DNA of 39,658 nt from Bacillota bacterium (GTDB lineage Bacteria > Bacillota > UBA4882 > UBA10575). The notes below the pieces were generated by a model. The model was given only the letters and a program-made list of their open reading frames with translations, was not told the DNA's origin and did no database searches. Below are positions 1 to 39,658 of the stretch, piece after piece (the stretch's first letter is position 1; each line of letters begins with the position of its first letter). The translations under genes were made by a program, and so were the position numbers. The stretch is taken from the NCBI GenBank assembly GCA_012727425.1, contig JAAYHQ010000028.1, positions 1 through 39,658 on the forward strand, read 5' to 3'.

Positions 1-387
1 CTGGACAAAAACCGCACTGTCGATATTGGTAAAAACGTTCTCTTTGAGACTACGCGCGTCAACCGCCGTAATCACGGTCCGGTTCTCCACGCTGACCACC
101 AAGGCGACCCGGTCCAGAACCACCAGGGATTCTTTACACCCCTTGGCCTGAGCTTTCTGAACGGCTTCCCGGATGCCCGCCATGTCTTGTGGGGAAAGGG
201 TAATGCCCCGTTCCGCCATGCGCTTCTGGGCATGGGCGGATATTTTTAGCTCCGTACCGAGTTTTGACTCCAGGATCTTCTGGAAATCGCCACCGGCACC
301 GGCCGGCGTCACCGGTTTGCGCGCCGTCGGGGTAACCCTGGGGACGGACGTCACCGGTGGAATTGGTGGAAAGATCCGGTCGGTCAT
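1..387 (-). CDS. TIGR02530-type flagellar operon protein (3' end cut by window edge)
   Basis: The first 129 codons of a small conserved flagellar-operon protein are visible, and the frame is still open at base 1. The start is the ATG at 387-385, behind an AGGGGGG ribosome site. After a Pro-rich N-terminus the protein reads as the family's conserved core: a 'SAHAQKRMAERGI' stretch, then a 'LVVLDRVALVVSVENRTV' strand and 'KENVFTNIDSAVFV'. This family lies just downstream of flgD in Bacillota flagellar operons. Its exact role in hook or rod assembly is not established to my knowledge. It is last in the visible part of the operon, a few bases after flgD. Family assignment is firm; function is only by context. 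Confidence 0.85.
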   Translation of the reverse strand, partial: MTDRIFPPIPPVTSVPRVTPTARKPVTPAGAGGDFQKILESKLGTELKISAHAQKRMAERGITLSPQDMAGIREAVQKAQAKGCKESLVVLDRVALVVSVENRTVITAVDARSLKENVFTNIDSAVFVQ

Positions 388-398
388 CTTCGTCCCCC

Positions 399-992
399 CT
401 AAGCAAACCCCCAGACATCAAAAAGGGGTATTTCTTCCTCTGCTTCTCCGTTCCGGCAAACGATATACGGGACACCGTTTTTCAGCCGGTAGTCCGTGAC
501 CAGTACCTCCCGGTAATCCACGACTTCCCCAATTTCATTGTAGACGCGCACGAACGCTTTCCGACCCACGACTCCGTACAGATATTGTTCCAAGCCCTTC
601 TCGTCCATGACCGAAACGATCTGGTCGGTCCTGATCTCCCGCCCGCTGTCCAAGGCCAAGTAAGTCTGGCCACCGTAATTGCGTACGCCGGTCACTTGGC
701 CGTAGACCAATTCAGGCAGGCCACTTTCGTGAAAAGCCTGGGCGATTACGGCGCGGCCAATCATCGCCGTTGCCTGTTGCAACTCACCGACCCGGTAAAG
801 GTTCTGCATCTGCTCCAAAGTGGAAAACTGGGCCATCTGAGCGATAAAATCCCGGTCTTTCAGCGGATCCAGTGGGTCCTGGTAACGCAGTTCCGTAATC
901 AAAAGGTGTAGAAAGTCGTCTTTCCCCATTATCTTGCTGGCCGAACTGCTCAGCGGAGTACTGGTGTTCCCACCGCCAACGGCTGTAATCAT
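399..992 (-). CDS. flgD: Flagellar hook-capping / hook assembly scaffold protein FlgD
   Basis: FlgD caps the growing hook and is needed for FlgE subunits to polymerise; it acts outside the cell after flagellar export. The 197-residue protein starts with the family's N-terminal signature around residues 22-60 (GKDDFLHLLITELRYQDPLDPLKD, then FIAQMAQFSTLEQMQNL). The C-terminal half is beta-rich, as in the FlgD Tudor/FnIII-like region. A GGAAGGGAGGGG ribosome site precedes the ATG. It follows fliK by 18 bases, and the TIGR02530 protein follows. Hook-length control (fliK) next to the hook cap (flgD) is the usual Bacillota order. Confidence 0.95.
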   Translation of the reverse strand: MITAVGGGNTSTPLSSSASKIMGKDDFLHLLITELRYQDPLDPLKDRDFIAQMAQFSTLEQMQNLYRVGELQQATAMIGRAVIAQAFHESGLPELVYGQVTGVRNYGGQTYLALDSGREIRTDQIVSVMDEKGLEQYLYGVVGRKAFVRVYNEIGEVVDYREVLVTDYRLKNGVPYIVCRNGEAEEEIPLFDVWGFA

Positions 993-1010
993 TTTTTCCC
1001 CTCCCTTCCT

Positions 1011-2747
1011 TTAGATTCTCAGATTAACCATGCCGTCCCAGGCTTCCTCCGCCAAGATGGGCTCTTCCACCAGATACCTTTCGGCGGCCGGTTGCCACCC
1101 GGCGTTTCGTTTAAACTCCTCACCACCGGTCATATTCTGGTTTAGCAGCTGGGAATCGGTTCCGGTCTGCACGCCGACCTGCAAGAGATCCACCTGCAAA
1201 CCGGCTTCCTCCAGCGCGGTACGAAGCTCCGGTAAGCTCGCTTCGATCAGCGACTGAACACTGTGGGTCTCCGTCACAAACCGCGCCGCGACCAAATCCC
1301 GCTCCACCACAAGGGAAAGCTCCAGTTTACCAAGTTCGGCCGGTTCCAGCTGAAGCTGGATCTTGGTGACCCCGTCCTTTATCATGAAACGGGCTCCATT
1401 TACAATCTGGGCGGCCAGTTCTTCCCTCGCTCGTTGCGGCGCGACCGGTTCGGACTGCACCGCGGTGGCTTCCGGTTGCGGTTCGCGGATAGGGGATTCG
1501 CCCGCTACCGGACTAAAAGTCTGGCTGCGCAACCCTTTAGGGAATTGGGCTTCCTTGTCCGCTGCTGTTTCCACCTTAAACCTGGTTTTCGGCTCGCGCT
1601 CCACCGTATCCAGCACTGCGGTAAAAGCGTCCTGGTCTGCACCATCCGCCGGGAAGACTCTTTCCCGTACGGTGGCGTCCGGTTCAACGGCTCCGGTTCC
1701 CCCAAGGTTTTTTTCAAAGGGTTCCGTTCCGGTAGCTGCCACTGCACCTTGGGAAATCCCTGTCCTCGCGGCCGTTGACGCTGGTTTAATCTCCGTCGTC
1801 CCGGCCCGCTCCCCGGTTTCGACGATGTCCGCATCTTCAGCGGTGTGAACGGGCTTCGTCGCTTCAATGACCGCTATTGCTCTGTTCGTCTTGGTCAACG
1901 CCGGCTCCGTCCTTTGGCGCAAACTGACGTCGTTCCCCGCTTCAGTAGCCGCGGTCTTTCCCCTTTTCTCAGTTGTCTCCACGGTAGTTGCCGCCGTCAT
2001 GACGGCCGCGGTGTCTGGTCCGGTTTGTGGCTCCTTTCCTTCCGCCGGATGCAACTCCGGTAGGGGTTCACCCGTAGCGTCGATTGGCTCCAGGCTCCGC
2101 GCCGGGGCCTCCACCGCCGAACTCTTGGACGGCGAAGGAGTCTCTTCCGCAGTCGCAACCACGGCTTCCTGCTCGGTGGAGAACGCTTCTTCCCGGACAC
2201 GGTCGGCCATGACGAATGATGCCGACTGCGGTTCTGTTTGACCCGTCAGATCGCTTCCCCCGTTATGCTCCGCCGTTTCTTCGGACGACGTCTGGGCGAC
2301 GCTCCCGGTGTTGGTCGTCACGGTTATGGCCAATGTTGCGTCTTTCGGCATTGCTTCCATCGTTTCTGCTGTTCCGGCAAAATCTCCGCCGGCCAAAACG
2401 GGGACTTCAGGTCTCAGCGCGACGCGTGGCGGTAAACTCCCGCCACCCTCTTGCCCCGCAAACAGCAGTTCCACCTCGCCCGCAGTCTCCACCGTTTGCA
2501 CCGGAGGCAACGGGGAAAGTTCCGGCGAGAGGAACATCAATTGGGACCAAAGGTCCGCGTTGCCCGCCGGTTCTTCCTTCGTCTTCTCCTTTTCGTCGGT
2601 AAGGTCTGAGAAAAGCCGGTGAAATGTTCCCTCTTCCGTTCCTTTTCTCGTCGCCCGGTGCTGCACACCCCCTGTCCGTGCCGTTGTGGTCTGGGTTAAG
2701 ATCGCCTGCTCCGTCCGTTCGCCTAAAAATCCTGCTGCGACTGGCAA
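1011..2747 (-). CDS. fliK: Flagellar hook-length control protein FliK (TTG start)
   Basis: FliK is a secreted molecular ruler that measures hook length and switches the export gate from hook to filament substrates. I place the start at the TTG at 2747-2745, seven bases after a perfect AAAGGAGG, giving 578 residues (LPVAAGFLGE...). The frame stays open further upstream, but nothing there has such a ribosome site. The first ~430 residues are low-complexity, rich in Thr, Ala, Glu and Pro, as in FliK rulers. The conserved Flg_hook domain is near the C-terminus, with the core 'IQLQLEPAELGKLELSLVV' followed by a LPELRTALEEAGLQV helix. It lies between the ylxF-like gene and flgD. Family assignment rests on the C-terminal domain and position. 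Confidence 0.92.
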   Translation of the reverse strand: MPVAAGFLGERTEQAILTQTTTARTGGVQHRATRKGTEEGTFHRLFSDLTDEKEKTKEEPAGNADLWSQLMFLSPELSPLPPVQTVETAGEVELLFAGQEGGGSLPPRVALRPEVPVLAGGDFAGTAETMEAMPKDATLAITVTTNTGSVAQTSSEETAEHNGGSDLTGQTEPQSASFVMADRVREEAFSTEQEAVVATAEETPSPSKSSAVEAPARSLEPIDATGEPLPELHPAEGKEPQTGPDTAAVMTAATTVETTEKRGKTAATEAGNDVSLRQRTEPALTKTNRAIAVIEATKPVHTAEDADIVETGERAGTTEIKPASTAARTGISQGAVAATGTEPFEKNLGGTGAVEPDATVRERVFPADGADQDAFTAVLDTVEREPKTRFKVETAADKEAQFPKGLRSQTFSPVAGESPIREPQPEATAVQSEPVAPQRAREELAAQIVNGARFMIKDGVTKIQLQLEPAELGKLELSLVVERDLVAARFVTETHSVQSLIEASLPELRTALEEAGLQVDLLQVGVQTGTDSQLLNQNMTGGEEFKRNAGWQPAAERYLVEEPILAEEAWDGMVNLRI

Positions 2748-2887
2748 ACTTGCACCTCCTTTCTTTAATCCTCTCTTCTTTACTTTTATGGAAGGGAACT
2801 GCCGGTCGGCAGTTCCAAAGTAAAGCATGTTTACGCATAAACTGTCGACCAAGATTTGTGGTCGCTTTATTTTACTATTGTTAAGGG

Positions 2888-3493
2888 CTAGTGGCCGGAG
2901 ATTTCCGCCATGTACTTCGAACTTTGCTCCGGCGGTAAAGTTTCCAGAATCCGGCCGGCCCTTCTTGGTTCGAGCTGGGTCAAAACCGCAACCCCCATCT
3001 CAAAAGGCATCTTCAAAAGATTTTGACCAGCCACCTCGGGACTCATCGCTTCCAAAAGCCGCGCCGCCGTTTTATAGCGATCTTCATTAACGACATTTAC
3101 GGCCACCGGCGCTTGAGTATAGCCGAATCCCATCTGTTGTCCCGCAATTTTTCTTTCTTGAAGGGCGAGATACTCCTCTTTTTCTTGTAAGGCGACCAAC
3201 TGCTCAATCAGCGTCTGTCGCTCCGCCTCCAGCCTTTCCGCTTCACTGGCCAGGGCATCGGCTTTGGCCGCCAATTCCTCTTCTCGTTCTTGCAGAAGCC
3301 CCAGGTCTTGTAGGCCCAGCCGGTAAGCTTCGGGGATCTCCTCCCACCCGGGAATTGTGGATAAGGCAGCTAAAACCCCTGGTTTTAAGTCAATGTAGTC
3401 ATACTGGTCGAGAATATATAAAAAGGCAAAAACCGAGCCAATAAACAGGAAAGCGGTTAAAATCCCGGCGATGTAACGAAACATTCCTTTCAC
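2888..3493 (-). CDS. ylxF: MotE/YlxF-like flagellar operon membrane protein
   Basis: A 201-residue protein with one N-terminal membrane segment (about residues 8-28, AGILTAFLFIGSVFAFLYIL). A long Glu/Ala/Leu coiled coil follows (roughly 65-120). The C-terminal region resembles the MgtE N-terminal/MotE fold (RLLEAMSPEVAGQNLLKMP, then RAGRILETLPPEQSSKYM). This architecture and the place between fliJ and fliK match B. subtilis YlxF and the MotE family, which in some bacteria chaperones the stator protein MotC. Whether it does so here is unknown. It starts three bases after the fliJ stop. Symbol given by position and architecture. Confidence 0.8.
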   Translation of the reverse strand: MKGMFRYIAGILTAFLFIGSVFAFLYILDQYDYIDLKPGVLAALSTIPGWEEIPEAYRLGLQDLGLLQEREEELAAKADALASEAERLEAERQTLIEQLVALQEKEEYLALQERKIAGQQMGFGYTQAPVAVNVVNEDRYKTAARLLEAMSPEVAGQNLLKMPFEMGVAVLTQLEPRRAGRILETLPPEQSSKYMAEISGH

Positions 3494-3495
3494 CT

Positions 3496-3927
3496 CTAAT
3501 TACGATAAATCTGGGTAATTGCGATCTCATCCAAAATTTTCTGCTCTTGGCGGAGTCTTTCTTCCGTTTCGGCCTGCGCCATTTTCTCTTTCAATCTTTC
3601 CATGACTTTTGTTTCTTGCCGCGCTTGCACCAAAATGGTACGGGCCCGCTCAACCTCTTCCACCTGACGCACCCGCTGTGCCGTTGTTTCTTCCTGTTTC
3701 CGGCGTAAATACGCCAGGTACCTGCTGCCGGAAAGCAGGTGTTCGAGGATGAGCACACCGATTGATAGTTGTTCCGTCTCCGCTTCCCGTTGCTTTTTAA
3801 TCTCCTTCAACCTGGCTAATTCTTCATCGATCCGCCAGAGTTTGGTCTGTTCTTCTTTAAAGCGCATGCGGCACTGGTCTTCATGGTGCTTACGGAGATT
3901 CAAGATCGGTTGAAACCTAAAGGACAT
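3496..3927 (-). CDS. fliJ: Flagellar export chaperone FliJ
   Basis: FliJ is a small coiled-coil protein that sits in the central pore of the FliI hexamer and helps couple ATP hydrolysis to flagellar export. The start is the ATG at 3927-3925, nine bases behind GGAGG, and it overlaps the end of fliI by 11 bases. The frame extends six codons further, but without a suitable ribosome site. The 143-residue protein begins with the family signature MSFRFQPILNLRKHHED. It is then almost entirely charged heptad-like helix (many Glu, Arg, Lys, Gln). Length and composition are typical. Confidence 0.9.
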   Translation of the reverse strand: MSFRFQPILNLRKHHEDQCRMRFKEEQTKLWRIDEELARLKEIKKQREAETEQLSIGVLILEHLLSGSRYLAYLRRKQEETTAQRVRQVEEVERARTILVQARQETKVMERLKEKMAQAETEERLRQEQKILDEIAITQIYRN

Positions 3928-5272
3928 CTTCACCGGCCTCCGCAACTAATTCTTGTAACAGCTCTACGGTCTGCGCCAAGGTAAACTTCTCCTCAATCTC
4001 CTGCCGTAAAAACCTTTTAATGGCAGGATACATTTTAATCGCCAAGTCAACCCGGGGGTTACTGCCCGCCGCGTACGCTCCGATATTAATCAAGTCCTCA
4101 TTGGCCTTATAAACGGCCATGAGTTCGCGGAGGGCCGCCGCGGCTTTTTTATGCTCCTCTGATGCCAAATCAATCATCAACCGGCTCACACTGGCCAGGA
4201 TATCAATGGCCGGGTAATGGTTTTCATGGGCCAGAGCCCGCGACAGGACGATATGCCCGTCCAAGGTTCCCCGTACGGTATCGGCTACCGGCTCGTTCAT
4301 ATCGTCGCCTTCGACCAAAACGGTATACAGGGCGGTAATACTCCCCCGTTCCGCGTTGCCGGACCTTTCCAAAAGCTTCGGAATGAGGGCAAACACCGAA
4401 GGGGTGTAACCCCGGGTCGCCGGTGGTTCGCCAACGGCGAGACCTACTTCACGCTGGGCTAAAGCGAAACGGGTCACCGAATCCATCATCAACAGGACAT
4501 TAGCCCCCTGATCGCGGAAATATTCGGCAATCGCCGTCGCCGTGTAAGCGCCTTTAATCCGGACCAAAGCCGGTTGGTCGGAAGTGGCCGCCACCACTAC
4601 GGAGCGGGCCAAGCCCTCTGGACCCAGATCTTTATCGATAAACTCTCTTACTTCCCGGCCCCGTTCCCCGATCAGGCCGATCACATTCACATCCGCCGCC
4701 GAATTACGGGCGATCATCCCCAGCAGGGTACTCTTCCCCACCCCGCTGCCGGCAAAGATCCCCATACGCTGGCCCTGGCCACAGGTGAGAAACCCATCTA
4801 TCGCTTTCACGCCGAGCGATAAAGGTTTTTCGATCCGGGCCCGGGCCAATGGGTTGATGGCCTCCGCCATAAGCGGATAATACCCGCTAATCTGTGGTTT
4901 ACCCCGGCCGTCAATCGGCCGGCCCAGACCATCCAAAACCCGACCGAGCAAACCTTCGCCCACCGGTGTCTCCAAGGTACGATCCAGGGCGATCACTTCC
5001 GAACCGGGGCCGATCCCTTCCATTTCGCCCAAAGGAAGAAGGAGGGTCTTTCCCGCCCGGAAGCCAACTACTTCGCCCAAGACCTTTTGTCCGGAACGGG
5101 TTTTCAGGTAGCAGATTTCACCAACATAAGTCGGGGGCCCTTCGGCTTCAAGGGTTAGACCAACCACTTTCTCCACTTGCCCCAAGCGGGATAACGGTTC
5201 GACCACTGTCAGCTTTTTCCGGTAGTGGTCTGCACAAAAAGCAGGGATTTCCTTTTGAAAAGACCTCCCCAT
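3917..5272 (-). CDS. fliI: Flagellum-specific ATPase FliI
   Basis: FliI is the hexameric ATPase of the flagellar type III export apparatus, related to F1-ATPase beta. The 451-residue sequence has a Walker A GSGVGKST at 175-182, a Walker B VLLMMDSVTRFA near 264, the GERGREVREF stretch and the export-ATPase segment VGEPPATRGYTPSVFALIPKLLERSG. The N-terminal ~100 residues form the beta-barrel domain and the C-terminal ~100 the helical domain. It is two bases downstream of fliH, its stalk partner, and overlaps fliJ. The whole reading frame is intact and canonical. Confidence 0.97.
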   Translation of the reverse strand: MGRSFQKEIPAFCADHYRKKLTVVEPLSRLGQVEKVVGLTLEAEGPPTYVGEICYLKTRSGQKVLGEVVGFRAGKTLLLPLGEMEGIGPGSEVIALDRTLETPVGEGLLGRVLDGLGRPIDGRGKPQISGYYPLMAEAINPLARARIEKPLSLGVKAIDGFLTCGQGQRMGIFAGSGVGKSTLLGMIARNSAADVNVIGLIGERGREVREFIDKDLGPEGLARSVVVAATSDQPALVRIKGAYTATAIAEYFRDQGANVLLMMDSVTRFALAQREVGLAVGEPPATRGYTPSVFALIPKLLERSGNAERGSITALYTVLVEGDDMNEPVADTVRGTLDGHIVLSRALAHENHYPAIDILASVSRLMIDLASEEHKKAAAALRELMAVYKANEDLINIGAYAAGSNPRVDLAIKMYPAIKRFLRQEIEEKFTLAQTVELLQELVAEAGEDVL

Positions 5273-5274
5273 CT

Positions 5275-6222
5275 TTAGCTACCTTCTTCTTTTAAAGCCT
5301 GAAATATTTTGGCTATTTGTTGGTGAATCCTGGCATCGACCTCGCCCATGTTACTTTGGAGGATAAAGTCGCCCGGTTTCAGATTCGGATCCGTCTCCAC
5401 TTGCAGCTTTGGCGACTCCGTAAAGAGACTGCGGATCGTCCGGAGATTTTGAATCAGAAAAGCCTCCGCATCCGGGGCGATCCGGATCGTTACTTCCGTC
5501 GCACCCGCCACTTTTTCCGTGGCCTTCCGGATCATTCCCAACCATTTGTCTGGGTCCGCTTTTAACTCGCTGTTAATTATTTTTTCGGCAATATCCACGG
5601 CCAACTTGAGGATTTCCGGTTCCGATTCACGAATACGGGCCATTCTTTCTTCTTCCGCTTGGTTGATCAAGTTCCGTGCTTCCGTCTTAGCTTCCTGTAA
5701 AGCCGTCTCCGCCGCCGCGATCTTCTCCGCCCATGCTTTTTCGCCTTCCGCTTGTCCCTTGCTCCAGCCCTCTTCATAACCGCGGTCGTGGGCTTCTTTC
5801 TTCAAGCGTTCACACTCCGCTGCGGCCGCCTCCTTCGCCTGCGCCAATTCTTCCTCGGTCTGCTTGCGCAACGTTTCGAGTTCGGCCCGGATTAAATCGG
5901 CTTCGGCGCGGGCTTGCGCAAGAATGGTCTCCGCCTGCTGCCGGGCCTCCTCCAGTTGCTGCTCAATTTGCTGCCTAATTTCGGCTTCCGACGGCAAAGG
6001 CGGGCCGTATTCTGTTCCGCCAACATCCCCGCCCACATTATGGGCATCGTTACCGGCCACATCCTCAACCACCAAGCGCTCGAAAACCGCTGCGCTTTCT
6101 TCTTGTGCGGCCCGCAATTCTTGATAAGCCGTGATCAGTTCGGGAATTTCGATAAAACAGACATCCTCTTTAATGATCGGCGCCTTAATGATCTTTGACT
6201 TCAACTTAGACAATGATCTCAT
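5275..6222 (-). CDS. fliH: Flagellar assembly protein FliH
   Basis: FliH is the peripheral-stalk-like partner and negative regulator of the FliI ATPase, tethering it to the C-ring and export gate. The N-terminus (MRSLSKLKSKIIK) is basic. Residues about 90-200 are a long Gln/Glu/Ala coiled coil including 'EEGWSKGQAEGEKAWAEK'. The C-terminal ~110 residues carry the FliH/V-ATPase-E-like fold ending in 'GEVDARIHQQIAKIFQALKEEGS'. I chose the ATG at 6222, which overlaps the fliG stop by 17 bases. A TTG three codons later (6213) has better spacing from the GGAGAGG site and is a real alternative. Upstream in-frame codons are less likely. Confidence 0.92.
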   Translation of the reverse strand: MRSLSKLKSKIIKAPIIKEDVCFIEIPELITAYQELRAAQEESAAVFERLVVEDVAGNDAHNVGGDVGGTEYGPPLPSEAEIRQQIEQQLEEARQQAETILAQARAEADLIRAELETLRKQTEEELAQAKEAAAAECERLKKEAHDRGYEEGWSKGQAEGEKAWAEKIAAAETALQEAKTEARNLINQAEEERMARIRESEPEILKLAVDIAEKIINSELKADPDKWLGMIRKATEKVAGATEVTIRIAPDAEAFLIQNLRTIRSLFTESPKLQVETDPNLKPGDFILQSNMGEVDARIHQQIAKIFQALKEEGS

Positions 6223-7225
6223 CCTCTCCGCCACGGGCAATCACAATCTCGCCACTCTCATCAAGCTGCCTGATGATGTTGACGATCTTTTGCTGGGCTT
6301 CCTCCACATCGCGGAGGCGGACCGGTCCCATCAGATTCATATCTTCTTTGACCATATCGCGAGCCCGGGACGAAATGTTCTTAAAGATCCGGTTGGTCAC
6401 CTCTTCACTGGCGGTCTTCAAAGCCAGTGCCAAATCACGCATGTCAACCTCTTTAAGCACACGTTGGATGGAGCGATCGTCCAGTGTAACCAGGTCTTCA
6501 AAGACAAACATCCGTTTCTTAATCTCTTCGGCCAATTCCGGATTGTCTTCTTCCAACGCTTCAATGATGGTCTTTTCCGTTCCCCGGTCCACCCGGTTCA
6601 GGATGGCAACCGCAGCATCGATCCCTCCGGCCATGGTAAAGTCTTGCATCACAAAGGAGGAGAGCCGCTTTTCGAGCACATTTTCCACTTCTTTGAGCAC
6701 TTCCGGAGTGGCCCGGTCCATGGTGGCAATCCTTTTCGCCACTTCAACCTGGTCAGCCGGGGCAAGGGCGGACAAGATCATCCCCGCCTGTTCCGGATTC
6801 AAGTAAGATAACACCAAAGCAATAGTCTGCGGATGCTCGTTCTGAATAAAGTTCACCAACTGGCTGGGATCGGTTTTCCGCGCGAAATCAAAGGGACGCA
6901 CCTGTAAAGAGGTGGTTAGTTTGTTTAAAATATCTTGTGCTCTGGTCGGTCCCAGGGCTTTCTCCAGCATCTCCTTGGCGTAGTCGATTCCGCCAAGCGC
7001 AATATAGTTTTGCGCCAGACAGAGTTCATAGAACTCGTCCATCACCGCCTGCTTAACTTCGGGCTCTATCCGGCGCATCCCGGCAATCTCCAGAGTTAAA
7101 TCTTCAATCTCGTCCTCCCGGAAGTGTTTCAGGACACGGGAGGACAGCTCGGAGCCGAGCGAAATTAAGACCACGGCACATTTTTGCCGACCGGTTAATT
7201 GTGTCGTTGTTAGTTGTGTACTCAA
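6206..7225 (-). CDS. fliG: Flagellar motor switch protein FliG
   Basis: FliG forms the top of the C-ring, contacts the stator and generates torque. The 339-residue length is typical. The sequence contains the N-terminal FliF-binding domain (QKCAVVLISLGSELSSRVLKHF), the middle-domain EHPQT motif (NEHPQTIALVLSYL) and the C-terminal charged torque helix with 'RVLKEVDMRDLALALKTASEEV'. It ends with '...GEIVIARGGEDEIIV'. It starts 13 bases after the fliF stop, as usual for adjacent MS-ring and switch genes. Confidence 0.97.
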   Translation of the reverse strand: MSTQLTTTQLTGRQKCAVVLISLGSELSSRVLKHFREDEIEDLTLEIAGMRRIEPEVKQAVMDEFYELCLAQNYIALGGIDYAKEMLEKALGPTRAQDILNKLTTSLQVRPFDFARKTDPSQLVNFIQNEHPQTIALVLSYLNPEQAGMILSALAPADQVEVAKRIATMDRATPEVLKEVENVLEKRLSSFVMQDFTMAGGIDAAVAILNRVDRGTEKTIIEALEEDNPELAEEIKKRMFVFEDLVTLDDRSIQRVLKEVDMRDLALALKTASEEVTNRIFKNISSRARDMVKEDMNLMGPVRLRDVEEAQQKIVNIIRQLDESGEIVIARGGEDEIIV

Positions 7226-7238
7226 GGCATCAACACCC

Positions 7239-8735
7239 CTAATCCTCTGACAACCAAGTCCGTAAGATTGCTACCATACTCTGAGGCTCGGTTCGCGCCA
7301 TTTCCAAAATAAACTCTTCGCGCTCCCGTCGTTTTTGTTCTTCCGGAGTCAATTCTTCGGCCGCTGCCGTTTCGCTAACCATATCGTCCACCACCAGATC
7401 GATAGCCTGTTGCGCCCGTCTTCTCCTCCGCAGGATGACCATCAAGACCCCCAGCGCCAACGCGACGCCGAAGCCGGCAATTGCTAGCACAGGCCAGGAG
7501 AAAACCCGCAGTTCCGCTGAAGGAGCGACCTCCCTCGGCCCCTGGGTGAAGAACTCCCGGCTGAAAACCGTGATCTGGTCCCCCCGGGCGGGGATGGCCC
7601 CCACCGTGGCGGCCACCGTCTCCTCGATCTGCGCCACTTCCGCCACGGATAACCGGTGCCCAATCACCACGCTCGCCGAGATCCGTTCGATGATTGGTCC
7701 TTGTTTCAAAAGATGTTCTTCGATCTTATTGATCTCCGTATTGACGATCCGCTCACTGCGTTCATAGGTACTTTCCTGTTCCGTCCCGCCTAGGCGGTAC
7801 TGGGTAATATTTGAATCGGTTCCCGGAATGCCGTAGGGCATAATTCCTGTTCCGGTAAAGGTCTCGAAGATCTCTTGCTCACTGCGGGGGACACCCCGGT
7901 CGCCGTAAATTTCTTTCCGAATCTCCTGATAATCAAAGTTGAGCGTCACATTGACGGTGGCAACCACACTATCCAGGCCGTAAACCCGGCCCAAGACCGC
8001 CTCAATTCTCCGTTTATAGTCTTGTTCCAGGTCCTTTTTAATCGCCATCTGCTGCTCGAGTAAGGAACCATCCAAGGCCGCACTTTTCCGCAACGCAGCA
8101 GTTAAATCGTTGGCAAAATTGTCGATGATCGTAACATGCTCCGGCCGCATCCCGGCCACACAACCCGTTACAAAGTTCACGATCGCCTGGACCTGGTTCT
8201 TACTTAGAATATTGGGTTGCCGCAAATTCAAGGTAATGGAGACGGTCGGCTCCCGCTTTTCATCTTCAAAGACCGGATTCGGTTCCGGTAAAGTAACAAT
8301 CACCGCCGCATCGATTACCCCTTCAATTTGGCGAAGCGTCCGCCGGATCTCGTCTTGCAACGCCCGTTGGTAGTTGACGGTATTCAGAAAAGTGGTCGCC
8401 CCGAGACTGCTGCGGTCAAAAATCTCCCAACCGACGATCCCGCCTTTCGGGATGCCCGCCTTCATCAGTTCCGCCCGCACCTCGGACGCGTTGGCTACGT
8501 AGATGGCGTTGTATTCCTTCCGGTAGGGAATGCCCATCTCCCGGAGGCGTCCGATTATTTCATCCTGTTCCGTCTGTTGCAAATTGCCATATAACAACTC
8601 ATACTCCGGTTTGTTTAAAGTGATCACCAAAATAAGCAGGAGAAGCAAGAACAACATGCCTCCGGCGAAGATAAGGCGCTTGCGCTTATCCATATTTTCC
8701 CATATACGGCGTATTTGTTGAATTATCTCACCCAT
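7239..8735 (-). CDS. fliF: Flagellar MS-ring protein FliF
   Basis: FliF builds the membrane-embedded MS-ring on which the flagellum assembles. The 498-residue protein has a first membrane helix near residues 21-43 (RLIFAGGMLFLLLLLILVI) and a large periplasmic/extracytoplasmic region. Typical FliF motifs follow (YGNLQQTEQDEIIGRLREMGIPY, VNYQRALQDEIRRTL). A second membrane helix lies near 420-440 (VLAIAGFGVALALGVLMVIL). The cytoplasmic tail ends in the FliG-binding segment (QSMVAILRTWLSED). It sits between fliE and fliG. Confidence 0.97.
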   Translation of the reverse strand: MGEIIQQIRRIWENMDKRKRLIFAGGMLFLLLLLILVITLNKPEYELLYGNLQQTEQDEIIGRLREMGIPYRKEYNAIYVANASEVRAELMKAGIPKGGIVGWEIFDRSSLGATTFLNTVNYQRALQDEIRRTLRQIEGVIDAAVIVTLPEPNPVFEDEKREPTVSITLNLRQPNILSKNQVQAIVNFVTGCVAGMRPEHVTIIDNFANDLTAALRKSAALDGSLLEQQMAIKKDLEQDYKRRIEAVLGRVYGLDSVVATVNVTLNFDYQEIRKEIYGDRGVPRSEQEIFETFTGTGIMPYGIPGTDSNITQYRLGGTEQESTYERSERIVNTEINKIEEHLLKQGPIIERISASVVIGHRLSVAEVAQIEETVAATVGAIPARGDQITVFSREFFTQGPREVAPSAELRVFSWPVLAIAGFGVALALGVLMVILRRRRRAQQAIDLVVDDMVSETAAAEELTPEEQKRREREEFILEMARTEPQSMVAILRTWLSED

Positions 8736-8759
8736 TATCCTTCACAATTCTCCCATCCG

Positions 8760-9053
8760 TTAAATAGACATCCGCATAATCTCCTGATACGCCTCGACAA
8801 CTTTGTTGCGAATTTGCACCGTAAGCTCAAGGGCAAGGGCTGCTTTCTCCGCGGCAATGGTCGCCTCATGAACATTTTCCAAGGTCCCCGCCGCCAGCCT
8901 CCGATCAAGCTCTTCCGCTTTCAACTGAAGCTCGTTCACTTCGTTGATATATTTCGTCAGCAACTCTTGAAACTCACCGTTTCTGTCGGCTTTCTTTTGC
9001 CCGCTCGTTGTTGCCGGTTTTAACGACAATGTAATATTTTCGCCAATCCTCAT
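8760..9053 (-). CDS. fliE: Flagellar hook-basal body complex protein FliE
   Basis: FliE links the MS-ring to the proximal rod and is the first rod-type export substrate. The ATG at 9053-9051 is preceded by GGGAGGTGAAGAC, an excellent ribosome site, so the longer open frame upstream is not used. This gives 97 residues. The conserved C-terminal part 'ENVHEATIAAEKAALALELTVQIRNKVVEAYQEIMRM' is the FliE signature. There is a 148-base gap to flgC, larger than elsewhere in the operon, with no feature I can assign. Confidence 0.95.
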   Translation of the reverse strand: MRIGENITLSLKPATTSGQKKADRNGEFQELLTKYINEVNELQLKAEELDRRLAAGTLENVHEATIAAEKAALALELTVQIRNKVVEAYQEIMRMSI

Positions 9054-9201
9054 GTCTTCACCTCCCATAGAAGGACAATTTTTCAAAAAAAAGTGAAAAT
9101 ACCCACGGATAAATACGGGTCTGAAACCGCCAATCCGTTGGCATTTCACACCCCTGTCCATCCCTCCGTGGGTCAAAACGAGAACCCTTTTTTAATTTCT
9201 A

Positions 9202-9618
9202 CTAGCTCCGCCCGATGCTCAGCGCGGCCTTAAAGATCTCTTTCGACAGGTTAAAGGCGGTAACGTTCGCTTCATAAGCCCGCCCCGCTTCCATCAGGTT
9301 AACCATCTCATTGACGATGTTGACATTGGGATAAAAGACGTAACCCTCGGCGTTGGCGTCGGGATGGGAAGGATCGTAAACCATCCGGAATGGGGATGGG
9401 TCATCGGCCACCGCCAAAACCCGGACACCGCTTAAAGCAATTTGACCCGACGCCGTCTGCAGATTTTCAGCAAAAACAGGGACTTTTCGCCGGTAGGGTC
9501 CCCCTTCCGGTGTGCGGGTGGAATTCGCATTGGCGATGTTGGCCGCGATCAAATCGATCCGTAACCGCTGAGCCCCAAGGGCCGATGCGTTAATATCCAT
9601 CGCTTGAAACATTTTCAT
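9202..9618 (-). CDS. flgC: Flagellar proximal rod protein FlgC
   Basis: FlgC is a proximal rod component. The 138-residue protein has the N-terminal axial-protein helix (MKMFQAMDINASALGAQRLRID) with 'LIAANIANANSTRTPEGGPYRRK', the hallmark ANIANA(N/D) motif of rod and hook proteins. The C-terminal axial helix (VNLMEAGRAYEANVTAFNLSKEIFKAALSI) is also present. It begins three bases after the flgB stop behind GGAGGGAGGGG. Confidence 0.96.
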   Translation of the reverse strand: MKMFQAMDINASALGAQRLRIDLIAANIANANSTRTPEGGPYRRKVPVFAENLQTASGQIALSGVRVLAVADDPSPFRMVYDPSHPDANAEGYVFYPNVNIVNEMVNLMEAGRAYEANVTAFNLSKEIFKAALSIGRS

Positions 9619-9621
9619 CCG

Positions 9622-10002
9622 TTAACCCCTCCCTCCGATCGCCAGCCGCAACCGGCGAAATTGGTTGTTCAGTTCCTGGGTCAAACTCTGAATATACATT
9701 GCGTTTTGTGTCGCCGTGACCATCTCCACTTCCAGATCAACGCCGTTTTGGTCCACCCGGACGACCCCCCAGTCCGTAGTGGCAAACCGCCCCTGGTGGG
9801 TGGAGCCGGCGATATGGCGCGGATGGGTCAGTTTTAACGGAAGACGGTTCCGCTTTTCCTTTAACACCTGGGCAAAGTCCAGATCGCGCCTGAGGTAATT
9901 GGGAGTATCCGCATTGGCAATATTGTGGTTAAGAATCTTCTGCCGCTCCGTCGCCCAAGACAAGACGGAAGTCAGTTCCCCGATGGTCCTATTGGTAACC
10001 AT
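9622..10002 (-). CDS. flgB: Flagellar proximal rod protein FlgB
   Basis: FlgB is the first proximal rod protein and the first gene of the flagellar operon here. I use the ATG at 10002-10000, seven bases after GGAAGGG. A GTG three codons upstream lies too close to that site. The 126-residue product carries the axial motif 'RQKILNHNIANADTPNYLRRDLDF' and the C-terminal 'QNAMYIQSLTQELNNQFRRLRLAIGG'. It lies about 50 bases downstream of a SigD-type promoter and directly follows codY's terminator, as in B. subtilis. Confidence 0.95.
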   Translation of the reverse strand: MVTNRTIGELTSVLSWATERQKILNHNIANADTPNYLRRDLDFAQVLKEKRNRLPLKLTHPRHIAGSTHQGRFATTDWGVVRVDQNGVDLEVEMVTATQNAMYIQSLTQELNNQFRRLRLAIGGRG

Positions 10003-10050
10003 CCGCCTCACCCTTCCTGAACATAGCTCGTAACCAACCCTTTACAAGAT

Positions 10051-10077
10051 TTATCGGAACTTTTCGGATAAAGTTTA
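10051..10077 (-). promoter_or_regulatory. SigD/FliA-type promoter of the flagellar operon
   Basis: On the minus strand, TAAACTTT (-35 side, from 10077) is followed after 11 bases by TCCGATAA (10058-10051). That is near-identical to the FliA/SigD consensus TAAAGTTT-N11-GCCGATAA. It lies about 50 bases upstream of the flgB start. The spacer also holds the inverted repeat AACTTT-N6-AAAGTT. By knowledge of the sigma-28 family, this would place the operon under flagellar sigma control. Confidence 0.75.
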
Positions 10078-10171
10078 GGCCTATTTCCCGCTTTAAGTGG
10101 AAAACTTCCGAGCAAACAGCAGTTAAAAAAGCATTTTTTCTTATTGCAATTCAGTTAACTATATTCTAAGA

Positions 10172-10203
10172 TAAAAAAAACTGTTGAAAAAGTCAACAGT
10201 TTT
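10172..10203 (-). terminator. Rho-independent terminator of codY
   Basis: Minus-strand hairpin AAAACTGTTGA / TCAACAGTTTT (11-bp perfect stem, 5-base loop) runs into a TTTTTTTTAT tract. It is 55 bases after the codY stop and separates the xerC-hslVU-codY transcript from the flagellar operon. Between it and flgB are only the SigD-type promoter and AT-rich DNA; I see no gene in 10003-10257. Confidence 0.85.
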
Positions 10204-10257
10204 AGGCTTTTTTGTTGGTACATACACAACAGCATCGTATTTTTTCCTTGTTTCCTT

Positions 10258-11013
10258 CTACATTTTGCTCCGTTTATTCAATTCCTCAAGAAAATAGGGG
10301 TTGTTCACTTTCATGTAGGTCCCTTTCATCCCAAGGGAGCGCGACTCAACCACCCCGGCGCTCTCCAGCTTGCGCATGGCATTGACGATCACCGACCGGG
10401 TAATCCCAATCCGGTCCGCAATCTTACTGGCGACCAGAAACCCTTCTTCCCCGCCCAGCTCCCGGAAGACGTTGACCATGGCCTCCAATTCCGAATAGGA
10501 GAGGGAGTCAAGGGCAATTTTGACGTTGGTCTTCAACTGTAAATCCGCATCCTCTTGCCCTGCTTTTTTGGCTTTGAGCAAAACTCCGGCCACCAGGGCC
10601 GCCGTCTCCGCCAACAAAAGCTCGTCTTCCTTAAACTTTTCCCGTTTGGTCAGGATCAGGTTCCCGACCCGTTCGCCTTCAAACTGTAACGGGTAGACCG
10701 TCATCATGATGCCCTTAGGGTAACAGTCCTCTTCACTGAAGAGGCACACTTCCAAGGGAAGCTCGATAGCGGGTTGGAAGATAAAGGCCAACCTCTGTTG
10801 AAACTGGGGATTTAACTTTTCCGGCTCTTTTTGCCCGGTACAATCCGCCCCATCCCCACAGTAGTGGGCAATGATCGCTCCATTGTTGTCCACCATATAA
10901 ACATTACTCTGGAGGATCTCACCCAAACTCCGCGCTGCGGTCGCCAAGTCTTCGGTTGCTTCTTTCTTCTCCACGAGGGCCCGCATCCGGCGAATGTCTT
11001 CCAGCTTATTCAT
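10258..11013 (-). CDS. codY: GTP- and branched-chain-amino-acid-sensing global repressor CodY
   Basis: CodY is a dimeric regulator that binds GTP and Ile/Leu/Val through an N-terminal GAF domain and DNA through a C-terminal winged helix-turn-helix. The 251-residue protein has the GAF region roughly at 20-155, diverged from Bacillus. The C-terminus is nearly invariant (ALDSLSYSELEAMVNVF, VASKIADRIGITRSVIVNAMRKLESAGVVESRSLGMKGTYMKV). The start ATG at 11013 follows an AAGGAGAGAAG site. It is last in the xerC-hslV-hslU-codY cluster and lies just upstream of flgB; in B. subtilis CodY represses the neighbouring fla/che operon. Confidence 0.96.
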   Translation of the reverse strand: MNKLEDIRRMRALVEKKEATEDLATAARSLGEILQSNVYMVDNNGAIIAHYCGDGADCTGQKEPEKLNPQFQQRLAFIFQPAIELPLEVCLFSEEDCYPKGIMMTVYPLQFEGERVGNLILTKREKFKEDELLLAETAALVAGVLLKAKKAGQEDADLQLKTNVKIALDSLSYSELEAMVNVFRELGGEEGFLVASKIADRIGITRSVIVNAMRKLESAGVVESRSLGMKGTYMKVNNPYFLEELNKRSKM

Positions 11014-11039
11014 GGCATTCTTCTCTCCTTAATTTTAGT

Positions 11040-12422
11040 TTACAAAATATACCGACTTAAATCGGTAGTTTTCAGAATCGGATCCAGCCGCCGCCGCACA
11101 AAGATTTCATCAATCCGGACCGTCTGGCCTTTGTATTCAACAGCCCGGAAAGAAATATCCTCGAGGACTTGCTCCAAGATGGTGTACAACCGGCGCGCGC
11201 CGATGTTTTCGTTTTCCTTGTTCAACTGGTAAGCAAGCTCCGCCAAGGTTCTGATGGCTTCTTTGGTAAACTCCAGGTTTACACCTTCCGTTTCCAAGAG
11301 GGCTTTTTCTTGACGCAAAAGGGCGTTCTCCGGCTCCACCAGAATCCGCTCAAAATCACCGACCGTCAAGGATTCCAGTTCAACGCGGATCGGAAAACGG
11401 CCTTGAAACTCAGGAATCAACTCGGAAGGCTTGCTCACATGAAAAGCCCCGGCCGCAATAAAGAGAATATAATCGGTTTTCACCGGACCGTATCGCGTCC
11501 ACACGGTCGTCCCCTCCACAATCGGGAGAATATCCCGTTGGACCCCTTCCCGCGAAACGTCAGGCCCGCTGTCGCCGTGGCCGCCGACGATCTTATCGAT
11601 CTCGTCAATAAAGACAATCCCCGACTCCTCCACACGGGTGATGGCTTCCCGGTAGACGTCATCCCAGTCGATGAGTTTTTCGGTCTCCTGTTGAATCAGG
11701 ATCTCCCGTGCTTCGGCCACAGTAACCTGGCGCAGGTTCACTCTTTTCGGCAGCATTGCCGCGAAAAACTCTTGTAGTCCTTGGCCAATTTCATCCAACC
11801 CACCCAGGCCAATCATGCCGGAGGGCACCGGCGGGGTTTCGACGACCTCGATCTGGACCAGTTGCTGTTCCAGTTCACCCCGGTGGTAACGCTCTTTCAA
11901 TGCCTCGAGACTGATCTGTTCATCCGGAGCGGGCGGGGTTTCGACCGTTTTCTCACCACTGAAAACCCCAAAAAGGTCAAAGGGACCCTTAGGTTGCTTG
12001 GGCTTTTCCAGACCGGCCAAAATCCGCAGGAGGCGTTGTTCCGCATTGGTCTTTGCCTTTTCCCGTAGGGCGGCGGTTCTTTCCTCCTTCACCATCCGAA
12101 CGGCAACCTCCGTCAGATCCTTAATGATCGACTCCACATCCCGCCCAACATAGCCAACTTCCGTAAACTTTGTCGCTTCCACTTTGAGAAAGGGGGCATT
12201 GACCAAGCGGGCCAGGCGCCGGGCAATCTCTGTTTTCCCCACCCCGGTGGGGCCAATCATGAGAATATTTTTCGGCCGGATCTCATCGCGTAATTCCGGG
12301 GGAAGATTCCGGCGCCGCTGCCGGTTGCGGAGGGCGACCGCCACCGCTTTCTTCGCCCGGTGTTGACCGATGATATAGCGGTCCAGCTCAGCAACGATCT
12401 GTTGAGGCGTTAGATCGTTCAT
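11040..12422 (-). CDS. hslU: HslU/ClpY, ATPase subunit of the HslUV (ClpYQ) protease
   Basis: HslU is the AAA+ unfoldase that feeds proteins into HslV. The 460-residue sequence has a Walker A GPTGVGKT at 57-64 and the '[21 protein letters not shown]' segment. A variable I-domain (about 110-240) and a Walker [12 protein letters not shown] near 270 follow. The C-terminal 'DLSRYIL' tail is the part that inserts into HslV. It overlaps hslV's stop by four bases and precedes codY by 26 bases. Confidence 0.97.
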
Positions 12423-12958
12423 TCTATCCCTCCAAGTTCCTCAAGGCAAATCTGGTCGTTGGTGTAAACACAGATCCCGGCCGCGATCTTCATCGCTTCC
12501 ACCGCAATCTCGCCCACCGTTAAGGTGGAATGGGCCTTTAAAGCGCGCGCCGCAGCCAAGGCATAAGGCCCCCCCGAACCAATAGCGGCAATTCCGTCAT
12601 CGGGTTCGATCACTTCGCCGGAACCGCTGATCAAAAAGAGATTTTTCGGGTCGGCCACCAAGAGCAAGGCTTCCAATTGCCGCAGACGTCGGTCGGTCCG
12701 CCATTCTTTCGCCGTTTCCACCGCGGCCCGCAGCAGTTGTCCGTCGAAGGCTTCCAACTGGCCTTCGAAGATGGAAAAAAGGGTAAACGCGTCGGCCACT
12801 GCTCCGGCAAACCCGGCCAGGACCCGGTCGTGGTACAAACGGCGGATCTTTTTCGCCCCGTGTTTGACCACCGTCTCCCCCATGGTGACCTGACCGTCGC
12901 CGGCCATCGCTACCCGTTTCCCGTCATGCACGGCCAGCACAGTTGTGGCTTTAAACAT
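12419..12958 (-). CDS. hslV: HslV/ClpQ, peptidase subunit of the HslUV protease
   Basis: HslV is the double-hexamer threonine peptidase of the HslUV complex. The 179-residue protein aligns with the family from [21 protein letters not shown] onward, and motifs [32 protein letters not shown] and CVYTNDQI are present. The aligned catalytic threonine is Thr5, preceded by MFKA, so a four-residue propeptide must be removed. In B. subtilis ClpQ a longer N-terminus exposes a serine instead. The ATG at 12958 is preceded by AAGGAGGGGAAGG. It is co-transcribed with hslU. Confidence 0.96.
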
Positions 12959-13084
12959 CCTTCCCCTCCTTGCTCTTTACCGTTTTACGGTTAAATCGCC
13001 AATCCAAACTGGATGTGAATTCTGGATTTCCGAAAAGAGTGGCTCTACCCTTAATAGTCTGACTTTTTTCGGGTAAAGCATGCA

Positions 13085-13987
13085 TCATCCGTACGCACGT
13101 GGATGAGCCTGGTCATAAACCTTCTTCACTTGGTCGCGGCTAAGGTGCGTGTAAATTTGGGTGGTCGAAATATTGACGTGGCCAAGCAGTTCCTGGACGG
13201 CCCGGAGGTCGGCCCCACCTTCCAACAGATGGGTGGCAAACGAGTGCCTTAGCGTATGGGGACTGACCTTCTTCTCCAGCGCCGCCCGGCGCACATAGGT
13301 ATCAAGCAGTCGTCGCACACTGCGGGCGGAAAGCCGGGTTCCGTTTTTATTCAAAAAAACCGCCCGTTCACCCGGATTCCCACCCCGAGCCAGATAGAAA
13401 GGCCGCCCTTTGCGCAGATAGTCGGCCAAGGCTTGACACCCTTTTTTCCCTAAAAAGACCAGACGTTCTTTTGCCCCTTTCCCACAAACCCTAAGGGAAC
13501 CATGGCCCAGATCGAGATCGCCCAGGTTCAAACCGGTTAGTTCACTGACCCGGACTCCGGTCCCATAGAGGACTTCCAAAATCGCCCGGTCTCGCAATCC
13601 TTGCGGCGTCGCGTCCACAAACCCCAGGAGCGCATCGATCTCCCGCGTATATAAAAACTCCGGTAATTTACGCGGACGTTTGGGGGTTTGCAAATTAAGC
13701 AGGGGGTTTTGGTCGACCACACCTTGTAAAGTCAGGTACTTAAAAAACGAACGTAAAGAGGCAAGCTTCCGCCCGATCGTGGCCCGGGCCAGCCCCTGCC
13801 CGGTCAGCTCGGCCAGATAAGCCCGGATCTCGTTCACCCCCACCTGCTTCCAGGCATGGAGCTGCTTTTTGCGCATAAATTCTACAAACTGCTCGAGGTC
13901 AAGGCGGTAGTTGAGTAGGGTATGGACCGAATAATTTTTCAGCTTTATGTAACTAAGGTAATTATTCAGATAATTCTCGAGAGACAG
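13085..13987 (-). CDS. xerC: Tyrosine recombinase XerC/CodV with apparent CTG start codon
   Basis: XerC resolves chromosome dimers at dif with XerD. The only ATG giving a long product (13876) would lack about 37 residues of the N-terminal SAM-like DNA-binding domain. The frame continues upstream as LENYLNNYLSYIKLKNYSVH and then LLNYRLDLEQFVEF, a textbook XerC N-terminus, and then meets TGA at 13996-13994. No ATG, GTG or TTG lies between. The CTG at 13987-13985 is nine bases behind GGGAGG and gives 300 residues, the family norm. With that start, catalytic residues are Arg146, Lys170, His244, Arg247, His270 and Tyr279. All are intact, so the protein looks functional. Confidence 0.9.
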   Translation of the reverse strand: MSLENYLNNYLSYIKLKNYSVHTLLNYRLDLEQFVEFMRKKQLHAWKQVGVNEIRAYLAELTGQGLARATIGRKLASLRSFFKYLTLQGVVDQNPLLNLQTPKRPRKLPEFLYTREIDALLGFVDATPQGLRDRAILEVLYGTGVRVSELTGLNLGDLDLGHGSLRVCGKGAKERLVFLGKKGCQALADYLRKGRPFYLARGGNPGERAVFLNKNGTRLSARSVRRLLDTYVRRAALEKKVSPHTLRHSFATHLLEGGADLRAVQELLGHVNISTTQIYTHLSRDQVKKVYDQAHPRAYG

Positions 13988-14015
13988 AAGAGCTCACCTC
14001 CCTACCATATTAACA

Positions 14016-14044
14016 ATAATATCACAATAGCCTTGATTTGACAA
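14016..14044 (-). promoter_or_regulatory. SigA-type promoter of xerC-hslV-hslU-codY
   Basis: Minus-strand TTGTCA (14044-14039), 17-base spacer, TATTAT (14021-14016). The expected transcription start is near 14009, leaving a leader of only about 20 bases before the proposed xerC CTG. It sits in the 101-base gap between trmFO and xerC. Confidence 0.7.
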
Positions 14045-14088
14045 ACAATATTCCTACCGAATTTTTGCTTTTTTATTATAATTTTCGC

Positions 14089-15405
14089 TTATTGTCCCGC
14101 ATTACGGACAAAACGATCCAGCGCTTTCAGGGCCCGTTCAGCCATGGCCCTATTTTTTTTCAATTTTTCCTTGATTTTCACTTCTAATGGCGGAAATAAT
14201 CCGAAATTGATGTTCATTGGTTGAAAATGTCGAATATCTGCATTAATGATATGGTGAAAAAGGGCACCGATCGCCGTCTCGCGCGGAAAGATAAGGGGTG
14301 GTTTTCCTTCCAGCCAGCGCACAAGGTTTCTCCCGGCCACCAAACCGGCGGCAATCGATTCCACGTAGCCCTCAACCCCAATCAATTGGCCGGCAAAAAA
14401 AAGGGGCCACCCCCCTTTCCACTGCAACGCCGGTGTCAGCAACTTGGGCGTGTTGATAAAGGAGTTCCGGTGCATCACCCCGTAACGGACAAACTCCGCC
14501 GCCGCCAACCCGGGGATCATCCGGAAAACCCGCCGTTGCTCCCCCCAGCGCAGATTGGTTTGGAAACCGACCATGTTGTAGAGGGTTTTCTCCCGGTTCT
14601 CCGGCCGTAATTGCACAACGGCGTAGGGCCGTTTCCCGGTGGCCGGATCCGTTAAACCGACCGGTTTCAGCGGACCATAACGCAGGGTATCCTTCCCCCG
14701 GGCGGCCAGCACTTCCACGGGCATACAACCTTCAAAGAACCGTTGCTCCGCCGGGCCCAAATGGGATTGGTGGGTTTCCGCGGTGATCAGGTTTTCCCAA
14801 AACAGGGTGTACTCTTCTTCGCTCATGGGACAGTTTAAATACTCCGCCTCCCCCCGGCCGTAGCGGGAAGCGGCAAAGATGCGGCTGAAATCAAGGGATT
14901 CGCGGGTCACGATCGGGGCAACCGCATCGAAAAAGTAGAAGTATTCTTCACCAAATAGTTGCTGGAGCCAGGCGGAGAGCAGCGGGGAAGTAAGGGGACC
15001 GGTGGCCACCACCGCCGGTTGATCGGAAGGGAGCGCGGCGATTTCCGTCCGCACCACTTTGATACGGGGGTGTTCGTTAATCCGGGCAGTGATGCCCGCG
15101 GCAAACCGGTGCCGGTCAACAGCCAGGGCACCGCCGGCCGGTACTTTCGTCTCTTCCGCGACGGTCATTAATAAGGAACCCAAGCGCCGGAGTTCTTCTT
15201 TCAAAAGCCCCGAGGCGTTCTCCAGGTTATTTGCCTTTAAAGAGTTGCTGCAGACCAGTTCACCCAGGAACGCCGTGGTGTGGGCCGGCGTCATCCGCCC
15301 CGGCCGCATTTCGTAAAGGATAACGTCGTAACCGGAGTTGGCGATCTGCCATGCGGCCTCCGTTCCGGCCAACCCGCCGCCGACCACCCAGACCGGCTTA
15401 GGCAT
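14089..15405 (-). CDS. trmFO: Methylenetetrahydrofolate-tRNA (uracil-5-)-methyltransferase TrmFO
   Basis: TrmFO makes ribothymidine-54 in the T-loop of tRNA using methylene-THF and FADH2. The 438-residue protein begins with the FAD-binding VVGGGLAGTEAAWQIA and 'LYEMRP', followed by the family-specific ELVCSNSLKANNLENASGLLKEELRRLGS. Conserved 'HRNSFINTPKLLTPALQ' and 'FAGQLIGVEGYVESIAAGLVAGRN' appear later, and the 'FPRETAIGALFHHI' and 'PMNINFGLFPPL' motifs close the C-terminus. It overlaps topA's end by 8 bases. It was formerly called gid. Confidence 0.97.
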   Translation of the reverse strand: MPKPVWVVGGGLAGTEAAWQIANSGYDVILYEMRPGRMTPAHTTAFLGELVCSNSLKANNLENASGLLKEELRRLGSLLMTVAEETKVPAGGALAVDRHRFAAGITARINEHPRIKVVRTEIAALPSDQPAVVATGPLTSPLLSAWLQQLFGEEYFYFFDAVAPIVTRESLDFSRIFAASRYGRGEAEYLNCPMSEEEYTLFWENLITAETHQSHLGPAEQRFFEGCMPVEVLAARGKDTLRYGPLKPVGLTDPATGKRPYAVVQLRPENREKTLYNMVGFQTNLRWGEQRRVFRMIPGLAAAEFVRYGVMHRNSFINTPKLLTPALQWKGGWPLFFAGQLIGVEGYVESIAAGLVAGRNLVRWLEGKPPLIFPRETAIGALFHHIINADIRHFQPMNINFGLFPPLEVKIKEKLKKNRAMAERALKALDRFVRNAGQ

Positions 15406-17530
15406 CGGCGGTTCCTCCTTCCTGCTTTGTCTCCGCTACGGGCACCGCCTCTTCGTAGGAGCAGTCCGGCCGGGTACAGGCAATATACTCCCCTTTGGCT
15501 TTGCTTTTCTTCCGCACACACAAAGCGCCACATTCAGGACAAGGGGTTTTTACCGGCGGATACCAACTGGTAAATTCACATTCCGGATACTGGTTACAAC
15601 CGAAAAACTTCCGTCCTTTCTTCGAACGTCGCTCGACGAGCTGTCCCTTTTGACAGGCGGGGCAGGCCACGCCGGTCTCTTTCTGGATGGATTTGATATT
15701 CTTGCATTCGGGATAGCCGGGGCAAGCCAGAAAACGACCGTAACGGCCATACTTGTAAACCATCATCCGTCCACAGTGTTCACATTGCACCTCGCTGACT
15801 TCATCGGCCAGCCGGACCCGTTCCACCGTTTCCTCCGCCTTCTTCAGCTCGGCCGAAAAAGGTTCGTAAAAGTCGCGCACCGTCGTCACCCAATCGGCCT
15901 TCCCCTCTTCCACCTGATCCAACTTTTCTTCCATGCGGGCGGTAAAATCCGGGTCGACCACCCGTGGAAAATTCTCCTTTAAAAGCCGGTCCACGACTAA
16001 ACCCAACTCGGTCGGTTTAAATCGTTTGTTCTCCATCACCACATAATTACGTTTCCGGAGGGTTTCAATGATCGTCGCATAAGTACTGGGCCGGCCAATT
16101 CCGTTTTCTTCCAGGGTCTTCACCAACATGGCCTCACTGTAGCGGGCCGGCGGTTGTGTAAAATGCTGCTCCGAACGGACCGCGTGCAAAGTGAGGGCCA
16201 TCTCCACTTGGAGATCGGGCAGGTCGCCTTCTTCTTCCTCTTCCTTATCCTCCTGGGCTTCCTGGTAAAGGGTTAAAAAGCCCGGAAACTTAATCTTACT
16301 GCCGCTGGCCCGGAACAGAAACTCGTTTCCTTCCAGTTCGACCGTGATCACATCGAAAACAGCCGCCTTCATCTGGCTGGCCACAAACCGTTCCCAGATT
16401 AACTTATAGAGCAGATACTGATCGCGGGTCAAAAAAGCCTTGATCTCATCGGGGAAGCGTCCGACCACCGTCGGCCGGATCGCCTCGTGGGCTCCCTGGG
16501 CCATGGTGGACTTGGTTTTGTAGACCGGCGGTTTGGCCGGCAAATACTCCGGGCCGTATTTGCCAGTGATCACGGCCCGGCATGCTTCCTGCGCCTCTTG
16601 GGCGACGCGCACGGAATCGGTGCGAATATAGGTAATCAAACCAACACTGCCTTCGCTGCCTAGCTCCAATCCTTCATATAACTGTTGCGCCACGGACATG
16701 GTCTTCCGGGCACTAAACCCGAGTTTACGGGAGGCTTCTTGCTGCAGGGTACTGGTGATAAAGGGCGGGGCCGGATTCCGCCGCCGCTCCTGCTTTTTCA
16801 GTTCGGTAATCCGGAAAGACGCCGCTTCAATCCGCTGTTTTAGTTGGTTGGCCGTTTCCGCATCGGGAATCTTTGGCTTTTCACCGTTCACCTTTAGTAA
16901 CTTGGCGGAAAATAAGTCCTGCTCCCGGCCGACCGGGGCAAAATCACCGGTAATACTCCAGTACTCTTCCTGCTGAAAAGCTTCGATCTCCGCTTCCCGC
17001 TGGCAGATTAAACGTAAAGCAACCGATTGGACACGTCCCGCCGATAAGCCGCGCCGCACTTTCGACCATAGGAGGGGACTCAGCTTATAACCGAAAAGGC
17101 GGTCCAACACCCTTCTCGCCTGTTGGGCATTGACCCGGTTCAAATCGATTGGCCGCGGATTTTCCAGCGCCGCCTGAATTGCTTTTTTCGTAATCTCATG
17201 GAATTCAATTCGGCAGGGCGCCTCTGGGTTCAGGTCAAGGGTCTGCGCCAGATGCCAGGAGATTGCTTCCCCTTCCCGGTCCGGGTCGGTGGCCAGATAA
17301 ACCTGTTCGACCTTTTTCACCGATTCTTTAAGTTCTTTAATGATCTTCCCCCGCCCACGAATCGTTATGTACTTGGGTTTAAAATTATTCTTAATGTCCA
17401 CGGCAAATTGGCTCCGGGGCAGATCAACAATATGTCCGTTGGAGGCCTTTACCCGATAACTGCGGCCCAGTAGCTTGCTGATGGTCTTGGCTTTTGCCGG
17501 TGATTCCACGATCAATAGTTTCTCGGACAT
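15398..17530 (-). CDS. topA: DNA topoisomerase I (type IA)
   Basis: TopA relaxes negative supercoils. The ATG at 17530 is seven bases after AAGGAGG; a TTG one codon upstream is too close. The 710-residue protein has an N-terminal TOPRIM domain (LLIVESPAKAKTI, then ATDPDREGEAISWHLA). The catalytic tyrosine is in GLITYIRTDSVRV (Tyr301). Three C-terminal four-cysteine zinc fingers occupy about 590-700, with cores CEHCGRMM...CPGYPEC, CPACQKGQ...CNQYPEC and CPECGALC...CTRPDC. It lies between dprA and trmFO, the standard Bacillota order. Confidence 0.97.
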   Translation of the reverse strand: MSEKLLIVESPAKAKTISKLLGRSYRVKASNGHIVDLPRSQFAVDIKNNFKPKYITIRGRGKIIKELKESVKKVEQVYLATDPDREGEAISWHLAQTLDLNPEAPCRIEFHEITKKAIQAALENPRPIDLNRVNAQQARRVLDRLFGYKLSPLLWSKVRRGLSAGRVQSVALRLICQREAEIEAFQQEEYWSITGDFAPVGREQDLFSAKLLKVNGEKPKIPDAETANQLKQRIEAASFRITELKKQERRRNPAPPFITSTLQQEASRKLGFSARKTMSVAQQLYEGLELGSEGSVGLITYIRTDSVRVAQEAQEACRAVITGKYGPEYLPAKPPVYKTKSTMAQGAHEAIRPTVVGRFPDEIKAFLTRDQYLLYKLIWERFVASQMKAAVFDVITVELEGNEFLFRASGSKIKFPGFLTLYQEAQEDKEEEEEGDLPDLQVEMALTLHAVRSEQHFTQPPARYSEAMLVKTLEENGIGRPSTYATIIETLRKRNYVVMENKRFKPTELGLVVDRLLKENFPRVVDPDFTARMEEKLDQVEEGKADWVTTVRDFYEPFSAELKKAEETVERVRLADEVSEVQCEHCGRMMVYKYGRYGRFLACPGYPECKNIKSIQKETGVACPACQKGQLVERRSKKGRKFFGCNQYPECEFTSWYPPVKTPCPECGALCVRKKSKAKGEYIACTRPDCSYEEAVPVAETKQEGGTADA

Positions 17531-17609
17531 CAAGGCACCTCCTTATTGCGCTCGTTCTCAATTTAAGTGTATTCTATTCTTTCCCTTTCTCCCCAGTTTA
17601 TTTTAACGG

Positions 17610-18710
17610 CTAACGGTTACGCCGGAAAGTCTTCGCCGCCACCTGCGAAACAACCGCTTTCATCTCCATCATCACTAAAGCAGCGTTGACCGTAGCGACC
17701 GGCAGACCGCTGGCGCGGACCAGATCATCAATGTGGGTTTCCCCCGCCGCCAGCAGATCCCAGATTTTCCGTTCGGTCGGGGACAACGCCAGGTCCGGAC
17801 CGGTGCTCGCCGCCACGGACCCGCCGACGGCCATCAACGGCAGGTTTAAGGCGGCCAAAATATCCTCGGCCCCTTCGACCAAAAGAGCCCCCTGTTTGAT
17901 TAAACCATGGGGCCCTCTACTCCCTTCCCGTTCGATCGGACCCGGAACCGCAAAGACATCCCGGCCCTGTTCCAAAGCAAAATCAGCCGTAATTAAAGAA
18001 CCGCTGTCGGCGGTGGCTTCCACCACCGTAACGGCCAGACTAAGCCCGCTAATCACCCGGTTACGGGCGGGGAAGTTCGCAGCATAAGGAGGCGTCCCCA
18101 GAGGAAACTCGGAACAAACCACCGCCCGTTCGGCAATGGCCTGCATCAAACCGGCATTTTCCGGCGGGTAGACCCGGTCAAGGCCCGAACCTAAAACGGC
18201 AATGGTGCGCCCGCCTTCCACCTGTAAAGCGCCACGGTGGGCGGCGGAATCAATCCCGCGGGCCAAGCCGCTAACTACCGTCACGCCCTGGGCAGCCAGA
18301 TCCGCCGCCAGTTCCCGGGCGGTGTTCAGACCGCGCGGCGTCGCCCGGCGGGAACCAACGATCGCCACCGCCAGTCGATCCGAAGGTTGAAACTCTCCTT
18401 TATAATACAAAACCGGCGGCGGATCGCTCGTCTGCCGCAACAAGGCCGGGTAAGTCGGATCACGCGCCAGGAGAACCCGGCACCCGGCTTTGTACACCCT
18501 CTCCCCCTCGGCCGGTGGTGAACAGGTCCGGCGGAAAGCGACCAAGCCGGCAGCGACCTTACGTCCCAGTACTTTCGCCAGGGCGTCCGGCTCCGCCTCC
18601 CACGCCGCCCGGGCCGTACCAAAGGCCGCCAACAGCCGGTAAAAACGCTTCGGCCCAATGCCTGGTGCTTTATGCAAAGCAATCCAGTGTAAAGCCTCAT
18701 CCGTGAGCAT
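17610..18710 (-). CDS. dprA: DNA-processing protein DprA (Smf)
   Basis: DprA loads RecA on incoming single-stranded DNA during transformation. I start at the ATG at 18710 (MLTDEALHWIALHKAPGIG), the usual family N-terminus, giving 366 residues; the ribosome site (GGGGGC) is weak. After an N-terminal helix-hairpin-helix-like region come the Rossmann-fold motifs: VAIVGSRRATPRG, VVSGLARGIDSAAHRGAL, AVLGSGLDRVYPPEN, FPARNRVISGLS and EGSRGPHGLIKQGA. A winged-helix domain (about 300-360, LSPTERKIWDLLAAGETHIDDL) is at the end. It is 79 bases upstream of topA and divergent from the small zinc-ribbon gene. Confidence 0.95.
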   Translation of the reverse strand: MLTDEALHWIALHKAPGIGPKRFYRLLAAFGTARAAWEAEPDALAKVLGRKVAAGLVAFRRTCSPPAEGERVYKAGCRVLLARDPTYPALLRQTSDPPPVLYYKGEFQPSDRLAVAIVGSRRATPRGLNTARELAADLAAQGVTVVSGLARGIDSAAHRGALQVEGGRTIAVLGSGLDRVYPPENAGLMQAIAERAVVCSEFPLGTPPYAANFPARNRVISGLSLAVTVVEATADSGSLITADFALEQGRDVFAVPGPIEREGSRGPHGLIKQGALLVEGAEDILAALNLPLMAVGGSVAASTGPDLALSPTERKIWDLLAAGETHIDDLVRASGLPVATVNAALVMMEMKAVVSQVAAKTFRRNR

Positions 18711-18795
18711 GGCGTTCGCCCCCAGAATTAAACTGCCAATCAACAGTTTATTTTTAAACTGGTCATGGCAATAATATGGCGTGGAGGTGGCTCGC

Positions 18796-19017
18796 TTGGA
18801 AACCAATCTCAGTCAAATTTATTCCTGTCCCCACTGTCAGTTGGAAACACCCCATTACATCATGGTCCGCCGGGAAGAAAGGTTGGCGATCACCTGTTCC
18901 CGCTGCCGGACAACCTCCTTGGTCCATTCTTCCGTACTGGAAGACCACCAAGCCTGGTGGGAAACGGAACTGCAACAGATCCTTTCCGGTTTGGAAGAGC
19001 ATGAAGACGAGCATTAA
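18796..19017 (+). CDS. Small two-CxxC zinc-ribbon protein, unknown function (TTG start)
   Basis: One of only two plus-strand genes here. I choose the TTG at 18796, eight bases after GGAGG, giving 73 residues. A pair of CxxC knuckles (CPHC at about residues 11-14 and CSRC near 34-37) predicts a single zinc ribbon. An acidic, Trp- and Glu-rich helical tail ends EEHEDEH. It diverges from dprA, and its stop overlaps yqeH's stop by four bases tail-to-tail. I do not recognise the family; a nucleic-acid or protein-binding role would be guesswork. Confidence 0.7.
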   Translation: METNLSQIYSCPHCQLETPHYIMVRREERLAITCSRCRTTSLVHSSVLEDHQAWWETELQQILSGLEEHEDEH

Positions 19018-20126
19018 CCTTCGCGGCGTCCAATCAGGCTCGGCCGGGTTCCCACCTCCACCCCGGCCGGGACCACCAGTCTTAAACGGGCGGGTTCTCC
19101 TTTGACCGCCACCCAACCACAACCGGAAATATAAAGGTCCTCACCCGGCCGGACCGTAAAAAACAGTTCCTCAAAACGGGCCGGCCGTTCCTGCAAGGTA
19201 TAAACCCGCAACCAGTCGGGGCTTTCTCTATGTAATGCTTCCGCCTTTTGTCCCCGGCTCCGGTGCACGGTGGTGTGCTCCCCCGCAAAAAAGACCAGCG
19301 TCCGGGCGGCGGGCGACTGGTTCCAAATCCCGGCCAGTCCCCCCAGTAAAACGGCGCCGTCCGCCGGTAAGTTCCAGAGTTTAACCTGCAATTTTTTCTC
19401 CGGCAGAAGCCGGCTGGCTGTCTCCGGAGTAAAGTGGTCACCCATCCTGCTCCCCGGCAGGAAACCGGGGGTATCATATAGGATCAACTCATTGTCGCAC
19501 AGCTTCCAGGTGGAGGTGCCTTGCGTCGTCCCCGGAAACCGGGAAATGGTCGGTAACTCCGCTTTTCTCCGGTCCTCCGCAGCCAACAAAGAAGTCAATA
19601 GCGAGGTTTTCCCCACGTTGGCCGCCCCCAAAACCGTCACTTTTTTCCCGGTTAATTCCTTTTTCAACGCGTTCAACTTGGCCCGGTGTTCTGGTTTTGG
19701 ACCCCGCGCTGTAAGCACCCTGACCCCGAAAAGCTCAGCTTCGGGAAAACGGCGGTCCCATAAAGCTTGAAACCACGTGGTCATCTCGGCCCACGGTGTC
19801 CGAGCCGGCAAAAGGTCCGCCTTGTTGACCACAATCAGCACCGGCAAGGTGAACAGCCGGGCCCAGGCCACGGGTAACGAGCCCTCCGGGTCAAAAACAT
19901 CGGCCACCAATAAGATGAAATCGCTCTTCTGGAGCGCCGTTTGAATCTCCCGCTCGATCGCGGCCCTGTCGTCGGCCCTCTGTTTTAATTGACCATAATG
20001 GCGCAGGCGAAAACACCGTTGGCAAAAGACAACTTCCGCGTTCTCCGGCTGAATGTAAAACCCGGGCTGGTCCGGATCGGTCGCTTGCAGGACAACACCA
20101 CAGCCGGGACATTGCTTGTTAATCAC
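19014..20126 (-). CDS. yqeH: Circularly permuted ribosome-assembly GTPase YqeH
   Basis: YqeH is a GTPase for 30S subunit maturation. The 370-residue protein starts with a CPGCGVVLQ...CQRCFRLRHY four-cysteine zinc finger. The G-motifs then appear in permuted order: G4 (VVNKADLLP) near residue 100, before G1 (GAANVGKTSLL) and G3 (DTPG). The C-terminal domain is typical of YqeH/NOA1. It overlaps the yqeG stop by eight bases. In B. subtilis yqeG-yqeH head a ribosome/sporulation-linked operon; here dprA lies beyond the opposite-strand zinc-ribbon gene. Confidence 0.94.
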   Translation of the reverse strand: MINKQCPGCGVVLQATDPDQPGFYIQPENAEVVFCQRCFRLRHYGQLKQRADDRAAIEREIQTALQKSDFILLVADVFDPEGSLPVAWARLFTLPVLIVVNKADLLPARTPWAEMTTWFQALWDRRFPEAELFGVRVLTARGPKPEHRAKLNALKKELTGKKVTVLGAANVGKTSLLTSLLAAEDRRKAELPTISRFPGTTQGTSTWKLCDNELILYDTPGFLPGSRMGDHFTPETASRLLPEKKLQVKLWNLPADGAVLLGGLAGIWNQSPAARTLVFFAGEHTTVHRSRGQKAEALHRESPDWLRVYTLQERPARFEELFFTVRPGEDLYISGCGWVAVKGEPARLRLVVPAGVEVGTRPSLIGRREG

Positions 20127-20637
20127 TGATGATCCCCTTTTTCGTTAACTGTTTAACTACTAATTTTTCTAAACGCCGGACCATTTTCGTAAAAAACAGC
20201 TCCCGCTGGCTGAGCGGCCGCGTCCAAATGGTAAACAGAGCCATGCGGTTACCGCCCCAGACGTCGGTGAAAATTTGGTCCCCCACCGTCGCTGTCTCCC
20301 CGGGGGCAGTGCCCAGCAGCGCCAGGGCCTTTTTAAACGACGATTTCCGCGGTTTAACCGCCCGGGCCACCCAGGGGATACCCAGTTTCTCCCCGACGAT
20401 TTTGACCCGGTCTTCCAAGGCATTGGAGATGATGCACAATTTTAAGCCGGCGTTTTTCATCTCCTGAACCCAAGCCGCAGTCTCCGGCGCAATCTGCACT
20501 TGACCCCATTCCACCAGTGTATTATCCAGGTCAAGCATTACTCCTTTTAAACCGCGCGCCTGCAAAACATCCGGCGTCAAATCGGCCAGTTTTTGCAGGT
20601 GTAAGGCAGGACAGAATCTTTTCCACATCTTGCTCAC
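20119..20637 (-). CDS. yqeG: YqeG-family HAD (class IIIA) phosphatase
   Basis: A HAD-superfamily hydrolase of the YqeG family; the physiological substrate is not established. The likely start is the GTG at 20637 (five bases after AGGAGAAGG), with an ATG three codons later as alternative; 172 residues. HAD motifs: I, GVMLDLDNTLVEW (nucleophile Asp in DLDNT); II, CIISNA; III, VKPRKSSFKKAL; IV, GDQIFTDVWGGN. It is the first gene of the pair yqeG-yqeH with an eight-base overlap, suggesting translational coupling. Confidence 0.9.
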   Translation of the reverse strand: MSKMWKRFCPALHLQKLADLTPDVLQARGLKGVMLDLDNTLVEWGQVQIAPETAAWVQEMKNAGLKLCIISNALEDRVKIVGEKLGIPWVARAVKPRKSSFKKALALLGTAPGETATVGDQIFTDVWGGNRMALFTIWTRPLSQRELFFTKMVRRLEKLVVKQLTKKGIISD

Positions 20638-20739
20638 CGGTACCTTCTCCTCGAAAGTATTTCTATTATACCACAAAAGATAATTTTGAAAACTTATTTT
20701 CCGCTTCGGGCCGGTTTTATGGTATAAAAAGGTAAATTA

Positions 20740-20782
20740 TTGGCAATTATATCTATTACCGGTGATTATCGACAATCACCGG
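20740..20782 (+). promoter_or_regulatory. Promoter-like element with overlapping 24-bp palindrome upstream of the transglycosylase
   Basis: TTGGCA (20740-20745) is followed 17-18 bases later by TGATTA/GATTAT. The right part is overlapped by a perfect inverted repeat CCGGTGATT-ATCGAC-AATCACCGG (20759-20782). The placement fits an operator over a promoter for the plus-strand gene starting at 20886. The same AT-rich DNA offers a TTGCCA -35 for yqeG on minus. Promoter assignment is tentative; the palindrome is directly visible. Confidence 0.4.
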
Positions 20783-20885
20783 GGTGTCACGGAAAAAAAG
20801 CCTTATTCGGCAACCCGATTCACCTGTGGAAATCAAAATCAACACTCCCGCTTCGATCAAAGGGAAAAGGAGGAGTTCCTTAATT

Positions 20886-21614
20886 ATGATGCGCGAAAAA
20901 ACACTAAAAAGAACGGTGGGGACCCAACCAATGTTCCCAACCGTCCTGTCCTTCTGCTTCATAATCTTCGTCGGCCTTTGTTTTTTTGCTTCCTATATAA
21001 TCAGCACGGAACAAAAGCTACACCATCTGGCCGCGCGGATGGAAACGCTTGAAAGCGCCCTGACCCAATTAAAGGCCGAACTGGAAGTGGTCCACGAAGT
21101 CTTCTCTGAAGCACAAAAGATCAAAGAGCATATCCAAAAGCGGAGTAAAATCAGTTCCGAACAGGCCACCGAAATATCCTACGCCCTGCTCCACTGTGCC
21201 CACGAGAATAAGCTTAATCCCTTTTTACTGCTGGCCGTCGCCGAAACCGAATCCAGTTTTTACCCGCAGGCCGTCGGTGCGGTCGGGGAACGCGGGTTGG
21301 TCCAAGTGCGCTACGGGACCTTCAAAATGATGATGAAAGAAGGCGACTTCAACAACTGGCGGGACACCTTACAAGCCGGCGCCAAATACCTGAACTATCT
21401 CTTGCGCCGGTTTAACGGCAATACCGTGCTGGCCCTGGCGGGTTATAACGCCGGACCCAACCGCACCCTTGAACGCTTAATGGCGATCGGGGCCCCCTAT
21501 GTCCAAAAAGTGGAAGCCAATTACGCCCGGATCGTCCGGAACAACCATTACGTCCAGATGGTGTACGGACCCGACTTGCGGGCGGCCGGTTGGGCCGGGG
21601 GGTCGTGGGCATAA
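20886..21614 (+). CDS. Membrane-anchored SLT-family lytic transglycosylase
   Basis: Lytic transglycosylases cleave the MurNAc-GlcNAc bond of peptidoglycan. I start at the ATG at 20886, after AAGGAGGAG; an open frame extends upstream without a good ribosome site. The 242-residue protein has one membrane segment near 17-37 (TVLSFCFIIFVGLCFFASYI). A coiled-coil stretch follows (about 40-85), then an SLT domain 'NPFLLLAVAETESSFYPQAVG', 'GERGLVQVRYGTF', 'NWRDTLQAGAKYLNYLL' and 'LALAGYNAGPN'. The catalytic Glu is in AETESSF. It stands alone on the plus strand, facing the tRNA operon's terminator. Confidence 0.9.
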   Translation: MMREKTLKRTVGTQPMFPTVLSFCFIIFVGLCFFASYIISTEQKLHHLAARMETLESALTQLKAELEVVHEVFSEAQKIKEHIQKRSKISSEQATEISYALLHCAHENKLNPFLLLAVAETESSFYPQAVGAVGERGLVQVRYGTFKMMMKEGDFNNWRDTLQAGAKYLNYLLRRFNGNTVLALAGYNAGPNRTLERLMAIGAPYVQKVEANYARIVRNNHYVQMVYGPDLRAAGWAGGSWA

Positions 21615-21640
21615 AAAAACCGCTCGTCGAGCGGACTTTT
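21613..21640 (-). terminator. Terminator of the tRNA-Val/tRNA-Asp operon (probably bidirectional)
   Basis: Hairpin CCGCTC-GTC-GAGCGG (21620-21634). On minus it is followed by seven Ts, ideal for ending the tRNA transcript. On plus it is followed by ACTTTTGTT and can also end the transglycosylase mRNA, whose stop codon touches the A-tract. Confidence 0.85.
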
Positions 21641-21644
21641 GTTC

Positions 21645-21721
21645 TGGCGGAGCTGACGGGACTCGAACCCGCGATCTCCAGCGTGACAGGCTGGCATGTT
21701 AACCAACTACACTACAGCTCC
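21645..21721 (-). tRNA. tRNA-Asp (anticodon GTC)
   Basis: A 77-base cloverleaf on minus starts GGAGCTG and ends CAGCTCCGCCA with encoded CCA. The anticodon stem-loop is CCAGC-CTGTCAC-GCTGG, with anticodon GTC. The T-arm is CGCGGGTTCGAGTCCCG. It lies seven bases after tRNA-Val. Confidence 0.97.
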
Positions 21722-21728
21722 AAAAGGA

Positions 21729-21804
21729 TGGTGGGCGAAACAGGGCTCGAACCTGTGACCCCTTGCTTGTAAGGCAAGTGCTCTCCCAACTGAGCTATTC
21801 GCCC
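21729..21804 (-). tRNA. tRNA-Val (anticodon TAC)
   Basis: A 76-base cloverleaf on minus starts GGGCGAATAGCTCAG and ends TTCGCCCACCA with encoded CCA. The anticodon stem-loop is CTTGC-CTTACAA-GCAAG, with anticodon TAC. First gene of the two-tRNA operon. Confidence 0.97.
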
Positions 21805-21821
21805 TTGAACAATCATATGTT

Positions 21822-21850
21822 ATTATAACTTATAATAACCGCAAAGTAAA
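21822..21850 (-). promoter_or_regulatory. SigA-type promoter of the tRNA-Val/tRNA-Asp operon
   Basis: Minus-strand TTTACT (21850-21845), 17-base spacer, TATAAT (21827-21822), 18 bases upstream of the tRNA-Val 5' end. A palindrome GTTATTATAA/TTATAATAAC overlaps the -10. The stretch 21851-21932 beyond it holds nothing I can assign. Confidence 0.75.
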
Positions 21851-21932
21851 GGGGTATTTTGCGGCTTTTGGGTTCCCTTTGCTTTCACGCACGGTCGACA
21901 ATGCTGGACTCATGGCTGTTCCTGATGGGTTC

Positions 21933-22085
21933 CTAGATGTTATACTGGGACTTCTTGAGGGGAAACAGCGCAAAAAGCCTGGTCGTCTTCAAGCTTTGTC
22001 CCAGAAGATAAAACCCTTCTTCCAGGGTGATCACGCCTTTTAACCACCAAACAAGAATCTGGAGCCAATTTTTCTGCTTCTTCAA
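21933..22085 (-). CDS. Short orphan protein, 50 residues, unknown function (TTG start)
   Basis: A TTG at 22085-22083 lies six to seven bases after a strong AGGAGG. It opens a 50-residue frame with sequence MKKQKNWLQILVWWLKGV, then ITLEEGFYLLGQSLKTTR and a basic, aromatic C-terminus. It starts 38 bases after the stop of the PHP-domain gene and is probably the last cistron of the aromatic operon. Trp/Leu/Lys-rich amphipathic character suggests membrane association, but I recognise no family. The ribosome site is the main support. Confidence 0.55.
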   Translation of the reverse strand: MKKQKNWLQILVWWLKGVITLEEGFYLLGQSLKTTRLFALFPLKKSQYNI

Positions 22086-22123
22086 ACCGATCCTCCTAGT
22101 AAGACATGGTATAAGTATAAACA

Positions 22124-22936
22124 TTATTGCCATAAAAACGGTAAATATGCCTCCATCTCCTCGATCCGCCCAGCACCCAAGTCCCGTTCCGCCGGGACAC
22201 CGTGGTAGTCGGAGCCACCGGTCGCAAACAGCCCATAATCCCGGGCCAACGCCAGATATTTGGCGGTCACTGCCGGTGAATGCTCCGGATAGTATACTTC
22301 CAAACCGGCCAGGCCGTGCTCGACCAAAGTGGGCAGTAAACGGTCTTCCCCCATGCGGCCCGGGTGGGCCAAAACCGGCCACCCCCCCGCGTCCCGGATC
22401 AGAGTGATCGCCTCCAGGGTGGACAATTCCCGGTGGGGCACATAGGCAACCCCTTCGGGCCCCAACAGGTAGTTGAAGGCTTTCCGGTCCTCATCGGGGC
22501 CGATCAGTTTTTTGGCCTTCAACGCCCGGTAGATCTGAACGCGTCCCACAAAAGCGTTGGGTTTTGTCCCCACGATCTCTTCCCACGACAATTCCAGGCC
22601 GTACCGGGCCAAAAGGGTGAGCATCCTCCGGGCCCTGTCCCGTCGCGCGGCCAGTACCTGCTTCAAACGCTTTCTTAAACCCGCATGGGTATGGTCCACT
22701 TGGTAACCGAGGATGTGAAACTCCACTGCTTCCAGTTCGGTCGAGAGCTCCACCCCCGGGATGCAGACGAGACCATGGTCACGGCCGGCCGCAAGAAAAG
22801 CGGGGATTCCGTCAACCGTATCATGATCGGTGAGGGCAATTCCGGTCAGGCCCTTTGCTTTTGCCCTTTTCACCAGTTCTTCCGGGGTGGAAAGTCCATC
22901 CGAGTATACCGTGTGGGTATGCAGATCTAACGCCAT
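22124..22936 (-). CDS. PHP-domain phosphoesterase (TrpH/YciV-like)
   Basis: A 270-residue PHP-superfamily metal hydrolase. Metal-binding motifs are visible: DLHTHTVYSDG (motif I), ALTDHDTVDG (II), IPGVELST (III), LAHPGR (near 195) and the C-terminal GGSDYHG. Close relatives hydrolyse 3',5'-nucleoside bisphosphates or trim RNA 5' ends; some PHP proteins are histidinol phosphatases, but this sequence looks like the TrpH branch. It is 29 bases after aroA, so probably in the aromatic operon. Substrate unassigned. Confidence 0.85.
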   Translation of the reverse strand: MALDLHTHTVYSDGLSTPEELVKRAKAKGLTGIALTDHDTVDGIPAFLAAGRDHGLVCIPGVELSTELEAVEFHILGYQVDHTHAGLRKRLKQVLAARRDRARRMLTLLARYGLELSWEEIVGTKPNAFVGRVQIYRALKAKKLIGPDEDRKAFNYLLGPEGVAYVPHRELSTLEAITLIRDAGGWPVLAHPGRMGEDRLLPTLVEHGLAGLEVYYPEHSPAVTAKYLALARDYGLFATGGSDYHGVPAERDLGAGRIEEMEAYLPFLWQ

Positions 22937-22965
22937 TCGTTGCTGTCTCCTAAGGATTTATGATC

Positions 22966-24261
22966 TCAATTATCTTCCTTTACTTCGACCGTCGCCCCCA
23001 GTTCTTGGAGGGCGGTGAAAAAGCCGGGATAAGATTTGCTGACATGCTCGGCCCCGTTAATCACCAATCCTTTCCGGGTCCGTAAGGCCAGAACCGCATA
23101 GGTCATGATCAAGCGGTGGTCCTGGCAACCATCAAGCTCAATCCCGCCTTCATAACCCGCGGGGTTTCCGGAAATAACAAAGCCGTCGGCGGTTTCGGTC
23201 ACCGCCACCCCGATTTGGCGCAACCCCCGGGCTAAATCACCAATCCGGTCCGATTCTTTCCAGCGGAGATTCGCCACCTGAGAGAAGGTGGTGGTCCCCT
23301 CCGCTAGGCAGGCAACGGCCGCCATGGACAAAACAGCATCAATCGCCTCTTCGCCGTTGAAATCAACGGCCCGGAGGGGGGAGCCTCCCCGGATCGTCAC
23401 TTCCTGCCCGTTCCTGGCGACTGCCACCCCCATCTGCTGGAGATAAGGAATGACCTGTTTCTCGCCTTGCCGGTCGGCGGGGTTGAGCGGGTAAAGGGTG
23501 ACCGCCGAAGGAACCAGGGCGGCCGCCGCCAGGATCGCCGAGGCGGCCGGATAATCCCCCGGTACATGGTAAACACCGGGCTGGTAGTCGCCAGCCGGAA
23601 CCGTAAAGCGCAGTTGGGCCCAGTCCGCTTGCGGGGTCACCCCGGCTTCCGCCATCACCTGGAGCGTCGTGGCCAGCGGCGGCCGGGAGACAAGCCCTTC
23701 TGTAATCTGCAGGCTGAGTCCGCCCAGGAGCGGGGCGATCATCAGCAAAGCCGTGGCATACTGGGAGCTGATCCGGCCGGAAACCACCACGGTCCGCCGG
23801 GTTAAGGGCCGTCCGCCCCGGATGGTAATGGGAAGGTGCCCGTCCACATCCTCAACCTCGGCCCCCAAGTCGCGAAGGGCCGCGAGCAAATGACCTTGCG
23901 GCCTCTTGCCCAACGATTCCGGGTAAGACGTGGTATAGTGGACCTCCGGTAACAGCAAACCAACCGGTAAGAGCAGACGGAGAATCAGGCCCCCGTTGCC
24001 CGGGTCCAAAACCCCCGGCGACCGGGGATTACGCCCAAAACCGCTGATCCGCACTGTTCCTTCGTCCACTTGGACTTTTGCCCCCAAGCGCTGACAACAG
24101 GCCAGCAGGGCGCGGGCGTCATCATTGGTGGCCGGATCCCGAACCACCGATTCCCCTTCCGCCAAAGCGGAAACCCATATGTACCGTGAAGTATAGTTTT
24201 TGGACGGTGGAACCCGTACTTTCCCTTGGAGACGGGAAGCCGGTCCAACAAAAACTTTCAT
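22966..24261 (-). CDS. aroA: EPSP synthase (3-phosphoshikimate 1-carboxyvinyltransferase), divergent
   Basis: AroA joins PEP to shikimate-3-phosphate, the sixth shikimate-pathway step. The 431-residue protein retains the SSQ triad (RISSQYATALL), the ELR-like 'NLRWKESDRIGDLA', 'DGCQDHRLIMTYAVLAL' and 'HVSKSYPGFF' motifs and an acidic 'EEAIDAVLSMAAVA', so it should be active. The N-terminal S3P motif reads PPSKNYTSR where SKS is usual. The PEP-loop reads GNGGLILRL where GN(A/S)GTxxR is usual, so Thr97 (E. coli numbering) is Leu. It overlaps tyrA by four bases. Start ATG behind AGGGGGG. Confidence 0.93.
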   Translation of the reverse strand: MKVFVGPASRLQGKVRVPPSKNYTSRYIWVSALAEGESVVRDPATNDDARALLACCQRLGAKVQVDEGTVRISGFGRNPRSPGVLDPGNGGLILRLLLPVGLLLPEVHYTTSYPESLGKRPQGHLLAALRDLGAEVEDVDGHLPITIRGGRPLTRRTVVVSGRISSQYATALLMIAPLLGGLSLQITEGLVSRPPLATTLQVMAEAGVTPQADWAQLRFTVPAGDYQPGVYHVPGDYPAASAILAAAALVPSAVTLYPLNPADRQGEKQVIPYLQQMGVAVARNGQEVTIRGGSPLRAVDFNGEEAIDAVLSMAAVACLAEGTTTFSQVANLRWKESDRIGDLARGLRQIGVAVTETADGFVISGNPAGYEGGIELDGCQDHRLIMTYAVLALRTRKGLVINGAEHVSKSYPGFFTALQELGATVEVKEDN

Positions 24262-25367
24262 CGGCCTGGCCCCCCTCGCACTTGCGTTTGGAAGCCATGC
24301 GCGCGGAGGAGCCGGACCGCTTCGTTCAACGCCTCTTCGTTCTCAAAGGCCAACCGGAGGGTACCCCCTTCACCCTCCCGGACGCGCAGGATCTCGATGT
24401 CCTTGATATTAACCGTTTTGATGATCTCAACCACCTCCGCAATCGCCCCCGGCCGGTCCTCAATCACCACCACCAACTCATGGAGAAGGGTTAAAAAACC
24501 TTTTTTCCGGGCCGGGAGCTCCGTCCGGGCCGTCGCCGCCCGGCGGAGCCGGGCTTCCAACTCCTCCAACTCGCCGGCGGATAAAGCGGCCGCAAAAGCA
24601 TCCACCTCGGCCGCCAAAGCCCGCAGGGCCAAGAGGAGCGCGTGCCGGTTGGACGCCAAGATCTGCCGCCATAAAGCCGGGGAACCCATCGCCACCCGGG
24701 TCGTGTCATGAAAACCCCCGGCCGCCAAGGACAGGGTGCCCGGATACTGCGCGTTGAAATCCACCGCCACATTGACCAGTGCGGCCGCGACTAAATGGGG
24801 CAGGTGGCTCACCACCGCCACCATTAAATCATGTTCTTCCGGGGTCAGAAGCAAGGGGAGTCCACCGACCATCCGGATAAACTCTTCCAAAGTGGCCAGC
24901 ACAGCCCGGGGCGTCTCCGGTGCCGGAGTCAAAAGATAGACGGCATTCTGAAAAAGAAAAGGGTCGGCAGCGGCCAGCCCCGATTGTTCGCTTCCCGCCA
25001 TCGGATGGCCGCCAACGTAATAAACCCCCTCCGGCAACAACGGCGGCAACTCCTGAGCCAGCTGCCCTTTCGTACTGGCCACATCCGTCAGGATCGTTCC
25101 GGGGGCCAGGGCCGGCGCCGCCGCCAATACCACTTCGGCCATCTTTTCCACCGGGACGGCCAGGACAACCAGGTCCGCCCCCTCTACCGCTGCGGTAACG
25201 CTCTCCGCAATTTCGTGCACCGCCTGCCGGGCAAGGGCTTCCCGGCAAGTAGCCGCCACCGGGTCATACCCAACCACCCAGAGATTCCGCCGTTGCCGGC
25301 AGAGGGCGAGCCCCAGCGAACCGCCGATCAACCCCAATCCAATCAAAGCAATCCGCTGCCGGTTCAT
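24258..25367 (-). CDS. tyrA: Prephenate dehydrogenase with C-terminal ACT domain
   Basis: TyrA oxidises prephenate to 4-hydroxyphenylpyruvate, the committed step to tyrosine. The 369-residue protein has an N-terminal Rossmann motif (IALIGLGLIGGSLGLAL). The family's 'TDVASTKGQLAQEL', 'GGHPMAGSEQSGL' and 'VSHLPHLVAAALV' follow, then 'AAGGFHDTTRVAMGSPALW'. From about residue 290 a C-terminal ACT domain (LHELVVVIEDRPGAIAEV) probably mediates tyrosine feedback. Four-base overlaps with aroA downstream and aroF upstream indicate tight coupling. Confidence 0.95.
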   Translation of the reverse strand: MNRQRIALIGLGLIGGSLGLALCRQRRNLWVVGYDPVAATCREALARQAVHEIAESVTAAVEGADLVVLAVPVEKMAEVVLAAAPALAPGTILTDVASTKGQLAQELPPLLPEGVYYVGGHPMAGSEQSGLAAADPFLFQNAVYLLTPAPETPRAVLATLEEFIRMVGGLPLLLTPEEHDLMVAVVSHLPHLVAAALVNVAVDFNAQYPGTLSLAAGGFHDTTRVAMGSPALWRQILASNRHALLLALRALAAEVDAFAAALSAGELEELEARLRRAATARTELPARKKGFLTLLHELVVVIEDRPGAIAEVVEIIKTVNIKDIEILRVREGEGGTLRLAFENEEALNEAVRLLRAHGFQTQVRGGPGR

Positions 25368-26377
25368 AGACGTTTCCCCATTGCTTCCAGAATTGGGATG
25401 ATCCCTTGAACCAGGGTATGGAACTGGGGAAAATCAAGGGACTGGGGTCCGTCGGAGAGGGCGGCTTCCGGCCGGGGGTGCACTTCCACCATTAAACCGT
25501 CGGCCCCCGCGGCCAACGCGGCCCGGGCCAGGGGCAGCACCAGATCACGACGTCCACCCGCGTGGCTCGGGTCAGCAATAACCGGCAGGTGGCTCCATTC
25601 CTTAACCAGAGCAATGGCACTGACATCCATGGTGTTCCGGGTGGCCGTTTCAAAAGTGCGGATCCCCCGTTCACAGAGGACTACCTGGTAATTACCTTCT
25701 TTCATGATATACTCGGCGGCCATCAGCCATTCTTCGATCGTCGCCGCCATCCCTCTTTTCAAGAGCACCGGGATTTTAGCCCGGCCCACCTCCTGCAGGA
25801 GGGCAAAATTCTGCATGTTGCGCGCACCGATCTGCAGCATCTGGACGTGCTGAGCGACCAATTCCACTTCATGGGGGGAGACCACCTCGGTCACCACGGC
25901 CAAACCGGTGGCCTTCGCCACCTCCTGAATGAGCTTCAGACCTTCCGCCTTTAAGCCCTGGAAGGAATAGGGCGAAGTCCGTGGCTTAAAGGCCCCACCC
26001 CGGAGGATTTTACCCCCGACCGCTTTAAGCTGCTGGGCAGTGGACAAAAGCTGCTCTTCGTCCTCGATCGCGCAGGGACCGGCGATCAGGACCGCTTCTT
26101 CCCCGCCAAAAACCGCCTCCCCCACCTTGACCTGTGTGGAAACGGACTTAAAGTCCCTGCTGGCCAACTTAAAGGGTTTTAAAATCGGAACAACCCTTTC
26201 CACGCCCGCCATCGCAGCCACCGTTGGTATCAAATCTGGACTACGGTCGCCGATGGCACCAATGATCGTTCGCTCCACGCCCTGCGACAGATGGATCCCA
26301 AAACCCGCATTGCGCAGTTGCTCCTGGACCCGGGCAATCTGCTCCTCCGAAGCAGTCCGGGACATGATAATAATCAT
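25364..26377 (-). CDS. aroF: DAHP synthase, class I-beta with N-terminal regulatory domain
   Basis: Catalyses PEP + erythrose-4-phosphate to DAHP, the first shikimate-pathway step. The 337-residue protein has an N-terminal ferredoxin-like domain (about 1-70), as in the feedback-inhibited Thermotoga-type enzyme. The TIM barrel follows, with 'VLIAGPCAIEDEEQLL', 'KILRGGAFKPRTSPYSFQG', 'QIGARNMQNF', 'PVLLKRGMAATIEEW', 'CERGIRTFE' and the metal-site 'ADPSHAGGRRDLV'. The 95-base gap to hisC contains AGGAAAGGATGAGGG, serving as ribosome site, and a weak AAGAAAGA palindrome. Confidence 0.95.
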   Translation of the reverse strand: MIIIMSRTASEEQIARVQEQLRNAGFGIHLSQGVERTIIGAIGDRSPDLIPTVAAMAGVERVVPILKPFKLASRDFKSVSTQVKVGEAVFGGEEAVLIAGPCAIEDEEQLLSTAQQLKAVGGKILRGGAFKPRTSPYSFQGLKAEGLKLIQEVAKATGLAVVTEVVSPHEVELVAQHVQMLQIGARNMQNFALLQEVGRAKIPVLLKRGMAATIEEWLMAAEYIMKEGNYQVVLCERGIRTFETATRNTMDVSAIALVKEWSHLPVIADPSHAGGRRDLVLPLARAALAAGADGLMVEVHPRPEAALSDGPQSLDFPQFHTLVQGIIPILEAMGKRL

Positions 26378-26472
26378 GACACCCTCATCCTTTCCTACCT
26401 TTCTACCATCCTACCATAAAGAAAGAATCTTTCTTGCTTGTGCCGAACAAAGCAAAAAGTATAAATAAACCC

Positions 26473-27582
26473 TTATACCTCTTTCTCCAGAACAGCCAAC
26501 ACCTCTTCGAGCACAGTCAAGAACTTGGCGTTCTGTTCTTCGGTCCCGATCGTCACCCGAATCTGCCAGGGTAAACCGAAGATGTGGGCCGGCCGGACGA
26601 TCACCCCTCTCTTCATCATCTCCTCAAAGACCTGTGTGGCCAGATACGGTGTGGAAAAGAGGATGAAATTAGCCACACTGGGCGTATAAGTGAGTCCAAG
26701 ATTGGTTAAACCCCGCCCGATCTGCTCCATCCCCCGCCGGTTCATTTCCAGGCTCCGCGCCACGTGTTCCCGGTCGGCCAACGCCGCAACGGCGGCGACT
26801 TGCCCGACGCGGTTTACATTGAAGGGCTCACGGACCCGGTTGAGATAAGCAATCAGGTCCGGATCCCCGACGCCGTAGCCCACCCGCAAACCGGCCAAGC
26901 CGTAAATCTTAGAAAAAGTCCGCAGGGTCAGAACCCGCCCGTCCCCTTTGAACTCGATCCCGTTGGGGTAAGCCGCATCCTCCACATATTCGTAATAGGC
27001 CTGGTCGACAATGATCAAGACCTCCGGGGGAATGCGGGCAATGAAGGCTTCCATTTCGGCCCGGGTGTTCATTGTTCCGGTTGGATTATTTGGATTACAG
27101 ACAAAGATCGCTTTGGTCCGCGCAGTCACAGCCGCCGCCATCTTATCCAGGTCATGGCCCAAATCCTCCCCTTTGACCTTAACCAGCCGGGCCCCCATCA
27201 ATTGCGTGGCGTAAGCGTACTCGCCAAAGGTCGGATCGGCCACGATCACCTCGTCTCCCGGCCGAAAGAAGGCCTCGGCCACTAGTTTGATCACCTCGTC
27301 GCAACCATTGCCGACAATGATCTCCTCGGGTTTAACCCCAAGTTCCGCAGCCAAAGCTTCTTTTAACAGGTAACAGTTGCCATCGGGATAAAGATGGGTG
27401 TCCGCCAGGGCTGCCGTTGCCGCCTCCACCGCCCGGGGCGAAGGCCCGAGGGGGTTTTCGTTGGAAGCCAACTTCACCACTTCCTGCAGCCCCAATTCCC
27501 TCTGCACTTCCTCAATGGGTTTGCCGGGAACGTACGGGGTAATCCCCAGGATCTCCCGGCGAATCAATTTATCAACCGTCAT
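26473..27582 (-). CDS. hisC: Histidinol-phosphate / aromatic aminotransferase HisC
   Basis: A PLP-dependent class II aminotransferase. The ATG at 27582 is behind AAGGAG and GGAGG motifs; 369 residues. Landmarks: 'KLASNENPLGPSPRA', 'VGNGCDEVIKLVAEAF', 'CNPNNPTGT', 'QAYYEY' and the PLP lysine in 'RTFSKIYGLAGLRVGYG'. In an operon with aroH, aroF, tyrA and aroA it probably supplies tyrosine/phenylalanine transamination, perhaps together with histidine biosynthesis, as HisC does in B. subtilis. It overlaps the phosphatase gene upstream by 11 bases. Confidence 0.93.
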   Translation of the reverse strand: MTVDKLIRREILGITPYVPGKPIEEVQRELGLQEVVKLASNENPLGPSPRAVEAATAALADTHLYPDGNCYLLKEALAAELGVKPEEIIVGNGCDEVIKLVAEAFFRPGDEVIVADPTFGEYAYATQLMGARLVKVKGEDLGHDLDKMAAAVTARTKAIFVCNPNNPTGTMNTRAEMEAFIARIPPEVLIIVDQAYYEYVEDAAYPNGIEFKGDGRVLTLRTFSKIYGLAGLRVGYGVGDPDLIAYLNRVREPFNVNRVGQVAAVAALADREHVARSLEMNRRGMEQIGRGLTNLGLTYTPSVANFILFSTPYLATQVFEEMMKRGVIVRPAHIFGLPWQIRVTIGTEEQNAKFLTVLEEVLAVLEKEV

Positions 27583-28186
27583 TTCTCCTTCCTCCCTCCA
27601 CCAACTGCCATGTTCCGTTCCAAACCACGACCACCCGTTCGGCATTGGCGGGCGACTTGCGGATCAGGCCCAGCCCGGCCCGGAAGAAAGCCCGGATAAA
27701 ACCGCCATGGGAGACAACAAGCACGCGCCGTCCCGCAAAAACAGTCGCCAACATCGACATTGTCGCTACCGCCCGCGCTTCGATCTGGGTGCGCGTTTCC
27801 AATTCCGGCAATGACAGATGGTCACTGCCTTCCGGGTACTTTGCTTCAATCTCCGCCGCTGTTAAGCCTTCCAGCGGTCCAAAATTCCGTTCGCGGAGAC
27901 CTTTGTGGAAAAAAACCGGAATCTCGAGCACCCGGCCGATAATCTCGCCGCTTTCCGCGGCTCTTTGCAGATCGCTGGCGACGACCACCTCCCAGCCCTC
28001 GTCCTTGAGTGCTGCGGCCAATTGGCCAATCTCCTTCCGGCCCTGTTCGTTCAAGGGTGTATCCGTGCGCCCTTGGATACGGTTCTCCCGGTTCCAATCG
28101 GTGGTCCCGTGGCGAACCAGACAAAACCTAGTCACGGGCGGCGACCCGGTCGGGACGGAGCGTTTTGGCTTCGCGTAAATAGACAT
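27572..28186 (-). CDS. Histidine-phosphatase (phosphoglycerate-mutase-like) family protein
   Basis: A broad-specificity histidine phosphatase or cofactor-dependent mutase-like enzyme. The catalytic motif FCLVRHGTTDWNRENRIQG, 'LNEQGRKEIGQLA', 'ASDLQRAAESGEII', 'RERNFGPLEG' and 'VVSHGGFIRAFF' are present. I use the ATG at 28186, six bases after AGGAGG, giving 204 residues. This places its start 59 bases inside aroH. A GTG at 28135 would give a conventional short N-terminus but has no ribosome site. Substrate unknown; the operon context suggests a phosphorylated aromatic or histidine-pathway intermediate, which is only inference. Confidence 0.88.
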   Translation of the reverse strand: MSIYAKPKRSVPTGSPPVTRFCLVRHGTTDWNRENRIQGRTDTPLNEQGRKEIGQLAAALKDEGWEVVVASDLQRAAESGEIIGRVLEIPVFFHKGLRERNFGPLEGLTAAEIEAKYPEGSDHLSLPELETRTQIEARAVATMSMLATVFAGRRVLVVSHGGFIRAFFRAGLGLIRKSPANAERVVVVWNGTWQLVEGGRRNDG

Positions 28187-28502
28187 GTTGCACCTCCTGA
28201 CCGGGACCACCGTGGTAAGCATGGATTAAAACCCGGATACAGCGGGGTAAAGACCCGGGAACGGCCATCTCGACACTGTCCAGCAACGCCCAGTCGTTAT
28301 AGCCTAATTGGCGGGCGGCTTCCGCCGGGAAAGCGGCATTTAGATCGGGCGTCGCCGTGAAAAAAACACTGATCACCCGCCGGGGGTCGATTTTATTCCG
28401 CGCGATCATCTCGGTCAGCAACTCACGCGTTGCGGCCAGAATCGCTTCCCGTGTATTGGCGTCAACCGTGGTTGCCCCCCGAAACGCTTTTACCGTCTCC
28501 AC
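28128..28502 (-). CDS. aroH: Chorismate mutase, AroH class
   Basis: Converts chorismate to prephenate. The GTG at 28502 lies six bases behind GAGGAGG, giving 124 residues beginning METVKAFRGATTVDANT, the standard AroH N-terminus. An upstream GTG at 28532 is too near its AAGGAG. Other AroH motifs: 'AATRELLTEMIARN', 'VISVFFTATPDLNAAFPAEAAR', 'LDSVEMAVPGSLPRCIRVLIH' and the C-terminal 'VQHVYLREAKTLRPD'. It is first in the aromatic operon; no prephenate dehydratase is present, so this cluster is tyrosine-branch oriented. Confidence 0.93.
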   Translation of the reverse strand: METVKAFRGATTVDANTREAILAATRELLTEMIARNKIDPRRVISVFFTATPDLNAAFPAEAARQLGYNDWALLDSVEMAVPGSLPRCIRVLIHAYHGGPGQEVQHVYLREAKTLRPDRVAARD

Positions 28503-28688
28503 CCGTCTCCTCCTCTCCAGATCCTGCTTCACGGCTCCTTAATTAACCAACTGATTAAGCACAACCTAAAAACTACTCCCACTGAGCTCTATTTTATATG
28601 GGCACCCTTGCCGGAGAACGGACCGCTATACCGCAGAATTGACTGGCGGTCTGAGCGCAAGTAGAGCAAGACGCTCTCACCCGCGGTT
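28503..28688 (-). promoter_or_regulatory. Leader/intergenic region of the aroH operon with hairpins and NAG triplets
   Basis: A 186-base gap between hutP and aroH. Read on minus, potential pairings include AGAGC/GCTCT, GACCGC/GCGGTC and an enclosing AGAAC/GTTCT, so the first half could fold as a multibranch structure. The ACCGC arm has two competing GCGGT partners. TATAAA at 28598-28593 could be a -10 but has no clear -35. Further on come TAG-N4-CAG-N6-TAG-N4-TAG (28591-28566). There is no rho-independent terminator and no T-box signature, so a classical attenuator is not visible. Function unproven. Confidence 0.35.
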
Positions 28689-29102
28689 CTATTTAAGCGC
28701 CCGATGCCCGAGGCCGACCGCCACCTCGTTGAGATGCAAGAGGCCGACGGCACAAAAGACCGCCACGCTCAGGTGATCACCCCGGCGGGCCAAGCCGATT
28801 TTTCCGCCCAGATTCAAACCGAAAGCCTTCGGGATAATCTGCTGCAACGCCTCATGGGTGGCCCCGGCCACCGCACCCTCTTCGGCATGGGTATCCCCCA
28901 CCAAATACTCGCGCTTGGCAGCGACCACCGCCCGTTCAATTATGGTCTTCACCGACTGCATCATTTCCCCGCCAAAATCGACCGCCGCAGCCCGGATCTG
29001 CTCTTCCCGCAGCATCTCCTTGAAGAGCCGTTCTTCCTCCCGCGAACGGCTGATCGCCATTTTGAGAGCCGCCGCCGCCACTTCTTTACTGTTTCCGCTC
29101 AT
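28689..29102 (-). CDS. hutP: HutP-family RNA-binding regulator
   Basis: HutP of B. subtilis is an L-histidine- and Mg-dependent antiterminator that binds NAG-repeat RNA. This 137-residue protein shares the C-terminal core: EEGAVAGATHEALQQIIPKA, 'FGLNLGGKIGLARRGDHLSVAVF', then 'GLLHLNEVAVGLGHR'. These include the family's histidine ligand region and closing Gly-His. The N-terminal half (KEVAAAALKMAISRSREEERLFKEM) is the longer helical form common in clostridial homologues. No hut catabolic gene is near; instead the aromatic/hisC operon follows. A terminator precedes it, so it should have its own promoter. Symbol by homology; the target is unknown. Confidence 0.82.
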   Translation of the reverse strand: MSGNSKEVAAAALKMAISRSREEERLFKEMLREEQIRAAAVDFGGEMMQSVKTIIERAVVAAKREYLVGDTHAEEGAVAGATHEALQQIIPKAFGLNLGGKIGLARRGDHLSVAVFCAVGLLHLNEVAVGLGHRALK

Positions 29103-29124
29103 CGCTTACATCACCCCCGGTAAT

Positions 29125-29147
29125 AAAAAAAGCACCCCACGGAGTGC
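29125..29147 (-). terminator. Rho-independent terminator upstream of hutP
   Basis: Minus-strand hairpin GCACTC-CGTG-GGGTGC (29147-29132) is followed by seven Ts. It lies 23 bases before the hutP start, so it ends whatever is transcribed from 29148-29500 (the small membrane gene and/or an unassigned RNA) or acts as an attenuator for hutP. Confidence 0.8.
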
Positions 29148-29367
29148 CTGCAAACTAAGCTTTACCCGGTCGGGAACTGCCCTTTTAACGGGGAGAGGTT
29201 GCAGTGTTCAACCGCAACCATCAGGTCAACGGACCACCGGCCGTTCCGCCCGTTCGTTCCGCAATTCCCTTATGTAAGCTGCCACACTACCGTCTTGCCT
29301 TTTTACCATACAATCTAACATATTTCCCCGCTTTACGCAAGATGGCAGCAGGCATTCTTGCCATTTT
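29148..29367 (-). other. 220-base gene-free stretch, possible structured RNA ending at a terminator
   Basis: Between the small membrane gene and the terminator. Read on minus it has a promoter-like TTGCGT-N17-TAGATT (near 29340-29310). Two CGGAACG repeats and hairpins GGTTGC/GCAACC, CCC/GGG and CCCG/CGGG follow, and then the terminator. No credible protein start with a ribosome site is seen. This would fit a small noncoding RNA or a hutP attenuator leader. I do not recognise SRP RNA, 6S RNA, tmRNA, a T-box or a known riboswitch in it. Confidence 0.3.
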
Positions 29368-29514
29368 TTAATATAGCCCGTGCACCGGCTGCCCCTCCAA
29401 CTGTTCCACCACACAAAAAGTGGCCCGGAAGGACGGAAGCAACAGGAGGAGCTGAATCAGACACAAAGTAATCACGAGGACGAGTAGTAGATTTTTCCAG
29501 AAACGCTCCACCAC
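29368..29514 (-). CDS. 48-residue single-pass membrane protein, unknown function
   Basis: A short frame directly downstream of the patatin-like gene (15-base gap). A GTG at 29514 follows GGAAGGGG at about eight bases; a TTG two codons earlier (29520) is a less well spaced alternative. The product reads VVERFWKNLLLVLVITLCLI, then QLLLLLPSFRATFCVVEQLE and a short tail. This gives one strong membrane helix (about residues 9-26) followed by a short extracytoplasmic or cytoplasmic tail. No family recognised. The clean hydrophobic segment, codon usage and operonic position argue it is real. Confidence 0.6.
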   Translation of the reverse strand: MVERFWKNLLLVLVITLCLIQLLLLLPSFRATFCVVEQLEGQPVHGLY

Positions 29515-29529
29515 GGTCAACCCCTTCCG

Positions 29530-30351
29530 CTAAAACCGGTCCCCGGCCGCTTTTTCCCGGCCGCTTTGAAACTCCGCAATGATCCGGCGCATCGCCGGCA
29601 AAGCCTTCCGGGCGGCGGCTTCACCCTGGGCAATACACTCCTCCACCCGCGAAAACTGGAGGGTACCCACATCCCCCACCTCCGGTGCGAGGATGAAATC
29701 GGCATGTTGCAACTGGATCCCGTCCAACTTGTGCATCATAATCTCCGAACTGCGGTAAAGAATGTCAAAGACGCTCCGCGGCGGTTCCGGAACCAAATCA
29801 CCGCCCACGTATACAGCAAAGACCAGATCCATGCCCATCGCCGCCGCGGCGATCACCGGAACACCCGCCACCAGTCCGCCGTCGACCAGCAGGCGCTCAC
29901 CATGGGGGACCGGCGTGAAGACGCCGGGAATCGAGATCGAAGCCCGCACCGCCAGATCGAGGGGGCCTTGCGTAAAAACAACCTCCTCGCCGGTGAACAG
30001 ATCGGTGGCAACAATCCGCACCGGAACCGCCAATTCCTCCAGCCTTTTGCGCTTCGTCAGTAACCGGATTAATGGGATCAGCCGTTTCCCTTCGACCAGT
30101 CCGTAGCGGGGAAACCGGAGGTCGATAAAGTCTTCCCAGGCGATCCGGGTTGCTAAAGCCGCCAAGTATTTCAGATCGGTCCCGGCGGCAAAAAGCGCCG
30201 CCATCACCGCCCCCATACTCGTTCCGGCCAGTGCATCCACGGGGATCCCCTCTTCCTGTAAAACCTTGAGGACCCCAAGGTGGGCAAAACCACGCACCCC
30301 CCCACCACCCAACGCCCAGGCGATCCTGGGCCGTGGCCGCAAAACTGTCAT
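29530..30351 (-). CDS. Patatin-like phospholipase (RssA/YlbK type)
   Basis: A Ser-Asp dyad lipid hydrolase. The ATG at 30351 lies eight bases after AAAGGGGG; 273 residues. Oxyanion-hole motif ALGGGGVRGFAHLG at 13-26, nucleophile elbow GTSMG with Ser45, and DGGLVAG with Asp157 are all intact. No signal peptide, so it is probably a cytoplasmic or membrane-surface phospholipase/lysophospholipase. It follows lonB with a 65-base gap and is followed by the small membrane gene. The physiological lipid is not known. Confidence 0.9.
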   Translation of the reverse strand: MTVLRPRPRIAWALGGGGVRGFAHLGVLKVLQEEGIPVDALAGTSMGAVMAALFAAGTDLKYLAALATRIAWEDFIDLRFPRYGLVEGKRLIPLIRLLTKRKRLEELAVPVRIVATDLFTGEEVVFTQGPLDLAVRASISIPGVFTPVPHGERLLVDGGLVAGVPVIAAAAMGMDLVFAVYVGGDLVPEPPRSVFDILYRSSEIMMHKLDGIQLQHADFILAPEVGDVGTLQFSRVEECIAQGEAAARKALPAMRRIIAEFQSGREKAAGDRF

Positions 30352-30416
30352 CAAACCGACCCCCTTTATGCTAGTATACCATAGCCTAACCCCGCTCAAA
30401 AAGGGGGACTGCTTTA

Positions 30417-32159
30417 TCAACCGCCGGCCGCAACGACCAGTTCTTCCTTCCCGCCCTGGGCTGGTCGGTATTGCTCCGGTCGTGTCTCACATGTCATTGC
30501 CTCTTTTTGCCCCGCCGGTTCCTCCGCCGTTTCTCCTGCCGAATCCGGCCGGAAAGCCCATTGGATAACCTCTTCAATCCGGCGGACCGGAATAATCTCT
30601 AACCCGGTTTCGTCCGCAAAGGAATCCTGCCAGTTCTCGGCAGGGATCAGGACCCGCTTGGCACCGGCTTCCTTGGCCGCTTTGAGCTTGGGAACAATCC
30701 CGCCCACCGGCATGACCGTCCCTAAGATGGAAACCTCCCCGGTCATCGCCACCAAATTATCCACGGGTTTGCCGGTCAGGGCGGAATAAACCACGGTAAC
30801 CAGGGCCACACCGGCCGACGGACCATCCAGTGGTATCCCCCCGGGGAAATTTATATGCAGGTCATATTTGGTGGAATCAAGATGGAAATATTTTTTTAAG
30901 ATCGTTAACACATTTTCCACCGATTCCCGGGCCGTACTCCGCCGCCGGACCGTCCGCCCGTACTCGCCCATCTCTTCCTCTTCAATAACCCCCGTGGTTA
31001 TCACCCGCCCCGGCCGGTCTGCTACCGGAAGCGCCGTGGCCTCCAAGGCCACCAGCATCCCCAGATTTGGCCCATAAACCGCCAGACCGTTGGCGTAACC
31101 CACTTGGGGCTTGGCCGGAACTTTCTTGTGCGGGCGCGGCGTATACTGGCCGCTGCTCACCACCCACTCCAGATCCTTCCGCCGGATCAACTTCCGCCCC
31201 TCAGTCAGCGCCAGCCCGGCGGCCAACTGTACCATGTTGACACTCTCCCGTCCGTTATGCGCATATTTACTGATAATCTCAAGGCCGCCTTCTTCCAGCT
31301 CAAACCCGATCTTCGCGACGGCGTTCCGGGCAATCTGTTGGATCTCTTCCGGAGTGAGCGCCCGGAAGAAAATCTCGACGCAACGGGAGCGGAGTGCCGG
31401 CGGAAGCTCATGGGGTTGGCGGGTGGTCGCTCCGATCAAACGGAAATCGGCCGGTAGACCATTCTGGAAAATGTCATGAATATGGGAAGGAATGTTATGG
31501 TCTTCCGAGCTATAATAGGCACTTTCAAAGAAGACTTTCCGGTCTTCCAAAACCTTCAATAACCTGTTCATCTGGTAGGGATGGAGTTCGCCGATCTCAT
31601 CAATGAAGAGAATGCCGCCGTGGGCTTTGGTCACCGCCCCCGGTTTCGGCTGGGGGATCCCGGCCATCCCCAACGGGCCCGCCCCCTGGTAGATCGGATC
31701 GTGGACCGAACCGATCAACGGATCGGCAATGCCCCGCTCATCAAAGCGCGCGGTGGTCGCATCCACTTCGATAAATTTGGCCGTACTTTTCAGCGGCGAC
31801 AGCGGGTTTTGTTTAGCCTCTTCCAAAACCACACGGGCGGCGGCGGTTTTCCCTACCCCCGGTGGCCCGTAGAGCAACAGGTGTTGCGGGTTCGGCCCGC
31901 ACAGCGCCGCCCGTAACGCCTTCAGTCCGTCTTCTTGGCCGATGATCTCCTCAAAGCTGGCGGGCCGGGTTTTTTCCGCCAGGGGTTCCGTCAGAGAGAT
32001 CGCCCGCAAACGCCCCAGCTTTTCCAGCTCTTTTTTGGCTTCCCGGTCCACCGCGATCTTCGTTCCCTGCTGCGCTCGTAAAAGATTCCAAAAATAGAGG
32101 CCAATCACGATGGCAAAAAAAAGGTTGATCAAACCCAAAATGCTCCCGGCGTAACTCAT
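30417..32159 (-). CDS. lonB: Membrane-anchored ATP-dependent protease LonB
   Basis: A Lon-family AAA+ protease of the LonB subgroup; in B. subtilis it is forespore-associated under SigF. The 580-residue protein has an N-terminal membrane helix (about 5-25), Walker A GPPGVGKT at 98-105, Walker B ILFIDEIGE at about 183-191 and a C-terminal Lon peptidase domain. The Ser448 (DGPSAG) and Lys491 (VPKLKAAKEAG) dyad is intact. A Glu/Gly/Pro-rich tail (about 540-580) extends past the usual end. It follows clpX but is separated by a terminator, so it probably has its own promoter within 32160-32232; I could not assign its sigma factor. lonA does not follow. Confidence 0.94.
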   Translation of the reverse strand: MSYAGSILGLINLFFAIVIGLYFWNLLRAQQGTKIAVDREAKKELEKLGRLRAISLTEPLAEKTRPASFEEIIGQEDGLKALRAALCGPNPQHLLLYGPPGVGKTAAARVVLEEAKQNPLSPLKSTAKFIEVDATTARFDERGIADPLIGSVHDPIYQGAGPLGMAGIPQPKPGAVTKAHGGILFIDEIGELHPYQMNRLLKVLEDRKVFFESAYYSSEDHNIPSHIHDIFQNGLPADFRLIGATTRQPHELPPALRSRCVEIFFRALTPEEIQQIARNAVAKIGFELEEGGLEIISKYAHNGRESVNMVQLAAGLALTEGRKLIRRKDLEWVVSSGQYTPRPHKKVPAKPQVGYANGLAVYGPNLGMLVALEATALPVADRPGRVITTGVIEEEEMGEYGRTVRRRSTARESVENVLTILKKYFHLDSTKYDLHINFPGGIPLDGPSAGVALVTVVYSALTGKPVDNLVAMTGEVSILGTVMPVGGIVPKLKAAKEAGAKRVLIPAENWQDSFADETGLEIIPVRRIEEVIQWAFRPDSAGETAEEPAGQKEAMTCETRPEQYRPAQGGKEELVVAAGG

Positions 32160-32232
32160 CGTTCATTTTCCCTCCCAGATCCCAACTTCCCGTATATTAT
32201 CCCCAACCGTGCTATTTTCATGAGTTTTTACC

Positions 32233-32260
32233 AAAAAATAAACCCGCTGTCCAGCGGGTT
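32233..32260 (-). terminator. Rho-independent terminator of tig-clpP-clpX
   Basis: Minus-strand hairpin AACCCGCT-GGAC-AGCGGGTT (32260-32241) is followed by TATTTTTT. It starts directly at the clpX stop codon and separates the chaperone/protease operon from lonB. Confidence 0.88.
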
Positions 32261-33526
32261 CTATGCCGATTCTTCCTTTTTTTTCTTGCGCGGTTCCGTG
32301 CTGGTGGAAAGCAACGGCTCCTGGAGTCCTTCCACCATTTCTTTGGTGATCACACATTTTTTCACGTCGGCCCGGGAGGGAACCTCGAACATCACATCGA
32401 GGAGCAACTTCTCGATAATGGCCCGGAGACCGCGGGCCCCGGCATTCCGTTTCATCGTCCGGGCGGCAATGGCCTGCAAGGATTCGGGGGTAAATTCCAA
32501 CTCCACCCCATCCAACTCCAACATCTTCTTGAACTGTTTCACCAGGGCGTTTTTCGGCTCGGTCAAAATTCGCACCAGAGCCTCTTCATCCAATGGATCC
32601 AGAGAAACGATGATCGGCAAGCGGCCAATAAACTCCGGAATCAGCCCGTACTTCAAAAGATCCTCCGGCATCACCTGTCGTAAGAGCTCACCAATGGGTT
32701 TCTCTTGCTTCGACTGGATATCGGCACCAAAGCCCATCGTCTTTTTGCCGACCCGGTTTTCGATGATCTTTTCCAGACCGTCAAAGGCCCCACCGCAAAT
32801 AAAGAGGATATTGGTGGTGTCAAGCTGGATAAACTCCTGGTGCGGGTGTTTCCTTCCCCCCTGGGGTGGAACTGAAGCCACCGTTCCTTCCAGGATCTTC
32901 AGCAAAGCTTGCTGAACCCCTTCTCCGGAAACATCCCGGGTAATCGAGGGGTTCTCCGTCTTCCGGGCGATCTTATCCACTTCGTCGATATAGACGATCC
33001 CCTTCTCCGCCTTTTCCACATCATAATCGGCGGCCTGGATCAGTTTTAACAGTATATTCTCAACATCTTCGCCCACATAACCGGCTTCCGTAAGCGAGGT
33101 GGCATCTGCAATCGCAAAAGGGACATTAAGGATCTTGGCCAAAGTCTGGGCCAGCAGTGTTTTCCCGCTACCGGTCGGTCCCATAATCAAGATGTTGCTC
33201 TTTTGGAGCTCGACATCGTCGAACATCCCTTCGGCGTTAATCCTTTTATAGTGGTTATAAACGGCAACCGAAAGGACTTTCTTGGCTTCTTCCTGCCCGA
33301 TCACATACTGATCAAGAATGGCTTTAATCTCCGCCGGTTTCGGGATGTTTTCCAGATCGAAGGCGGTATCGTCAGTTAGTTCTTCATCGATAATCTCGTT
33401 GCAGAGTTCGATACATTCATCGCAGATGTACACTCCCGGTCCAGCGATGAGTTTCTTCACTTGTTCCTGGGCTTTTCCGCAGAAAGAACATTTCAACTGT
33501 CCTTTATCATCCCCGAACTTGAACAT
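32261..33526 (-). CDS. clpX: ClpX, ATPase/unfoldase subunit of ClpXP
   Basis: ClpX recognises, unfolds and translocates substrates into ClpP. The 421-residue protein has the N-terminal zinc-binding domain (Cys13, Cys16, Cys35, Cys38), Walker A GPTGSGKT at 116-123 and the '[20 protein letters not shown]' segment. Walker [12 protein letters not shown], the arginine-finger '[11 protein letters not shown]' and a C-terminal Lys/Glu tail complete it. The ClpP-docking loop reads MGF rather than the common IGF. Start ATG behind AGAGGTGGTGAG. It follows clpP by 54 bases. Confidence 0.97.
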
Positions 33527-33580
33527 CTCACCACCTCTTTCTCTTGGAATTAAGCGCCTGCCACGAAAATACTCATCCCA

Positions 33581-34171
33581 CTACTTCAGTTTTCTTTTAT
33601 CGATGATTTCATCGACTATGCCGTAGGCTTTGGCCTCTTCGGCACTCATCCAGTAATTACGGTCCACGTCCTGGGCGACTTGTTCAATACTTTTTCCGGT
33701 ATGGCGGGCAATAATTCCATTGGTCACCTCACGCAAGCGCAGAATTTCGCGGGCTTGAATCTCAATGTCTGAGGCTTGCCCTTCGGCCCCACCCAACGGC
33801 TGGTGAATCATCACCCGTGAGTTGGGCAGCGCATACCGCTTGCCTTTCGCCCCCGCACTCAGTAACAAAGCGGCCATGCTGGCGGCAAAACCAACACAGA
33901 TGGTGGAAACCTCAGGTTTTACGTATTGCATGGCGTCGTAGATCGCCAATCCAGAATAGATTACGCCACCGGGGCTGTTAATATACACCGAAATATCCTT
34001 ATCCGGATCTTCACTCTCCAGGTAAATTAACTGCGCCACCACCAAATTGGCCATCGTGTCGTCGATCGGACCACCAATAAAGACGATCCGCTCTTTGAGC
34101 AAGCGGGAAAAAATGTCATAGGCCCGTTCCCCGCGATTGGTCTGTTCAACCACCATTGGGACTAAATTCAT
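33581..34171 (-). CDS. clpP: ClpP, proteolytic subunit of Clp proteases
   Basis: Tetradecameric serine peptidase partner of ClpX. The 196-residue length is standard. The triad Ser98 (VGFAASMAA), His123 (MIHQPLGG) and Asp170 ([13 protein letters not shown]) is intact. The N-terminal processing region ([20 protein letters not shown]) precedes the mature core '[15 protein letters not shown]'. The start ATG overlaps the tig stop (ATGA), indicating coupled translation. The Ser-loop residues Phe95 and Ala100 vary from the common Met and Gly, which should be tolerated. Confidence 0.97.
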
Positions 34172-35517
34172 TCTTCCTTCACCTCTCCCTCTTTTTCGTC
34201 AACAGTGGCCGCCGGCACCGTTTCTTCTTCCGGGGCCACGAACCCGACGAGAAGTTGAACCGTCTTTTCCCGTTCCAGAGAAGAACGGACGCTCTCAATA
34301 AAGTCCCGGTTCTTACCCTTCAAAATATCTTTTTGGACCTCCGGGGGATAAAACTGGAGCAAATAACCGACTCTTTCCTTAAGTTCGTCCTCACTGACGG
34401 TAATTCCTTCTGCCTGCGCCACCGCCGTCAAAACCAGATCGGTCTTGATCCGCTCCTCGGCCTGGGGACGCAATTGGTCCCGCAACTGCTCCAGCGTCTG
34501 TTCGTTATGCTTTAAATACTCTTCTAATCTTAACCCTCTTGCGGCCAGATCATGCTCCATCCGGTGGATCATATGGTCCAATTCCCGATTAACCAAGGTA
34601 TCGGTCAATTGTACATTACTACCGGCCACCACTTGCTTGATCACTTCTTCTTCAAACTTGCGGTTGGCCTCGTGTTCTTTATAGTGTTGCAGGCGCTGGC
34701 GGAGATCGGCTTTCAAATCAGCCAGCGTCGCGAACTCTCCATGCTCCTTAGCAAACTCATCGTCAAGGGCCGGCAGTTCTTTCTTTTTTATTTCGTGCAG
34801 TTTAACCTTGAAGACCACTTCCTGCCCGGCCAACTCCGGTCGGTGGTAGTCTTCGGGGAAAGTGAGATTCAGATCCCGCTCTTCGCCCGGGGCCATTCCG
34901 ATCAGCCCTTCTTCAAACCCGGGGATAAACCGGCCAGCCCCCACTTCTATAGTATATCCTTGAGCGGCGCCGCCGGGGAATGCCTTTTCGTTTAAATATC
35001 CTTCAAAATCAATGACGGCAAAATCACCCTGCTCCAACGCTTTCTTCTCGGTCACGACCAGTTCCGCGTGGCGCTCCTGAAGCGCTTTTAACTCCTGTTC
35101 CACTTCTTCGTCGGTCACGACCGGCTGTTCCTTTTTGACGTCTACTTCTTTATAGGCACCAAGCTTGACTTCGGGCAGCACTTCCACTTCGGCCTGGAAC
35201 TTAAAGGGTTTACCCTCTTCAAGCTCACCTTCAAAATCAATCTTGGGATTTTCAACCGGTTCCAGTTTATGTTCGGCGAGTGCCTCGTAATAACTCTTCG
35301 TAACCAGGATTTCCACGGCGTCCTGATACAAAATCTCTTTGCCGAATTGTTGTTCCAAAATAAACCGGGGAACACGCCCCTTTCGGAAACCTGGCACCGT
35401 TACGCGCTTCACCACTTTTTTATAAGCTTGGTTAAAAGCGTCGGCCACTTCCTGCGGATCGGCCGCCAGCTTCAGTAAAACCCGGTTGTTCTCCAATTGT
35501 TCAAGGGTTGACTGCAT
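34168..35517 (-). CDS. tig: Trigger factor (ribosome-bound chaperone and peptidyl-prolyl isomerase)
   Basis: Trigger factor binds the ribosome exit tunnel and folds nascent chains. The ATG at 35517 follows AAGGTGG; 449 residues. The N-terminal ribosome-binding signature '[19 protein letters not shown]' and the FKBP-type PPIase domain ('[18 protein letters not shown]', '[32 protein letters not shown]') are intact. The C-terminal helical arms are present, ending in an acidic tail. Operon order tig-clpP-clpX is widespread. Confidence 0.97.
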
Positions 35518-35603
35518 GATTTTCCACCTTACCTTCCGTCTCGAAATTAACATTTTCTGGTTTAGTATAACCAGTAGTGCCAATAAACCTCCATGGCAAT
35601 GAG

Positions 35604-35635
35604 GAGCCGATAAAACCATCCGGTTTTATCGGCTC
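35604..35635. repeat. Perfect 14-bp inverted repeat (hairpin) between tig and tRNA-Leu
   Basis: GAGCCGATAAAACC (35604-35617), loop ATCC, GGTTTTATCGGCTC (35622-35635). The hairpin is very stable and is followed by TTTCC on plus but CTCATT on minus. It is not a good terminator for any annotated minus gene, since tRNA-Leu already has one at 35721-35746. It lies in the 235-base gap upstream of tig (35518-35752), where I see no gene. Confidence 0.6.
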
Positions 35636-35720
35636 TTTCCTCCGTCATCCAATACCATGTCTCAATTTTAACTGCCCAATAGTATTGTGTCAAGTTAAGG
35701 AATTGCTTAAAAATTGGCGT

Positions 35721-35746
35721 AAAAGAAGAAAACGGCTTGCGCCGTT
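35721..35746 (-). terminator. Terminator of tRNA-Leu
   Basis: Minus-strand hairpin AACGGC-GCAA-GCCGTT (35746-35731) is followed by TTCTTCTTTT. It lies seven bases after the tRNA-Leu 3' end. Confidence 0.75.
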
Positions 35747-35752
35747 CTTTTC

Positions 35753-35835
35753 TGGTGCGAGAGAGGGGACTTGAACCCCTACGGTTACCCACTAGATCCT
35801 AAGTCTAGCGCGTCTGCCAATTCCGCCACTCTCGC
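35753..35835 (-). tRNA. tRNA-Leu (anticodon TAG)
   Basis: An 83-base minus-strand cloverleaf with a type II variable arm. It starts GCGAGAGTGGCGGAATTGG and ends CTCTCTCGCACCA with encoded CCA. The anticodon arm is CTAGA-CTTAGGA-TCTAG, with anticodon TAG. The T-arm is AGGGGTTCAAGTCCCCT. Confidence 0.97.
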
Positions 35836-35850
35836 TTCCTTACCTTATTA

Positions 35851-35880
35851 ATACTACCATAAACACCAAAGGGTCGTCAA
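35851..35880 (-). promoter_or_regulatory. SigA-type promoter of tRNA-Leu
   Basis: Minus-strand TTGACG (35880-35875), 18-base spacer, TAGTAT (35856-35851), 16 bases upstream of the tRNA-Leu 5' end. Confidence 0.6.
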
Positions 35881-35914
35881 TCGGCTTTCTTGCCTTCAAC
35901 TTGTCAAATAAAGA

Positions 35915-36604
35915 TCAAACCGCAAACACATGGCGGCCGATCCGCGCGGTAACGGTGCGCGACCAGATCCACGCGGACGTGGTTCGGCTTGGGTTGTAGA
36001 AATACAAGGCCCCGTTGGTTGGGTCCCATCCGGCTTTGGCTAGCCGGGCGGCGCGGTAGGCCGTGGCGTCCGGTTCCAGCCAAATCTGCCCGTCCCGGAC
36101 CGTGCAAAATTCGCCTTTTTTAAAGACAACACTCCATAGATCATTCGGAAATTTCGGATTGCGCACCCGGTTAATCAGAACCGCCCCAACGGCGACTTGC
36201 CCTTCAAAGGGTTCACCCCGGGCCTCGGCGTAAATCACCCGGGCCAGAAGATGAAGATCGATCCCGTCGTCGCGGCTATCACCACCAGAAGCGGCCGCCG
36301 CTTCCGGCACCGTTTTAGGTTGCGCCGGTGGCGGCGGAACGGATACCGGTCCGGCTTGGTGGTGTTTCGTCTCCGTGGCTGCCGGCGCCGACACTTCCGT
36401 TTGGTGGTCGCCGGCGGCCACCGTCTTGTCGGCCGCCGCTTCCGGCACCGGTTCCCCCTGATTTGGTTGTTGTGGTTGGTTTACCGCCAGCACCGGTGCC
36501 AATATGGAAGAACTTATTACGCCCAGAAACGGTACGATCCAGCATAATAAGGTAAATAATGCCACCCAACGTTTTGCTTTGGGGTTAAAAAACAAGAAGT
36601 TCAT
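35915..36604 (-). CDS. Secreted SleB/CwlJ-type cell-wall (spore-cortex) hydrolase
   Basis: The ATG at 36604 follows GGGAGGTGAAGAAG; 229 residues. An N-terminal signal/membrane segment (about 10-40) is followed by a ~70-residue Pro/Ala/Glu/Gln linker. The C-terminal Hydrolase_2 domain follows, with HLLARVIYAEARGEPFEGQ, 'VAVGAVLINRVRNPKFPNDLWSVVF', 'GEFCTVRDGQIW' and 'GALYFYNPSRTTSAWIW'. The Glu in YAEARGE is the presumed catalytic residue. Family members cleave spore cortex or vegetative peptidoglycan. The LysM or PG-binding domains of some relatives are absent. The 259-base gap upstream (36605-36863) holds no convincing gene. Confidence 0.88.
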   Translation of the reverse strand: MNFLFFNPKAKRWVALFTLLCWIVPFLGVISSSILAPVLAVNQPQQPNQGEPVPEAAADKTVAAGDHQTEVSAPAATETKHHQAGPVSVPPPPAQPKTVPEAAAASGGDSRDDGIDLHLLARVIYAEARGEPFEGQVAVGAVLINRVRNPKFPNDLWSVVFKKGEFCTVRDGQIWLEPDATAYRAARLAKAGWDPTNGALYFYNPSRTTSAWIWSRTVTARIGRHVFAV

Positions 36605-36863
36605 CTTCTTCACCTCCCATTGTGACACGCTTTTTGCCCATCGCCTCATGCGTGCTTTACCAGTTCGGCACGGCGTTTTTTCATTCCGGATCTTCTCGTA
36701 ACCCAATTTTCCCGTTCGTTACCGTTCACAAACGCTTTTACAATAAATTGATCCGTCCTTGCCGCAAAAAGCGTTACCAGTCTAATCATGATGATAACAT
36801 AATACCGAGGAGGTGTTTAACCCCTTAACCGTTGCCAATTGAGGATAAAAATTCCAGTGCCGG

Positions 36864-37352
36864 TCAGTTATAGGACAACCCCAAACCTAAAAAGAGGGAA
36901 TTGGAATCACTGCTGTAACCCAGATGGATTAAGAGCGGGGGTAAAATCTGATAAAAAGCTTCCACTTCATAAACGACCGACTTCGAAGGGACCAGGCACT
37001 TAACCCCGCCACTCAACAAAAACGGCGAGTAATAGTGACTGTAATTAAAACCGGCCCCAAAAAGAAAATCCAAACGGCCATTGAGGCTGGCCCCAACGGC
37101 GGCATACAAACCCGTATTGTTCCCAAAATCCACAAGTGTACTCCCGATCTGAATCTCCGACCGGAACTCGCCGTGCACTTGGCTGGAAACAATCTTGGTC
37201 GCCACATCATCCTGATGCCGGTACCCCATCTCCCGCCCGTTCTGATTTATATCGATGCCCAACCAAACCGTATTCTCCCAAGCGCCGTAAGCAACTGTCG
37301 CCATGGCCGCTACCATGAAAACAGCAAGAGTTATTGTCACTAAATGTCGCAT
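36864..37352 (-). CDS. Small secreted beta-rich (outer-membrane-like) protein, unknown function
   Basis: A 162-residue protein with a clear signal peptide (RHLVTITLAVFMVAAMATVAYG, predicted cleavage before AWEN). The mature part shows alternating polar/hydrophobic strands with Gly and aromatic girdle residues (GLYAAVGASLNGRLDFLFGAGFNY, then SPFLLSGGVKCLV and LLIHLGYSS). It ends SLFLGLGLSYN, a pattern seen in small outer-membrane beta-barrels. One Cys only. The ATG follows GGAGG at nine bases. I do not recognise a named family; an outer-membrane location is inference and would imply a diderm host. Confidence 0.7.
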   Translation of the reverse strand: MRHLVTITLAVFMVAAMATVAYGAWENTVWLGIDINQNGREMGYRHQDDVATKIVSSQVHGEFRSEIQIGSTLVDFGNNTGLYAAVGASLNGRLDFLFGAGFNYSHYYSPFLLSGGVKCLVPSKSVVYEVEAFYQILPPLLIHLGYSSDSNSLFLGLGLSYN

Positions 37353-37399
37353 TGCCGATCGCCTCCATCAAAGTTTCCGGTAAATAAATTCCCCACACT

Positions 37400-37428
37400 T
37401 ACCAGGGTTGTCGACGACAACCCTGGTA
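37400..37428. repeat. Near-perfect 29-bp palindrome upstream of the beta-rich secreted protein
   Basis: TACCAGGGTTGTCG-A-CGACAACCCTGGTA. It lies 48 bases upstream of the minus-strand start at 37352 and 83 bases after the arabinofuranosidase stop. No T-run follows on either strand, so it is more likely an operator or an mRNA-stabilising hairpin than a terminator. Confidence 0.6.
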
Positions 37429-37510
37429 CCAAGTCTCTTATTAGGTTCGCAGCTTTAAAAGGGAATTCCTGCTAACGGCGGCTAGTTTTTTTATAATTGC
37501 TAAATTGTGC

Positions 37511-39025
<1,515 letters not shown>

Positions 39026-39059
39026 TTATAATCTTTAAACCCCTTCTCAGCCTTGGGGA

Positions 39060-39532
39060 TCATTCCTGTTGCTCGCGGTAATACCTTTCGTAGGTTAATG
39101 GTGTCATCCCCAAGTAATCTTTAAAAACTTTAAAGAAATAATTATAATTACTAAACCCAACCTCTTCCGCCACTTCTTTGATAGTCCGCCCCCCATTTTC
39201 AATCAGGATTTTTGCCTTTTTGATACGGAAAGTATTGAGGTACTCCACGACCCCTTGGCCACACTCCTGTTTGAATTTTCTACTTACTTATATAAGAACA
39301 ATTGACGCCAACTGCATCCGCAATATGCAGCAGTCCAATCGGCTTTTGATAATTCCGCTGAATGAAGCGGACGGCTGCCCGCGTCACATCCGTCAAATTC
39401 TCATCCAAATAATACAATTCCATCGTATCCAGCAGTTTATTATAGAGGGCGACAAGCCAATCTTTAACTTCCTGGATCGTATCAAAACGTTCTAATTTCA
39501 CAAACGGGTTATCTTTCTCCGGATAGATCATT
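39060..39532 (-). pseudogene. YesN/AraC-type transcriptional regulator, disrupted by frameshift and IS insertion
   Basis: The two DNA-binding helix-turn-helix repeats of an AraC-family protein are present in two frames. The upstream part reads IQRNYQKPIGLLHIADAVGV and stops at TAG 39282-39280. The downstream part continues FKQECGQGVVEYLNTFRIKK to the end at 39060. Removing one copy of the tandem TACT/TACT at 39281-39288 (AGTA on minus) restores YISRKFKQECGQG, so a 4-bp duplication caused the shift. The N-terminus is replaced at about 39533 by the end of an IS3-type element, removing the receiver or sensor part. It is not expected to be functional. Confidence 0.85.
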
Positions 39533-39658
39533 TGGGAAGTCAACACTTTTCCGGACATTTCATTAAGCGACACTTTCTGAAACCAGTTCATGATAGCAAT
39601 TAAGCCATTCGATGGGGCTAAGATAACCCAAACGTTTTTGGATGCGACGCGTGTTATA
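39533..39658 (-). mobile_element. IS3-family insertion sequence, 3' end (continues past window)
   Basis: The terminal repeat probably begins at 39533 with TGGGAAGTCAACAC and TTTTCCGGACA (TG...CA ends are typical of IS3). The rest of the element, including most of the transposase, lies outside the window. The sequence outside 39533 switches to AraC-family protein coding (MIYPEKDNPFVKLERFDT). The other end and target duplication cannot be seen. Confidence 0.65.
39563..39658 (-). CDS. IS3-family transposase OrfB, C-terminal 31 residues (5' end beyond window)
   Basis: The visible frame reads YNTRRIQKRLGYLSPIEWLN and ends CYHELVSESVA before TAA at 39565-39563. YNTxRIQxxLGxLSPxE is the standard C-terminal signature of IS3/IS150-group integrase-type transposases with a DDE catalytic core upstream. 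Only the C-terminal tail is present here. Confidence 0.8.
   Translation of the reverse strand, partial: YNTRRIQKRLGYLSPIEWLNCYHELVSESVA

Follow-up and report, generated by a model that had tools for sequence, protein, structure and literature searches.

A widespread HutP subfamily as a probable RNA switch protein for aromatic amino acid genes in Bacillota

What does a member of the HutP family, named for histidine use, control when it lies at the head of an operon for aromatic amino acid synthesis? This is the arrangement in the window (the whole stretch of 39,658 nt that was analysed). A preliminary description of this DNA had named the genes as a hutP homologue followed by aroH, a phosphatase gene, hisC, aroF, tyrA and aroA, with no hut genes nearby. 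It had proposed that histidine-bound HutP reads NAG triplets with 4-nt spacing (NAG-N4) in a structured leader between hutP and aroH, and so ties histidine to aromatic synthesis. Profile matches bear out all the gene assignments (Table 1). Eight neighbouring proteins were tested, and no hut enzyme is among them; nor did the window's own genome yield a match to the histidine-lyase family PF00221, which 2 of the 29 genomes of the class carry. In Bacillus subtilis HisC/AroJ has a dual role; hence the simpler assumption is that the hisC gene found here encodes an aromatic aminotransferase, its probable role as judged from gene context.

Table 1. Features of the hutP-aro region of the window
Feature	Coordinates	Strand	Evidence and remarks
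Promoter-like TTGCGT-17-TAGATT 5′ of the repeats	29312..29340	-	read by eye; absent from consensus scan list
Triple repeat GGCAAGAC-GGTAGTGT-GGCAG, candidate HutP site in hutP leader	29279..29299	-	1 mismatch to GGYAGNRYGGYAGNRYGGYAG
Repeat segment able to pair with terminator 5′ arm 29147-29139	29284..29293	-	possible antiterminator
Intrinsic terminator stem-loop with U-rich tail	29130..29149	-	8 pairs, loop 4; stem end 27 nt 5′ of hutP
hutP, aro-type subfamily, 137 aa	28689..29102	-	PF09021 152.8 bits, cut-off 25; AF2 model
aroH, chorismate mutase	28128..28532, alternative start GTG 28502 possible	-	PF07736, TIGR01796
Histidine-phosphatase-superfamily gene	27572..28222	-	PF00300
hisC-type aminotransferase	26473..27645	-	TIGR01141 above cut-off
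Triple repeat GGTAGGAT-GGTAGAAA-GGTAG before aroF	26395..26415	-	1 mismatch
aroF, DAHP synthase	25364..26377, ATG at 26377	-	TIGR01361/NF006421 above cut-off
tyrA, prephenate dehydrogenase	24258..25367	-	PF02153, PF20463
aroA, EPSP synthase	22966..24261	-	TIGR01356 above cut-off

The string UAG-N4-CAG-N6-UAG-N4-UAG is present at 28591-28566 exactly as claimed, at a frequency that chance provides. The 186 nt of 28688-28503 contain two NAG-N4-NAG pairs vs 2.13 in dinucleotide shuffles (P 0.65), and two such pairs within 30 nt arise in 40% of the shuffles. The supposed leader structure is equally unremarkable: the fold of 28688-28534 has a z of +0.52, with 140 of 200 shuffles equally or more stable. 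Among relatives the adjacency of hutP and aroH is kept, while the N4 spacing is not. The four-triplet pattern was found in none of 15 further gaps from the same family, 10 of which have scattered NAG-N4 pairs, and among 105 hutP-aroH gaps only the window's own contains it. Among the 75 gaps of more than 30 nt there is no excess of N4 pairs (25 vs 29.5 ± 3.4) but one of N5 pairs (40 vs 28.7 ± 3.8, z 3.0). We rejected the NAG-N4 motif of the gap as a regulatory site because it occurs at chance frequency without conservation, and the gap structure as an RNA switch because its stability is no better than that of shuffles.

The gene arrangement itself is common. Among 152 full-length HutP loci, all distinct, 105 have aroH as the next gene after hutP, a share that should not be taken as a phylum average since the loci (collected by similarity to the window HutP, as best-scoring PF09021 matches and as hand-chosen matches) favour relatives of the window protein and are biased to the subfamily that we call aro-type. 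Three partial HutP loci (L076, L077 and L079) were left out of this set and nine duplicates were merged. The gap is at most 60 nt in 78 of the 105 loci; the long gap of the window is therefore not a natural leader. PF09021 occurs in 257 of 398 genomes of the phylum, 26 of 29 of the class and 16 of 16 of the family, and the taxa among 48 named HutP loci include Hydrogenispora, Peptococcaceae, Desulfotomaculum, Negativicutes and Oscillospiraceae. The linkage of hutP to aromatic genes extends far beyond the genus.

For 37 of the 46 loci that lack aroH by a slightly wider criterion the next ORF was obtained. It is trpX in three (L158, L163 and L164) and aroF in one (L131). In 19 the start of the ORF resembles cytidylate kinase by eye, and the two that were checked match PF02224. 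Several lineages (L046, L048, L055, L060 and similar) have hutP immediately 5′ of such a cytidylate-kinase-like gene, which takes the place of aroH. The position of hutP before genes of this kind at some loci counts against the explanation that we favour below.

In the window the conserved element lies 5′ of hutP and again at aroF rather than in the hutP-aroH gap, and its spacing is N5, not N4. It consists of three GGYAG units with a period of 8 (unit GGYAGGAY), that is, NAG-N5-NAG-N5-NAG. When triple NAG with gaps of 0-13 was sought upstream of hutP, N5 occurred in 19 of the 152 loci vs 8.7 ± 2.5 in shuffles (z 4.1); the next best gap was N1 (z 1.9), and N4 had a z of 0.2. The copy in the hutP leader of the window reads GGCAAGACGGTAGTGTGGCAG at 29299-29279; it is conserved in congeners, and none of 1000 shuffles of the intergenic region matched as well. 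The copy before aroF (26415-26395) reads GGTAGGATGGTAGAAAGGTAG and ends 17 nt 5′ of the ATG, abutting the ribosome-binding region. Again 0 of 1000 shuffles of the gap matched as well, and congeners have similar sites at the matching place. TAGATT boxes akin to that of the window precede the repeats in three other loci (L087, L085 and L091). Rfam at gathering scores detected only tRNAs and no leader family in the window, and at E 5 it gave no credible leader match over 28100-29560. Ten of 11 other loci had no Rfam match; the exception, L195, has one T-box on the strand opposite its trpX leader.

A scan of the region of the window returned four terminator-like sites vs 1.8 expected, and the terminator before hutP was found in most of the same-family loci listed. 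The repeat can pair with the 5′ arm of this terminator in a duplex of nine pairs with one bulge (−12.3 kcal/mol). This duplex belongs to the minimum-energy fold of the hutP leader, which is thus the antiterminator form; the leader (29306-29124) has a fold z of −2.44, with 4 of 200 shuffles as stable. Relative to short-leader congeners (L087 and L035), the window leader has ∼100 nt extra between repeats and terminator (29270-29150, minus strand).

Repeats followed by an intrinsic terminator were collected in 51 distinct leaders (19 of hutP, 18 of aroF and 14 of trpX). The bases of the second unit are G (50), G (51), T/C (51), A (47), G (49), and the 5′ arm and loop of the terminator, often CTCC-TACC, are complementary to the repeat GGTAGG(A). 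The mean energy of the repeat:arm duplex is −11.5 kcal/mol vs −9.85 ± 0.27 with arms swapped among leaders (0/10,000) and −10.43 ± 0.24 with arms swapped within the same gene (0/10,000 as strong), in permutation tests limited to leaders directly before hutP, aroF or trpX and inflated by relatedness among genomes; with only 19 dissimilar leaders P is 0.003. Free folding of 54 leaders gave the antiterminator in 17 (7.1 expected with shuffled repeats) and kept the terminator in 32, and with the repeats held single-stranded the terminator was intact in 52. Together, the repeat:arm pairing and the folds support a competition between repeat pairing and the terminator. Support for the antiterminator from free folds is modest; its appearance in only 17 of 54, with the terminator kept in 32, counts against the explanation favoured below.

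Which genes carry the element? We searched 29 genomes of the class with up to two mismatches and 398 genomes of the phylum with up to one, using the reversed pattern as control. The class genomes gave 85 matches in sum vs 46 for the reversed pattern, thus many single class-genome sites are noise. Three places recur in congeners: the hutP leader, the start of aroF and, third, the leader of an operon for a TrpX-type ABC transporter. In the window's own genome the latter site lies on contig C69 (L195, 1510-1530, minus strand), where repeats and terminator precede the operon; its TrpX-type gene matches PF04392 at 299.9 bits and NF041285 at 326.7 bits, below the cut-off of 390. On the opposite strand of L195 (1777-2016, plus strand) the T-box lies 5′ of genes that by eye are ilvN- and ilvC-like. 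One congener has tandem TrpX-type leaders (L197, 2454 and 4056, plus strand), the first before an apparently truncated gene copy.

In the phylum, 134 of 398 genomes have the motif at up to one mismatch. Of 30 sites examined as loci, 24 precede a gene of a wider set, 17 of these being aroF; this set includes gene types first found through the motif itself (TPL-like, DctP, AMP-ligase and SSF). With the strict set of aroF, trpX and hutP the count is 20 of 30 vs 1 of 19 non-overlapping reversed-pattern sites, where the p-value of 2e-5 is only nominal because the listing groups relatives: the 20 sites, all before aroF or trpX, come from four families (f17, f31, f50 and f77). The single control match is also 5′ of aroF, and the reversed-pattern control overstates the background because 11 of its 30 loci overlap forward sites. 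Split by HutP status, set genes follow 22 of 24 sites from HutP-positive and 2 of 6 from HutP-negative genomes. The six sites with no set gene downstream (L215, L216, L217, L220, L221 and L224) look like chance, coding or tandem-repeat matches; they too count against the favoured explanation.

Twenty further sites from 16 families were hand-picked, with perfect or recurring matches favoured. By blastp the genes downstream are aroF (3), AMP-ligase (3), hutP (2), a DctP-type transporter (2), tyrA, hisC and trpX (1 each); the rest are sodium/solute symporters (4, three checked) and, one each, prephenate dehydratase (pheA), shikimate dehydrogenase (aroE) and a PaaK-type phenylacetate-CoA ligase. 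Thus 11 sites precede aromatic-pathway genes or hutP, while the 9 before transporters and ligases are counted only because they recur. Genes for tryptophanase/tyrosine phenol-lyase (NF009709) follow two leaders, and no trp biosynthetic gene is present among the motif sites identified. The targets that look catabolic (paaK and tryptophanase/tyrosine phenol-lyase) count against plain end-product repression and suggest a more complex logic.

The aro-type protein is predicted to keep the HutP fold. Searching PDB with an AF2 model of the window HutP (pLDDT 89.9) gave HutP structures as all of the best 11 fold matches (E 2.9e-7 to 1.5e-4, 13-21% identity), led by 1VEA, 1WPV and 1WMQ, with a TM-score (by query) of 0.75-0.80 for the first seven. 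The fold was predicted because PDB sequence searches found no HutP, either with the window protein or, even at E 10, with a profile of the subfamily. For comparison a hut-type set was made of 20 sequences and B. subtilis HutP; with the latter as query, 37 of 398 genomes had a match, and in 20 the identity was 49-93%. H73, H77 and H138 of B. subtilis HutP form what we take to be the metal/histidine site. At the positions aligned with H73 and H77 all 152 aro-type proteins have Gly, and all 21 hut-type ones have His. The residue aligned with H138 is L in 151 of 152 vs His in 21 of 21, although a neighbouring His (H123) of the aro-type could replace H138, as the alignment there is uncertain by one position. 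At E137 and E139 the aro-type has H (148/152) and D/N (151/152), and the 21 hut-type proteins have invariant Glu. With both H73 and H77 replaced by Gly throughout, histidine is unlikely to be the ligand.

The three hut-type loci that were checked all adjoin genes of the PF00221 histidine-lyase family. N4 triplets occur downstream of hut-type hutP in 9 of 20 loci vs 0-2 for other gaps, and upstream in 5 of 20 vs 0-3 (gaps of 2-8 counted, without shuffles). A number of genomes have both types, with at least two PF09021 matches (e.g. G111, G178, G198, G235, G271, G350 and G360). The hut-type loci (L245-L264), which in several genomes coexist with the aro-type, are set apart from it by both the residues of the ligand site and the spacing of the triplets. 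Further HutP-like proteins (e.g. in G027, G045, G250 and G253), 24-39% identical to B. subtilis HutP, possibly form a third group. The best explanation of the sequence comparisons is that aro-type proteins are a distinct, widespread HutP subfamily. We give about even odds to the broader proposal that this subfamily left histidine use and became a global tyrosine/phenylalanine sensor with no histidine/metal site and a NAG-N5 code; the regulons would then be kept apart by a single base of spacing, and genomes with two paralogues would run two insulated codes.

The reading that we favour, with a probability of roughly 70%, is attenuation of aromatic amino acid genes by aro-type HutP bound to their NAG-N5 leaders. 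When an effector (tyrosine or phenylalanine most likely, rather than histidine; alternatively a product of the aromatic pathway) is plentiful, HutP would bind and cover the three N5-spaced NAG triplets in the leader of the hutP operon and in those of further aromatic genes. Unbound repeats would pair with the 5′ arm of the terminator and let transcription proceed, whereas repeats covered by HutP would leave the terminator to form and transcription would stop. Where the repeats abut the ribosome-binding site, as at aroF of the window, bound HutP would hinder translation. We infer binder, ligand and sign from comparisons of loci, which establish the repeats with their N5 spacing, the terminators and the complementarity of repeat and arm, as well as the gene set, the co-occurrence with HutP, the lost histidines and the predicted fold. 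Tyrosine or phenylalanine fits the gene set best: the recurring genes are those of the common pathway, of phenylalanine and of tyrosine together with transporters, and trp biosynthetic genes are absent from the sites identified.

The identity of the binder had to be weighed against TRAP (MtrB), since TRAP too reads NAG triplets and is present (PF02081) in 27 of 29 class genomes and 200 of 398 phylum genomes. The window's own genome has a homologue on contig C7 (12114-12305, L285). The motif occurs in 117 of 257 HutP-positive vs 17 of 141 HutP-negative genomes (p 2e-12), where HutP-positive means any PF09021 match and not the aro-type alone, and where the Fisher tests are likewise inflated by relatedness; for the reversed control, contaminated by true sites, the counts are 45 of 257 vs 14 of 141 (p 0.05). 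The effect of HutP is seen in TRAP-negative genomes (32/93 vs 12/105, p 1e-4) and in TRAP-positive ones (85/164 vs 5/36, p 3e-5). Because the motif tracks HutP with and without TRAP, HutP is the best candidate binder on this correlation. Seven selected genomes with a single, hut-type PF09021 match all lack the motif. Two results count against the favoured explanation: 140 of 257 HutP-positive genomes have no site at up to one mismatch, and two HutP-negative genomes, G121 (80% complete) and G295 (91% complete), have sites before aroF and an AMP-ligase gene, which speaks against HutP as the binder. We consider it improbable that a different RNA-binding protein, above all the TRAP homologue, occupies the repeats and that the position of hutP is incidental. 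Besides its wide occurrence and its taste for NAG, TRAP is associated with the motif among HutP-positive genomes (85/164 vs 32/93, p 0.009); yet in genomes without HutP it has no effect (5/36 vs 12/105, p 0.77), and on that ground TRAP is not supported as the binder. Moreover, the HutP-positive, TRAP-negative genomes with the motif have sites before trpX (G115 and G298), paaK (G235) and a DctP gene (G350), and three units with 5-nt gaps do not fit the many units with 2-3 nt gaps that TRAP uses.

A different doubt concerns the sign. The same regulator at the same sites could act oppositely, with ligand-bound aro-type HutP preventing termination or stabilizing messages. B. subtilis HutP is an antiterminator (PMC7430163), and its opposite action counts against attenuation; induction would also suit the catabolic targets, and the free fold keeps the terminator in most leaders. 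Still, the repeats lie 5′ of the terminator and are complementary to its 5′ arm, single-stranded repeats leave nearly all terminators intact, and the biosynthetic targets together with the site adjoining the aroF ribosome-binding region fit repression. We therefore regard the opposite sign as unlikely. Far less credible is the original proposal, in which HutP would respond to histidine through the NAG-N4 motifs between hutP and aroH. The string is literally there, the operon contains hisC and the window protein belongs to the HutP family, but the string has chance frequency and no conservation, the gap is unstructured and Gly stands for H73 and H77 in every aro-type protein. What survives of the preliminary description, on comparative inference, is a HutP-type RNA regulator of aromatic synthesis with NAG-type repeats; its site, spacing and histidine ligand do not.

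The proposed mode of aro-type HutP resembles TRAP attenuation at the trp operon, where repeated NAG triplets overlap the antiterminator and a ribosome-binding-site mode is used as well: here too NAG repeats overlap a putative antiterminator before aromatic amino acid genes. The differences are that aro-type HutP is of another protein family, that its motif has three units with 5-nt gaps (period-8 units in the 51 leaders vs the many units with 2-3 nt gaps of TRAP leaders) and that, where HutP is absent, the presence of the motif does not follow that of TRAP. T-box leaders also attenuate transcription of amino acid genes in Bacillota; the likeness ends there, as the window has no Rfam leader match. 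With B. subtilis HutP (1VEA, 1WMQ and 1WPV) the aro-type shares the Pfam family, the predicted fold, NAG triplets in leader RNA and a gene position within the operon thought to be under its control. It differs in having Gly for H73 and H77, in not keeping H138 and its Glu neighbours, in N5 spacing, in aromatic rather than histidine-use genes and in having repeats 5′ of the terminator, whereas the B. subtilis repeats lie in the terminator region. The uORFC-13-1 motif, confined to Acholeplasma and environmental sequences, is likewise an element beside a terminator before aroF; it differs in having a uORF with Phe codons, and GGYAG repeats are not mentioned in the accessible text of its description (PMC8632094).

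A search of mainly open-access literature found no published HutP-type attenuation of aromatic genes, although an earlier description is possible. Aro-type HutP is probably a widespread, undescribed RNA switch protein for aromatic amino acid genes. If so, a family named for histidine use and present in 257 of 398 genomes would in large part regulate aromatic synthesis and uptake at the RNA level, by a simple leader code open to search, testing and engineering. The paralogues with 4-nt and 5-nt spacing would then show, as a clean natural experiment, how triplet spacing is measured by an RNA-binding protein that is a hexamer.
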